A stretch of DNA of 54,285 nucleotides, from contig JAUNOF010000005.1 in NCBI GenBank assembly GCA_030537215.1, positions 1 to 54,285 on the forward strand. Direction: 5' to 3'. Position 1 is the first letter of the stretch, and the number at the start of each line of letters is the position of its first letter. The position numbers and the translations under genes were made by a program. Below, one piece after another: positions 1-54,285 of the stretch. A model generated the notes under the pieces. That model was not told the DNA's origin and ran no database searches. It saw only the letters and a program-made list of their open reading frames with translations. Source of the DNA: Lachnospiraceae bacterium (GTDB taxonomy: Bacteria; Bacillota; Clostridia; Lachnospirales; Lachnospiraceae).

Positions 1-102
1 GGCTGCGGCCGCTTCTGCTTCTGCTCTCTGGGCTTCTTCTGCCTGCCAACGGGCTGCGGCCGCTTCTGCTTCTGCTTTCCGGGCTTCTTCTGTTTCCTCC
101 TG
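1..102 (-). repeat. 51-bp tandem coding repeat
   Basis: Two near-identical 51-bp units (1-51 and 52-102) each encode 17 residues of an Ala/Glu-rich helix (EAEAAAARWQAEEA-like). The array continues past the window edge, so the total copy number cannot be seen. The in-frame period means copy-number changes would lengthen or shorten the protein without breaking it. Confidence 0.75.
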
Positions 103-381
103 CCCGGCGACTCTCCTTCTGAATGTTTCCGTATGTCGGCTGTTTCCGTCAGCCAGTTCTGAATATGACAGATCTTCATCCAGATCAAAATCATCATCCA
201 GCATATCCATATCATTCCCTAGCATACTGTCATCAAAATCATCATCCAGATAGTAGCCATCATCCAGATCCTCCTCTGGCTCCAGCTCCTCCTGGATCGT
301 CAAAGATGCTCTTGCAAGCTCTTCCTCCAATGGAAGCTTTTTCTGCTTGCCGCTGCCTTTATCAATCTCATTCTTTTCCAT
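1..381 (-). CDS. Acidic Ala/Glu-repeat protein, N-terminal part
   Basis: The gene runs off the left edge of the window; its first 127 codons are visible and open throughout. The ATG at 381 follows a GAAAGG-type ribosome site. I do not recognise the family. Residues 1-12 are charged, then comes a very acidic stretch rich in Asp and Glu (about residues 18-72, with repeated LDDDFD-type units), and then an Ala/Glu/Arg-rich helix from about residue 85. That last part is made of a 17-residue unit repeated at the DNA level with a 51-bp period (1-51 and 52-102), which suggests an extended helix or coiled coil. No signal peptide or membrane segment is visible in this part. It could be the cytoplasmic head of a larger structural or membrane protein; the function is unknown. 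Confidence 0.7.
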   Translation of the reverse strand, partial: MEKNEIDKGSGKQKKLPLEEELARASLTIQEELEPEEDLDDGYYLDDDFDDSMLGNDMDMLDDDFDLDEDLSYSELADGNSRHTETFRRRVAGQEETEEARKAEAEAAAARWQAEEAQRAEAEAAAA

Positions 382-490
382 TCACGAAAAAACCTTTCTA
401 TTTTTACGCCCTTTGGGCACGTTATATTTTTCAATTTTCTATGCGCCTTCCGGCATTATAACACAGTTTCTGATATAGGTACAATGGATT

Positions 491-928
491 TTACAGGAAT
501 CCCTCTATTCCCGCAAAATTGGATTCCCCTGCTGTTTGAATTCCATTTTTCTCCAGAAGTTCTGCGGTAACACCATACCCATCGATCTGTTTCCGGCTGA
601 AGGTGCCGTCATAGATCCGCCCGCTCCCGCAGGATGGGCTTCTTTCCTTTAGGATTGCTCTGGTGCAGCCATACAGCTTAGCCAGCTTCAAAGTTTCTGC
701 CGCTCCCCTGGTATAGGCCTCTGTTACATCCTGGTTCTCCCTGGTGATCACCTGATTTCCCAGCCGTTCCGCCGGCACACGAGGTGTGGGCAGGCCTCCC
801 AGAATTTCCGGACAAACCGGAATCAGCTGATGCTCCTTCATCAGCGCTGCAACCTGGGGATCCAATTCCCCTTCTCCATTATAGCGGCAGCAAACGCCCA
901 GCAGACAGGCGCTGACCAATATCTTCAT
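491..928 (-). CDS. DUF523 family protein
   Basis: A 145-residue protein starting MKILVSACLLGV, the typical opening of the DUF523 family. It carries the family's Cys-rich signatures: SACLLGVCCRYNG near the N-terminus, VCPE around residue 38 and KERSPSCG around residue 93. The start is the ATG at 928, seven codons inside a longer frame, because a GGGGGAG ribosome site lies just upstream. DUF523 proteins are small and cytoplasmic with no settled biochemical role; the conserved cysteines suggest metal or thiol chemistry (inference). It appears to be transcribed alone: the neighbour downstream is 110 bp away and the gene upstream points the other way. Confidence 0.85.
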   Translation of the reverse strand: MKILVSACLLGVCCRYNGEGELDPQVAALMKEHQLIPVCPEILGGLPTPRVPAERLGNQVITRENQDVTEAYTRGAAETLKLAKLYGCTRAILKERSPSCGSGRIYDGTFSRKQIDGYGVTAELLEKNGIQTAGESNFAGIEGFL

Positions 929-1150
929 ACATGTCTCCCCCTTTACCATTTAAAATATCAACTCTATCATACCGTATTTTCCCATACCGTTTCTTTCCTT
1001 TTCCCTACCCTTTTCTTAAGGTTTTCCGTAGAAATCTTAATCCTTTTTCCCGCCCATTGCGGAAATCCTTTTTCCTTGATAACATACAATTAAAGAATAT
1101 GACTGTTCCGATTCAACCCATTTGTTTCACAGTTATAAGGAGGAGAGTTT
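929..1150. other. Divergent intergenic region
   Basis: This 222-bp pyrimidine-rich gap separates the divergent DUF523 and DUF4349 genes and must contain both promoters. I could not find a convincing -35/-10 pair on either strand. AT-rich sequence with a TACAAT-like hexamer near 1085 is the best candidate for the plus-strand gene, but its -35 is poor. Confidence 0.4.
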
Positions 1151-2323
1151 ATGAAGAAACACATTCGCCACCCATCACGTCATCTGACGCTGCTGCTGTC
1201 TGCAGCCGTCTTGTCTGCTGCCCTTTCCGGCTGTGGAGGCGGCGCATCCAATTCCATGTCAGCCGTAGAAACCACTGCGGCAGCCGCCTTCGACAGAGGA
1301 TATGAAGAGGGCTTTGCCGCCGAATATGATGCTATGCCTGCAGAAACAGCAGCACATCAGGCCATGGCAGCCGGCGGCAGTGATTCTGCGGCTTCCACAG
1401 CAAATACTTCCTCAGGTGTAACGGAGCACACCACTTCCGATGTTCCTCTTCCCATGGAACGGAAGCTGATCCGCAATATGAACCTGGATGTTGAAACTAT
1501 GGAATTCGATTCCCTTGTCACCGCCATTCAGAAAAAGGTAGCAGAACTTCAAGGCTACATCGAGCAGTCCGATATTTCAGGAAACAGCATCACACAAATG
1601 GGGCGTCCATCCAGAAAGCACGCCTCCATGACCCTTCGGATCCCTGCCGACAAGCTGAATTCCTTCATCGCCCAGGTGGAGGCAGACGGAAATGTCACTT
1701 ATAAATCCGAGACGGTAAGTGATGTTACCCTGCAGTATTCCGATATAGAGAGCCGTTTAAAAACTCTGCGTCTGGAGCAGGAACGTCTCTGGGAGCTGAT
1801 GGCCAAGGCAGAAACCACAGAAGCGATCATTGCCCTGGAAGCACGGCTTACAGAAGTTTCCAGTGAGATTGAATCCAGCGAATCCAGGCTTCGCTATCTG
1901 GACAATTCCGTTACCTACAGTACCGTATATCTGAATCTTTCTGAGGTAGACCTTGAGACTCCTACCGAACCAGAAACTGCCTGGCAGCAGATCCAACGAG
2001 GCTTCGCCCGGAATTTAAATGCCTTAGGCTCTGCCCTCACCGCATGCTTCATCGGCCTGATATCCGGCAGCCCGATCCTGCTGTTCTTTATCCTGCTGAT
2101 CCTGCTGGCTTATTTCCTCATCCGCACGATACACCGGATGCGAAACCAGCCCCGCAAGTCCGGCAGATCCCAGACCGACAAGAACAAGACCGATGAATCC
2201 GGCACTGCCCAAAAGGCCAGCCAGAGCGGCAGCGCGCCTGACACTGCCAGAAAGATCAGCCAGGACAGCCCTGCGCCTGACACCCCATCAGAATCTAAGG
2301 AGGATCCCCGCAGCCCGCACTAA
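1151..2323 (+). CDS. DUF4349 domain lipoprotein
   Basis: A 390-residue envelope protein. The N-terminus is a lipoprotein signal: basic residues, a hydrophobic run, then lipobox LSGC with Cys28. A low-complexity Ala/Ser/Thr linker (about 30-110) follows, then the DUF4349 domain (about 115-285), which opens with RKLIRNMNLDVE, contains a Lys/Glu-rich coiled coil (about 205-250) and ends in the VYLNLSEV strand. A single transmembrane helix (about 300-325, ILLFFILLILLAYFLI) is followed by a basic, Ser/Pro-rich tail with near-repeats of SGSAPDTARKISQ. The anchored N-terminus plus a late membrane helix fits a protein looped on the outer face of the membrane. AAGGAGGAG precedes the ATG. The function of DUF4349 is unknown; it converges on the MATE gene with 37 bp between stops. 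Confidence 0.85.
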   Translation: MKKHIRHPSRHLTLLLSAAVLSAALSGCGGGASNSMSAVETTAAAAFDRGYEEGFAAEYDAMPAETAAHQAMAAGGSDSAASTANTSSGVTEHTTSDVPLPMERKLIRNMNLDVETMEFDSLVTAIQKKVAELQGYIEQSDISGNSITQMGRPSRKHASMTLRIPADKLNSFIAQVEADGNVTYKSETVSDVTLQYSDIESRLKTLRLEQERLWELMAKAETTEAIIALEARLTEVSSEIESSESRLRYLDNSVTYSTVYLNLSEVDLETPTEPETAWQQIQRGFARNLNALGSALTACFIGLISGSPILLFFILLILLAYFLIRTIHRMRNQPRKSGRSQTDKNKTDESGTAQKASQSGSAPDTARKISQDSPAPDTPSESKEDPRSPH

Positions 2324-2360
2324 GGCAGCATATGATTCCGGCTGCTGTTCATCTGACGGA

Positions 2361-3719
2361 TCAGCCGTCCGCCCCCTTCTCCATCACCTGATTGATGATC
2401 AGCGCATACACCGTTGCAGAGACGATGGGGCTGATAAAATCCGATATCGGCTCTGCCAGGAAGATCTGCCCGATATCGCCCACTGCCGGTATCAGAAAAA
2501 TACATAAAAAGTAGACCGCCTTCCGGAATAAAGAAAGACTGATGGCGATTTTAGAAAGCCCCATGCCAGTAGCGCCGTCCACCACAGTATACTGAAGTCC
2601 CAGGGGAATGATCATCATCGCATAGACGCGGATGGCCTCTACTGTCAGTTCAATATACTCTGGATTCCGGGTAAAAATCATCACGAAATACCGCGAAAAA
2701 AACCTGGATACTACAAACATAACCGCAGTAAATGCAAGGCAGAGAGCCAGAATGTGCTTCTCTGCCTTTCGTATCCGATCCGGCCGCCTGGCGCCGAAAT
2801 TATAGCCTAAAATCGTCTGGGTGCTGCTGGTGATTCCTCCAAGGGGCATAGTAACCACCAGCATAAAGCTCTGGAGGATCGTATTGCAGGTCAGCAGCAT
2901 GTCTCCCCGTTCCGGTCCTCCGAACCGCTGAATCTGAGCATTCAGGGATATGATCATCACATTGTCCAGAGCGATAATGATAAAAGGTGTCAGACCGATC
3001 AGAAGCACCTGCTGCATGATCCTCCGCTCATAGCCGCTGAAGGTGATGGAAACCATAGGCCGGCTGCTGAACAAAAATGACAGCACATATACGCAGGAAA
3101 CCATTTGGGACAGCACTGTGGCAACAGCTGCTCCCTTTACTCCCATATCCAACAGAAAGATGCAGACCGGATCCAGCACAATATTCAGCACCGCCCCGAT
3201 CAAAACGGATTTCATGCCGATCTTGGCAAAGCCTTGACAGATAATAAACTGATTCATGCCTGTAGTTAAAAGCGCAAAAACCGTACCAAACAGGATCCAG
3301 GTAATATACGCATCTGCATAGGGAAACAGCGCTTCACTGGCTCCAAACCACATCAGCAGCCGGTCCTTTAACAATAACGCTGCCACTGTGATCGCGGCCG
3401 CCATGACTGTCAGAAGCATAAAACAATTGGCCAGGATCTTTCTGGCACCTTCCATATTTTTCTGTCCCATCCGGATACTTAAAAGAGGGGCGCCTCCCAC
3501 GCCGACCCAGAATGCAGCTGATGAGATCATGGTAACGATGGGCCCGCACACACCCACTCCGGCTAATGCCGCCTCCCCGATATCCGGGATATTTCCAATA
3601 TACATACGATCCACAATGCTGTAAAAGACACTGACAAACTGGGCCAGCATAGAGGGAAATGCCAATCTCCACACCAGCTGCCGGATCTGATCCGTGTCTA
3701 AATTATTTTCCGCTTTCAC
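2361..3719 (-). CDS. MATE family efflux transporter
   Basis: A 452-residue polytopic membrane protein of the MATE family (about 12 helices), which exports drugs or metabolites in exchange for Na+ or H+. Typical features are the N-terminal WRLAFPSMLAQFVSVFYSIVDRMYIG segment (split here as WRLAFPSML and VDRMYIG), the matching GYNFGA motif at about residue 305 at the start of the second half, and six hydrophobic segments per half. The start is a GTG at 3719 preceded by GGAGGAAGAT. The upstream gene's terminator at 3741-3777 lies directly before it, so its promoter must be within or very close to that terminator. The substrate cannot be told from sequence. Confidence 0.92.
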   Translation of the reverse strand: MKAENNLDTDQIRQLVWRLAFPSMLAQFVSVFYSIVDRMYIGNIPDIGEAALAGVGVCGPIVTMISSAAFWVGVGGAPLLSIRMGQKNMEGARKILANCFMLLTVMAAAITVAALLLKDRLLMWFGASEALFPYADAYITWILFGTVFALLTTGMNQFIICQGFAKIGMKSVLIGAVLNIVLDPVCIFLLDMGVKGAAVATVLSQMVSCVYVLSFLFSSRPMVSITFSGYERRIMQQVLLIGLTPFIIIALDNVMIISLNAQIQRFGGPERGDMLLTCNTILQSFMLVVTMPLGGITSSTQTILGYNFGARRPDRIRKAEKHILALCLAFTAVMFVVSRFFSRYFVMIFTRNPEYIELTVEAIRVYAMMIIPLGLQYTVVDGATGMGLSKIAISLSLFRKAVYFLCIFLIPAVGDIGQIFLAEPISDFISPIVSATVYALIINQVMEKGADG

Positions 3720-3740
3720 AATCTTCCTCCTGTGTCATAC

Positions 3741-3777
3741 AAAAAACCGAAGCTGCTGCAGAATGCTTCGGTTTTTT
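3741..3777 (-). terminator. Intrinsic terminator after the YtvI-like gene
   Basis: A 13-bp perfect stem, AAAAAACCGAAGC at 3741-3753 and its complement at 3765-3777, with an 11-nt loop. It carries A and T tracts on both sides, so it could act in both directions. On the minus strand it closes the YtvI-like gene. The mobile element next to it duplicated the last 8 bases of the stem arm (GGTTTTTT). Confidence 0.8.
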
Positions 3778-3909
3778 GTAACTGTTCAGTACCTTCACAG
3801 TTACAAGCAAAAATCCATTAAAATCGCCTGCGGCGATGGGATTTTTGCCTGCTATTCCACGTTTTCTTACGGTCAGCGCAGCAAATGCGCAGACCTACTG
3901 AACAGTTAC
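3778..3909 (+). mobile_element. MITE copy A, IS66-type ends
   Basis: A 132-bp non-coding element bounded by perfect 14-bp inverted repeats, GTAACTGTTCAGTA at 3778-3791 and its complement at 3896-3909. It is flanked by the direct 8-bp repeat GGTTTTTT (3770-3777 and 3910-3917), a perfect target duplication. Inside are a hairpin GCAAAAATCC/GGATTTTTGC (about 3806-3847) enclosing a small TCGCC-TGC-GGCGA hairpin, and a GC-rich arm near 3871-3895. It has landed in the terminator of the YtvI-like gene; duplication of the target preserved the terminator stem. GTAA ends with 8-bp duplications are the established hallmark of the IS66 family. No transposase is encoded, so it must have been moved in trans (inference). 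Confidence 0.88.
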
Positions 3910-3924
3910 GGTTTTTTACTATTT

Positions 3925-5058
3925 TTACATACCAGCGCCGCCTGCCCGAAAATCATGGATTTCCTTTAACAACAGCTTTCCGTTCTCTACAATGGTGTCA
4001 AAGGCCCCATGCCGGTACAAGCTCACAAACAAAAGCCCCACGGGAACTGCCAGGATCATGCCGGCGATCCCCTTCACCTTAAAGCCCAGGTACAGAAGAA
4101 ACAGCGTCAGCAGCGGCGGAAGCCCCATGGCATCGCCCACGATTTTCGGCTGTATTACCTGGCGGACTGCCTGGGTCAAGACGTACAGAAGAAGCAGGCC
4201 TGCTGCAAAGTAATATTCCCCGGACAGCAGCTTTACTAACGCCCACGGCCCCAGCGCCGTTCCTGTTCCAAACATGGGGAGAAAATCCAGGAATGCAATC
4301 AGCACGGCAAATACCGGACCATAATCCACTCCCAGGATCAGAAAGCCGGCTGCCAGTACTGCCGCAACTACAAACATAATGCGGAACTGGGCCAGAAAAT
4401 ATCCGCCTACCAGATGCCGGATATCGCCTTTTAACAGAGTCAGATACTTATTCAGCCACTCCGGCATATATTTTGCGGCCTTCCCGATGATGGTCTCCCG
4501 CTCCGCGATAAAAAAGTAGGAGGAGAGCACGGTAATGATCACACTGACAAAGACAGCCGGAATACTCTTTGCCACATTCCCGGCTACTGCCACAGTAGGG
4601 GTAGCAATGGTCTGAAGCAGGCTGCTTACATATCCTCCCAGATTGTTCCAGAATTCCTGGAAGAAATTCTGCATACCAAGGGGAAAACGAACAAACAGAT
4701 GACCCAGATTTCCCCAGGCCTCCTGCACCTCCGCCTTGGCAAGCTCATAGAGCTGCGGCAGATCCCGAATCAGGTTCATACCCATCAGAACCAGTCGGGA
4801 GCCGATCAGATACAAAAGCCCGATCACCCCTGCCAAGACCAGAACCACAATCAGAACAGAGCCATGCTTCCGCACGATTTTTAAATGGCTCTCCAGAAAA
4901 TGGACCAGCGGATTGGCGATCATTGCCAGGATCCAGCCGATTACAAAGGGCATAAAAAACCGAAGAAGTTTTGGCCCCAGAACAATAAAAAGAATCCATC
5001 CCGTCACCGGTATCAAGATATTCAGCAGATATCGCGCCATCCTGGAAATCCGTTCCAT
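3925..5058 (-). CDS. AI-2E family / YtvI-like permease
   Basis: A 377-residue membrane protein of the AI-2E transporter superfamily (PF01594), closest in layout to the Firmicute sporulation protein YtvI (family-level inference). Two hydrophobic hairpins open the protein (about 12-75, including FMPFVIGWILAMIANP), then a hydrophilic amphipathic stretch (about 95-170), then several helices to the C-terminus containing the characteristic FLDFLPMFGTG (about 265-275) and QPKIVGDAMGLPPLLTLF (about 308-325). The start is the ATG at 5058, after AAAGGAGGCGGC; a longer frame reads back into the end of hisC. It lies 25 bp after hisC and is probably co-transcribed with it. A mobile element sits just past its stop codon. 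Confidence 0.85.
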   Translation of the reverse strand: MERISRMARYLLNILIPVTGWILFIVLGPKLLRFFMPFVIGWILAMIANPLVHFLESHLKIVRKHGSVLIVVLVLAGVIGLLYLIGSRLVLMGMNLIRDLPQLYELAKAEVQEAWGNLGHLFVRFPLGMQNFFQEFWNNLGGYVSSLLQTIATPTVAVAGNVAKSIPAVFVSVIITVLSSYFFIAERETIIGKAAKYMPEWLNKYLTLLKGDIRHLVGGYFLAQFRIMFVVAAVLAAGFLILGVDYGPVFAVLIAFLDFLPMFGTGTALGPWALVKLLSGEYYFAAGLLLLYVLTQAVRQVIQPKIVGDAMGLPPLLTLFLLYLGFKVKGIAGMILAVPVGLLFVSLYRHGAFDTIVENGKLLLKEIHDFRAGGAGM

Positions 5059-5083
5059 GACTGCCGCCTCCTTTCTGCTCCCC

Positions 5084-6139
5084 TTACCGTACCATTTTTT
5101 GCAGGAAGCACCGCAGCGCGGCCATCTCCTGGTCCGTTCCAATGGTAATCCGCAGCGAATTGTCCAGTCTCGGCTTCTTAAAGTACCGGACGTAGATCTG
5201 CTCCTTCTTCAGCGCCTCAAAGATCACTTCCGCGGGAATCCGCTCATGAGAGGCAAAAAGGAAGTTGGTCTTAGAATCCGGGAAATGGAATCCCAGCTCT
5301 CTCATCCATACCTTCGTCTCCTCCCTGGTCTTTATGATCTTGTTCAGGGTTTCCTTAAAATAAGCCTCATCTTTCACTGCTTCTGCGCCCAGAACCAGGG
5401 ACGGGGTATTCATGGTGTAGGAATTATAAGAGTACTTCACATCATGTAAAGCACCAATCAAATCCGGATGGCCAATGGCATACCCAATCCGCATACCTGC
5501 CATGGAGCGGGATTTGCTGAAGGTCTGGATGATCAGAAGATTCTCATACTTTTCCAGCAGAGGAAGGGCAGACCTTCCTCCAAAATCAATATATGCCTCA
5601 TCGATCATCACGACCACATCCTGATTATGGCGGATGATCTCCTCAATCTCTTCCAACTCCATCTCCAGTCCGGTAGGTGCATTAGGATTTGGGAAGATAA
5701 TTCCTCCATTTTCCTGGAAATAATCCTCCTTCCGAATCCGGAACCCTTCATCCAGTGCCGGTGTCCGGTAAGGGATATGAAATAAATCCGCCCACACCGG
5801 ATAAAAGGAATAGGTCACATCGGGAAACAGGATCGGCTTTTCCGAATTAAAGAAGGTTAAAAAAGCCATGCCGATCACATCATCCGAACCAACTCCTACA
5901 AACACCTGCTCCTGCCCCACGCCGTAATAATCTGCCAGAGCGCCGGTGAGGGCAGATGCAGCCGGGTCAGGGTACTTTCGGAGTCCATCCGTCTCCATTT
6001 CCCGCAGCGCCCGCTCCACACCTGGAGCCGGCGGATATGGATTTTCATTGGTATTCAACTTAATCAGGCGGTCTCCCTTCGGCTGGTCGCCAGGCACGTA
6101 AGGAACCACCCTTCTGATATTCTTCTCCCATGGTTTCAT
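5084..6139 (-). CDS. hisC: Histidinol-phosphate aminotransferase
   Basis: A 351-residue fold-type I PLP enzyme that transaminates imidazole-acetol phosphate with glutamate to make histidinol phosphate. The family opening KLNTNENPYPP is present (about residues 27-37), together with VGVGSDDVIG (PLP phosphate site), FPNPNAPTG, DEAYIDFGG and TFSKSRSMAGMRIGYA, whose Lys is the Schiff-base residue. The C-terminal RITIGT motif is also typical. AGGAGGAGAGCAGC precedes the ATG. It stands apart from other his genes, as is common in Clostridia, and is followed after 25 bp by the YtvI-like permease. Confidence 0.93.
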   Translation of the reverse strand: MKPWEKNIRRVVPYVPGDQPKGDRLIKLNTNENPYPPAPGVERALREMETDGLRKYPDPAASALTGALADYYGVGQEQVFVGVGSDDVIGMAFLTFFNSEKPILFPDVTYSFYPVWADLFHIPYRTPALDEGFRIRKEDYFQENGGIIFPNPNAPTGLEMELEEIEEIIRHNQDVVVMIDEAYIDFGGRSALPLLEKYENLLIIQTFSKSRSMAGMRIGYAIGHPDLIGALHDVKYSYNSYTMNTPSLVLGAEAVKDEAYFKETLNKIIKTREETKVWMRELGFHFPDSKTNFLFASHERIPAEVIFEALKKEQIYVRYFKKPRLDNSLRITIGTDQEMAALRCFLQKMVR

Positions 6140-6240
6140 GCTGCTCTCCTCCTGTTGTTTTTGGTCATGTCAAAAGCTGCCCTTCTTTTTTGCCAAACGG
6201 ATACCAGCAATCTGCTTGGCTGCAGGCCTTGTCCTGCAGG

Positions 6241-7431
6241 TCAAATCAGTCCACATTCCTCTGCGATCTTCTTAAATGCCGGCAATGATCGCTGGATCTG
6301 CTCATAGGATACACAGTACGAGATCCGTACATACCCGGAGCATGCAAAGGAACTTCCCGGAACTACCAAAACATTGTACTTTTTACAGATCTCACAGAAC
6401 TCCTTTTCATCCTCCTGGGGTGATTTTAAGAACAGATAAAATGCTCCCTCCGGCTTAATGCAGGTAAAGCCATACTCCCTCAGAGACTGATAAAGCAGGT
6501 TCCGGTTCCGGTCATATGCCTCCAGATTCACTTTCTCATGAATACACCGCTTAATCACACGCTGCATCAGAGACGGTGCATTCACACAGCCGATCACCCG
6601 GTTTGCGATCACGGCGGCTGCCGTTACCGCCTTTGCATCCTCCAGCTCATCCGGGATCACCAGATATCCAATCCGCTCGCCTGGCAGGGATAAGGACTTA
6701 CTGTAGGAATAGCAAATTACCGTATTTTTATAATACTTGGTCACATAGGGTACAAACACGCCGTCATACGCCAGCTCACGGTACGGCTCGTCAGAAAGCA
6801 AAACGATGGGATGACCGATCTCTTCACTCTTTTCTGTTAAGATCCGGCTGATCTCAACCAGGGTTTCCTCTGAATATACCACACCGGTAGGATTGTTTGG
6901 AGAATTGATGATGACAGCCTTAGTCTTCGGCCCGATTTTCTCCTCAAACTCCTTTAAATTCGGCTGAAAGGTTTCCCGATTTGGTGATACCACCACCAGC
7001 TCGCCGTCGTAATTGCGGACATAGTTGCCGTACTCCAGAAAATAAGGAGCAAAGGTCATGACCTGATCTCCCGGATTCAGCAAGGTCTTTAAGATAATAT
7101 TCAAACCACTGGCAGCGCCTACTGTCATAATAATATTTTCCATATGAAAGCTGGTTCCAAAACGCTCATTTAAGGAATCAGCGACGGTCTCCCGCACATC
7201 CTCATATCCGGCATTGCTCATATACCCGTGAACAAAGGTGGACGCTTCCTCATTCAGTATGTCAATGATCGCCTGATTCACGGCCTCGGGCGCCGGAACA
7301 TTAGGATTGCCAAGGCTGAAATCATAAACATTCTCCGGGCCGTAGATTGAAGCCAGCCGCTTTCCCTCTTCAAACATCATACGGATTGCAGAATTATTTT
7401 GGACTAATGGTTTCATTTTCTCTGATATCAT
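6241..7431 (-). CDS. Class I/II PLP-dependent aminotransferase
   Basis: A 396-residue cytoplasmic aminotransferase. The order of motifs is standard for class I/II: FSLGNPNVPAP near residue 39, GAASGLN around 105, NSPNNPTGVVYS around 176, SDEPYREL around 214, and SYSKSLSLPGERIGY around 241, in which the Lys after SYS binds PLP. A late RISYC motif carries the substrate-carboxylate arginine. It resembles aspartate or aromatic/alanine aminotransferases of Firmicutes; the amino acid specificity cannot be fixed here. The ATG at 7431 lies 8 bases after GGAGG. It is separated from hisC by 101 bp containing a CTGCAGG/CCTGCAG hairpin without a T-tract, so the two may be partly co-transcribed. Confidence 0.88.
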   Translation of the reverse strand: MISEKMKPLVQNNSAIRMMFEEGKRLASIYGPENVYDFSLGNPNVPAPEAVNQAIIDILNEEASTFVHGYMSNAGYEDVRETVADSLNERFGTSFHMENIIMTVGAASGLNIILKTLLNPGDQVMTFAPYFLEYGNYVRNYDGELVVVSPNRETFQPNLKEFEEKIGPKTKAVIINSPNNPTGVVYSEETLVEISRILTEKSEEIGHPIVLLSDEPYRELAYDGVFVPYVTKYYKNTVICYSYSKSLSLPGERIGYLVIPDELEDAKAVTAAAVIANRVIGCVNAPSLMQRVIKRCIHEKVNLEAYDRNRNLLYQSLREYGFTCIKPEGAFYLFLKSPQEDEKEFCEICKKYNVLVVPGSSFACSGYVRISYCVSYEQIQRSLPAFKKIAEECGLI

Positions 7432-7554
7432 ATGCGGAACCTCCGATTCGTTTCATTTTGTGGAATAGTATACCACTTTCCCCTGGAATTGCATAGTCCC
7501 AACCAGATGAAAAAGAAGCCTTTCCGGAGAACACCGGGAAAAGTTTCCTATGTG

Positions 7555-7590
7555 AAAAACAGCCCTCTTCTTTCGAAAAAGAAGAGGGCT
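7555..7590 (-). terminator. Terminator of the pap-to-rpsA operon
   Basis: A stem of at least 12 bp, AGCCCTCTTCTT at 7561-7572 with its complement at 7579-7590, followed on the minus strand by GTTTTTC. It lies about 75 bp after the rpsA stop codon and closes that operon. Confidence 0.85.
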
Positions 7591-7627
7591 GGCGTTATCT
7601 GTGCACCTTCGTTTGTAAATACGTTTC

Positions 7628-7654
7628 GTAACTGTTCAATACCTTCCCAGTTAC
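7628..7654 (+). mobile_element. MITE copy B, 27-bp collapsed remnant
   Basis: A 27-bp stretch matching the left end of the 132-159-bp elements with two substitutions: GTAACTGTTCAATACC, then four bases, then CAGTTAC. Flanks TACGTTTC (7620-7627) and TACATTTC (7655-7662) match at 7 of 8 positions, as an aged target duplication would. In the full copies the same CAGTTAC occurs both internally (27 bp from the left end) and at the right terminus, so deletion between these two direct copies would leave this remnant. It lies between the rpsA stop and its terminator. Confidence 0.72.
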
Positions 7655-7663
7655 TACATTTCT

Positions 7664-8773
7664 TTATTCAGCTGCAACTGCGTCAATATCAACGTCAGCC
7701 ACATCAGCATCTTCCTTTGCCGGAACAGCCAGTGCCTTGATGCTTAAGCTGATCTTGTGATCTGCCTCATTGAAATCTACGATCTTAGCCTCGATCTCCT
7801 GACCGATCTTTAATACGTCAGCTGGCTTATCTACATGCTCCTTGGAGATCTGGGATACATGAAGCAGAGCGTCCACGCCTGGCTCTAACTCTACGAATGC
7901 ACCGAAATCGGTCATACGTGCCACGCGGCCCTTTACAACATTGCCTGCTGCATATTTCTCAGCAGCGTTAGCCCACGGATTTGCCTCCGGGAACTTTAAG
8001 CTGAGGGCAATCTTCTCACCCTGGATGTCCTTAATCAGAACCTTAACCTGCTCGCCTGCCTTGAACACCTTCTTCGGGTTCTCAACACGGCCCCAGCTCA
8101 TCTCAGAGATGTGCAGCAGACCATCAGCGCCGCCTAAGTCGATGAATGCACCGAAATCGGTCACATTCTTAATGGTTCCTTCTACCGTATCGCCAACTGC
8201 AATACGTTCAAATAATTCTTTCTGCATAGCAGCCTTCTTCGCTACCATCAGCTGCTTTCTGTCACCGATCACACGGTGTCTTCTTGGATTGAACTCAGTA
8301 ATTACAAATTCAATATCCTGACCTGCATACTTGGATAAATCCTTCTCATAAGTGTCGGATACTAAGCTTGCAGGAATGAAGATTCTGGTCTCCTCAACTA
8401 CTACGCTTAAACCGCCGTCCAGAACCTGAACCACCTTTGCAGTCAGTACTTCCTGGTTGTTGAATGCTTCTTCCAGTCTCTTGTTTCCTCTGTCGGCTGC
8501 CAGTCTCTTGTAGGAAAGTGCTACCTGGCCTTCGCCATCGTTCACCTTAACCACCTTTGCCTCCATCTCATCGCCAACATGTACCAGGTTGGTTAAATCA
8601 ACGTTTGGCTCGTTGGTATATTCACTGCGGGTAATAATGCCGTCGGACTTGTAACCAATATTTAAGACGATTTCGTCTTCTTTCACATCGATAACCTTAC
8701 CAGTGACAACCTCTCCTGTACGTATTGTTTTTAATGATTCCTCTAACATTTGTTCAAAACTTAACTCTGACAT
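7664..8773 (-). CDS. rpsA: 30S ribosomal protein S1 homologue
   Basis: A 369-residue RNA-binding protein with four S1 domains: about 15-85, 100-165, 185-255 and 270-340. The last two show the canonical core GTIKNVTDFGAFIDL...DGLLHISEMSW and GRVARMTDFGAFVEL...DALLHVSQIS. The C-terminus is a short acidic tail (ADVADVDIDAVAAE). Four domains rather than the six of proteobacterial S1 is usual for Firmicutes. It is expected to help recruit mRNA to the ribosome. The start is the ATG at 8773, after GAGGAGGTT, which places its first 20 bases inside the end of ispH. Confidence 0.93.
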   Translation of the reverse strand: MSELSFEQMLEESLKTIRTGEVVTGKVIDVKEDEIVLNIGYKSDGIITRSEYTNEPNVDLTNLVHVGDEMEAKVVKVNDGEGQVALSYKRLAADRGNKRLEEAFNNQEVLTAKVVQVLDGGLSVVVEETRIFIPASLVSDTYEKDLSKYAGQDIEFVITEFNPRRHRVIGDRKQLMVAKKAAMQKELFERIAVGDTVEGTIKNVTDFGAFIDLGGADGLLHISEMSWGRVENPKKVFKAGEQVKVLIKDIQGEKIALSLKFPEANPWANAAEKYAAGNVVKGRVARMTDFGAFVELEPGVDALLHVSQISKEHVDKPADVLKIGQEIEAKIVDFNEADHKISLSIKALAVPAKEDADVADVDIDAVAAE

Positions 8774-9641
8774 TAGTATGAACCTCCTCAATAATCTTTT
8801 TCGGGGTTGAAGCCCCTGCTGTAATACCTACGCTGCGCACAGAATTTACACTTTCAGGATCGAAATCGCCTAGTGTCTGAATGTAATAAGTGTTTTTACA
8901 CTCCCTGAGACAAATTTCATACAGCTTCTGTGTGTTGGAACTGTTCTTCCCGCCGATGACGATCATGGCATCCACTTTTGAAGCAATTTCCTTTGCCTCC
9001 ACCTGTCTTTCCTGTGTTGCATTGCAAATCGTATTTAAAACAAATATATCATAACCCTTTTTCGAAAATTTTTCAACTAATTCTTTAAATTTATTGTAAT
9101 TAAATGTCGTTTGGGACACAATGGATATTTTTTTGCCTGTTTCCGGGACGAAATGCTCCGCTTCCTCAGCAGTTTCGATTACTACAGTATGTGCATCTCC
9201 CCAGCCTTTAATACCTTCTACCTCAGGATGCTTCTCATTTCCGATGATCACCACCTGATGTCCGGCTCTGGTTTCCTCATCCACGATCCGGTGGATCTTC
9301 TTCACAAAGGGACAGGTAGCATCCACGATCTCCACGCCGTTAGCCTCCAGGATATGGTAAATATGACGGCTGACTCCGTGGGAACGGATGACCACCACTC
9401 CCTCCTTCACCTTTCTTAGCTCCGCCTCCGACTGGATCACCTTAACGCCTTTTTCCTCCAGGTCCTTCACTACCTCTTCATTGTGGATGATAGGACCGTA
9501 GGTGTAGATCTGTTTGTCTGTCTTTTCGATCTGTTCGTAAACCTTATTGACCGCCCGCTCCACGCCGAAACAGAAGCCGGCCGTCTTTGCCACGATCACG
9601 TCCAAGCTGGGTTCCTCCTTACCTCTTGTTTCCATCTGCAT
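8754..9641 (-). CDS. ispH: 4-hydroxy-3-methylbut-2-enyl diphosphate reductase
   Basis: A roughly 295-residue enzyme that catalyses the last step of the MEP isoprenoid pathway, reducing HMBPP to IPP and DMAPP. The three [4Fe-4S] ligand cysteines are visible in TAGFCFGVERAV, DATCPFVKK and LNTICNATQERQ. SHGVSRH and SQTTFNYNKF are family motifs. The ATG at 9641 overlaps the cmk stop by one base (TGATG), and a TTG one codon earlier is possible. Its end overlaps rpsA by 20 bp, so the three genes are translationally coupled. Confidence 0.95.
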   Translation of the reverse strand: MQMETRGKEEPSLDVIVAKTAGFCFGVERAVNKVYEQIEKTDKQIYTYGPIIHNEEVVKDLEEKGVKVIQSEAELRKVKEGVVVIRSHGVSRHIYHILEANGVEIVDATCPFVKKIHRIVDEETRAGHQVVIIGNEKHPEVEGIKGWGDAHTVVIETAEEAEHFVPETGKKISIVSQTTFNYNKFKELVEKFSKKGYDIFVLNTICNATQERQVEAKEIASKVDAMIVIGGKNSSNTQKLYEICLRECKNTYYIQTLGDFDPESVNSVRSVGITAGASTPKKIIEEVHTNVRVKF

Positions 9642-10315
9642 CAATTCAGTCCCCGCTCCCCGGCAATCCCGATAATCCGGTCAATCACCTGATCAATATT
9701 CATCTCTGAAGTATCCAGATAAACCGCATCCTCCGCCTGCATAAGGGGCGAATGCTCCCGATGCATATCCCGGTAATCCCGCTCCTTGATATCCTTCTCG
9801 ATGGCTTCTAAGTCACATTCCTGTCCCTTGGCCTGCAGCTCCTTGAACCGCCGCCCTGCCCGCACCGCCGTGCTGGCAGTAAGATAGATCTTGGCCTGGG
9901 CATGGGGAAGGACGCAGGTGCCGATATCTCTTCCATCCATGATCACATCGGCCGTCTTTGCCAGCTGCTGCTGCAGTTCTACCAGCTTTCTCCTTACCGG
10001 AAGGTAAACGGAGGTGGCGCTTGCCATATTTCCTACCTCCTCGGTGCGGATCAGGCCGGATACATTCTCCCCGTTTAAGATCACCTGCTGCGCGCCGTCC
10101 TGGTAGCGGATGGTGATATCTACTTGACCGCAGGCAGACTCAATCGCCGCTTCATCTGACGGGGCAATGCCGTTTCTTAAAAAATACAGCGCCATCGCCC
10201 GGTACATAGCTCCTGTGTCCACATAGATAAAACCAAGCCTGGCGGCCACAGCCTTTGCGATAGTGCTCTTTCCTGCCCCGGCAGGTCCGTCGATTGCAAT
10301 GTTAAAATGCTGCAT
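9641..10315 (-). CDS. cmk: Cytidylate kinase
   Basis: A 224-residue P-loop kinase that phosphorylates CMP/dCMP with ATP. The Walker A motif GPAGAGKST is at residues 10-18, followed by YVDTGAMYRAMALY (nucleotide monophosphate site), DGRDIGTCVLPHA (about 128-140) and the lid segment RRFKELQAKG to KERDYRDMHRE. Length and order match the bacterial Cmk family. AGAGGAT precedes the ATG. It follows the BaiN-like gene by 26 bp and overlaps ispH by one base. Confidence 0.95.
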   Translation of the reverse strand: MQHFNIAIDGPAGAGKSTIAKAVAARLGFIYVDTGAMYRAMALYFLRNGIAPSDEAAIESACGQVDITIRYQDGAQQVILNGENVSGLIRTEEVGNMASATSVYLPVRRKLVELQQQLAKTADVIMDGRDIGTCVLPHAQAKIYLTASTAVRAGRRFKELQAKGQECDLEAIEKDIKERDYRDMHREHSPLMQAEDAVYLDTSEMNIDQVIDRIIGIAGERGLN

Positions 10316-10341
10316 ATAAAATATCCTCTTTCAATTTTTCT

Positions 10342-11586
10342 CTACTTATACGGAATCGAAGCCCCTGCTGTCCACCCGGTAGACCAGGCGATCTGCAGAT
10401 TAAATCCTCCGGTAACGGCATCCAGATCCAGCACCTCGCCTGCAAAGTACAGGCCAGGCACCTTCTTGGACTCCATCGTGGAAGGATTCACATCCTTTAC
10501 CGAGATTCCGCCCTGGGTAATGATCGCTTCCTTAAAATCCCTAAGACCTGTGATGGTAAATCGCATCCCCTTCAGAGCCTCCACAAGCTGACGACGTTCT
10601 TCCCTGGTGATCTCATTTACCTTTTTGTCCGGGTGAATTCCGCTTCTTTTTATCATAACAGGAATCAGCTTAGCTGGCAACAGGCGGGAAAGAGAATTTT
10701 TAAACTGTTTATTCTTTTCTTCCTCAAAATCCCGCAGAATCCGGTCATCCAGCTGTTCCGGGCTGAGCGCAGGCTTTAAATCGATGGACAAGATAAGGCG
10801 CTGCTTCTTCAGTTCCCTGGCTACAAAGCTGCTGGCAGACAGGATCACCGGGCCGCTGACGCCGAAATGGGTAAACAGCATTTCTCCAAACTCCCGGTAA
10901 AGCTCCTTATCCCCCTTTAAGACGCTGGCCTCAATATTTTTAAGGGACAATCCCTGAAGCTCCCTGGCATCCTCCTCCAGAAGCTCAAAAGGGACCAGTG
11001 CCGGGGAAAGCTCTGTTACCTTGTGCCCGCTTTCTTCGGCCCACTGATAGCCGTCCCCGGTAGAGCCGGTGGCGGGATAGGAAAGGCCGCCGGTGGCCAC
11101 GATCACCACATCTGACAGAACCTCCTTTATACCTCGAAGGCTTTTCAGGCGCACCCCTGTGCATCGACCATCCTGGATCACAAGGCCCTCTGCTTCTTCC
11201 CTCAGATGAACCTCCACCAGAAGCTCCCGCAAGGCTCTGCTCAAGGTGCTGATAACATCAGACGACTTGTCCGACGCAGGAAAGACCCGGTTTCCCCGCT
11301 CCACCTTAAGGCGGCAGCCGTGCTGCTCAAAAAAGTCCATCAGATCCTGATTGGTAAAGCGGTAAAAGCTGCTGTACAGGAATTTCCGGTTGGTCACCAC
11401 CCCTTGAAACAGCTCCTCCATATCACAGGCATTGGTCACATTGCAGCGCCCCTTGCCTGTAATGTAAAGCTTCTTTCCCAGCTTTTCGTTTTTCTCATAT
11501 AAAGCCGTTTCATGGCCTGCCATGGCGGCGGACACGGCGGCCATCATGCCGGCCGCCCCACCTCCGATTACGATTACTCTGCTCAT
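10342..11586 (-). CDS. BaiN/HI0933-like FAD-dependent oxidoreductase
   Basis: A 414-residue flavoprotein of the HI0933/BaiN family. The N-terminal dinucleotide-binding motif VIGGGAAGMMAAVSAA (about 5-20) is followed by LYEKNEKLGKKLYITGKGRCN, the family signature, and later GGLSYPATGSTGDGY (about 166-180) and a C-terminal second FAD contact GLYFAGEVLDLDAVTGGFNLQ (split GLYFAGEVLD and TGGFNLQ). Members include bile-acid 3-oxo reductase-like enzymes, but most copies in this position beside cmk are of unknown substrate. It overlaps nothing and probably shares the transcript that starts at pap. Confidence 0.9.
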   Translation of the reverse strand: MSRVIVIGGGAAGMMAAVSAAMAGHETALYEKNEKLGKKLYITGKGRCNVTNACDMEELFQGVVTNRKFLYSSFYRFTNQDLMDFFEQHGCRLKVERGNRVFPASDKSSDVISTLSRALRELLVEVHLREEAEGLVIQDGRCTGVRLKSLRGIKEVLSDVVIVATGGLSYPATGSTGDGYQWAEESGHKVTELSPALVPFELLEEDARELQGLSLKNIEASVLKGDKELYREFGEMLFTHFGVSGPVILSASSFVARELKKQRLILSIDLKPALSPEQLDDRILRDFEEEKNKQFKNSLSRLLPAKLIPVMIKRSGIHPDKKVNEITREERRQLVEALKGMRFTITGLRDFKEAIITQGGISVKDVNPSTMESKKVPGLYFAGEVLDLDAVTGGFNLQIAWSTGWTAGASIPYK

Positions 11587-11695
11587 AGATCCTTGTCTTC
11601 CTGTCTTTCGTTTCTGTTTTCCTGACTGGTTCTGCGCTTCCAGCCAATTCTGTGTTTTCCGCTCGTTCTGTATTTTCAGGCAGCTCCTGCCGGCT

Positions 11696-13219
11696 TCACT
11701 TCTCCAGCTTGCCCTTCTGTGCCTTTTTCACTTCCTTGATCTTCTTCTCCAGCGCTTCCACAACTGTCTTGACTACCTTCACCCGGGCATAGTACTTGTC
11801 ATTTCCTTCCACCACGATCCAAGGCGCATAAGTAGTGGAGGTGCGTACCAGCATCTCATTGACAGCTTCCTCATAGAGATCCCACTTTTCCCGGTTTCTC
11901 CAGTCCTCATCGGTGATCTTCCACTGCTTGGCCGGATTCTCCATGCGCTCCTTAAACCGGCGCTCCTGCTCATCCTTATCGATGTGAAGCCAGAATTTCA
12001 GCACCACGGCGCCTGCGTTAGCCATATGGGCTTCCATCTCATTGATCTCCTGGTAGGCCCGCTTCCACTCCGCCTCCGTACAGAAGCCTTCGATACGCTC
12101 TACCATCACGCGGCCGTACCAGGTACGGTCAAAGATGGCGATGTGGCCTGCCTTCGGCACATTATTCCAGAAACGCCACAGATAGTGGTGTACCTTCTCG
12201 ATATCATTCGGAGAAGCGGTAGGATTTACCTGATAGCCTCTCGGGTCCAGACGGCTGGTCAAACGCTTGATGGCGCCTCCCTTTCCTCCTGCATCCCAGC
12301 CCTCAAAGCCCAGCACCACCGGAATCCGCAGTCGGTACAGCTCACTGTGGAGGATCTCAAGTCGCTTCTGAAGCTGGTCAAGCTCCTTCTTATACTGGCT
12401 CTGGGTCAGCTTCTTGGATAAATCGATTCCGGAGAGAACGCCGTTCTTGTACTTGTCAGAGGGCACGGTTCTGGGAACAGAACGCTTTGCAGCCTCTTTT
12501 GCCTCCTGCTTCTTTTCCAGCTCATATGCCAGACGGCTGGTAACAGTGGACATGATCTTCATGGCGGCATAATTCCGGTCGGTTGCCTCGATGATGGTCC
12601 AGGGCGCATACTCGGTCTCCGTGCGCTCCAGCATCTCCTCATTAATCTTTAAGTACCGGTCATAATCTTTATTCCGCGCCCAGTCCGAATCGCTGACCCG
12701 CCATGCCGTCTCCTTCGAGTCTGCCAGCTTCTTAAACCGCTTCTTCTGCTCCTCCTTGGAGATATAGAGGAACAGCTTAATAATCACCGTTCCGTCATCG
12801 GTAAGCTGCTTTTCAAAAGATAAAATATCCTGGAAGGCGCTTGGAAGGCTTGCCTCATCGGTCAGGCCGTCAAAGCGGTCCACCTGCACCCGGCGGTACC
12901 AGCTGCGGTCAAAAATCGTGATCCGCCCCTTCGCCGGAGTCTTGGTCCAATACTGCCACAGGAACGGACGGTACTTCTCCTCCTCTGTAGGGCGGCTGCT
13001 TGCATAAACCGAAAAACCTCTGGGATCCATGGCCTGGATCAGGCGGTTGATCTGGGTTCCCTTTCCGGCAGCACCCATCCCTTCAAACAAGATCATCACC
13101 GGGATTCCTGCCTCCTTGCACTGGCGCTGTAAAAGCCCCAGCTTCGTCTCCATCTCCTCCATGGCAGCCTTAAACACATCCTTCTTCACTGTGACCGACA
13201 GATCGATCTTCTCCAACAT
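11696..13219 (-). CDS. pap: Polyphosphate:AMP phosphotransferase, tandem PPK2
   Basis: A 507-residue protein made of two PPK2 domains in tandem. Each has a P-loop (GMGAAGKGTQ around residue 46 and GWDAGGKGGAIKR around residue 305) and the downstream FDRSWYRR or FDRTWYGR motif with the lid arginines. Two-domain (class II) PPK2 enzymes phosphorylate AMP to ADP with polyphosphate. The start at the ATG 13219 follows AAAAGGAGGAG; a longer frame has no better site. A TATAAT-like -10 at 13263-13268 has only a weak -35. It begins the chain pap - BaiN-like - cmk - ispH - rpsA, although a 109-bp gap after it could hide a second promoter. Confidence 0.9.
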   Translation of the reverse strand: MLEKIDLSVTVKKDVFKAAMEEMETKLGLLQRQCKEAGIPVMILFEGMGAAGKGTQINRLIQAMDPRGFSVYASSRPTEEEKYRPFLWQYWTKTPAKGRITIFDRSWYRRVQVDRFDGLTDEASLPSAFQDILSFEKQLTDDGTVIIKLFLYISKEEQKKRFKKLADSKETAWRVSDSDWARNKDYDRYLKINEEMLERTETEYAPWTIIEATDRNYAAMKIMSTVTSRLAYELEKKQEAKEAAKRSVPRTVPSDKYKNGVLSGIDLSKKLTQSQYKKELDQLQKRLEILHSELYRLRIPVVLGFEGWDAGGKGGAIKRLTSRLDPRGYQVNPTASPNDIEKVHHYLWRFWNNVPKAGHIAIFDRTWYGRVMVERIEGFCTEAEWKRAYQEINEMEAHMANAGAVVLKFWLHIDKDEQERRFKERMENPAKQWKITDEDWRNREKWDLYEEAVNEMLVRTSTTYAPWIVVEGNDKYYARVKVVKTVVEALEKKIKEVKKAQKGKLEK

Positions 13220-13336
13220 ACTGCTCTCCTCCTTTTCATTTTCCTGCATTGTCTGCTGATTTATTATAGTTTTGCCACGAACCATCTGCTTCTTTCATCA
13301 TATCACAGAATGCCAGAAAATGGAAGTAGAAAGCAG

Positions 13337-13376
13337 AAAAAGCTGCCATCAGCTTAAAACGAAACCTGACGGCAGC
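13337..13376 (-). terminator. Terminator after the DeoR gene
   Basis: An 11-bp stem with one mismatch, GCTGCCATCAG at 13342-13352 against CTGACGGCAGC at 13366-13376, followed on the minus strand by TTTTT. It lies 17 bp after the deoR-type stop and closes the 13-kb catabolic operon. Confidence 0.8.
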
Positions 13377-13392
13377 CCATACCCTTTCACTT

Positions 13393-14181
13393 TTACTTCT
13401 TCACTGCAGAATTCCCATCATCAACCACAGAAATTATATTTACGTCTTTGTTAATCAGCTCCTGCTGCTCCTGCTTGGTAAAGATGCGGTCTGTGATTAC
13501 GCCGCTTAAATCTCTCAAGTTGCAGATCCGGCTGAACGACACACCATCAAACTTGCTGCTGTCCGCCACCAAGTAAGTTTCTGTGGCAATGGAAATTGCA
13601 GCTTGTTTATAGTATGCTTTATCCACGGTAGGTGTCAGCACATCCCAGTGCTTATCGATGGACGGTGCAGCCAAAAAGGTTTTGGAAACCCGGAATCTTC
13701 GAATAAAATCCCGTGCATCGCCGCTAACCACACAGCCGGTTTGATTCTGCACCACACCTCCCACTAACACCAGTCTCACATCGGTTTTCAACAGTAATGT
13801 GGCAATCTGAATGTCTCCTGTCAGTACTGTGATGTTGTACCTGGAATGCAGCAAAGCGGCAATCTCATAGGTGGTTGTGCCATTGTCAAGAAAAATCGTA
13901 TCTCCATCCTTCACAAGCTCCAAGGCTTTTCTGGCAATCTGCTTTTTGATGTCCACATTGGTAGTTTTCTTAACACCGTAATCCTTCTCACCACGCATCT
14001 CTTCTGGTAAAAAGGCCCCTCCGTGCTGACGGGCAACCAACCCCTGCTCGCTCAGCTTCTGGAGATCCCGGCGGATGGTCATCGTACTGACTCCAAGCTG
14101 TTCCGCCAGGAAATCTACCTCTGCAAAGGAATTCTCCTTCAAAATCCTCATAATCTCTTCCTGCCGCTGTTTCAAATACAT
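13393..14181 (-). CDS. DeoR/GlpR family transcriptional regulator
   Basis: A 262-residue sugar-responsive repressor. Residues 1-57 are the DeoR helix-turn-helix: RQEEIMRILKENSF, then VDFLAEQLGVSTMTIRRDLQKLSEQGLV (split VDFLAEQLGVS and MTIRRDLQKL), followed by RQHGGA. The rest is the DeoRC effector domain with DGDTIFLDNGTTTYEIA (about 90-106) and the VGGVV motif. Such proteins usually sense a phosphorylated sugar or sugar acid made by the pathway they control. It is the last gene of the operon, 25 bp after the glycoside hydrolase, so it probably regulates its own transcript from the promoter at 26290-26318. Confidence 0.9.
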   Translation of the reverse strand: MYLKQRQEEIMRILKENSFAEVDFLAEQLGVSTMTIRRDLQKLSEQGLVARQHGGAFLPEEMRGEKDYGVKKTTNVDIKKQIARKALELVKDGDTIFLDNGTTTYEIAALLHSRYNITVLTGDIQIATLLLKTDVRLVLVGGVVQNQTGCVVSGDARDFIRRFRVSKTFLAAPSIDKHWDVLTPTVDKAYYKQAAISIATETYLVADSSKFDGVSFSRICNLRDLSGVITDRIFTKQEQQELINKDVNIISVVDDGNSAVKK

Positions 14182-14206
14182 TCCGTTACTCCCGCTTTAC
14201 GCTTGA

Positions 14207-16363
14207 TTAAGCAAAGCTTATCTGTACACTGACAAATTCATCCAACTTATCCACTGTAATGATAAGCTCCTCTTCCTTCTCTTCGATCCCAATATTGTCT
14301 CCCCACAGCACCTTAGAACTTCCAAGCCTTTTACCCTTGAGAGGCAGCCTTACCTGAACATCCCTCACCGGTACAATCTCTTTTAACGGGCGCTGAGAGG
14401 TTCCGCTGACATTCACCAATGAAACACTAATATTGCCAGGATTCTGCCTGTCAGTAATTGCATTGATATGTACACTTCGCGGAGCATTGCTGCTTAAAGT
14501 GTAATCCCTGCCGGTTACGAAGTCAACTGCATTTTTATACAGTTCTGTGTAATCCTCATGGCCATTCCGAAAACAAAGAGCATCCGTTCCGTTGGAAAAA
14601 TATACCACACGTCCTTTTTCAAATCTTCCGGATACTGCAATTGGATACTGGGTGCGCATATCCGGAATCCATGCATACTCCGGCGGCTGATTTGGAATTG
14701 TCGGAATGTATGTTGTTACAGTATCGTAATCTTCCCGGTTCTTTCTGCACAGGAGCGTAGATCCCCCATTGATCAGAAGCTCTGTATCCCTAAATCCATT
14801 GAGAAGCTCACTATCTCTGCTGCGGATCAGCTGATACGAATCATTAGACGTATCCATGCACATGCCAGTGTAACTCATTCCAAACACATCTGCCAGTCCG
14901 AAATCCGACCGCTGATTCCCGTTCTCGTCAAATAGAGAAGTTCGATAGGAAGCAATCAGACCGCCGCCCTGGCGAACATATTCCCGTATCACCTGTATTT
15001 CCTGGTCTGACATAAAAACACTATTAGGAATCAGAAGAGCCTTCACGCCTTGAAGACGCTGGATACACAACTCTGAATCCGGCAGGAAGCTGTATGAAAT
15101 GTGATTTTCCAGTAAAACTCTCTCAATTCCCTTGATATACACACCATAATCATCCAGCTTTTCATCCATAGCACAGAATGCGTCCCTGGTAGATGCAGAA
15201 TAATAAATCAAAACATCCGCCACCGGCTCTGACTGGGCAATGATCTGTGCATTCTCCGCCAGATAGGTAAAGGCATCTTTTTCCCGGAAAGCAGCCCGGC
15301 GATCCAGAGTGCTGGCTGGCGTCTGACCATTGAAATAACAATTCCAAATGCTGCCTCCTACACTGACGATCTCCCACAACCACATTCTGGTTTCAAGTCC
15401 CGGATCCATTACATAGCGCCATCGGGTTCCATTTCCTCCCGTCACAATCACAGACTGCTTGTCTGGAGCCAGAGCCCGCATATATCGGACAGTAGAAGCT
15501 GCATTGTTAATAATATCGTAAGGCCGGCTCTGATCCGGTGTATGGTTGGCATTTAAAAATACACAGCTGGCCATAAAGTCAAAGCTTTTTTTTGCATTTT
15601 TGTGATCAATGCCTGTAGCCTTGCTGAATTTTTCACTGTACAAGTCAAAGATTTCTGCACAATAAGCCTTTTCCTCTCCAAACCGTTTCACTGCAGCTCT
15701 CATGCGCTCAATATGACGGTCAGCGTTCTCCGCCTTCCATTTTCTGTATTTTTTAAACTGCGGCAAATCCAGGATCTTAATGTTCTTCATATAACCTGGC
15801 TCCGGAACTTCCGGCAGTTCTTCTCCCGTCTGGCTCTTATAAGATTCCCGGCACCGTTTACAATAGCAAGGGCCATAATCAAAGCCGATGGCATTCTCCC
15901 AGATTCCATCCAGGTCATAGTGCTCTAACAAATAAGTAATAAACTCTTCTGCGTGTTCATTGGCATAGTAGGAATTATAGCAAGGTCTTAATATCTGAGC
16001 TCCGTCATAATGGCCGATTTTCGGTTTTCCATTTTGATCCAGTCCAAACCAGTCCGGATGGAGATGATATCTGCGCGGTTCCACCCCTCTAAAATCCACC
16101 CGGCCAATCACTTTCATACCAGCCTTATGAACAGCATCACAAAGCCCGGGAAGGATCTCCCCTTTCAGAAACGAACTAACATTCGCCATCTCCAGAGGAT
16201 TTTGAAAAAAATCGATTACGCCTCCTGCATTGATTACTAAACAGTTTGCATTTACATGCTGCATGTAGTTAACGACTGCATCCGGGTTATAATCAATAAG
16301 ATCCGGTTCCCTGAGCACGGTCTGCAGATACCGCATATTTTTCTGATACCACTGTTGTGCCAT
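14207..16363 (-). CDS. Putative glycoside hydrolase, GHL6-like with trimerisation domain
   Basis: A 718-residue cytoplasmic protein (no signal peptide). The N-terminal half (about 1-380) looks like a TIM barrel of the hypothetical glycosyl hydrolase 6 group: NANCLVINAGG, KVIGRVDFRGVE, DLDGIWENAIGFDYGPCYC with an acidic residue where a catalytic one would be expected, and a CYCKRC cysteine cluster. The middle part (about 390-610) resembles the beta-galactosidase trimerisation domain: DVLIYYSASTRDAF, VKALLIPNSVFMSDQEI, REYVRQGGGLIASYRTSLFDE (split YVRQGGGLIASYRT). A beta-sandwich-like C-terminus follows. Substrate unknown; its place in the operon suggests it releases the sugar or sugar acid handled by its neighbours. 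The Cys-rich loop could bind a metal. Confidence 0.78.
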   Translation of the reverse strand: MAQQWYQKNMRYLQTVLREPDLIDYNPDAVVNYMQHVNANCLVINAGGVIDFFQNPLEMANVSSFLKGEILPGLCDAVHKAGMKVIGRVDFRGVEPRRYHLHPDWFGLDQNGKPKIGHYDGAQILRPCYNSYYANEHAEEFITYLLEHYDLDGIWENAIGFDYGPCYCKRCRESYKSQTGEELPEVPEPGYMKNIKILDLPQFKKYRKWKAENADRHIERMRAAVKRFGEEKAYCAEIFDLYSEKFSKATGIDHKNAKKSFDFMASCVFLNANHTPDQSRPYDIINNAASTVRYMRALAPDKQSVIVTGGNGTRWRYVMDPGLETRMWLWEIVSVGGSIWNCYFNGQTPASTLDRRAAFREKDAFTYLAENAQIIAQSEPVADVLIYYSASTRDAFCAMDEKLDDYGVYIKGIERVLLENHISYSFLPDSELCIQRLQGVKALLIPNSVFMSDQEIQVIREYVRQGGGLIASYRTSLFDENGNQRSDFGLADVFGMSYTGMCMDTSNDSYQLIRSRDSELLNGFRDTELLINGGSTLLCRKNREDYDTVTTYIPTIPNQPPEYAWIPDMRTQYPIAVSGRFEKGRVVYFSNGTDALCFRNGHEDYTELYKNAVDFVTGRDYTLSSNAPRSVHINAITDRQNPGNISVSLVNVSGTSQRPLKEIVPVRDVQVRLPLKGKRLGSSKVLWGDNIGIEEKEEELIITVDKLDEFVSVQISFA

Positions 16364-16395
16364 ACAAAATCTCCTTCTATATATATCATAATGTT

Positions 16396-16566
16396 GGGGT
16401 CAAAAGGTATTTGACCCCTATGATACACGGATTTCTCCGCACTTCGTGCTCCCGAAATCCTAAAAACATTCGAAATCCGCCCTAATCGGGCTACTTTCTC
16501 ATGTTTTTGCGGGTCTCAAAGTCATGTATAGACATGCAAGCATGTCATACATGACCTTTTAACCCT
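16396..16566. repeat. Palindromic intergenic element, possible second MITE/REP type
   Basis: A 171-bp non-coding block made almost entirely of hairpins. The edges are imperfect inverted repeats, GGGGTCAAAAGGT (16396-16408) and the complement of AGGGTTAAAAGGT (16554-16566), 11 of 13 matching. Inside are GGGGTCAAA/TTTGACCCC (16396-16418), GGATTTC/GAAATCC enclosing GCAC/GTGC (16429-16460), AAAAACAT/ATGTTTTT enclosing GCCC/GGGC (about 16462-16508), and a 16-bp stem GTCATGTAT-GACATGC with one bulge (16521-16555). I see no clean target duplication. It sits between two genes of the catabolic operon and would be transcribed with them. Confidence 0.65.
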
Positions 16567-16575
16567 GGTATCATA

Positions 16576-17292
16576 TCATAAAATGATCGGAGTGTCATGT
16601 CCCGGAATCACGATATCAAACTGGGCTGCTATGCAGTCAATGGTTTCCGCCGCCTTGGCCATAAGCTGTGGATCCGGCTGAAATTCTGTTTTTCGATCCC
16701 GAAAATGATTCCGGGTCATCACACTGTCCGATGCCGCTAAAATCCGCCTTCCATGAAAGCAAAACGCAATTCCATGGAGGGCCTTTGTGTGGCCTGGCAG
16801 CGGGACTGCCTGGACTCCTGGAAGAAATTCTCCTTCCACAATCTGAAACCGTTCTGCTGGGATAACAGCAGACTCTCCGTCCCCAGGCTCTGTGCCCCGC
16901 TTCCAGGCCTGCTTTACAGCTTCTTGAATCAGCGGAAGATTATCCTTCGTCGTACACCACACAGCATGAGGATAATATTTGATTCCATTCCAATGATCGA
17001 AATGATGATGGGTGCTGAAGCAATGGGTAATCTGATCCGGAGTTAAACCGGTACGCCGGTTTAAATCAAAATAGGATTCCTCTCTGCTGTGACGGATAGC
17101 CGGATCCACCAGCAGGCGGTAAATCGAGCCATCCCTCTGATATCCTTGTATCAGAACGGTGCTGCAGGTAGATGGATTCCCTCTTGGCGGCATTTCCATT
17201 GTCTCTCCAAAATAACGGTTCCACTTCAAATGTCCGCTGATTAAAATATCGCAGGATTCTACTTCAATGGAAGGTAATGTTATGGTATTCAT
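16576..17292 (-). CDS. MBL-fold metallo-hydrolase
   Basis: A 238-residue metallo-beta-lactamase-fold hydrolase. Metal ligands are visible: STHHHFDHW (HxHxDH type, about residue 98), a downstream PGHT (about 174), Asp in AASDSV (about 193) and the final PGHD. The start is the ATG at 17292, after GAGGGAAACG; the longer frame reads into the previous gene. The family hydrolyses lactones, thioesters, phosphodiesters and others. In this operon a sugar-acid lactonase role is attractive, because lactone opening links sugar oxidation to the acid dehydratase, but that is inference. It follows the aldo/keto reductase by 13 bp. Confidence 0.85.
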   Translation of the reverse strand: MNTITLPSIEVESCDILISGHLKWNRYFGETMEMPPRGNPSTCSTVLIQGYQRDGSIYRLLVDPAIRHSREESYFDLNRRTGLTPDQITHCFSTHHHFDHWNGIKYYPHAVWCTTKDNLPLIQEAVKQAWKRGTEPGDGESAVIPAERFQIVEGEFLPGVQAVPLPGHTKALHGIAFCFHGRRILAASDSVMTRNHFRDRKTEFQPDPQLMAKAAETIDCIAAQFDIVIPGHDTPIIL

Positions 17293-17305
17293 ACGTTTCC
17301 CTCTA

Positions 17306-18187
17306 TTACACATACCTGGAATGCAGAGAATCAATATCGATCCTCCCTGCCAGGTCATCTGCGATCTCCACATTCTGGAGTACACGCTTTGCACTCCGCA
17401 TGCCGATCAAGGCCACATCCACCAGTCTGTTGGAAAGCACAAATTGAATTAAAGCTCTGGTATAATCAAAATCATCATCTGGACGCAGGGTTTTCATCCA
17501 TTTCTGAAACGTACCAGATGTGGTTGCACGCATTACGGAAATACCCATTCCTCTCTTTTCTGCCTCAAATAAACTGCCAAATGGGCGGCTTGGCTCATAA
17601 GGATGCTGGAAAAGGAAATTATAGCACATCTGTACCATATCAAAACGTCCGCTGTCAAAGAAATCGTAGACAGCCCTGTTATTATCCTCCGTGGTAAATC
17701 CGATGAATCGAATTACTCCATCTTTTTTTAACTGCTCCAGAGCTTCCACCGCTCCCCGTTCCCCCAGGATCCGCTTTGCATCTTCATCGGTATAGGATAA
17801 GCCATGAAGCTGCACCAGATCAAGCTTTTGAAGGCGCAGCCGCTTTAAGCTTCCCTCCACTGACCGCATCACAGCATCGTAATCATCCACAGCAGGGTCC
17901 TTGGACCTGGCCAGGCATTTTGTAGCGATGAAAATGGTGGACGGATCCACCTTGCTTAATACCTCGCCGAACATCTCCTCTGATGCGCCTCCACCGTATG
18001 CTGCCGCTGTATCAAAGTAATTGATCCCCTTTTCCAAGGCTGTCTCCAACGCCTCATACACTGCCTTTTTGCTCTCCTTGGAGCCGGGATCATAGGCATG
18101 CAGGTAATTTTTAAGACCTGCTACCGCTCCGCCGAAACCAATTCGGCTTACCTTTACTCCTGTATTTCCAAACATTGTATATTCCAT
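17306..18187 (-). CDS. Aldo/keto reductase
   Basis: A 293-residue NAD(P)-dependent oxidoreductase of the AKR superfamily. The catalytic tetrad is recognisable: Asp in NYFDTAAAYG (about 56), the Tyr of the same motif, Lys in FIATKC (about 90) and His in QLHGL (about 125). The opening FGNTGVKVSRIGFGG and the late GMRSAKRVLQN nucleotide-binding segment are typical of the galactose dehydrogenase or YqhD-like aldo/keto group. AGGTGATTT precedes the ATG. It might oxidise a sugar to its lactone, feeding the adjacent metallo-hydrolase (inference from neighbours). Confidence 0.9.
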   Translation of the reverse strand: MEYTMFGNTGVKVSRIGFGGAVAGLKNYLHAYDPGSKESKKAVYEALETALEKGINYFDTAAAYGGGASEEMFGEVLSKVDPSTIFIATKCLARSKDPAVDDYDAVMRSVEGSLKRLRLQKLDLVQLHGLSYTDEDAKRILGERGAVEALEQLKKDGVIRFIGFTTEDNNRAVYDFFDSGRFDMVQMCYNFLFQHPYEPSRPFGSLFEAEKRGMGISVMRATTSGTFQKWMKTLRPDDDFDYTRALIQFVLSNRLVDVALIGMRSAKRVLQNVEIADDLAGRIDIDSLHSRYV

Positions 18188-18247
18188 AAATCACCTCGTA
18201 TGTTCCCTTGAATTATTAGATTCTGCTTCATTCAGACGAAGGCTGCA

Positions 18248-19195
18248 TTACAAAATCTGATTCTGCTGCTTCCCTTCCAGCCAGCAATCAATGTTACGGA
18301 ACACGATCTCTGCTCTTCGGATCATTGATTCTGCAGAAGCAAACGCCACATGAGGCGTCACAATGGTGTTTTTTGCCTGGAGCAGCGGATGATCTGCCGG
18401 AAGCGGCGGCTCTGTCTCAAATACATCGATACCTGCTGCAGCAATCCTTCCTTCATTCAGTGCTTCTGCCAAAGCCTGGCTGTTTACGATGGGACCTCTT
18501 GCAGCATTAATAAAAATAGTATCTGGATTCATTTTTGCAATTTTCTCTGCACTGATCAAATCAACCGTGCTCTCCATTAGCGGGCAGTGCACCGTAATAA
18601 TATCGGATTCTTCCAACAATTCATCTAAGGTCCGGTAACTGATGTATTCCGGAGCATTTTTTTGCGGGAATGGATCATATCCCAGCACATGACACCCTAA
18701 CATATGACAGATCTCGGCTACCCTTCGTCCAATAGCGCCGGTTCCCACGATGCCAACCTTGCGTCCCATCAGTTCACGTCCTACCAGACCATCCTTGGTA
18801 CCGCCCTCTCTGCATCTTTTCTCTACAGCCGGCACATTGCGCAGCAAGGACAGCATCATACTCAGAACCAGCTCTGCTACTGCCTCATTGGAATATCCAG
18901 AAGCATTGCTGACCGCAATCCCTTTTTCCTTGGCAGTTTTCAGACCCACATGGTCCACGCCGGTAAATGCAACATCAATAAATTTCAGATTCTCACAGGA
19001 GGCAATCACCTCATCGGTAAACGGCATATTGGCAATCATAACAATATCGGCATCTTTGCAGCGCTCCTTCTGAATCTGGATATCGGTATTCTTCTCATAG
19101 ACTTCAAAATCATGTCCCTTCGCTCTCAGCTTGTCTGCATACTGCTCCAGCAGCTCCCTGGTAATTCCTAATGATTCAAGCAAAACAATTTTCAT
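18248..19195 (-). CDS. D-isomer-specific 2-hydroxyacid dehydrogenase
   Basis: A 315-residue NAD-dependent dehydrogenase. The Rossmann motif GIVGTGAIGRRVAEI is at about residues 140-154; catalytic Arg is in NAARGPIVN (about 228), Glu in DVFETEPP (about 255) and His in TPHVAFAS (about 280). The ATG at 19195 follows GGAG; an upstream in-frame ATG lacks a better site. The substrate is presumably a 2-keto or 2-hydroxy sugar acid of this pathway. It follows the PdxA2 gene by 47 bp. Confidence 0.9.
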   Translation of the reverse strand: MKIVLLESLGITRELLEQYADKLRAKGHDFEVYEKNTDIQIQKERCKDADIVMIANMPFTDEVIASCENLKFIDVAFTGVDHVGLKTAKEKGIAVSNASGYSNEAVAELVLSMMLSLLRNVPAVEKRCREGGTKDGLVGRELMGRKVGIVGTGAIGRRVAEICHMLGCHVLGYDPFPQKNAPEYISYRTLDELLEESDIITVHCPLMESTVDLISAEKIAKMNPDTIFINAARGPIVNSQALAEALNEGRIAAAGIDVFETEPPLPADHPLLQAKNTIVTPHVAFASAESMIRRAEIVFRNIDCWLEGKQQNQIL

Positions 19196-19242
19196 AACAA
19201 TCTCCATTCCGCCGCCAAGCGGGCGGCACAAATAATAATAAT

Positions 19243-20277
19243 CTACACGGCTTCTGTCAAAGGCTCCTTCTTGCCTCCAACAGAAAATGCCGGTGCATAT
19301 TTTACTGCAAGACGGATTGCTTCTTCCATACTGACAGAATCGGCAATTCCTTTTCCTGCAATATCAAGCGCTGTTCCATGATCCACTGATGTACGCAAAA
19401 ACGGGAGACCGTTTGTGATTGAAATGGTTTTTGCAAAGTCCAGCGTCTTGGTAGCGATATGTCCTTGATCATGATACAGGGACAGCACACTGTTAAACTT
19501 ACCCTGAAGCGCCTGATGGAATACCGAATCAGCACCGATCGGACCGCACACCTGATACCCCTCGGCCTGAAGCTGCTCTACTGCTGGTATGATCTCATTC
19601 ACCTCTTCATCGCCAAACAGACCATGCTCACCGCTGTGGGGATTCAGCCCTGCAATCGCCATAGTCCCCTCTGATACGCCAAGCTGCCGTAAGGCTGCAA
19701 TACATCGATGACCATAATCAACGATCCGTTCCTTCACCACCATGTCACAGGCTTTTCTCAACGACATGTGACGGCTTAAAAAGAATACTCTCATACCATA
19801 AACCTCAAACATGGTGAGAGGATCCTCTGTGTTGGTCAGAGCTGCCAGGATCTCCGTATGCCCGATAAAATTGATTCCTCCAGCCCTCAGGGACTCCTTG
19901 TTAATGGGTGTGGTTGCCATGGCATCTGCCTCACCCTTTAAGCAGAGATCTGTACTTTTCTCAATATAAGCATAAGCGGCCTGGCCGCACTCGCCGGAAA
20001 CTTTTCCCAATTCAAAGGTATCCATATGAATCATGGCCAAATCGATTACGTTCAAGATTCCCGGCTCATAGCTTCCTTCTGCGGGGCTGGCGATCTTTTT
20101 GATTTTCATATGAGGCGTATTGGGAAATTCCATAGCTGCCTTTAAAATCGATGCATCTCCGACCACACAGCACCGTGCACATTCATGAATCTTCCGATTC
20201 CCAAGAGCCTTCAACACAATTTCCGGCCCGATTCCAGCCGGGTCTCCCATTGGTATCACAATATATGGTCTTAACAT
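19243..20277 (-). CDS. pdxA2: PdxA2-type 4-phosphate dehydrogenase
   Basis: A 344-residue metal- and NAD-dependent dehydrogenase of the PdxA family. Motifs: [13 protein letters not shown] at the start, [21 protein letters not shown] with a metal-binding His, GLNPHSGE, and [11 protein letters not shown] with a second metal His. PdxA proper acts in vitamin B6 synthesis. Its PdxA2 branch, encoded beside a DUF1537 kinase as here, oxidises D-threonate or D-erythronate 4-phosphate to a product that loses CO2 to give dihydroxyacetone phosphate (established for characterised members). The ATG at 20277 follows AAGGAGAGAGAG. Its first 95 bp overlap the kinase gene in another frame, an unusually long overlap. 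Confidence 0.88.
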
Positions 20278-21583
20278 ACTCTCTCTCCTTAAATTTATTT
20301 TTGAAGTACATGATGCAGTCACACATGGTATCATCGTCTCCGATCATCCCGCCTTTTGTGATAATGTGCATTCCATTTTGCTGACCTCCCATAACAAGCC
20401 CATACACCATAAGAGGCACCACCTCATCCAGCGGAAAAATTCCATGGGCATCCAGGGATTTGCACACTGCCACTGCAGCATCCCCTCCGCAGCAAAACAA
20501 GCCCTTGTATGCCGCTTCTTTTTTCAGCACTCTGACAGCCGTTTCCGCCAGCAGCTCATTGATCCGCCCGGAAACCTCCTCACGATCCAGTCCAAGCTTC
20601 TGTGCACATGCCTCCAGATCCATCCGGTTTTCCGAAAAAATGCCTGACATGTAAATGCAGCAGATATCATGCTGTTTTCCTTCCATAAAAGCCTTTTCAG
20701 AAACCCGGTCAATCTCCTGGCGGCATGCCTCTTCGCCCTCTAAAATCTTGCTGGTATCGATGACCACGCTTCCTACATCTTGCCGTCCTATCAGTTTTTG
20801 CGTTTGCCTGGAAGCCACCTCATTCACACTTCCAACCGCAAACAAGACCTTTGCTCTTTCTTCCTGGCTGCGGCTTAAGACCTGGGAGACCATCCTTGCG
20901 GTAAAGCTGCCGGGATCTACTGTAATAAATGGGATCCGGCTCCTGATCACCGCTTCCGCTATCTGTACAAATTCCTGGTCGCTGACCGCATCAAATATAA
21001 TGCCCCTTATCCCTTCCTGATACAGCTCTGCCAGCCTGTCTGCCAGGTAGCAGGTCCCCTTCTCTATCTCATTCAGATAGATTTCCGCAATCGGGTACCG
21101 GGATTGCTGCCGGAACCGATCCAGTGCAGAAGCCGTATGAATCGGATTCTTCGGATCCGATGCCGCCGCTGTGCGGTAAAGAGGAATCCCATTCACCAGC
21201 AACTGCCCCTGAATATAAATTCTTCCAGCCTGCGGAAAAGAAGGAACAATGACAGCCATCCGGCCATCCCCCAGACAATCCAGCATGGCATCCATTTCAG
21301 CTCCCAAATTTCCACGCAGGGTAGAATCAATCCGCTTGGAATATATCTGAATATCCATTGATTTCAGCTTCTCTACCGCCTGATAAACACGACTGTAGGC
21401 TTCCTGTCTCGTGCTTCCGCGGCTGTCGGTAGAGTAAGAAAGACAGCCGCTTTCCTTCACCTCGCTTTTGCCAGCATGAATCAAGTCAAGAATTGTACAG
21501 GTCTTAACCCCCTGTTGGGCAATCATAACGCCGGTGTCATTTGCCCCGGTTAAATCATCTGCTATAATCAATATTTCCGGCAA
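20183..21583 (-). CDS. Four-carbon acid sugar kinase family (DUF1537)
   Basis: A 466-residue ATP-dependent kinase of the DtnK/OtnK type. The N-terminal sugar-acid domain opens [13 protein letters not shown] (about 5-17), with YSTDSRG (about 50) and [16 protein letters not shown] (about 81-96). The C-terminal nucleotide domain has [11 protein letters not shown] (about 362) and [12 protein letters not shown] (about 408-419). Known members phosphorylate D-threonate, D-erythronate or 3-oxo-tetronates at C4. About 36 residues after the last conserved segment are extra and overlap the start of pdxA2. It follows the enolase-superfamily gene by 48 bp. Confidence 0.88.
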
Positions 21584-21631
21584 AATGGTACCCCCTTCTT
21601 TATTTTCTTTCTGGTTTATTCTTGCTGACAG

Positions 21632-23020
21632 TTAACTCCAGCAGCGGTCATTTGAATATTCTGTGTTCCACTGGTCCGTAGCTGCCCATATCGGACCTGA
21701 ATTTGGCAGCATATGCTCTTTGATCACTTCATCGTTTAAATCATCAATTCCCAGACCAGGTTTATCGGATGGAGTAATAAAACCACCCTTGATCACCGGC
21801 TTGCTTACGCCAATCACAAGATCATTCCACCAGTCATCATCCGGTGCGTTGAACTCCATGGCAATACAATTTTGGGTGGCTACCCCCATATGTGCAGTCG
21901 CCAGTGCTGCAACTGGAGTCTCACACATATGCATCACCATAGCCACATGATGGTCCTGAGCCATATTTCCGATTCTCTGCGCTTCAAAAATTCCTCCGCA
22001 GGAGCAAATATCAGGATGAATAATCGGCACCGCCCGCTCTTTGCATAACGGCAGAAATCCTTCCTTCAAGTACAAATCCTCACCGGTGGCAAGGGGTGTG
22101 GCAGTCATCATGGAAAGCCGTTTATACTCCTCCACAAACGTACATGGAAGCGCATCCTCCACCCATGCAAGGTTGTATTTCTCCAGGCGCCTCAACAATC
22201 TGGCCATATCCTCCAGATTGACATGTCCAAGATGATCGATCGCCAGAGGAATATCATACCCCAGCTGATCCCGAAGCTTAGAAAGCTCCTCTTCATAACG
22301 GTCCAGACCTCGCTCCGTGATTCGTGTAAAGGTATATGGATGCTGGGTGGAAAAGATTTCATATGCACGGTTTCTCTTGTAAAAATCCGCATCTGCAGCC
22401 GCGCTTTTGTTTGCATCTGTATACGGCATATGGTATTTACGAGCCTGAATCAGACTGTCCACAAATCCAGAAGGACCCGACAGCAAGACCTCATCCGGAT
22501 ACATCGCCTGGACATTCTCCACACCTAAAATACATTTCACCATGGTAAATCCACCTTCATCCACATGGCGCCTAAGTTCCTTTCCCATTCCCTCGCCCGT
22601 CATAGGCTGCCTGGGATTCCGTCCCAGATCACAATACACTCTTACGCTATCTCGGAATTTTCCTCCCAGCATCTGATAAATCGGAACTCCGTACGCCTTT
22701 CCGGCCAGATCACAGAGAGCAATCTCAATTCCGCTGACACCGCCGCCTTGTCTGGAAGGTCCTCCGAACTGCTTGATCCGCTCAAAAATCCGGTTGATAT
22801 TGCAGGGATTCTCTCCTAAAAGACGTCCTTTCAGCATAGCAGCATAAGTGCGGCTGCCAAAATCCCGAATTTCTCCAAATCCCGTTATTCCTTGATTGGT
22901 TTCAATTTTTACCAGTGTACAATGCATAGGCGCATGGTACAGATCCGCAAAACGAATATCTGTAATTTTTAATTCAGACGGGCTGGAATTTGTATTAACA
23001 TGAGCTAAATAATCCTGCAA
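21632..23020 (-). CDS. Enolase-superfamily sugar-acid dehydratase
   Basis: A 462-residue protein of the mandelate racemase/muconate lactonising group. The capping domain ends near FGEIRDFGSRTY; the barrel carries metal ligands Asp in AIDHLGH (about 262), Glu in WVEDALPC (about 288) and Glu in LATGEDLYL (about 312), a candidate Lys in TMVKCILG (about 160) and His in VMHMCETPVA (about 358). That pattern fits acid-sugar dehydratases, which abstract the proton alpha to the carboxylate. An insertion of roughly 60 residues lies around 170-230. The start is a TTG at 23020 after AGGAGGGGAGAGG; no in-frame ATG nearby is better. Substrate unknown, probably an aldonate or a tetronate precursor. Confidence 0.85.
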   Translation of the reverse strand: MQDYLAHVNTNSSPSELKITDIRFADLYHAPMHCTLVKIETNQGITGFGEIRDFGSRTYAAMLKGRLLGENPCNINRIFERIKQFGGPSRQGGGVSGIEIALCDLAGKAYGVPIYQMLGGKFRDSVRVYCDLGRNPRQPMTGEGMGKELRRHVDEGGFTMVKCILGVENVQAMYPDEVLLSGPSGFVDSLIQARKYHMPYTDANKSAAADADFYKRNRAYEIFSTQHPYTFTRITERGLDRYEEELSKLRDQLGYDIPLAIDHLGHVNLEDMARLLRRLEKYNLAWVEDALPCTFVEEYKRLSMMTATPLATGEDLYLKEGFLPLCKERAVPIIHPDICSCGGIFEAQRIGNMAQDHHVAMVMHMCETPVAALATAHMGVATQNCIAMEFNAPDDDWWNDLVIGVSKPVIKGGFITPSDKPGLGIDDLNDEVIKEHMLPNSGPIWAATDQWNTEYSNDRCWS

Positions 23021-23035
23021 GCCTCTCCCCTCCTT

Positions 23036-23869
23036 CTATTCCTTCACTGCGCCTGCTACCAGGCTGCTGATGAAATATCTCTGCAGTAAGATATAAATAA
23101 TCAAAATCGGAACGCTGGCAACAAAACAAGCTGCCATCATATCATTGTATTGAATTCGGTAAAATCCATTCATCTGACCGATTCCAACCGGAAGTGTTTT
23201 CAATTTTTCACTATTTAAAAGAATGGATGCAAACATAAATTCATTCCAGGTCTGGATGAATGAATAGATTGCTGTAGAAGCAATTCCCGGCAATGCCAGA
23301 GGCGCTACTATTTGGAATAAAATCTGAAGCCGTTTGCCTCCGTCTATCATAGCCGATTCATCCAGGCTGGTAGGAATACTCTCAAAATACCCTTTCATCA
23401 TCCAGGAACAAAATGGAATGGTATGGGAAATGTATACCAGGATAATTCCTTTATAGCTGTTGCTCAGCCCTAATATTTTCAACAGTTTGTAGAATGGAAT
23501 CAGCGTCATAATCGACGGAAACATCTGCGTTACAAGCAGGAAGGAAAGGAACGCGCCTTTACCTTTAAACTGAAATCTGGTCGCCCCATAGCCAGCAAAA
23601 ATCGCAAACAACACACCTACAGAAACGGTGCAGAACGTAATCAAAATCGAACTTTTGTAATAGGAGAAAAACGGATAATCGGTAAAAATGCGCTTGTAGG
23701 CATCGAAGGTAAGCTTCTTTGGAATCCAGTTTACTCCACCCGACATTACCTCCGGCGTATCTTTCAAGGATGTAGAAATCATCCATAAAATTGGAAACAG
23801 CACCAGGATACTTGCAATCGTCAATATGATATACCTGACTGTCATTGTTATTCTAGCTCGTCTTTTCAC
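23036..23869 (-). CDS. Carbohydrate ABC transporter permease, MalG type
   Basis: A 277-residue inner permease of a CUT1 sugar importer, with six predicted helices. The ATPase-contact EAA motif appears as ESIPTSLDESAMIDGGKRLQI (core EAA-like DESAMIDG around 192). The N-terminal helix ends in FPILWMISTSLK, typical of MalG-like subunits. It overlaps the preceding permease gene by 17 bp and is followed by the dehydratase after 15 bp. No ATPase gene is present; a shared MsmX-type ATPase encoded elsewhere would be expected. Confidence 0.92.
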   Translation of the reverse strand: MKRRARITMTVRYIILTIASILVLFPILWMISTSLKDTPEVMSGGVNWIPKKLTFDAYKRIFTDYPFFSYYKSSILITFCTVSVGVLFAIFAGYGATRFQFKGKGAFLSFLLVTQMFPSIMTLIPFYKLLKILGLSNSYKGIILVYISHTIPFCSWMMKGYFESIPTSLDESAMIDGGKRLQILFQIVAPLALPGIASTAIYSFIQTWNEFMFASILLNSEKLKTLPVGIGQMNGFYRIQYNDMMAACFVASVPILIIYILLQRYFISSLVAGAVKE

Positions 23870-24749
23870 TGAGTGCCCTCCTTTGCAGCTGACTGATCAC
23901 GAAACAGATAATAAATACGATTGCAGACATGGCTGCCGCCTGGCCATATTTGAAATACTCAAATGCTGTCTTGTAAATATCAATGCTGACTATATTGGTA
24001 GCGTTTTCTGGTCCGCCCTGGGTCATCATATACACTAATGTAAAATGTTTGAACCACCATAAGGTGTCAAGAATCAGAGACGAAAGCAGCACCGGCTTCA
24101 AACTTGGAATAACGATATAACGAAGAAGCTGAATTCTGCTGGAACCATCAATAATTGCTGCTTCCATCACATCAGAAGACAATGTCTGAAGCCCTGCTGT
24201 GATCATCAGCATAATCATTGGGAATCCCTTCCAGATTGCAATAAACACCACAATTGCAAAGGCTGTTTTGGGGTCGCTAAGCCACGCCTTCGGCTCTTTC
24301 AGCAATCTGAATTTTAACAGGTAGCTGTTTACCAAACCATAAACGGGATTAAAAATCCACTTCCAGATTAGGCCTACGCTTACTTCAGGGATCACCCACG
24401 GCAAAACAAGAATGACCCGATACAAGGTTCTCCCTGGAAATGGCTTATTTAACAATCCTGCAAACAACCCGCCTACCATGAAATGGCCCACAACTACCAG
24501 CAATGTAAATTTAATGGTGGTAAAGATTGTCTGGTAAAAATCCGGCTTTGTAAGCATCTCGCCGTAATACCGAAGACCAACAAAGGTATTGCGGTTTACC
24601 AGATTGGTATTAAAAAAGCTAAGGTAAAATCCATTCAGCATGGGATACAACACTAAAAGCAGCAATGCACTTAAGGCCGGAAGGATAAAACAGATTCCAA
24701 TCAGGCTGCTTTTCTGCTGAATCGATAAAAATCGTTTTGGTTTGGTCAT
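23853..24749 (-). CDS. Carbohydrate ABC transporter permease, MalF/UgpA type
   Basis: A 298-residue partner permease of the same importer. It begins with a cytoplasmic basic stretch, then a helix ending in YPMLNGFYLSFFN, typical of MalF/UgpA-like subunits. The ATPase-contact loop reads MEAAIIDGSSRIQLLRYIVIPSL (core EAAIIDGSS, about 200). Its stop overlaps the next permease by 17 bp. It lies 76 bp after the binding-protein gene, with a terminator-like hairpin in between. Confidence 0.92.
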   Translation of the reverse strand: MTKPKRFLSIQQKSSLIGICFILPALSALLLLVLYPMLNGFYLSFFNTNLVNRNTFVGLRYYGEMLTKPDFYQTIFTTIKFTLLVVVGHFMVGGLFAGLLNKPFPGRTLYRVILVLPWVIPEVSVGLIWKWIFNPVYGLVNSYLLKFRLLKEPKAWLSDPKTAFAIVVFIAIWKGFPMIMLMITAGLQTLSSDVMEAAIIDGSSRIQLLRYIVIPSLKPVLLSSLILDTLWWFKHFTLVYMMTQGGPENATNIVSIDIYKTAFEYFKYGQAAAMSAIVFIICFVISQLQRRALSEKTS

Positions 24750-24765
24750 CTTTGATAATCCTTTC

Positions 24766-24812
24766 TTAAAAAGCGGGCAGCCAGAGCTGCTTTTATCATT
24801 CCGGCTGCCCGC
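24766..24812 (-). terminator. Hairpin between binding protein and permeases
   Basis: A perfect 10-bp GC-rich stem, GCGGGCAGCC at 24773-24782 and its complement at 24803-24812, with a 20-nt loop and TTTTT on the minus strand. Placed between the solute-binding protein and its permeases, it probably acts as a partial terminator or 3'-end stabiliser giving more binding protein than permease, as in mal-type operons (established pattern, inferred here). Confidence 0.8.
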
Positions 24813-24825
24813 AGCCGCTTACATT

Positions 24826-26184
24826 CTATTCGTAAGACTTTATTAATTCTTCCATTTCAGCTTTCGCCTTCTCAGAAGCAGTATCAATATCGGAGGAACC
24901 AGTCAGCAGAGACTGATATACACTGCCGATAATCTCATAAGACTTGGTTAATCCTAAAAACTGCGGATACTCGTAAGAATACTGAATCGCATCCACAAAT
25001 CCGATGGTATCTTCGTTCTGAAGGATCGGCTCATCGTAATAATCCTGAATAACAGGAATTCGATAGCTGATCTCCGTCCACTTTAAGTTATTTTCCTTCT
25101 CCATACAGAACTTTAAGTAATCTTTGCAGACCTCCTTATGCTCCCCTTTGTTATAAACAGAGTATCCAAGAGAACGAGGGCTGGAAACGTGTTCCGTTCC
25201 CTTAGGAACTGCGCAGCTTGCAAGCTTACCCTTCAGATCCGGATTCTGTGAGTAAATGGTTCCGAGAGCATTAGAGCCAGTCAGCATCATAGCCGCTTTA
25301 TTGGCAACTACCAGATTTGCCGCTTCTGAATAACTGGTTTCGATGACGCCAGGCTGGGCAGCGTGATGTACTAAATCCAGATCAACAAATGTCTGAATCG
25401 CCTTCTTAAAATCATCATTTCCCACATCTGTTTTCCATACTCCGTCCTCTTCGTAGAATTCCCGGCAGCCAAAACTTCTCATAATCAACTGAAACCTGGT
25501 TCCCGCGGAGGAATCCTTTGTTCCGATCATAGCAAAACCGTAGCGATCAATGTTTCCGTCTCCATCGGTATCCTCTGTCAGTTTTTCTGCTGCCGCAGCA
25601 AGATCGTCCCAGGTCTCAGGAGCCTGCAGTCCTTTTTCCTCAAACCAGTCTGCCCGATATAATAAAGCTGCCGGCATGGACTGGGTGGGAATATACAAAA
25701 GCCGATCCCCATAATAACCCTCTTTCAGAATATGCGGCTCAAACTTATCCAGAAATTCCGGTTCAAATAAAGTAGTTAAATCTTCGCAGACATCCAGATC
25801 CACACTGGAAGGCAGCATATTAAAGGAATTCTGGAAAATATCCGGCATATCTCCCGAAGTAGCCAGCGCTGTCAGCTTCTGATTAAAATCACTGGATTTT
25901 ACGCTGATGTATTCAAACGTTACATTCGGATGCAGCGCTGTATACGCATCAGAAATAGATCGTTCAATATCCCCTTCCGGATTCTCTGCCTGCTGTGCCG
26001 ACAATACCCTCAGAACAATCGGTTCATCATCCGGTGCCGGGCTCTCTGCTGCAACTGCCGTCGTATTGTCTGCTTTAGCAGCAGCAGTAGTGTTCTCATT
26101 TGCACTGGAACCTCCGCATGCGGCCAAGCCTGCGCACATGGAAACCGATAATACGGTTGCTGCTAATGTTCTCATTTTTTTCAT
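24826..26184 (-). CDS. Extracellular solute-binding lipoprotein (sugar ABC)
   Basis: A 452-residue family 1 solute-binding protein. A lipoprotein signal with lipobox LAAC (Cys23) is followed by an Ala/Thr/Ala-rich linker (about 28-50). The mature domain has the usual order: LRVLSAQQAENPEGD, then GDMPDIFQ (about 112), ALLYRADWFEEKGLQAP (about 170, split as ALLYRADWF and GLQAPETWDDL) and LGYSVYNKGEHKEVC. It is anchored to the outer membrane face and passes a glycoside or sugar acid to the two permeases. The ATG at 26184 follows GGAGGGAAAG. It is the first gene of the 13-kb operon. Confidence 0.93.
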   Translation of the reverse strand: MKKMRTLAATVLSVSMCAGLAACGGSSANENTTAAAKADNTTAVAAESPAPDDEPIVLRVLSAQQAENPEGDIERSISDAYTALHPNVTFEYISVKSSDFNQKLTALATSGDMPDIFQNSFNMLPSSVDLDVCEDLTTLFEPEFLDKFEPHILKEGYYGDRLLYIPTQSMPAALLYRADWFEEKGLQAPETWDDLAAAAEKLTEDTDGDGNIDRYGFAMIGTKDSSAGTRFQLIMRSFGCREFYEEDGVWKTDVGNDDFKKAIQTFVDLDLVHHAAQPGVIETSYSEAANLVVANKAAMMLTGSNALGTIYSQNPDLKGKLASCAVPKGTEHVSSPRSLGYSVYNKGEHKEVCKDYLKFCMEKENNLKWTEISYRIPVIQDYYDEPILQNEDTIGFVDAIQYSYEYPQFLGLTKSYEIIGSVYQSLLTGSSDIDTASEKAKAEMEELIKSYE

Positions 26185-26245
26185 GTTCTTTCCCTCCATT
26201 GATTCATAATCGCTTTGCCTTGTGACCCATTTCAAACATTTTTCA

Positions 26246-26268
26246 AACAAATTAAATCAGTATTTGTT
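26246..26268. promoter_or_regulatory. Possible operator, AACAAAT inverted repeat
   Basis: AACAAAT (26246-26252) and ATTTGTT (26262-26268) form a perfect 7-bp inverted repeat with 9 bp between. It lies about 15-35 bases after the predicted transcription start of the catabolic operon, where a repressor would block elongation or initiation. The nearby DeoR-type protein is the obvious candidate to bind it. AT-rich repeats can arise by chance, so this is tentative. Confidence 0.35.
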
Positions 26269-26289
26269 CATTTTTGTTTGTTTAGTGTT

Positions 26290-26318
26290 ATATTACACCA
26301 AGAGCAAAGGAAAGTCAA
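26290..26318 (-). promoter_or_regulatory. SigA promoter of the sugar-acid operon
   Basis: On the minus strand, -35 TTGACT (26313-26318) and -10 TAATAT (26290-26295) are 17 bp apart. The predicted start is near 26283, giving a leader of about 100 nt before the binding-protein ATG. Confidence 0.75.
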
Positions 26319-26451
26319 TACATTTTTTGTTAAAAGCTCCATTTTTTTATATGATTTTCCAGTTCCTTCGTGCAAATGATACAACGTCTTTTTTTGACAA
26401 CAAAAAAGGGGGGGGATCGGGAAATAACGATTTTTGCCCCTGATATGTAAA

Positions 26452-26518
26452 AAGGAGACAGTCCTTTAGAAATTCAGGCTTTTTCAAGGCTCTGGATTTT
26501 TACCGGACGGTCTCCTTC
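26452..26518 (-). terminator. Second-position terminator hairpin
   Basis: AAGGAGAC-GTCC and GGAC-GTCTCCTT form a stem of about 12 bp with one mismatch and a large loop. On the minus strand it is followed by TTTTTA. It lies about 200 bp after the GH3 stop and may be a backup terminator. Confidence 0.45.
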
Positions 26519-26587
26519 TTTTAGCAATATCTGTTTCAGGGTACAGAATCCCTTTGTTTGAATTTCGGAAAATAATGGATAAATTTC

Positions 26588-26627
26588 AGGGGCAGGTGTA
26601 ATTCCCATGAATCACACCTGCCCCCTG
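26588..26627 (-). terminator. Strong palindrome after the GH3 gene
   Basis: GGGGCAGGTGT (26590-26600) pairs perfectly with ACACCTGCCCC (26615-26625), and the stem extends inward through AATT/AAT. On the minus strand, about 90 bp past the GH3 stop, it would fold tightly. No T-tract follows, so it may stabilise the 3' end rather than terminate. Confidence 0.5.
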
Positions 26628-26714
26628 TGAAGAGCTATCTATTTCGACAGCCCTATCCTTTTATTCTTTTTCAGATATCCTTTTACATAATCCTGCACGT
26701 TAACCAGACTTGTA

Positions 26715-28481
26715 TTACAGCCGTGCATCAAACAGCCCGCAAAAGCTGTCGATAGGATCTTTTCCCTTAAACGCTTCCGGCCCTGCCATCAGATCATGGA
26801 TCAATGCATCAAACGTGCTGTCCTTGGCATCATAGGTATTGATGTAAGTGCGTGCCTGAGGAATATCCGCCAGCATGGTAGGCTGTCCGCAGCCTACCAC
26901 CACTACCGGCACCTCAAATACATACCATGGAATTTCACCGCCGCCCTTGGACATGCCGAAGGCCGGCCGACCGCTGGAAACATCGCACAGGGTAATGACC
27001 AGGTCCATATCCTGCACAAAATCCGCAATGGCATTCTTTCCAGCAAAGTAGATATTAAGGCTTGGCTTTTCTCCTGCCGCAATCTGCTTTTTCATCCGGT
27101 CCAAAGGACTTTCATAGATAAAGGCTTCGAAGCCCTTTTCACACAGCTTTTTCTTGAGAACCTCCGCAGGATTCGTCCCCGATACCCCTAACAGCTTCAT
27201 CATTTCTCCCATACCGCTGCTGGAACCTTTGATATGGACAATCATGATCCTCCGGTAACGCTCCGGCGTCATGGGAAGCACATCCAAATCCTTATATTTT
27301 ACCAGCGTGATACAGTCATTACTAATCGCCTTCTGCATCTCTTTATACACTTCTCTTCCTAGTACCTGCTCTGCGACCTCTGGCTGAGGCACCAGCTCTT
27401 CTCTGCTCTTTTTATGCAGCCCCATATGGGCTTTCAGGCCCAGAATACGGGTCAGAGCTTCTTCCATTCGGTTCTCACTGATCACGCCATCCTGATAAGC
27501 CTTCAGCATCGTGGAAAAATCCTCCTGAGGATCATTAAAGAACAGGAACATATCACATCCTGCATTAATTGCCAGAGGAAGCATTTCCGAACGCTTCATC
27601 CGGTCTGTCATAGCAACCATGTGAGATGCATCTGTCACTACCATACCGTTAAAGCCCAGCTTTTCCCGCAGAAGGACAGTCATGATCTCATAACTTAAGG
27701 TAGCCGGCATCATATCCTCATCCTTTAATTCCGGATTGATGGCTTTGGCGTACTCCGGAAGCATAATATGCCCGCCCATAATAGCATCCAAACCATTCTC
27801 AATCAGTTTCCGGTAGACCATACCATAAGTGGCTTCCCATGTTTCCACGTCAAAATAATTCACGTTGTTGGAAAGGTGTGCATCCCGAAAGTCCTGACCG
27901 TTACCTGGAAAATGTTTTGCAGCACAGGCGAAGCCTGGATTGGTATGCGCGCCGTTTAAATAGGCAGCGCTCATCCTTGCCACACGATCCGGATCATTTC
28001 CGAAGGCCCGAGTCACAACCTCTGTATTTTCCCAGTTATAATGAATATCACAGACCGGAGCGAATGCCATGTTGCAGCCGATAGCTGCCGCTTCCTCATT
28101 AGCCATCTTTCCTAATGCGTAGGCATATTCTTCCTTACGGGTAGCGCCGATCTTTATTCCAGAACCAATCAAGGTTCCATCTGCACACGCTCCATCGCCT
28201 CCTGACTCTGTATTGCATGCAATAAAGACCGGGATCTTTGCATATTTCTGCAAAATGCGGTTCTGCTCCTGGATCACCTTACCCGGAGCGGGATTATAAC
28301 GGCAGCCGCCCAGATGATAATTCTCCATCAGCTCTTTTAAATGCCCTTCCTCCTGGGACTGGGTAAGCTGGAAAAAAAGCTGTCCAACCTTTTCTTCCTG
28401 GCTCATGCCAGCAATCGTATCCTTCACCCATTTACAATCCTCATCCGACAGATAGTAAGGATTTGCTTTCAAATCAACCAT
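26715..28481 (-). CDS. Glycoside hydrolase family 3 (NagZ-like)
   Basis: A 588-residue GH3 enzyme without a signal peptide, so cytoplasmic. The catalytic barrel (about 1-365) has AAKHFPGNGQDFRDAHLSNN (split KHFPGNG and DAH), matching the NagZ-type substrate loop and its Asp-His acid/base pair, and GMVVTDASHM (about 285), whose Asp is the expected nucleophile. A second alpha/beta domain (about 400-588) follows. NagZ-type enzymes release N-acetylglucosamine from beta-linked glycans, but this branch also includes other beta-glycosidases. It is the last gene of a three-gene operon with a HAD phosphatase and a GPH symporter, suggesting import and cleavage of a short glycoside. Confidence 0.87.
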   Translation of the reverse strand: MVDLKANPYYLSDEDCKWVKDTIAGMSQEEKVGQLFFQLTQSQEEGHLKELMENYHLGGCRYNPAPGKVIQEQNRILQKYAKIPVFIACNTESGGDGACADGTLIGSGIKIGATRKEEYAYALGKMANEEAAAIGCNMAFAPVCDIHYNWENTEVVTRAFGNDPDRVARMSAAYLNGAHTNPGFACAAKHFPGNGQDFRDAHLSNNVNYFDVETWEATYGMVYRKLIENGLDAIMGGHIMLPEYAKAINPELKDEDMMPATLSYEIMTVLLREKLGFNGMVVTDASHMVAMTDRMKRSEMLPLAINAGCDMFLFFNDPQEDFSTMLKAYQDGVISENRMEEALTRILGLKAHMGLHKKSREELVPQPEVAEQVLGREVYKEMQKAISNDCITLVKYKDLDVLPMTPERYRRIMIVHIKGSSSGMGEMMKLLGVSGTNPAEVLKKKLCEKGFEAFIYESPLDRMKKQIAAGEKPSLNIYFAGKNAIADFVQDMDLVITLCDVSSGRPAFGMSKGGGEIPWYVFEVPVVVVGCGQPTMLADIPQARTYINTYDAKDSTFDALIHDLMAGPEAFKGKDPIDSFCGLFDARL

Positions 28482-28515
28482 TTTTTCCCTTTCTGCTGTA
28501 TCAACAGCTTACCGT

Positions 28516-29367
28516 TTATTTTGACGGGTTCAGATTATCTAAAAACGCAGCTATCTTTTCCTTCTGATAAGTGCCGCGGTAGCTTCCGTCCAGAAACCTG
28601 CCCACTGCCGTTTCCCGAAATTCATTCCAGGATTCCATCTCATGGCGCACCAGGATGGGATAGTAAAGTACGCCATTTGATTCCGCCGCCTGGTAATCGC
28701 CAGGTGCATCTCCGGTCATCATCACGTTCTCTTTTTCATACCCTTTCTTCAGCAGTTCATGTATACAGTATTCCTTTGTTCCGGCATCCTGGGCCAGCAC
28801 GACATCGGTGTGTTCCAGAAGACCATAAAGCCTCCATTCATCCAGTACAGCCTGCAGATTAGCCGACGATACGATGGCGATATCTGCTAACGAATGGGCA
28901 TAGGCCAGCGCCTCCTTCACCCCTTCAAACGGCAGCTTCTCAGAATCATCCAGCTTCTGAATTCTCTCATTCACGCATTTTGACCAGTGGAGAGCCTTTT
29001 TCAGAACGGTGCTTCCTGTTTTCTCAATTGCCTTTTCCAAAGCTTTGTTGGAAAGCTCTGGGGTGTGATCCACCCATTCTTTTAAATCATCCAGCCCTTC
29101 AATGCTCATATATGCCGCATCAATCTCCTCCAAAGCTATCTTAAGTCCTAAGAATCGATTGATTCCTCTGGTAACCGTATAAAGATTGATATCATTCCAC
29201 CGTGCTAAAATGACATCCTGCCACTCCTGCAGCTGCCATTCCTCCACCATACATGGTCCAAAACATTTAACATGTTTGATATTCATGGTATCCATAGCAC
29301 ATCCATCCGAATCCACGCAAATCAGATATTCCTTTTTTTTGGTAAACTGATCCAATACTGAAACCAT
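28516..29367 (-). CDS. HAD-superfamily hydrolase
   Basis: A 283-residue phosphatase-like protein. HAD motif I is CVDSDGCAMD (nucleophile Asp at about 20 and the +2 Asp), motif II is IVSSANL (about 172), and motif IV is MMTGDAPGDYQAAESNG (about 222-238), followed by a lysine-bearing segment before it (AQDAGTKEYC). A helical cap lies between motifs I and II (about 40-150). It probably dephosphorylates a sugar phosphate or related compound. It is 15 bp downstream of the GPH symporter gene and 34 bp before the GH3 gene. Confidence 0.85.
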   Translation of the reverse strand: MVSVLDQFTKKKEYLICVDSDGCAMDTMNIKHVKCFGPCMVEEWQLQEWQDVILARWNDINLYTVTRGINRFLGLKIALEEIDAAYMSIEGLDDLKEWVDHTPELSNKALEKAIEKTGSTVLKKALHWSKCVNERIQKLDDSEKLPFEGVKEALAYAHSLADIAIVSSANLQAVLDEWRLYGLLEHTDVVLAQDAGTKEYCIHELLKKGYEKENVMMTGDAPGDYQAAESNGVLYYPILVRHEMESWNEFRETAVGRFLDGSYRGTYQKEKIAAFLDNLNPSK

Positions 29368-29382
29368 ATTTTCCTCCCGTTT

Positions 29383-30771
29383 CTACTGCTCTCCCCGGCG
29401 GCGTGCCAGCTCCGCACAGTTTTCCTCTACTTTCTTTTTATTCAGCGGATAGATAAAGCCCAAAGCAACTGCAACTGCAGTCATGCCAATGATCGGCACG
29501 ATGCAGGACATCTTAAAAATCCCCTCTGTCACAACCGGATCAAAAGCAGTTTCCTGGGTATATCCTACCAAACTTAGCAGAGCACCAACTAATCCGGAGG
29601 AAAATGCCTGTCCCAGCTTCCGTGCAAAGGAATACACTGAATAGATCGTACCATCCTCACGGACACCATTGCGAACCTCTGCATCATCAATTACATCCGT
29701 GATCATTGCCCAAATCACCGTGTTAAAGAATCCAAGTCCGGCAAACGCCATCGCATAAAATCCAACATAAACATAAGCATTCTGAGGCTTTACGATCAGA
29801 CAAACCAAAAATACTGCAGCTCCAAATAAACAGGACAGCATGGAAAGCTCCTTCTTACCGATCTTTCCGGATATTTTTGCTGCAAGGGGTGCGCAGATCA
29901 CTAATACAGCCAAAGAGCTTAATAAGGATGCTGTAGACTGAGCGCCTGCGGAACCATAATAATTTGGAAAAACGAAGCCGGAAATTCCCTGCATACCCAG
30001 CTGCGCTAACAACAGCAGAATCGCCGCAGCAATGATTCCAAGCAGCGCCCGGTTGGTAACCAGACTTTTTACCAGCTTCCCTACATCTAGTTTCTCATTA
30101 TTTGCTTCTACCGGAACCCGCTCACGAACCAGGTTAAAACAAAGTGCGTAGCAGAGGATCGCACAAACAGCAAATACACCGGCGATCATTGTCATACGGG
30201 AACCGGAGAGAACCGTTCGCCCATCGACTATCTCATAGGCAAACATAGGGGTTCCAACACCGATCACAAGCCCGGCCAGAGTTGCGCCGATGTTACGCCA
30301 GGTAGACAATTCTGCTCGCTCCTTCGGATCAGCTGAAATAGCAGAAGCCATAGAACCGTAAGGAATATTAATGGAAGTATAGAAAATAGAACCCCAAAGG
30401 ATATATGTTACTACCATCCAGCATACTTTAAATCCATACGCCATATTGGCGAATCCTGACTGATAGATCAGGAAGGATGAGATCGCAACCGGACCGCACA
30501 TCCGTTTGATCCAGGGCCTGAATTTTCCCTCCTTCGTCGGTTTGGAGCGATCCACAATCTGTCCCATACTGATATCGGTAACGGCATCCACAAATCGTGC
30601 AGCCATCATCAGACCACCCACCACTCCGGCAGCAATGCCCATCACATCAGTGTAAAATTTCATCATAAACATTGATGATAGAATGAATGTGAAATCATTT
30701 CCAAAATCACCAAACATGTAACCAAGCTTGTCCTTCATTCCAAATGGCCTGACTGAATGTTCCTTTCCCAT
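29383..30771 (-). CDS. GPH-family sugar:cation symporter
   Basis: A 462-residue, 12-helix transporter of the glycoside-pentoside-hexuronide family within the MFS. Signature segments: GYMFGDFGNDFTF near the N-terminus, RFVDAVTDISMGQIVDR (about 58-74, Asp residues of the cation site), and GKFRPWI (about 80). It imports a glycoside with Na+ or H+. The ATG at 30771 follows GAGGAGGT; the frame extends upstream without a ribosome site. It is the first gene of the operon that includes the HAD and GH3 genes and is divergent from an AraC regulator. Confidence 0.92.
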   Translation of the reverse strand: MGKEHSVRPFGMKDKLGYMFGDFGNDFTFILSSMFMMKFYTDVMGIAAGVVGGLMMAARFVDAVTDISMGQIVDRSKPTKEGKFRPWIKRMCGPVAISSFLIYQSGFANMAYGFKVCWMVVTYILWGSIFYTSINIPYGSMASAISADPKERAELSTWRNIGATLAGLVIGVGTPMFAYEIVDGRTVLSGSRMTMIAGVFAVCAILCYALCFNLVRERVPVEANNEKLDVGKLVKSLVTNRALLGIIAAAILLLLAQLGMQGISGFVFPNYYGSAGAQSTASLLSSLAVLVICAPLAAKISGKIGKKELSMLSCLFGAAVFLVCLIVKPQNAYVYVGFYAMAFAGLGFFNTVIWAMITDVIDDAEVRNGVREDGTIYSVYSFARKLGQAFSSGLVGALLSLVGYTQETAFDPVVTEGIFKMSCIVPIIGMTAVAVALGFIYPLNKKKVEENCAELARRRGEQ

Positions 30772-30838
30772 TATGTACCTCCTCATTTTTTCCAAAATAT
30801 AGTGTTTTGAATATAGCATGTATATGTTCTATGCCGTG

Positions 30839-30866
30839 AGTATAATTTTTATGATTTTTAGCACAA
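30839..30866 (-). promoter_or_regulatory. Promoter of the GPH/HAD/GH3 operon
   Basis: On the minus strand, -35 TTGTGC (30861-30866) and -10 TATACT (30839-30844) are 16 bp apart. One arm of the 11-bp inverted repeat fills the spacer, which would let a bound regulator block or align this promoter. Confidence 0.55.
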
Positions 30867-30901
30867 TTATCGAATCCTATTGAAATTGTATAAAAATCAT
30901 A
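30850..30901. promoter_or_regulatory. 11-bp inverted repeat across divergent promoters
   Basis: TATGATTTTTA at 30850-30860 and its exact complement TAAAAATCATA at 30891-30901 lie 30 bp apart. Each arm falls in the -35/-10 spacer of one of the two divergent promoters. This is the layout of a regulator-binding pair; the adjacent AraC-type protein is the likely binder (inference). Confidence 0.6.
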
Positions 30902-30908
30902 CGATAAT
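30880..30908 (+). promoter_or_regulatory. Promoter of the AraC-family gene
   Basis: -35 TTGAAA (30880-30885) and -10 GATAAT (30903-30908) with a 17-bp spacer. The start codon lies about 36 bases after the -10. Confidence 0.7.
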
Positions 30909-30943
30909 AAGATGAAATTATATGATTGACTGGAGATAGCAAC

Positions 30944-32173
30944 ATGCACTATGACAGTGTTCTCGCCTACGTGAGAAAGGTTTTGAGCAATTACCATATT
31001 CCTACTGTTTTATACGAGGAGCCATTTAACCAGTTTCCCTTGATTGATCTGGGCTTGCGGGAAAGCCTGTTTGATGATTTCAACGAAAGGGAAGCCTTGG
31101 ATACCTTTCGCCAAAACTGTGCAGCAAATACCCTTTATTACTTTACGGATTCCTATTACTGCAGTTATGTCGCCATGCTGCTTCCAAATCCAAAAAAACT
31201 TCAGTATCTTCTCATAGGGCCTTATACCTATATTGATTTTAATAAAACCAACTACTTAACACTTCTGGAAAAGCTGAATATTCCATCTGCTTTATTGCCT
31301 CTTTTGGAAAATTATTACTATAATATTGCCTTTGTCCAATCCGAGGTACAGTTCAAAAATATGATCGGAACACTGGCGGACACCATCTGGGAAGACAGCA
31401 AAAACTATACCATTGCGGTCGTCCATAAAAATCCATGGTGCCGCATATTAAATGATTTTACCTCCATCCCGGAGCAGCCTTATCTGAAATCGGTTAATAT
31501 TCAGGTGGCAGAAGCCAGATATGCATTTGAAAATCAATGTATGCAGGCTGTCAGCCAGGGAAACCTCGCACTGATCGACCAGCTTGTTTCCGGAGAAAAT
31601 GGGATCCGGATGATTCCCCGCCTGGCAGATAGCCTGCGGGATTATAAAAATTATATGGTCATTTTTAACACCCTTTTGCGCAAAGCTGCCGAACAAGGTG
31701 CTGTTCACCCAATTTACTTGGATCAGCTTTCCTCAAAATTTGCAAAAAAAATAGAGGCTCTCACCTCTGTGACCGACCATTCCCTGGAACGGGAAATGCT
31801 TCATAAATATTGTATTCTGGTCCGCAACTATTCCGTAAAAGGATACTCTCCCATTATTCAGAAAGTGGTAAATCAGATCAATCTGAATCTTACCTCTGAC
31901 CTCAGCCTGAGAACACTAGCAGAAATGTTCCATATCAGCGCAGGCTATCTGTCTACGCTATTCCACAAGGAACTGGGCATCACATTAACCGATTACGTAA
32001 ATAAAAAACGAATTGAACACGCGATTCTTCTGCTAAATGCAACCGATTTGCAGATACAGACAGTCGCAGCCTGCTGCGGAATTCAAGATATCAATTACTT
32101 TACACGGATATTTAAAAAATTTAAGGGGATGACGCCCAAGAAATACCGGGAATTAATTACGCAGACACGATAA
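30944..32173 (+). CDS. AraC family transcriptional regulator
   Basis: A 409-residue regulator with a long N-terminal sensory region (about 1-300) that I do not recognise and a C-terminal AraC DNA-binding domain (about 310-405): two helix-turn-helix units, LRTLAEMFHISAGYLSTLFHKELG and IQTVAACCGIQDINYFTRIFKKFKG (cores LAEMFHIS and FTRIFKKFKGMTPKKYRE). The ATG at 30944 follows GGAG. It is divergent from the GPH symporter and probably activates it in response to its substrate. The first half lacks the cupin motif of classic AraC and resembles the long-sensor regulators common in gut Firmicutes. Confidence 0.88.
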   Translation: MHYDSVLAYVRKVLSNYHIPTVLYEEPFNQFPLIDLGLRESLFDDFNEREALDTFRQNCAANTLYYFTDSYYCSYVAMLLPNPKKLQYLLIGPYTYIDFNKTNYLTLLEKLNIPSALLPLLENYYYNIAFVQSEVQFKNMIGTLADTIWEDSKNYTIAVVHKNPWCRILNDFTSIPEQPYLKSVNIQVAEARYAFENQCMQAVSQGNLALIDQLVSGENGIRMIPRLADSLRDYKNYMVIFNTLLRKAAEQGAVHPIYLDQLSSKFAKKIEALTSVTDHSLEREMLHKYCILVRNYSVKGYSPIIQKVVNQINLNLTSDLSLRTLAEMFHISAGYLSTLFHKELGITLTDYVNKKRIEHAILLLNATDLQIQTVAACCGIQDINYFTRIFKKFKGMTPKKYRELITQTR

Positions 32174-32210
32174 AAAGAGAAAGGAACGTTTTTTGACAGT
32201 CCCTTTCTCT
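32172..32210 (-). terminator. Terminator of lysC (shared with araC-type gene)
   Basis: AGAGAAAGG-AC and GT-CCTTTCTCT pair over about 11 bp. On the minus strand TTTTTA follows, so it closes the aspartate kinase gene. The tract overlaps the stop codon of the converging AraC gene and may serve both. Confidence 0.75.
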
Positions 32211-32239
32211 TCAGAACATAATAACTGAATTCTTGGATT

Positions 32240-33559
32240 TTACATCTCCGCAGTAATAAAGATATCATAAATCGCTTTAATTGCCGCCTCAAAATCTGCA
32301 TCCTTAACGCCGATAATGATGTTCAGTTCACTGGAGCCCTGATCGATCATCTTGACATTGATCCGGGCATGAGCCAGAGCTGCGAAAATTCTTCCGGCAG
32401 TACCTCTGGAGGCCTTCATTCCTCTCCCAACCACTGCAATCAGCGCCAGGTCGGATTCCATCTCCACAAAATCCGGATTTACCGCGCGGTGGATCCCGGC
32501 GATCACAGACTGCTCAAATTCCTCAAACTCAGACTGATGTACCAAAACGGTCATGGTGTCAATGCCGGAAGGCATATGCTCGAAGGAAACGCCAAAATCC
32601 TCAAATACTTCCAAAACCTTTCTCCCAAACCCAACCTCAGAATTCATCATGGCCTTCTCAATATTAATGGAGCAGAAGCCCTTCTTTCCGGCAATACCGG
32701 TGATGGTGTAGCGCGGCTTGCGAACCGTGCTCTCCACGATCAGCGTACCCTTATCCTCCGGCCGGTTGGTGTTGCGGATATTAATGGGGATGCCCTCCTT
32801 GCGTACCGGGAAGATGGCATCCTCATGAAGCACGCTTGCACCCATGTAAGCCAGCTCACGAAGTTCCTTATAGGTAATCGTCTCAATTACCTCCGGATTC
32901 TTGATGATCCTTGGATCTGCCACCAGGAAACCGGATACATCCGTCCAGTTCTCATACATATCCGCATGAATGGCCTTCGCCACAATAGAGCCGGTCACAT
33001 CGGAGCCGCCTCTGGAAAAGGTCTTAATGGAACCGTCATGCTTGGAACCGTAAAAGCCAGGAATTACCGCCCGCTCCACATGCTCCAGGCGCTCGCCCAG
33101 TTCCTTATTGGTGCTGTCTGCCTCAAAATTGCCGTTCTCATCAAAGAAGATCACCTCTGCCGCATCAATAAACTCATAACCCAGATAAGCCGCCATGATC
33201 ATACCATTTAAATACTCACCTCTGGATGCCGCATAATCTCTCCCCGCTTTATTTACAAAGTTTTCCTCGATATTGGCAAACTCATGATCCAGGCTTAAAT
33301 TTACATTCAGGCCCTCGATGATCTCCTCATACCGGTTCTTGATCTTTTCCAAGATCTTCTTATAGCTTCTTCCCTCCGAAGCTGCATCATAGCACTGATA
33401 TAAAAGGTCTGTCACCTTCTCATCCTTGTCATTGCGCTTACCTGGTGCAGACGGAACCACATACCGTCTGGATTTATCGGCACGGATGATATCTCCTACC
33501 TTCTTAAACTGCTTTGCGCTGGCTAATGAACTTCCGCCAAACTTCACAACCTTTTTCAT
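32240..33559 (-). CDS. lysC: Aspartate kinase
   Basis: A 439-residue enzyme that phosphorylates aspartate, the first step to lysine, threonine and methionine. The kinase domain has KFGGSSLAS at the N-terminus and TFSRGGSDVTGS (about 198-209); two ACT domains occupy the C-terminus (about 290-439), with GIAGKKGFCSINIEK and LIAVVGRGM. The length suits the monofunctional, allosterically regulated class. GAGGAGAG precedes the ATG. It has its own promoter and a structured leader of about 145 nt. Confidence 0.94.
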   Translation of the reverse strand: MKKVVKFGGSSLASAKQFKKVGDIIRADKSRRYVVPSAPGKRNDKDEKVTDLLYQCYDAASEGRSYKKILEKIKNRYEEIIEGLNVNLSLDHEFANIEENFVNKAGRDYAASRGEYLNGMIMAAYLGYEFIDAAEVIFFDENGNFEADSTNKELGERLEHVERAVIPGFYGSKHDGSIKTFSRGGSDVTGSIVAKAIHADMYENWTDVSGFLVADPRIIKNPEVIETITYKELRELAYMGASVLHEDAIFPVRKEGIPINIRNTNRPEDKGTLIVESTVRKPRYTITGIAGKKGFCSINIEKAMMNSEVGFGRKVLEVFEDFGVSFEHMPSGIDTMTVLVHQSEFEEFEQSVIAGIHRAVNPDFVEMESDLALIAVVGRGMKASRGTAGRIFAALAHARINVKMIDQGSSELNIIIGVKDADFEAAIKAIYDIFITAEM

Positions 33560-33704
33560 TGCTTCTTCTCTCCTCGTGTTACATTGTCTTGATTATTTAT
33601 GATATGATGATACTGGCCGACCTGTTTGATTTTTCAGGCCGCAAGCGGCAAGTCCGTGTTCCGCATACTTTTGTCCGGTTACGGAATACATAATGTCGCT
33701 TTTA
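33560..33704 (-). promoter_or_regulatory. lysC leader, unassigned
   Basis: About 145 nt lie between the predicted lysC transcription start and its ATG. The RNA would carry a TCGCT/AGCGA hairpin right at the start, TTCCG/CGGAA about 20 nt apart, CCGC-TT-GCGG, and a CCTG/CAGG pair. No lysine-riboswitch core or T-box motif is recognisable. It may be a non-standard attenuator or just a long leader. Confidence 0.4.
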
Positions 33705-33710
33705 GCGAAA

Positions 33711-33739
33711 AGCATACCGTAATTCCCGCTTTCTGTCAA
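33711..33739 (-). promoter_or_regulatory. SigA promoter of lysC
   Basis: On the minus strand, a consensus -35 TTGACA (33734-33739) and -10 TATGCT (33711-33716) are 17 bp apart. Confidence 0.78.
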
Positions 33740-33802
33740 GTAAAAATCTGCATTTTTTGTTTCATAGGACACACTTTTCCTACATAGACGGACATAAGAA
33801 AT

Positions 33803-33833
33803 AGCATCCCACCCCGTCAAAGTGAAGGATGCT
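33803..33833 (-). terminator. Distal hairpin between purL and lysC
   Basis: AGCATCC (33803-33809) pairs with GGATGCT (33827-33833) around a 17-nt loop. On the minus strand ATTTCTT follows. It is a possible backup terminator for purL lying before the lysC promoter. Confidence 0.4.
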
Positions 33834-33896
33834 AGTTCTTTATTGACTTAATTAAATTCACTGAGGGCATCAGATTTTGTATCTGACTATCTCTAA

Positions 33897-33930
33897 GGAC
33901 AGACAGGAAGTTGTTTTTTCCTGTCTGCCC
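33897..33930 (-). terminator. Terminator-like hairpin after purL
   Basis: A 13-bp stem with one mismatch, GGACAGACAGGAA (33897-33909) against TTCCTGTCTGCCC (33918-33930). No long T-tract follows on the minus strand. It lies about 85 bp past the purL stop and is the strongest hairpin in the gap 33834-34013; a weaker AGTCAGAT/ATCTGA pair is adjacent. Confidence 0.55.
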
Positions 33931-34013
33931 TGCGTAAAGGGTGAAGTTTTTTGTCTGCTCATTTTCGGCGGGACGGTTGGGTGGATGCCGATGGGATGAG
34001 GACAATCATCAAA

Positions 34014-37000
34014 CTACTTAAAATACTTCACACCAGACTCGAAGATCTTCATATCCTGCTGGCCATAAATATTCATGGCAACAGCCTCACCCCGGCGCTC
34101 GGAATGTGCCATCTTGCCCAGGATCCTTCCATCTGGGCTGGTGATACCTTCGATGGCCATATAAGAGCCGTTGGGATTCCAGAACTCATCCATGGTAGCC
34201 TCTCCCTTGTCATTCACATACTGGGTGGCAACCTGTCCATTGGCAAACAGCTTCTTCAGCCATGCATCGTTTGCCACGAAACGGCCCTCTCCGTGAGATG
34301 CCGGGTTGCAGTATACACCTCCCAGCTCTGCCCCCTGAAGCCACGGGGATTTATTGGTAACTACCTTGGTGTAAACCATCTTGGAGATATGCCGTCCGAT
34401 GGTGTTCATGGCCAAGGTGGGGGAATCTGCATGCTGTTCGGTGATGCAGCCCTCCGGCACCAGACCTAACTTGATCAGCGCCTGGAAGCCGTTGCAGATA
34501 CCTAGCATCAGGCCGTCACGCTCATTAAGAAGCTTCTGGATCTCCTCCTTGATCACGCTGTTGCGGAATACGGTGGCAAAGAACTTTGCGGAGCCCTCCG
34601 GCTCATCACCTGCGGAGAAGCCGCCTGGGAACATGATGATCTGCGCCTTTGCGATCTCCTTTTTATACTCCTCAACAGAATCGCGGATATCCTGTGCAGA
34701 CAGGTTCTTAAATACCTTAGTAACTACCTTTGCCCCCGCACGCTCAAATGCCTTGGTACTGTCGTACTCGCAGTTCGTACCTGGGAAGACAGGGATAAAT
34801 ACCCTGGGCTGTGCCAGCTTGTGGCTGCAGACATAAATGCTGTCCGGCTCTGCCTTGAATACGCCCTGGGGTACTTCCGTCTGCTTTACGCCGGACTGAG
34901 TGGGGAATACATTCTCCAGCGTCTGGTTCCATGCACTCAGAGCCTCGTCCATGGTAATAGTCACCGGACCATACTCGAATACGCCTCTGTCCGTCACCTC
35001 GCCGATCAGGGTGTAGGAGATGGAAAGCTCGCCTACCTTGCCGTCCGGCACCTCGCAGAGGATGGAGCCCCAGTCTGCTGCGAAGAAATCTCTTGGGTCT
35101 ACATTGTGCTCGATCTTCACGCCAAGCTTATTGCCGAACGCCATCTTGCTGACTGCCTCTGCCAGGCCGTAGCCCTCCACCGCATAGGCGGAAATGATCC
35201 TTCCGGCCTTGATATCTTCATGAAGCTTTGTATATCCATCCATGATCTGGCCGTAATCCGGCAAATCATATTCATTTCTCTGAATCTTAAATACTGCCAG
35301 CTTGCTGCCCGGCTTCTTAAATTCGGGAGTGATGATAGTCTTATGGCTGGCCACATCTACCGCGAAGGAAACCAGGGTAGGCGGTACATTGATCTCGCCG
35401 TGGGCTGCATCATCGAAGGTTCCGGACATGGAATCCTTGCCGCCGATGGAGGGCAGACCGAAGCCGATCTGAGCATTGTAAGCGCCTAACAATGCGGAGA
35501 ATGGCTGGCTCCAACGGGTCGGGTCGGAGGTCATTCTCTGGAAATACTCCTGGAAAGTGAAACGGATCTTGCTGAAATCACCGCCTGCTGCTACGATCTT
35601 AGCCACAGAGGAAATCACCGCATAGATGGCTCCATGGTATGGACTCCAGCTGGACAGGTATGGGTCAAAGCCGTAGCTCATCATGGTAACGGTGTCGGTG
35701 GTTCCCTTCAGCACCGGAAGCTTGGCTACCATAGCCTGGGTCTCAGTCAGCTGGTACTTTCCGCCGTAAGGCATAAACACGCTCCCTGCACCGATGGAAC
35801 CGTCAAACATCTCCACAAGGCCCTTCTGGGAGCACACATTTAAGGATGCCAGCAGGTTCATCCAGGTCTTCTTTACATCATCGATCTCTTTTCGCTGGAA
35901 TACATTTCCCTCTCTGGAAGGAACGGTCAGGGTCACATCTGCCTCCTGATGAGCACCGTTGGTATCCAGGAACGCACGGCTTAAATCTACGATGGTCTTG
36001 CCTCTCCAATGCATTACCAGGCGCGGACTTTCCGTTACCACTGCAACGGTGATGGCTTCCAGGTTCTCCTCTGCCGCGTACTGTAAGAACTGGTCCACAT
36101 CCTTAGGATCAACCACAACTGCCATACGCTCCTGAGACTCGGAGATGGCGATCTCCGTTCCGTCCAGACCTGCATACTTCTTCGGAACCTTGTCCAGGTC
36201 AATATTTAATCCGGCTGCCAGCTCGCCGATGGCTACAGAAACTCCGCCTGCACCGAAATCGTTGCACTTCTTGATCAGACTGGAAACCTCCGGACGGCGG
36301 AACATTCTCTGGATCTTTCTCTCAGTAGGTGCATTACCTTTCTGGACCTCAGCGCCGCAGACCTGGATGGAAGCCTCTGTGTGAACCTTGGAGGAGCCGG
36401 TAGCACCGCCAATGCCGTCACGGCCGGTTCTGCCGCCCAGCAGGATAATAATATCGCCTGGATCAGAGGTCTCACGGATCACATCCTTTCTGGGAGCTGC
36501 ACCCATGACAGCGCCGATCTCCATTCTCTTGGCTGCATAGCCCGGATGATAGATCTCCTTCACATAGCCGGTGGCCAGACCGATCTGGTTGCCGTAGGAG
36601 CTGTAGCCGTGAGCCGCCTCTGTCACGATCTTTCTCTGAGGAAGCTTGCCGTGAAGGGTCTCATTTAATGGCTTGGTGGGGTCAGCAGCACCGGTGACAC
36701 GCATTGCCTGATATACATAAGTACGACCGGAAAGGGGGTCGCGGATGGCGCCGCCCAGACAGGTGGCTGCACCGCCGAAGGGCTCGATCTCAGTTGGATG
36801 GTTGTGAGTCTCATTTTTGAAGTTGACCAGCCACTCCTCGGTCACGCCGTCAATGGTAACCGGAACCACGATCGAGCAGGCATTGATCTCCTCGGAAACC
36901 TCCAGATCCTGAAGCTTTCCTTCTGCACGCAGCTTCTTCATGCCCATCAGAGCCAGGTCCATCAGGCATACGAACTTGTCATCCCGATCTTTATAGATCA

Positions 37001-37784
37001 CCTGACGGTCAGCCAGATACTGATGATAGGTATCCTCGATAGGCTGCTTGTAATCGCCGTCAGTAAAAGTTACATTCTTTAATTCTGTAGAGAAGGTAGT
37101 GTGGCGGCAGTGGTCGGACCAGTAGGTATCCAGCACACGAATTTCCGTCACAGACGGATCACGTTTCTCCTCCTTGCAAAAATAGTTCTGGATATGAAGG
37201 AAATCCTTGAAGGTCATAGCCAGATTTAAGGATGTGTAAAGCTCCTTCAGAGCCGCTTCCTCCATCCCGCAGAAGCCCTCAAAGACAGCGACATCTGCCG
37301 GAGTCTCAAACTCTGTCACCAGGGTAGCCGGCTTTGCCCCGTCTGCCTCTCTGGAATCCACCGGGTTGATGCAGAAAGACTTTACCGCCTGAATCTGCTC
37401 ATCAGACATGGTTCCGGAGATCACATAGGTAGTTGCAGACTTGATAACCGGCTCCTCATCCTCCTTCAACAGCTTCACACATTGCTCGGCAGAATCGGCT
37501 CTCTGGTCGAACTGGCCTGGAAGGTACTCAACAGAAAATACCTTGTCCCCTTCCTGTACTGGAAACTCCTCCTCATAAACATCATCAACCGGCGGCTCGG
37601 AAAAGATGGTGACCAGAGCTTTCTGATAAGTCTCTTCTGATAAATTTTCAATATCATAACGAATCAGGACACGAACGCCGGTTGCGCTGCTGATTCCCAA
37701 GTAGCTTTCAATCTCTTCCCGAAGCTCTTTTGCCTTTACCGCAAAATCCGGCTTCTTTTCCACAAAAATCCGTTTTACGCTCAT
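34014..37784 (-). CDS. purL: Phosphoribosylformylglycinamidine synthase, single chain
   Basis: A 1256-residue enzyme that converts FGAR and glutamine to FGAM in purine synthesis. It is the fused form: an N-terminal PurS-like part, the two-half AIR-synthetase-like ATP domain, including NFKNETHNHPTEIEPFGGAATC (split NETHNHPTEIEPFGGA) and PRKDVIRE, and a C-terminal class I glutamine amidotransferase domain with nucleophile Cys in LGICNGFQ (about residue 1095) and HSE near the end. Clostridia often use this chain instead of separate PurS/Q/L. GGAGG precedes the ATG. It stands alone here, with a mobile element in its upstream region. Confidence 0.95.
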   Translation of the reverse strand: MSVKRIFVEKKPDFAVKAKELREEIESYLGISSATGVRVLIRYDIENLSEETYQKALVTIFSEPPVDDVYEEEFPVQEGDKVFSVEYLPGQFDQRADSAEQCVKLLKEDEEPVIKSATTYVISGTMSDEQIQAVKSFCINPVDSREADGAKPATLVTEFETPADVAVFEGFCGMEEAALKELYTSLNLAMTFKDFLHIQNYFCKEEKRDPSVTEIRVLDTYWSDHCRHTTFSTELKNVTFTDGDYKQPIEDTYHQYLADRQVIYKDRDDKFVCLMDLALMGMKKLRAEGKLQDLEVSEEINACSIVVPVTIDGVTEEWLVNFKNETHNHPTEIEPFGGAATCLGGAIRDPLSGRTYVYQAMRVTGAADPTKPLNETLHGKLPQRKIVTEAAHGYSSYGNQIGLATGYVKEIYHPGYAAKRMEIGAVMGAAPRKDVIRETSDPGDIIILLGGRTGRDGIGGATGSSKVHTEASIQVCGAEVQKGNAPTERKIQRMFRRPEVSSLIKKCNDFGAGGVSVAIGELAAGLNIDLDKVPKKYAGLDGTEIAISESQERMAVVVDPKDVDQFLQYAAEENLEAITVAVVTESPRLVMHWRGKTIVDLSRAFLDTNGAHQEADVTLTVPSREGNVFQRKEIDDVKKTWMNLLASLNVCSQKGLVEMFDGSIGAGSVFMPYGGKYQLTETQAMVAKLPVLKGTTDTVTMMSYGFDPYLSSWSPYHGAIYAVISSVAKIVAAGGDFSKIRFTFQEYFQRMTSDPTRWSQPFSALLGAYNAQIGFGLPSIGGKDSMSGTFDDAAHGEINVPPTLVSFAVDVASHKTIITPEFKKPGSKLAVFKIQRNEYDLPDYGQIMDGYTKLHEDIKAGRIISAYAVEGYGLAEAVSKMAFGNKLGVKIEHNVDPRDFFAADWGSILCEVPDGKVGELSISYTLIGEVTDRGVFEYGPVTITMDEALSAWNQTLENVFPTQSGVKQTEVPQGVFKAEPDSIYVCSHKLAQPRVFIPVFPGTNCEYDSTKAFERAGAKVVTKVFKNLSAQDIRDSVEEYKKEIAKAQIIMFPGGFSAGDEPEGSAKFFATVFRNSVIKEEIQKLLNERDGLMLGICNGFQALIKLGLVPEGCITEQHADSPTLAMNTIGRHISKMVYTKVVTNKSPWLQGAELGGVYCNPASHGEGRFVANDAWLKKLFANGQVATQYVNDKGEATMDEFWNPNGSYMAIEGITSPDGRILGKMAHSERRGEAVAMNIYGQQDMKIFESGVKYFK

Positions 37785-37823
37785 AGCTTAATCCTCCGTT
37801 TATATTTGTATAAAACAATCTGT

Positions 37824-37956
37824 GTAACTGTTCAGTAGGTCTGCGCGCTTGCTGCGCTGACCGTAAAACAACTTGGGCTAGAAGGCAAAAATCCCATCGG
37901 CGAAGCCGATTTGAAATGGATTTTTGCTCGTAACTGTGAGGGTACTGAACAGTTAC
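37824..37956 (-). mobile_element. MITE copy C, upstream of purL
   Basis: A 133-bp copy in the opposite orientation to copies A and D. The 14-bp ends GTAACTGTTCAGTA and complement are perfect. Direct repeats CAATCTGT (37816-37823 and 37957-37964) are a perfect 8-bp target duplication. The central hairpin reads ATCGGC-TTC-GCCGAT, where copies A and D read ATCGCC-TGC-GGCGAT, so one base pair has changed on both sides and pairing is kept. It ends about 40 bp before the purL ATG, so it is either in the purL leader or between the gene and its promoter. Confidence 0.9.
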
Positions 37957-37970
37957 CAATCTGTGTAACA

Positions 37971-38007
37971 GAAAAAGAGCAGATGCCGGAATTCCAGCTA
38001 TCTGCCC
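37971..38007 (-). terminator. Terminator of the phosphofructokinase gene
   Basis: GAGCAGAT and ATCTGCCC arms with an inner GCCGG/CCAGC pair surround AATT. On the minus strand TTTTTC follows. It lies about 84 bp past the phosphofructokinase stop. Confidence 0.72.
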
Positions 38008-38090
38008 TTATCATATCACAGCCGCTATAAATTAGTAAAATTAATAGCATTTATATCTTTTATAAATATATCTAATATGTTAATTAAGCC

Positions 38091-39341
38091 TTATACCTCA
38101 CCCTCAATGTCCGTATAGTACAGATGTCTTGGAAGACCATCGGTCATGATCGGAGTAAGCTCTGCCTGGATCAAAGGCTTAATGTAGCTGACAAACTCCG
38201 GCTTTACGAAATCGCCTTCCTCATTGATCCACTCTCTCGGAACCTTCTTCTCTACATTTGCGATCTTATGTACATCATAGATATCGGTCACACAGATATA
38301 CGGATCATCAGAAACTCTCTTTAAGATGATCATCTTGCCGGTCTCGCCCTCATGAGCAGCCTTCACAGCAGCGCCGCCTACCTGGAATGCCTCTGTAATA
38401 TCCACACGGGATACAATGTGGGATGCACATCTCTGCAGAGAGTTGAACTCGATGGCACGAGTCTTGCAGCCTACCTCACGGTTGATCTTCTCTGCCAGGT
38501 ATCTTGCCGTACCGGTCAGCTGCTTGTGTCCGAATGCATCCACGAAGTCGATTCCGTCAGTCAGCTCGCAGACATACTTGCCGTCGGCGGTCTTCACACC
38601 CTCTGAAACAGCCACAACTACGGATTTCTTCTTCTGATGCAGATCCGCTACCTTCTTCATGAACTTGTCCACATCAAATGGAATCTCCGGCAGGAAGATC
38701 ATATCTGGTCCTGGGCAATCCTCGCATTTCGCCAGTGCTGCCGCACCGGTCAGCCAGCCTGCATTCCGTCCCATGATTTCCAGAATGGTTACGTTCTGCT
38801 GATCATATACCAGACCATCACGGATCACTTCCTTGGTAATGGAGCCGATATACTTGGCTGCACTTCCATATCCAGGAGTATGGTCCGTAACTGCCAGGTC
38901 GTTGTCAATGGTCTTCGGAACGCCCATGAAGCGGATCTTGCTTCCATTTAACAGGGCATAGTCGGAAAGCTTCTTAATCGTGTCCATTGAGTCATTACCG
39001 CCGATATAGAAGAAGTATTCGATCTCCAGCTGATCCAAAATCGCAAAAATCTTATCGTAGACCTCTCTGCCCTGGCTGATATCCGGCAGCTTAAAACGGC
39101 AGGAGCCTAAATATGCGGAAGGAGTGCGCTTTAACAGCTCGATATCCAGATCATTCTTAATGTGCTTCTCCAGATCCACATAGCGCCCCTCTAAAAGACC
39201 CTGGATGCCATGAACCATACCGTATACCTTATTAGCTCCCCGGTCCTTTGCGGTCTTAAATACGCCTACCAGGCTGGAATTAATGACTGCGGTCGGCCCG
39301 CCGGACTGTCCTACGATTACATTACCAGTTACTGCTCCCAT
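38091..39341 (-). CDS. pfp: Pyrophosphate-dependent 6-phosphofructokinase
   Basis: A 416-residue phosphofructokinase. Two residues that set the phosphoryl donor are of the PPi type: Asp117 in IGGNDSMD (the glycine of GGDGS in ATP enzymes) and Lys143 in VPKTIDND (glycine in ATP enzymes). Other active-site segments are present: GQSGGPTAVIN at the start, PGYGSAAKYIG and EIMGRNAGWL. PPi enzymes work reversibly in glycolysis and gluconeogenesis and save ATP, common in anaerobes. The asparagine before Asp117, where most enzymes have Asp, is noted. GGGAGG precedes the ATG; a good promoter lies upstream. Confidence 0.9.
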   Translation of the reverse strand: MGAVTGNVIVGQSGGPTAVINSSLVGVFKTAKDRGANKVYGMVHGIQGLLEGRYVDLEKHIKNDLDIELLKRTPSAYLGSCRFKLPDISQGREVYDKIFAILDQLEIEYFFYIGGNDSMDTIKKLSDYALLNGSKIRFMGVPKTIDNDLAVTDHTPGYGSAAKYIGSITKEVIRDGLVYDQQNVTILEIMGRNAGWLTGAAALAKCEDCPGPDMIFLPEIPFDVDKFMKKVADLHQKKKSVVVAVSEGVKTADGKYVCELTDGIDFVDAFGHKQLTGTARYLAEKINREVGCKTRAIEFNSLQRCASHIVSRVDITEAFQVGGAAVKAAHEGETGKMIILKRVSDDPYICVTDIYDVHKIANVEKKVPREWINEEGDFVKPEFVSYIKPLIQAELTPIMTDGLPRHLYYTDIEGEV

Positions 39342-39395
39342 AGTGAAAATACCTCCCTGATTTACTCTGCAAACGTGTGCAGTTTTGTTGTTTCT

Positions 39396-39424
39396 ATCAT
39401 ACTACCCCGCTCCAAAATTTGCAA
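39396..39424 (-). promoter_or_regulatory. SigA promoter of the phosphofructokinase gene
   Basis: On the minus strand, -35 TTGCAA (39419-39424) and -10 TATGAT (39396-39401) are 17 bp apart. The region upstream (39425-39600) is very AT-rich with A tracts, which may act as an UP-type element. Confidence 0.7.
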
Positions 39425-39602
39425 GTACTAATTTGGCGATTTTCACAATATTTTTTTAGTTATCGTTAATATTTTAACTATTATGTTCAATTTTAATTCA
39501 AAAATTAGAATTTACAAAAAAAGTACTTTCTTTAATCAAAAATAACATTTTTAACAAAGAAAATACTTTATCTGTAAACACAATTTATCATACATAAATC
39601 AA

Positions 39603-40226
39603 TCAGGCTTTCAGGTGCCTGGTATCATTCAGCATCTCTAGAACGCATTTTCCAGTTTCAGGGTCATAATCAATCACCGTGATCGCTGCATTGATAATGG
39701 AATACCCATCTTCTGTGGGCATATCTTCCTTCAGCAGCCAGGGAAGGATACAGCAGATCGACGCTCCATGGGACACCACTGCCACCGCCCCTGCGCCATC
39801 AGAAGCGATGTTGGCCTTGATCGCCTCCATTGCCCGTGCTGTGCGCACCAGAACATCCATCTGGCTCTCCCCTCCGTGAGGCGCGCCGTTTACCGGATCC
39901 TTCCACCAGGCATCATATTCCGCCGGATACGTCTTCCGGATCTCTTCCATGGTCATACCTTCCCATTTTCCGTAGTTGATCTCTTCCAGGCCATTTACCA
40001 GATACAGCGGAACATTCTGACTGCTGGCCACTGCCTCTGCAGTCTCCCTTGCACGGGACATAGGGCTGGTGAACACCCGCGCCACCGGCCGTTCTCTCAT
40101 TCCTTCTGCAAGCTGTGCCGCCTGCTGTCTTCCCGTTTCATTTAAAGGAATATCCCGCTGCCCCTGGATCCGGTGTGCCAGATTCCAGTCCGTCTGTCCA
40201 TGTCGGATCAGGTAGATCTTACTCAT
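39603..40226 (-). CDS. Histidine phosphatase family protein
   Basis: A 207-residue protein of the phosphoglycerate mutase/acid phosphatase branch 1. The phosphohistidine motif LIRHGQTDWN is at residues 6-15; second arginine in SPMSRARETA (about 55-64), Glu in EEINYGKWEGM (about 81-91) and second His in VVSHGAS (about 151). It is more likely a phosphatase (GpmB/CobC type) than a glycolytic mutase, given its size and its ATLK-free C-terminus. Its start overlaps the stop of the sigma-like gene by 4 bp (ATGA), so the two are coupled. Confidence 0.88.
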   Translation of the reverse strand: MSKIYLIRHGQTDWNLAHRIQGQRDIPLNETGRQQAAQLAEGMRERPVARVFTSPMSRARETAEAVASSQNVPLYLVNGLEEINYGKWEGMTMEEIRKTYPAEYDAWWKDPVNGAPHGGESQMDVLVRTARAMEAIKANIASDGAGAVAVVSHGASICCILPWLLKEDMPTEDGYSIINAAITVIDYDPETGKCVLEMLNDTRHLKA

Positions 40227-40786
40227 ATCTCCTCTGCGCCTCCCTGTTCCAGGCTCTCTGCCGGAGTCTGGACATAATCACCGGTGACGCTTAAGGCATC
40301 CACCGCCAGCTTCATGATATCCTTGATCTCCTCTGAAGTCATCCGCATCCGCTCTGCCAGCTCCTCCACAGTGGCCTCCCGGCCCAGCTCATCCGCCATG
40401 GTCTTGGATACCTCCTGAAGCACGTTTACCCGGGCCAGCATGGTCTCCTCCACCTTATTCTCTGCCTGCTGCTCCTCCAGCGCTGCCTGTAAGCATGCTG
40501 TGATCCGTTCCTTCGCCGCCGCCAGAAAATCTCCCCCGCAGTATTCCGATACCGCCACGGTCAGGGCAAGATTGGCCTCCTGCACCAAATCACTCATAGG
40601 CAGCCCTTTATCCCGGTAATCCTTAGCGATTGCCAATGCAAAGATCAAATGTCCCTCGATCAGCCTGGCTCTGGCTGCCTCATGGCCGGCAGCCGCGCTT
40701 GGAAGCAGGGATTCTCTCTCCTTATCATCGCAGGGCTTGATCTCTCTCAATTCATCCAGATACATCTGGTAGTATTCATCATTCAT
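40223..40786 (-). CDS. Short sigma-70-like protein lacking region 4
   Basis: A 187-residue protein with partial sigma-70 character. Residues 40-75 (LIEGHLIFALAIAKDYRDKGLPMSDLVQEANLALTVAV, core MSDLVQEANLAL) match region 2.1-2.2, the core-polymerase-binding part. The following region 2.3-2.4 (-10 recognition) is degenerate (GGDFLAAAKERITACLQAAL). ELGREATVEELAERMRMTSEEI (about 133-154) matches region 3. There is no region 4, so it could not read a -35 box in the normal way. It may bind core polymerase without promoting, or be a specialised factor; function unknown. Its promoter is at 40987-41015, and a mobile element forms its leader. Confidence 0.78.
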   Translation of the reverse strand: MNDEYYQMYLDELREIKPCDDKERESLLPSAAAGHEAARARLIEGHLIFALAIAKDYRDKGLPMSDLVQEANLALTVAVSEYCGGDFLAAAKERITACLQAALEEQQAENKVEETMLARVNVLQEVSKTMADELGREATVEELAERMRMTSEEIKDIMKLAVDALSVTGDYVQTPAESLEQGGAEEI

Positions 40787-40817
40787 GATTCGTAACCTTT
40801 TATCCTTTCCATTTTTC

Positions 40818-40976
40818 GTAACTGTTCAGTACCTTCACAGTTACGAGCAAAAATCCATTGAAAATCGCCTGCGGCGATGGGATTTTTGCCTGCTATTCCA
40901 CGTTTTCTTACGGTCAGCGCAGCAAGTACCCTCGCTTCGCTGGGGCAGACCCTGCGCAGACCTACTGAACAGTTAC
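40818..40976 (+). mobile_element. MITE copy D, in the sigma-like gene leader
   Basis: A 159-bp copy with perfect 14-bp ends and perfect 8-bp target duplications CATTTTTC (40810-40817 and 40977-40984). It is nearly identical to copy A except for a 27-bp extension in the right-hand GC-rich arm (about 40925-40955), containing CTCGCTTCGCTGGGG and a second GCAGACC. The predicted transcription start of the sigma-like gene lies in the right-hand target repeat, so the element makes up nearly all of that mRNA's 5' leader. Confidence 0.9.
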
Positions 40977-40986
40977 CATTTTTCTT

Positions 40987-41015
40987 ATTATACCGCAGCT
41001 TCCTTTCTTTTCCAA
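40987..41015 (-). promoter_or_regulatory. SigA promoter of the sigma-like gene
   Basis: On the minus strand, -35 TTGGAA (41010-41015) and a consensus -10 TATAAT (40987-40992) are 17 bp apart. The start would be near 40980, immediately before the mobile element. Confidence 0.75.
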
Positions 41016-41093
41016 GGTATTTTGCTCTGAAAGTTTCTGCTGCCATGGCTTTTATTGGATTATCAGGTTCGCGCAGCGGTTCTGATAATATGG

Positions 41094-41120
41094 AAAAACC
41101 GCGGGAATTTACTCCCGCGG
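41094..41120 (-). terminator. Terminator of the beta-glucoside operon
   Basis: A perfect 8-bp GC-rich stem, CCGCGGGA (41099-41106) and TCCCGCGG (41113-41120), with TTTTT following on the minus strand, 11 bp past the 6-phospho-beta-glucosidase stop. Confidence 0.85.
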
Positions 41121-41130
41121 CAAGTTGTTC

Positions 41131-44537
<3,407 letters not shown>

Positions 44538-44609
44538 TCATATATTTTTATAATTCTTGCCCGAAAGCCAGCCTGCAGTACTGTTCCGGTAACAACACTA
44601 TAATCTTCC

Positions 44610-45461
44610 CTATTGTATTTCTTTGTGGTCCTCCGCCACCTTCTGGATATGAATGATCAGATACAGCATCTCTTCCTCTGTCATCTGATACTGATAATCC
44701 TCCTCCATCATCAGATAAATCAGCTTTACACACCCATACGCTTCCTTATACTGCTTTCTTACCATCTCATACAAGCTGGTATCCTCATCATACTGAAGCT
44801 TCTTATGGAGAAACCGCTGGGCAAAATATTTTAAATGGGTCAAAAATCTCTGATAATAAAGGTTGTCCTCCTGGAATACCATGGGTGCATAATATTTCGA
44901 AACGATCCTCCGTATCTTTTTCACAATTTTTGAGATTTCCTCCACATCCGTCCCATTCTCATCCTGCGCATTCACAAAATGCAGAGCAATAAATCCCACC
45001 TCATCTAAGGGCAGCTCCTGCCCCAGCTCCTCCTGGACCGCTTTCAGCATCTTCACGCCGATATCATACTCTCTCCGGTAGAGCTGCTTAATATCCATCA
45101 ACAGCATATTCTTCAATGAAATTCCCCGGTTCAGTCTCTGAATTGTCCCGTAAATATGGTCACTTAAAGCAAAATAAATGCTCTCGTTCAGTTCCAGTCC
45201 ATACTCCGCTCTCATCTCATCCACAAAGCCGGCTACAAAATCAAAATACTGCTCCGGAATAGAGGTCAGGTAATTCTGGATCTGTTTGCTCTTCTGAGGC
45301 GTTTCTGCAATAAAGATCTTCTCGATCTTTTCCTCCTCCACTTCCTGCCCCCGTTTCTTCTGAAATGCGATCCCGCACCCTTTCACAATCACTTCCCGGC
45401 CTTGCTGATCCTTAGACAATACAAGATTATTATTCAAAATCTTTAATATCCGCACAACCAT
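44610..45461 (-). CDS. licT: BglG/LicT family antiterminator
   Basis: A 283-residue RNA-binding antiterminator. Residues 1-55 are the CAT domain (RILKILNNNLVLSKD, GCGIAFQKKRGQ). PRD1 (about 65-172) has the regulatory histidines H102 (LSDHIYG) and H161 (IALHFVNA); PRD2 (about 173-283) has H209 (FLTHLKYF) and H271 (LIIHIQKV). PTS phosphorylation of these residues sets its activity (established for the family). The RAT site and terminator lie in its own leader, so it should regulate the whole locus, itself included. The ATG at 45461 follows a GGGGGAT site. Confidence 0.93.
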   Translation of the reverse strand: MVVRILKILNNNLVLSKDQQGREVIVKGCGIAFQKKRGQEVEEEKIEKIFIAETPQKSKQIQNYLTSIPEQYFDFVAGFVDEMRAEYGLELNESIYFALSDHIYGTIQRLNRGISLKNMLLMDIKQLYRREYDIGVKMLKAVQEELGQELPLDEVGFIALHFVNAQDENGTDVEEISKIVKKIRRIVSKYYAPMVFQEDNLYYQRFLTHLKYFAQRFLHKKLQYDEDTSLYEMVRKQYKEAYGCVKLIYLMMEEDYQYQMTEEEMLYLIIHIQKVAEDHKEIQ

Positions 45462-45500
45462 ATCCCCCTTTTCAATCTACATCCCAGCAAAAACACAAAT

Positions 45501-45546
45501 AAAAAAGACCAAAATGCCTATTCAACTGAATACGCAATCTGGTCTT
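45501..45546 (-). terminator. Regulated leader terminator of the bgl locus
   Basis: AAGACCA (45505-45511) pairs with TGGTCTT (45540-45546), with TTTTTT following on the minus strand. The first arm shares bases with the RAT site, so only one structure can form. Antiterminator binding to RAT would prevent this hairpin. Confidence 0.82.
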
Positions 45547-45579
45547 GCCTGACGATAACAATTATTTCAGTAACAATCC
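45541..45579 (-). promoter_or_regulatory. RAT antiterminator site
   Basis: On the minus strand the leader reads GGATTGTTACTG, a short variable stretch, then CAGGCAAGACC. This closely matches the ribonucleic antiterminator consensus of LicT/SacY-type proteins (GGATTGTTACTG...CAGGCAAAACC). It overlaps the terminator at 45501-45546 and lies about 80-120 nt before the licT-type ATG. The loop is longer than usual. Confidence 0.85.
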
Positions 45580-45597
45580 AATCTTTACTTATCACTT

Positions 45598-45626
45598 ATC
45601 ATATCAAACTTTTCCGCTTTTGTCCA
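45598..45626 (-). promoter_or_regulatory. Promoter of the bgl locus
   Basis: On the minus strand, -35 TGGACA (45621-45626) and -10 TATGAT (45598-45603) are 17 bp apart; the RAT begins about 18 nt past the -10. A TATAAT at about 45635-45640 has no partner -35. Confidence 0.65.
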
Positions 45627-45685
45627 TCATACATTATATACAAAAAACATCTATTTTTTTATACAATATACACATGATCCAAGCT

Positions 45686-46621
45686 TTACTGATGCAGCCT
45701 CCGAATAATCCGGAACGCCAGCGCCTCCTCCATAATCAGCGGAGCCCGGTGGGCGAAAAATACGATTCCATCTGTAGGCGACAGGATCTGCTCCGTCACA
45801 TTCCCCTCGCATGGGTCAATGATCGATGCCAGCAGTTCTCCCCGAAACACCTCGTCCCCAGGGTTTACATGCCTCTTGTAAATTCCCGAAACATCGGTCT
45901 TCACATTCATCAGGTCATCCTCCCGAAGCACGGTGGAAATAAATCCGCTGTGGCTGGTATAGCGCACAATTCCCATCCGGGTTAAAAACCGCAGCACCGA
46001 TGATACTGCCTGCCTTGCTGATCTCTCATCGATGGTATCGGTGGCGCTGGTATACACGGAAAAGGCATTGGTATTCCACACCTGCCAGTTATAATTCAGG
46101 GTAGTGGTGTCATAGGGTCTGGGCTTTCGGATCACCACATAAGGCATACCGAACAGATTTGCCAGACTGGCATTCTGATACCCGGTCTCCATCATCCGCA
46201 CATGAGGCACGAAATCCCCAGGCATATAGAAACTGGTAAACTGAATGCCGTAATTATAATGCTGTACCACCTGGAACACACCGTCCGCTACCCTCTGGGT
46301 GGTCTCTCCTTTATCATATCCGGGAAACATCCGGTTAATATCCGTATTATCCCCTGGCCAAAACCGTTTTCCGATATTCATAGAGCCATGGTTCACCGAA
46401 GGGATCACCAGGATCTCATTATCATGCACGATCGCTCCCCTGGCCTCCAGCTCCCCAAGAGCCTTTACAAGCTGGGAGCACACATACATCTGCTGGACCT
46501 CGTTGCCCCGCATGGCGCCGATGATGCAGGCAGACTTTTCTCCTTTGCCGAAATGATATCCATATACATTCAGATCATCCCGGTATAAATTCTTTAACGT
46601 GAAAACACATTCTCTTCTCAT
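45686..46621 (-). CDS. Aspartoacylase-like protein, metal ligands lost
   Basis: A 311-residue protein of the succinylglutamate desuccinylase/aspartoacylase (M14-like) family that looks inactive. Where the paralogue at 46618-47556 has TGTHGDE (His42, Glu45) and CIDIHAS (His129), this one has GAMRGNE (Arg38 in place of His, Glu41 kept) and GIQFTSF (Thr129 in place of His). The NR...FPG substrate segment (NTDINRMFPG) and the PHVRM segment are preserved, and the C-terminal barrel-sandwich-like domain (VNPGDEVFRGELLASIIDP, split VNPGDEVFRG) is intact. It could be a regulatory or binding partner of the paralogue. It is the last gene of the five-gene operon and overlaps the paralogue by 4 bp. Confidence 0.82.
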   Translation of the reverse strand: MRRECVFTLKNLYRDDLNVYGYHFGKGEKSACIIGAMRGNEVQQMYVCSQLVKALGELEARGAIVHDNEILVIPSVNHGSMNIGKRFWPGDNTDINRMFPGYDKGETTQRVADGVFQVVQHYNYGIQFTSFYMPGDFVPHVRMMETGYQNASLANLFGMPYVVIRKPRPYDTTTLNYNWQVWNTNAFSVYTSATDTIDERSARQAVSSVLRFLTRMGIVRYTSHSGFISTVLREDDLMNVKTDVSGIYKRHVNPGDEVFRGELLASIIDPCEGNVTEQILSPTDGIVFFAHRAPLIMEEALAFRIIRRLHQ

Positions 46622-47556
46622 CGAAAATCACCTCCCAGCACTCTTGCAAGCAGGGAGCCGACGGACACCATGGGGTATTCCCTGAGAGTAAACAGCATCC
46701 CATGGATCGGCGCCTTTACCTCTGACAATACAGTCCCGTCCAGAGGATTGTAAATGTGGCCGATCACCTCGTCCTTCTCCACATTGATCCAGTGCTCTAC
46801 GCAAGGTATGAACAGCCCTGGAGCCTCCGCATTTAAAAAGCCTACTTCTTTGTCTCTGGAAACAATGGGCTCCTTCACCGCTGCCGCCGGGCCGTCCCAG
46901 ATGCCAAGCTGCTTCATCACACAGAAGATGCCGTCCGCCAGCTGGCTGCAATAGCTTTCTGTGATCCGCATTCCCACACCCATCTCCACCACAAGAGTAG
47001 GAACCCCTCTGGTATTCAGACTGTGAGCCAAAGTGGACTCCAGTACAGTGGCCGCCCCATGGATCCACACAAAGTCGATATTCAGATTTCGGGCATAAGG
47101 AAGGAGGGCTTCCGCCGTCTGTTCGCTCATCCGCACCTGAGGGATCTCCCTGAGGAAGATATTGCTGGCATGAATGTCGATGCACAGATCGGCCCCTTCT
47201 ATATCCTGAATGATTTTATACGCCACATACTCAGCCGGGGAACCATCCTCTGTTCCTGGAAAAATCCGGTTCATGTCCAGATCAAACATGGGCATTCCCC
47301 GGGTAATGGAATCCACTCCCAATGGATTCAGCGCAGGGTATATATCAACAATGCCTTTTAAGCATTCCTTGTGTTCCTTAATCATCCGGTTCAGCAGGCA
47401 GCAGACATATTGTCCCTCCAGCTCATCTCCATGAGTCCCGGTAACGACGCAAATCCGTTTCTCCGTTCCTGTCAGCACCTCCGGCTGGATCCGATTCTTC
47501 AGGATATTCAATCTCTCATCCACCGGAAGGCCTACCGAGGCTACCTTCTTAATCAT
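46618..47556 (-). CDS. Succinylglutamate desuccinylase/aspartoacylase family hydrolase
   Basis: A 312-residue zinc hydrolase of the M14-like deacylase family, with intact active-site residues: GTHGDELEG (His42, Glu45), DMNRIFPG (Asn/Arg substrate contacts, about 94-101), CIDIHASN (His129) and VVEMGVG (catalytic Glu, about 193). The C-terminal domain (about 245-312) contains VEKDEVIGHIYNPLDG. Relatives remove an acyl group from amino acids, and some act as carboxypeptidases. The ATG at 47556 overlaps the transglutaminase stop by 4 bp. In this operon it may trim a peptide or conjugate built by the ATP-grasp protein (inference). Confidence 0.87.
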   Translation of the reverse strand: MIKKVASVGLPVDERLNILKNRIQPEVLTGTEKRICVVTGTHGDELEGQYVCCLLNRMIKEHKECLKGIVDIYPALNPLGVDSITRGMPMFDLDMNRIFPGTEDGSPAEYVAYKIIQDIEGADLCIDIHASNIFLREIPQVRMSEQTAEALLPYARNLNIDFVWIHGAATVLESTLAHSLNTRGVPTLVVEMGVGMRITESYCSQLADGIFCVMKQLGIWDGPAAAVKEPIVSRDKEVGFLNAEAPGLFIPCVEHWINVEKDEVIGHIYNPLDGTVLSEVKAPIHGMLFTLREYPMVSVGSLLARVLGGDFR

Positions 47557-48353
47557 GATATTTCTTCCACCTTTACTTGTATTTGCTGCGTCTGGAATGC
47601 GCATCCCTTAAAGCAGCCTTTATCAATGGTACAATCCTCATAATCCCGGCCATGGGACAGCTTGATATAGCTCTCATCGGTCATTCTGGCATGAGTAGGA
47701 TCTGCCCCGATCCACATGCCGTCCAGATAGACCTCCGTCCATGCATGACTGGCGCCCTCTCCCACCATCATTCCGGCAACATATCTGGCCGGAATCCCTG
47801 CCAGACGGCAGATGGCAATCAGGATATGGGCATAGTCCTGGCAGACGCCCTTCCCGCCCTGCAGCGCCTCTGCTGCCGTGGTACGAATATTGGTTACTCC
47901 CGGGACATAAAAAAACAGCTGTGATAACTGATCCATAAAGAATTGTACCATAGCGCAGTCCATTTTTCCACTGTTAAAACCGGCCGCCTGGTATTCTGCC
48001 AGAAGCTGACTGGTCAGTTTCTTAATCCCTTCATCCGGCTGGGTGCAGGCTGACGGATGCCGGTAGATGGGATGAAGCTCTTCTTTTCTTCTCTCTCTTA
48101 AATCAATCTCCACTTCCCCGTCTGTGATCAGGGTCAGGGAGCTGTGGGGCTCCTGTATGGAACCGCAGAAGGCCTGGCTGCCCAGGCCGTCAGAAACCAG
48201 ATTCCGGCAGTTGCCGGGCAGGATCTGATAATCTGCCCGGACTGTTCTTTGTATCCCATCTTCCATGGGAATGCATCGAAACCGATAATGGTGGTCCCAC
48301 ACGGGACTGGAAAAAGTTAAATGCATCTCACTGTGAAAATGCAGCTTCTTCAA
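47553..48353 (-). CDS. Transglutaminase-like protein
   Basis: A 266-residue protein with an N-terminal all-beta domain (about 1-90, the family's bacterial transglutaminase N region) and a transglutaminase-like core (about 105-235). The catalytic triad is complete: Cys171 in GKGVCQDYAH, His203 in GASHAWTEVYL and Asp218 in GADPTHAR. Members act as cysteine peptidases or amide-transfer enzymes. It overlaps the downstream deacylase gene by 4 bp and lies 11 bp after the alpha-E gene; linkage with alpha-E and the permuted ATP-grasp is a conserved theme. Confidence 0.88.
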   Translation of the reverse strand: MKKLHFHSEMHLTFSSPVWDHHYRFRCIPMEDGIQRTVRADYQILPGNCRNLVSDGLGSQAFCGSIQEPHSSLTLITDGEVEIDLRERRKEELHPIYRHPSACTQPDEGIKKLTSQLLAEYQAAGFNSGKMDCAMVQFFMDQLSQLFFYVPGVTNIRTTAAEALQGGKGVCQDYAHILIAICRLAGIPARYVAGMMVGEGASHAWTEVYLDGMWIGADPTHARMTDESYIKLSHGRDYEDCTIDKGCFKGCAFQTQQIQVKVEEIS

Positions 48354-48364
48354 TTACAATCACC

Positions 48365-49036
48365 TCAAAATACGTTCCACAAAGCACTGAGCGCCTCATA
48401 GTAATGATCCCGCCAGTTCTCTCCCATGCTTAAGATCTGGGTCAGCTTCTCCAGCTCCTTGGGGCTGTAGCCGATCCTGACCTTGCTTAAGCGGTTCTGG
48501 AACTTTTTAAATTCTTTTTCGATGGACTTATATGGATAGCCGAAACGCATATACAAGTCCAGTCGCTCTAAATACTTGCCGCATTTGATCAGGTTGCGGC
48601 ATTCCTCATCCTCCACATAATCATCCAGACATCCCCAAAATGCATACAGGTAATCGATCACTGGCTGCAGGTCATAGAGCAGGCAGTGATGATCTGCATA
48701 TTTTTCGAAGATGTCCAGGGAAAGCTGAAGGTACGCCAGCACATCCGTACTCACCTCATCCCGGAGAACGATTCCATTGTCAAAGGCCCGAAGGAGATTG
48801 CTGTAAATGGAATTGGGATCCAGCTTGGAAAATACGTATGTCTTAATAAAATCATCCTTATCCTGGTAAATATTAGGGATTGCAATGGATTCGCAGTACT
48901 GGATGTAAGCATCATCCTCCGAATCCAGCATCCGGTCAAAATACTTGAAAAAGGAACCTAATGTTGTAAAAACTCTTTCTGTGTAGCGGCCAAGCCAAAA
49001 CAGGCGATCCGCCTTTTCTAACGAGATAATACCCAT
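48365..49036 (-). CDS. Alpha-E domain protein
   Basis: A 223-residue, almost entirely helical protein of the alpha-E family (COG2307). It begins ISLEKADRLFWLGRYTERVFTT, the family's typical opening (core ADRLFWLGRYTERV), and ends in a helix with ENWRDHYYEALSALW. No catalytic motif is recognised; alpha-E proteins occur beside or fused to circularly permuted ATP-grasp enzymes and are thought to be partner subunits (published comparative work; role unproven). Its first 19 bp overlap the end of the ATP-grasp gene. Confidence 0.85.
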   Translation of the reverse strand: MGIISLEKADRLFWLGRYTERVFTTLGSFFKYFDRMLDSEDDAYIQYCESIAIPNIYQDKDDFIKTYVFSKLDPNSIYSNLLRAFDNGIVLRDEVSTDVLAYLQLSLDIFEKYADHHCLLYDLQPVIDYLYAFWGCLDDYVEDEECRNLIKCGKYLERLDLYMRFGYPYKSIEKEFKKFQNRLSKVRIGYSPKELEKLTQILSMGENWRDHYYEALSALWNVF

Positions 49037-50331
49037 GTGTCCTTAAAACCTCCTCCTTGAGATGAATTAACTACAAATGAATCCGGGTTGCGGGAGAAGC
49101 GGGTCAGGCCGCTGGCCCAGACTCTGGTGGTCTCTCCAGTCAGCACAAACGCCCGCAGGTCTGCCTTTCTGGGCACCTGCTCATCGCCCTCCATAATATC
49201 CAGGTCAATAAAATCAATGACCTCCTGGGCAATAAACCTTCTTGGTTCATTGCGGATAATCTCTTTCATTTTTTCCAGTTCTTCCTTGGTAAGGCCGCTT
49301 CCGAATACAACGCCGTAGCCTCCGGCTTCCGAAACATCCTTCACCACAAGCCGTTCCAGATTCTCCAGGATAATGTTGCGGTCCTTCTCATAGAAAGCCA
49401 GATAGGTAGGAGCGTTCTTTAAGATCGGTTCCTGATCCAGATAATACTTTACCATAATCGGTACGAAATAGTAAATACCTTTATCGTCTGCTACCCCGTT
49501 TCCCGGAGCATTTAAGAGCGCTACATTGCCGCTCCGGTACACATCCATGATTCCCGGCACGCCGATCAGAGACTCTGGGACGAAGCACATGGGATCTAAA
49601 TACTCATCGGATAAGCGGCGGTAAACAGCGCCTACCTGCAGGCTTTCTCCCTCATACTGGCGATAGTACAGACGGTTATTTTCCACATACAAATCCTGAG
49701 GCATCGCCAGCACAGCACCGGAGCGCTCTGCCAGATAGGAATGTTCAAAAAATGCTGCATTATACCGGCCTGGTGTCAAAACTACGTTGATGCCTCCTGT
49801 ATTCACATGATCCATGGTCTCCCGAAGCATCTTCGCGTAGCTGCGGTTGTCCACGATCTTCTGATAGGTGAAGGTTCTGGGGGAAGCTCTTCTGGTCAGC
49901 TCCCTAGCGATCATGGGATACGAAGCGCCGGAAGGAATCCGAAGATTATCCTCCAGTATGTACCAGGTCTTATCCTTAGCCTGTACCAGATCAATGCCGG
50001 AGATGTGGCTGTAAATGCCCTTCGGCGGCTTAATTCCCTCGCACTGCGGCAGATAGCCCTTAGAGGAAAAGATAAAGTCCTCCGGGATCACCCCATCTTT
50101 CACGATTTTCTTTTCACCATAGATGTCAGCCAGAAAACAATTCAGAGCATCTACTCTCTGGATCAGCCCTTTTTCCAGGAAACCAAACTCATCTGTCGGA
50201 ATGATCCGCGGAAGTGGGTCAAAGGGGAACAGCTGCTCATGAAATTCATTATTCTTATATATGCCGAATTTCACGCCGTAACGGGCCAAAAGCCGGTTGA
50301 TTCCCTCTGTGTGGTTGATCAGTTCTTTCAT
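49018..50331 (-). CDS. Circularly permuted ATP-grasp protein
   Basis: A 437-residue member of the circularly permuted ATP-grasp group (COG2308, DUF404/407). Recognisable segments: FPFDPLPRIIPTDEFGFLEKGLIQRVDALNCFLADIYGE (core FGFLEKGLIQRVDALN), then GIDLVQAKDKTWYILEDNLRIPSGASY (core LEDNLRIPSGAS, about 128-140), RYNAAFFEHSYLA (about 188), LLNAPGNGVADDK (about 270) and a C-terminal RRFIAQEVIDF, DLRAFVLTG. ATP-grasp enzymes join an activated carboxylate to an amine. Substrates are unknown for this group. The ATG at 50331 is preferred: AAAGGGA is ten bases upstream, while the in-frame ATG at 50340 is too close to it. It leads the five-gene operon. Confidence 0.9.
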   Translation of the reverse strand: MKELINHTEGINRLLARYGVKFGIYKNNEFHEQLFPFDPLPRIIPTDEFGFLEKGLIQRVDALNCFLADIYGEKKIVKDGVIPEDFIFSSKGYLPQCEGIKPPKGIYSHISGIDLVQAKDKTWYILEDNLRIPSGASYPMIARELTRRASPRTFTYQKIVDNRSYAKMLRETMDHVNTGGINVVLTPGRYNAAFFEHSYLAERSGAVLAMPQDLYVENNRLYYRQYEGESLQVGAVYRRLSDEYLDPMCFVPESLIGVPGIMDVYRSGNVALLNAPGNGVADDKGIYYFVPIMVKYYLDQEPILKNAPTYLAFYEKDRNIILENLERLVVKDVSEAGGYGVVFGSGLTKEELEKMKEIIRNEPRRFIAQEVIDFIDLDIMEGDEQVPRKADLRAFVLTGETTRVWASGLTRFSRNPDSFVVNSSQGGGFKDTWVLSR

Positions 50332-50442
50332 AAATACCATTCCCTTTCTTTCACTTCCACAGCTGATATCCGTTAAAACTGCAAAAGCTTAATTCATATA
50401 CTGGTTTTAAGCCGTAAAGTAAACGAAGAACCGTTTAAAATA

Positions 50443-50476
50443 CGAAAAAGGCGCTGAAAACAACTTCAGCGCCTTT
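50443..50476 (-). terminator. Promoter-proximal terminator of the ATP-grasp operon
   Basis: A perfect 12-bp stem, AAAGGCGCTGAA (50448-50459) and TTCAGCGCCTTT (50465-50476), with a 5-nt loop and TTTTT on the minus strand. It starts about five bases after the predicted start of the promoter at 50488-50516 and would end transcription within about 40 nt. Confidence 0.82.
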
Positions 50477-50487
50477 ACTTGTTATGT

Positions 50488-50516
50488 ATCATACAACTTC
50501 TCCTGTTATTTGTCAA
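50488..50516 (-). promoter_or_regulatory. SigA promoter facing the ATP-grasp operon
   Basis: On the minus strand, consensus -35 TTGACA (50511-50516) and -10 TATGAT (50488-50493) are 17 bp apart. Confidence 0.78.
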
Positions 50517-50589
50517 TGAAAAATGCCAGGTCTGATGAAAAAAACGTTGGATTCTTCGATTCTTTCTAAATCTCTCCTGATTTTTATTC

Positions 50590-50619
50590 TTTACAAATCA
50601 CCGGCATCAGTGGTAAAAT
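50590..50619 (+). promoter_or_regulatory. Promoter of the LysR gene
   Basis: -35 TTTACA (50590-50595) and -10 TAAAAT (50614-50619) with an 18-bp spacer, about 28 bp before the ATG. Confidence 0.6.
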
Positions 50620-50647
50620 GATCCTGTATTTATTAGGAGGGCTAATA

Positions 50648-51523
50648 ATGGATATTAATTATGAACTATATAAAGTATTTTACCACGTAGCAATCACCTT
50701 AAGCTTCTCCGAAGCTTCTAAGCAGCTTTTTATCTCTCAGTCAGCGGTCAGCCAGTCCATCAAGGTTCTGGAGAAAAAGCTGAACCAGACTCTTTTTATC
50801 CGCAGCACCAAGCGGGTTCAGCTGACGCCGGAGGGAGAGATTCTGCTAAAGCATGTGGAACCGGCCATGAACCTGATCCGCAAGGGAGAAAACCAGCTTT
50901 TAGAAGCCAATACCTTAAACGGCGGCCAGCTTCGGATCGGGGCCAGCGACACCATCTGCCGCTACTACCTGGTTAATTATTTAAAGGAATTTCATCTGCG
51001 CTACCCTAACGTCCATATCAAAGTAACCAACCAGACCTCCATCGAGTGCGCCCACCTGCTGGAAAACGGACAGGTGGATTTCATTGTCACCAACTACCCC
51101 AATTCCGGGCTTTCCAATACCCAGAATGTACGGATGATCTATGAATTCCATGATGTGTTCGTGGCGGACCGCACCCATTTCCCACTGGAGGGGAAAAAGC
51201 TGCGTCTTCAGGATCTGCAGGCATATCCCATCCTGATGCTGGACCGAAAAAGCACTACCAGCGAATTTCTCCACCGCATGTTCCAGCGCAGTCAGCTTGA
51301 CCTGGTGCCGGAGATCGAGTTAAGCAGCAATGACCTGCTGATCGATTTGGCCCGCATCGGTCTGGGAATCGCCTTTGTGCCGGATTTCTGCATCCCACCC
51401 AACGAGCCCCATCTTTACGTGCTGAATCTGGAGGAAAGCCTGCCTGCCAGACAGATGGTGGTGGCCTACAATGAAAGTCTGCCCATCTCCCAGGCAGCAA
51501 AGCAGTTTATGGACATGCTGTAA
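50648..51523 (+). CDS. LysR family transcriptional regulator
   Basis: A 291-residue regulator. The N-terminal winged helix (about 1-60) reads LYKVFYHVAITLSFSEASKQLFISQSAVSQSIKVLEKKL (core SFSEASKQLFISQSAVSQSIKVLE), the LysR signature, followed by RLTPEGE-type residues (VQLTPEGEIL). The C-terminal periplasmic-binding-like domain (about 90-290) begins LRIGASDTICRYYLVNYLKEF and contains DFIVTNYP. The ATG at 50648 follows AGGAGGG. It is divergent from the ATP-grasp operon and may control it; LysR proteins often act on the neighbouring divergent gene (inference). Confidence 0.92.
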   Translation: MDINYELYKVFYHVAITLSFSEASKQLFISQSAVSQSIKVLEKKLNQTLFIRSTKRVQLTPEGEILLKHVEPAMNLIRKGENQLLEANTLNGGQLRIGASDTICRYYLVNYLKEFHLRYPNVHIKVTNQTSIECAHLLENGQVDFIVTNYPNSGLSNTQNVRMIYEFHDVFVADRTHFPLEGKKLRLQDLQAYPILMLDRKSTTSEFLHRMFQRSQLDLVPEIELSSNDLLIDLARIGLGIAFVPDFCIPPNEPHLYVLNLEESLPARQMVVAYNESLPISQAAKQFMDML

Positions 51524-51540
51524 TGATCAGCAGGCTGCGC

Positions 51541-54114
51541 TCACGATGTTCTCCCCTGCCAGAACCATCTCACCTGCTCTCCCACCTGGTTCAGCCTGGT
51601 GACCTGATAGTCCGACCATTCCCGGGGAAACAGCGCCTGGTAATCCGGCTGCAGAAACCGGTCATCCAAAAGGGCGATCACGCCCTCATCCTTCATGGTG
51701 CGGATCACCCGCCCTGCCGCCTGCATTACCTTATTCATCCCCGGGTACTGATAGGCGTAGGCAAATCCCGGCTTCTCATGGCGTTCAAAATATCCCTTCA
51801 GGATATCCTGCTCCGGGCAGACCATGGGAAGGCCGGTTCCGATCACGATGACGCCGATCAGACCTTCCTCCTTCAGATCGATTCCTTCTCCGAAAACACC
51901 TCCCATCACACACAGCGCCACCAGGCTGGTCTGCCCCTCGTCCTCCCCGGATGCATCTTCCAGCTCCGTTTGATTCCTTTTGGTGAACTGATTCAGAAAG
52001 TCCTCTCTCTCCTGTTCATTCATCCTGCTCTCCTGAACGATCATCCGTACCCTTCCAGTCTCAGGCGGGGCGCATGGCCTCTTCTCCGCTTCCACATCCG
52101 CTTCCACCTCTGCGCCCAAATCAAATTCTGCGCCTGTTTTTGAATCAACCGCTTCCTCTGAACCAGAATCGGATTCTGCGGCCATTTCCGGTACCACTTT
52201 TTTTCCAGAGCGCCAATGAGATTCTGTGTGGAATCCGGCCTCTTCCAGACATTCCGCAAGCTCTCCCAGATACTGGTAGGAAGGGCAAAATACCATATAA
52301 TTCCCCACTTTTCCTTTTACGATCTTCTGGACATAGGCCGCTGCCTTCTGATACTCCCGCAGATTCCGCCGGCTGTAGCGGCTGCTCACATCCTCTGCCA
52401 CCAGAAGAAGCCGTTTTTCCTGTAAAAAAGGCGATTCTGCATAAACCGCAAAACCCTCCGGCTCCCCGCTCAGCAGCTCCTTATAGTAGGGCATGGGAAG
52501 CATGGTAGCGGAAAACAGAATGGTACTCAGCCCCTGGTCCATGCAGGCCCTCAGACGGCCGGAAGGATTAATGCAGAACAGCTTTACCTGAAAGGTTCCC
52601 TCCGGCAGCATTTGACTGTAGATCTCATATCCATCATCCATCCACTGAAACACATTGAGAAAATCGCGGACCTGGAAATAAAAATCCAGCAGTAACTCCC
52701 GATTTTCCAATTCCGGATGATCCTCCATAAAGACATCCAGCTCTGCAGACATCCCCATTACCTGGACAGCTAAATGGTTCACATCCTCCAGGATCACGTA
52801 ATTCTCACATTCCCGCTTCAGCTCCAGCATGCTTTTATTACAGCTTTCCAAAAGCTTTTCCAGCTTTCTGGAATGCCCTTTTACCAGACGTTTTGCAAGG
52901 AGGATATCCTCCTTCACCAGAACTGCGCTGTACATCTCCCTGGCTCTGGAAACCAGATTGTGGGCCTCATCGATCAGAAACAGATACCCGCCCTTTCTCT
53001 CCTCCGCAAAATACCGTTTTAGCCGCACGTTGGGGTCAAACACATAATTATAGTCGCAGATTACGCCGTCCACCCAATTGCTGATATCCAGGCAGAACTC
53101 AAATGGACAGATCTGGTACCGCATAGCATACTCCGTCACACGGTCCCGGGTAATGGCAAATTCCTGGTGGATAATATCAAACACGGCATCATTGACCCGG
53201 TCAAAATGGCCTTTTGCGTAAGGGCAGGCCTCTGGATTGCATTCCGGCGTTTCCAGGAAACACAGCTTCTCTTTTGCCGTAATGGTAACGGACGAAAAAT
53301 ACAGCCCCTTTTCCCGCAGGATAGAAAGCCCCTCCTCCGCCACCCGCCGGGTCATATTCTTCGCGGTCAGGTAAAACAGCTTATCCCCATGCCCTTCTCC
53401 TATGGCCTTCAAGGCCGGATACACCGTAGACAGCGTCTTGCCGATTCCAGTAGGCGCCTGGATATACAGATTCCGGCCTCTGGCAATAGAGCGGTACACA
53501 TTGACCGCCAGCTCCTTCTGCCCCTTTCGGTAGGGATAAGGAAACTCCAGTTCCTTCAGCGATTCCTGGCGTCTGGCATGATGGCGGTGCAGATATTCTG
53601 CCCATTTTACATATTCATGGATCAGTCCGGTAAACCAGACCTCCAGCTCCTCAAAGGATTTCTCCTGCCGGAACCGGCGGATCTCCTCTGTCTCCATCTG
53701 GCAGTAGGTGATCTGGATCCCAATGGAGGCAAGCTCCTTTTTCAGACACCAGAAATACCCGTAGCACATGGCCTGAGCCAGATGCACCGGGATCGGTTCT
53801 TCCAATTTATCGATAGTTCCATACATGCATTTGATCTCATCGATGACACTGCCGCCATTTTCTGTAATCACACCGTCCGCCCGGCCTTCCACCAGGATCT
53901 GAAACTGCTCCTCCTGCACCACATGGCGCATAGCCACCTCAGCCTGGTAGGAGCTTCCCATCCGCTTCTGGATCTTCCGGTGGAGACGGCTCCCCTCCTG
54001 CATGGCTTCCTTCTTGGCTCCGGCCGTCCGCCGGTTATCGATATCCCCGGAGCTCATCACAAACTCCACCAGGTCACGGACGGAAATGCTGATCTGATCA
54101 TCCTGCTTCATCAT
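51541..54114 (-). CDS. PD-(D/E)XK nuclease fused to XPD/DinG-type helicase
   Basis: An 857-residue DNA helicase of superfamily 2 with a nuclease-like N-terminus. The first domain (about 20-170) has EGRADGVI (Asp80) and VIDEIKC (Glu93, Lys95), a PD-(D/E)XK core of Cas4/RecB type, followed by a Gln (QAMCYGYF, 114). The helicase (about 190-857) has Walker A APTGIGKT (220-227), the Fe-S cysteines of the XPD family (EKLCFLETPECNPEACPY, split LCFLETPECNPEACPY), the DEAH box LIDEAHNL, SATMLP (motif III) and QAAGRVIR (motif VI). An acidic insertion (about 655-700) with Ala/Glu/Asp repeats breaks the second RecA domain. Such fusions are expected to unwind and trim DNA in repair. It converges on the LysR gene with 17 bp between stops. 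Confidence 0.9.
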   Translation of the reverse strand: MMKQDDQISISVRDLVEFVMSSGDIDNRRTAGAKKEAMQEGSRLHRKIQKRMGSSYQAEVAMRHVVQEEQFQILVEGRADGVITENGGSVIDEIKCMYGTIDKLEEPIPVHLAQAMCYGYFWCLKKELASIGIQITYCQMETEEIRRFRQEKSFEELEVWFTGLIHEYVKWAEYLHRHHARRQESLKELEFPYPYRKGQKELAVNVYRSIARGRNLYIQAPTGIGKTLSTVYPALKAIGEGHGDKLFYLTAKNMTRRVAEEGLSILREKGLYFSSVTITAKEKLCFLETPECNPEACPYAKGHFDRVNDAVFDIIHQEFAITRDRVTEYAMRYQICPFEFCLDISNWVDGVICDYNYVFDPNVRLKRYFAEERKGGYLFLIDEAHNLVSRAREMYSAVLVKEDILLAKRLVKGHSRKLEKLLESCNKSMLELKRECENYVILEDVNHLAVQVMGMSAELDVFMEDHPELENRELLLDFYFQVRDFLNVFQWMDDGYEIYSQMLPEGTFQVKLFCINPSGRLRACMDQGLSTILFSATMLPMPYYKELLSGEPEGFAVYAESPFLQEKRLLLVAEDVSSRYSRRNLREYQKAAAYVQKIVKGKVGNYMVFCPSYQYLGELAECLEEAGFHTESHWRSGKKVVPEMAAESDSGSEEAVDSKTGAEFDLGAEVEADVEAEKRPCAPPETGRVRMIVQESRMNEQEREDFLNQFTKRNQTELEDASGEDEGQTSLVALCVMGGVFGEGIDLKEEGLIGVIVIGTGLPMVCPEQDILKGYFERHEKPGFAYAYQYPGMNKVMQAAGRVIRTMKDEGVIALLDDRFLQPDYQALFPREWSDYQVTRLNQVGEQVRWFWQGRTS

Positions 54115-54285
54115 ATTCTTCCTGCTGCATTCCTGCTTTCTTGTACTGTTTTATACTTTGCACTCTCGCAATCGCCGCCGGTATTCGTAATCCGGGCTAT
54201 TGCCCTGCTTACTCATACCCGCTTGCCCGGCCGATATCCGTGAATTCGCTCATGCAAGCATGGCTCATTCACGGCTGCCGTCCGG
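54115..54285. other. Palindromic right end of the window
   Basis: This 171-bp stretch upstream of the helicase contains no gene. It holds CCGGGC (54192-54197)/GCCCGG (54225-54230) and a strong hairpin CCGTGAAT (54238-54245)/ATTCACGG (54267-54274) with inner CATGC-AA-GCATG. The inner piece resembles the loop of the element at 16521-16555. I could not find a convincing helicase promoter here. Confidence 0.5.

What the first reader, a model, noticed from the sequence alone, without database searches (positions are those of the whole stretch)
3778..3909. Family of small IS66-type MITEs with perfect target duplications
Seen directly: copies at 3778-3909, 37824-37956 and 40818-40976 have identical 14-bp inverted ends (GTAACTGTTCAGTA) and each is flanked by a different perfect 8-bp direct repeat (GGTTTTTT, CAATCTGT, CATTTTTC). 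They carry no gene. Ends starting GTAA and 8-bp duplications are established for IS66. So these are probably miniature elements moved in trans by an IS66 transposase encoded elsewhere. Three independent duplications make chance very unlikely.
Basis: partly seen in the sequence, partly recalled or inferred. Interest (0 to 1): 0.78.

Follow-up and report, generated by a model that had tools for sequence, protein, structure and literature searches.

The report
Gut-bacterium miniature transposons and their scars
These are short, gene-free pieces of jumping DNA, about 130 to 160 letters long, that spread through the genomes of gut bacteria of the family Lachnospiraceae, most likely moved by the enzyme of a larger relative of the IS66 type; many have since shrunk to a 27-letter scar, so the finding is real but of a known kind.

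Summary
Copies at 3778-3909 (132 bp), 37824-37956 (133 bp) and 40818-40976 (159 bp) have exact 14-bp inverted ends, and each is flanked by a perfect, different 8-bp duplication. A fourth, missed copy is a 27-bp remnant at 7628-7654. The draft genome holds 104 exact ends (control 0). I catalogued 31 long copies, 25 with a perfect duplication. A sister genome (about 95% identical) has the uninterrupted target, with a single 8-mer, for window copy 1, several other long copies and at least five 27-bp copies. The IS66 reading is supported and narrowed to the ISBst12 group: elements with these ends in other genera carry a single transposase of about 480 aa that passes the IS66 curated cut-offs, and the literature gives ISBst12-group ISDge4 ends as GTAACTGCTCAGCA. 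No such transposase was found in this 89%-complete genome. New here: about half of the well-dated copies are exactly 27-28 bp, the product expected from deletion between the element's longest direct repeat (ACAGTTAC), and two internal hairpins show compensatory changes across the family. Verdict: a new, apparently undescribed family of a known kind (a MITE) that decays by nearly precise excision.

The parts
3778..3909 (+). MITE copy 1, 132 bp, between two genes that both read on the - strand
   Evidence: exact 14-bp ends, 8/8 TSD; empty site with one GGTTTTTT in sister genome G007
3770..3777 (.). target duplication GGTTTTTT, left copy
3910..3917 (.). target duplication GGTTTTTT, right copy
7628..7654 (+).
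   Evidence: 3 mismatches to the 27-bp consensus, 7/8 TSD TACGTTTC/TACATTTC
37824..37956 (-). MITE copy 2, 133 bp, intergenic
   Evidence: exact 14-bp ends, 8/8 TSD CAATCTGT at 37816-37823 and 37957-37964
40818..40976 (+). MITE copy 3, 159-bp subtype with an extra 26-27 bp in the second hairpin, intergenic
   Evidence: exact 14-bp ends, 8/8 TSD CATTTTTC at 40810-40817 and 40977-40984

Best explanation
[quoted passage not shown] SHOWN: 14-bp inverted ends, 8-bp target duplications, single-8-mer empty sites in a sister genome, no coding capacity, the same family in many Lachnospiraceae, and the same ends on IS66-type elements that encode a transposase. INFERRED: an ISBst12-type transposase supplied by an autonomous element (now lost, unassembled, or present only at times through gene transfer) binds the ends and inserts copies, mostly at AT-rich intergenic sites, with an 8-bp staggered cut. 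INFERRED with good support: inserted long copies then often lose their middle by deletion between short direct repeats, helped by the hairpins that bring the repeats together. The favoured repeat, ACAGTTAC (positions 20-27 and the right terminus), leaves a 27-bp scar inside an intact target duplication, like the 'nearly precise excision' described for Tn10 (general knowledge); in the 159-bp subtype AGTACCCTC leaves a 62-bp scar.
For: Copies, ends and TSDs. Empty sites: copy 1; other long copies such as L016, L040, L050, L131, L135, L137; 27-bp copies such as L001, L002, L005, L007, L097. Partner IS: L315 (G024), 1824 bp, ends GTAACTGTTCAG and GTATCTGTTCAG, one 487-aa ORF, PF03050 118.3 bits against cut-off 23.1, NF033517 222.6 against 180. 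L313 (G350): 481-aa homologue, ends GTAACTATTCAG, TSD ATAATTTT 8/8. G036: an IS whose two ends begin GTAACTGTTCAGTACCC, the same 17 bp as many MITE copies, over a transposase C-terminus with matches in IS66 transposases. Literature: ISBst12-group ISDge4 has a single ORF, ends GTAACTGCTCAGCA/GTGACTACTCAGCA and an 8-bp repeat (PMC12898284). Deletion model: the longest direct repeats in the 133- and 159-bp forms predict products of exactly 27 and 62 bp, the two commonest short sizes; the 27-28-bp copies have fewer perfect TSDs than the long ones (13/30 against 25/31, Fisher p 0.004), so they look older.
Against: No IS66 transposase was found in this genome, though it is 89% complete in 257 contigs and multi-copy IS elements are often lost from such assemblies. 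No autonomous IS with these exact 14-bp ends was recovered with both ends and its gene on one contig; L315 and L313 differ at up to 1 position in the outer 12 bp of each end, and L315 has no matching TSD. No site was found where one genome has the long form and the other the 27-bp form, so the deletion step is inferred from sizes and not observed.
Confidence: 0.86

Rival explanations
1. The 27-bp unit is itself mobile: the transposase uses the internal ACAGTTAC as a right end and moves GTAACTGTTCAGTACCCTCACAGTTAC directly.
For: Many 27-bp copies have a perfect 8-bp TSD and clean empty sites in the sister genome; one genome of another genus (G029) has a single exact end and it is a 27-bp copy with TSD GGGTTTTT.
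Against: Only 8 bp of the presumed right end match the terminal repeat, and two end-binding sites of 14-17 bp would overlap within 27 bp (inference). The size is what deletion between the element's longest direct repeat predicts, and other deletion sizes (62, 52, 28, 21 bp) also occur with TSDs. TSDs of 27-bp copies are more decayed.
Confidence: 0.1
2. The family is moved by an unrelated transposase that also makes 8-bp duplications (for example IS256, ISL3 or IS6 type), and the shared ends with IS66 are convergent.
For: No IS66 transposase in this genome, and no autonomous copy in the genus was shown to carry these ends.
Against: In G036 the MITE's outer 17 bp sit at both ends of an IS66-type element, and G024, G335 and G350 have near-identical ends next to IS66 transposases. 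ISDge4 of the ISBst12 group has a GTAACTGCTCAGCA end and an 8-bp repeat.
Confidence: 0.04
3. The elements are kept as functional RNA or DNA structures (for example transcript-stabilising or terminating hairpins in untranslated regions) and not mainly as mobile parasites.
For: Covariation in both internal hairpins across 43 copies: 77 double-changed cells against 12 in shuffles and at most 21 in slid controls; strong folds on both strands; of 56 classified copies, only 1 lies inside an ORF and most lie between co-directional genes.
Against: Copies are mostly not shared even with a 95% identical sister, as expected of recent insertions. Stem-loop MITEs are the rule (PMC10969869). Palindrome-correcting mutation can also produce paired changes, and related copies inflate the counts.
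Confidence: 0.12

Closest known systems
ISBst12 group of the IS66 family (for example ISDge4 of Deinococcus geothermalis, PMC12898284)
   Same: Ends GTAACTGCTCAGCA against GTAACTGTTCAGTA; 8-bp direct repeat; partner elements here have one long ORF and pass the IS66 Pfam and NCBIfam cut-offs.
   Different: The window elements are 132-159 bp and carry no gene; only the outer 14-17 bp are shared with the IS ends.
Canonical IS66
   Same: Ends begin GTAA and the TSD is 8 bp (PMC11946415).
   Different: Canonical ends are 20-30 bp beginning GTAAGCG and the family typically has more than one ORF; here the ends are GTAACTG and the partner has a single ORF.
Prokaryotic MITEs with stem-loops (for example QMITE2, MITEAba12, BOX and RUP-type repeats)
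   Same: Short, intergenic, inverted ends, TSD, strong fold (PMC10969869).
   Different: Different ends and partner transposase; about half of the well-dated copies here are a uniform 27-28-bp scar.
Nearly precise excision of Tn10/Tn5 (from general knowledge)
   Same: Deletion between short direct repeats inside the element leaves a fixed remnant between intact target duplications.
   Different: Here inferred from natural copies of a MITE, with a 27-bp remnant; not assayed.

Membership tests
MITE | short (under about 500 bp), no coding capacity | tested here: met
   132, 133, 159 bp; no credible gene inside
MITE | terminal inverted repeats | tested here: met
   14/14 identical in all three window copies
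MITE | target-site duplication and empty sites | tested here: met
   25/31 long copies 8/8; single-8-mer empty sites in the sister genome
MITE | multiple dispersed copies | tested here: met
   104 exact ends in the genome; many Lachnospiraceae genera
MITE | mobilised in trans by an autonomous relative | not testable with these tools
   partner candidates found in other genera, none in this genome; movement was not assayed
IS66 family, ISBst12 group | 8-bp target duplication | tested here: met
   the IS in L313 also has 8/8
IS66 family, ISBst12 group | ends GTAACTG(C/T)TCAG(C/T)A | tested here: met
   GTAACTGTTCAGTA against ISDge4 GTAACTGCTCAGCA and IS ends in G036, G024, G335, G350
IS66 family, ISBst12 group | single DDE transposase ORF of the IS66 type in the autonomous element | tested here: met
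   487-aa ORF: PF03050 118.3 bits, NF033517 222.6 bits, lone long ORF within L315:2065-3888
IS66 family, ISBst12 group | autonomous copy in the same genome | tested here: not met
   none found; assembly 89% complete. Not required of a MITE
Canonical IS66 (GTAAGCG ends) | ends begin GTAAGCG | tested here: not met
   ends are GTAACTG; criterion from PMC11946415

The most novel reading that the evidence does not exclude
The 27-bp palindromic unit GTAACTGTTCAGTACCCTCACAGTTAC is itself transposed by the IS66-type enzyme, which would make it one of the smallest mobile DNA units known.
Probability: 0.1. Interest if true: 0.75.

Novelty: new member of a known kind. Interest (0 to 1): 0.4.

Why it matters
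It gives an abundant gut-bacterial family a well-defined, insertionally polymorphic repeat that can serve as a strain marker, ties it to the little-studied ISBst12 group, and gives a natural, countable record of deletion between short direct repeats: the ratio of 27-bp to long copies could be used to estimate how fast MITEs decay. The hairpin covariation makes it testable whether structure is selected or produced by palindrome-correcting mutation.

Tried and rejected
Chance: rejected. An ordinary non-mobile repeat such as REP or BOX: rejected, because of TSDs and empty sites. A known Rfam RNA: no MITE copy matched at gathering threshold. Plasmid or phage origin: no plasmid match, only three unannotated faecal 'bacteriophage' contigs at 86-87%, no match of the 17-bp pattern in viral contigs. 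IS66 elements of the same genus (G002, G003): GTAACTG ends were not found on the stretches held. The 34-aa C-terminal fragment from G036 alone gave no Pfam match, so the family call rests on the full-length homologue. Literature: no paper with the end sequence as a repeat was found; the 15 hits look like primer or unrelated sequence by their titles, and no IS66-MITE paper for Lachnospiraceae was found; most subscription journals are not held, and ISfinder and TnCentral could not be searched. Sites where one genome has the long form and the sister the 27-bp form: sought at 25 long-copy sites, none found. Window copies 2 and 3: sister sites too diverged for a clean empty-site call.

Full report
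CHECK OF THE OBSERVATION. The three copies, their 14-bp inverted ends and their three different perfect 8-bp duplications are present at the stated coordinates. With up to 2 mismatches the end occurs 7 times in the window, against 0.16 expected. In the whole draft genome (3.3 Mb, 257 contigs, 89% complete) the exact 14-mer occurs 104 times and its reversed control 0 times.

THE FAMILY IN THIS GENOME. The catalogue holds 31 long copies in two main sizes, 132-134 bp and 159-160 bp (the second has an extra 26-27 bp in the second hairpin). 25 have an 8/8 duplication and 4 have 7/8. It also holds 30 copies of 27-28 bp, 13 with 8/8 and 8 with 7/8 (one of these, L088, read from the same listing by eye), plus a few of 62, 52 and 21 bp. 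The flanking 8-mers differ from copy to copy and are mostly AT-rich. Of 56 copies whose surroundings could be classified with a crude ORF caller, 1 lay inside an ORF.

EMPTY SITES. In the sister genome G007 (about 95% identical here) the site of window copy 1 is uninterrupted and has a single GGTTTTTT: the difference is exactly 132 + 8 bp. The same holds for other long copies in either direction (L016, L040, L050, L131, L135, L137) and, with a difference of 27 + 8 bp, for L001, L002, L005, L007 and L097. One 27-bp copy (L024) is shared by both genomes. Copies 2 and 3 of the window lie in intergenic stretches that have diverged too far for a clean call.

PARTNER TRANSPOSASE. G000 has no detectable IS66 transposase. 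In another genus of the family, contigs of G036 break inside a multi-copy element whose two ends begin GTAACTGTTCAGTACCC and whose inside reads as the C-terminus of a transposase; distant matches of that fragment on two plasmids are annotated as IS66 family transposase. A full-length homologue in G024 is 487 aa; it passes the curated cut-offs of PF03050 and of NCBIfam NF033517, IS66 family transposase. It is the lone long transposase ORF between ends GTAACTGTTCAG and GTATCTGTTCAG of a 1824-bp element. In G350 a 481-aa homologue lies between GTAACTATTCAG ends with an 8/8 duplication ATAATTTT; other ORFs are nested in that element. The literature gives ends GTAACTGCTCAGCA and GTGACTACTCAGCA, a single ORF and an 8-bp repeat for ISDge4, an ISBst12-group IS66 element seen to transpose (PMC12898284), whereas canonical IS66 ends begin GTAAGCG (PMC11946415). 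The window family is therefore best filed as a MITE of the ISBst12 group.

DISTRIBUTION. Paired copies of 129-143 bp there mostly have perfect 8-bp duplications. Among 299 genomes of the family, 9 had the 17-mer.

STRUCTURE. Aligned long copies (43 sequences, 81% mean column identity) share two internal hairpins. For the structure I named (written by inspecting this alignment), 93.5% of cells are paired, 20 pairs show a change on both sides and 77 cells are double changes, against 12 in shuffles and at most 21 in slid controls. Relatedness of copies and palindrome-correcting mutation can both inflate such counts, so this shows that pairing is maintained, not why.

THE 27-BP FORM. The longest direct repeat in the 133-bp form is ACAGTTAC, whose deletion leaves exactly 27 bp; in a 159-bp copy the longest is AGTACCCTC, whose deletion leaves exactly 62 bp. 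These are the two commonest short sizes. A 28-bp copy (L079) carries the extra C seen in the 134- and 160-bp copies, and in G003, where most long copies read CACCGTTAC, a 27-bp copy does too. The short copies have fewer perfect duplications than the long ones (13/30 against 25/31, p 0.004), so they look older. I infer insertion of a long copy followed by nearly precise excision. Direct movement of the 27-bp unit is not excluded, and no site was found with the long form in one genome and the short form in the other.

VERDICT. Observation confirmed; IS66 interpretation supported and narrowed to ISBst12; a new, apparently undescribed family of a known kind with an instructive decay pathway.

Noticed in passing
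window 16421-16573 (-) and 54134-54285 (-): Two matches to the Rfam family Clostridiales-1 RNA (RF01699; 131.4 and 74.5 bits, the second cut by the contig end), catalogued by Rfam as an sRNA.
   Followed up: no
window 3739-3777: Copy 1 is inserted at the T-run end of a terminator-like hairpin (AAAAAACCGAAGC...GCTTCGGTTTTTT); its TSD is the end of that hairpin.
   Followed up: partly
G008 (same genus), for example L359-L368: This relative has dozens of related copies at about 80% identity but not one exact GTAACTGTTCAGTA end, so its family has diverged ends; these were fetched but not analysed.
   Followed up: no
L162, L170, L186, L232 (G136 and Blautia sp. Marseille-P3087): A distinct 142-143-bp subfamily keeps the left 27 bp but has a different inner sequence that also looks like hairpins.
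   Followed up: partly
L286:1860-2075: Two MITE copies nested or in tandem, sharing ends (216 bp in all).
   Followed up: no
L101, beside the 27-bp copy: A separate palindromic repeat GTAACAGTTCAGATACCTTGAACTGTTAC lies next to the 27-bp copy, perhaps another MITE family with related ends.
   Followed up: no
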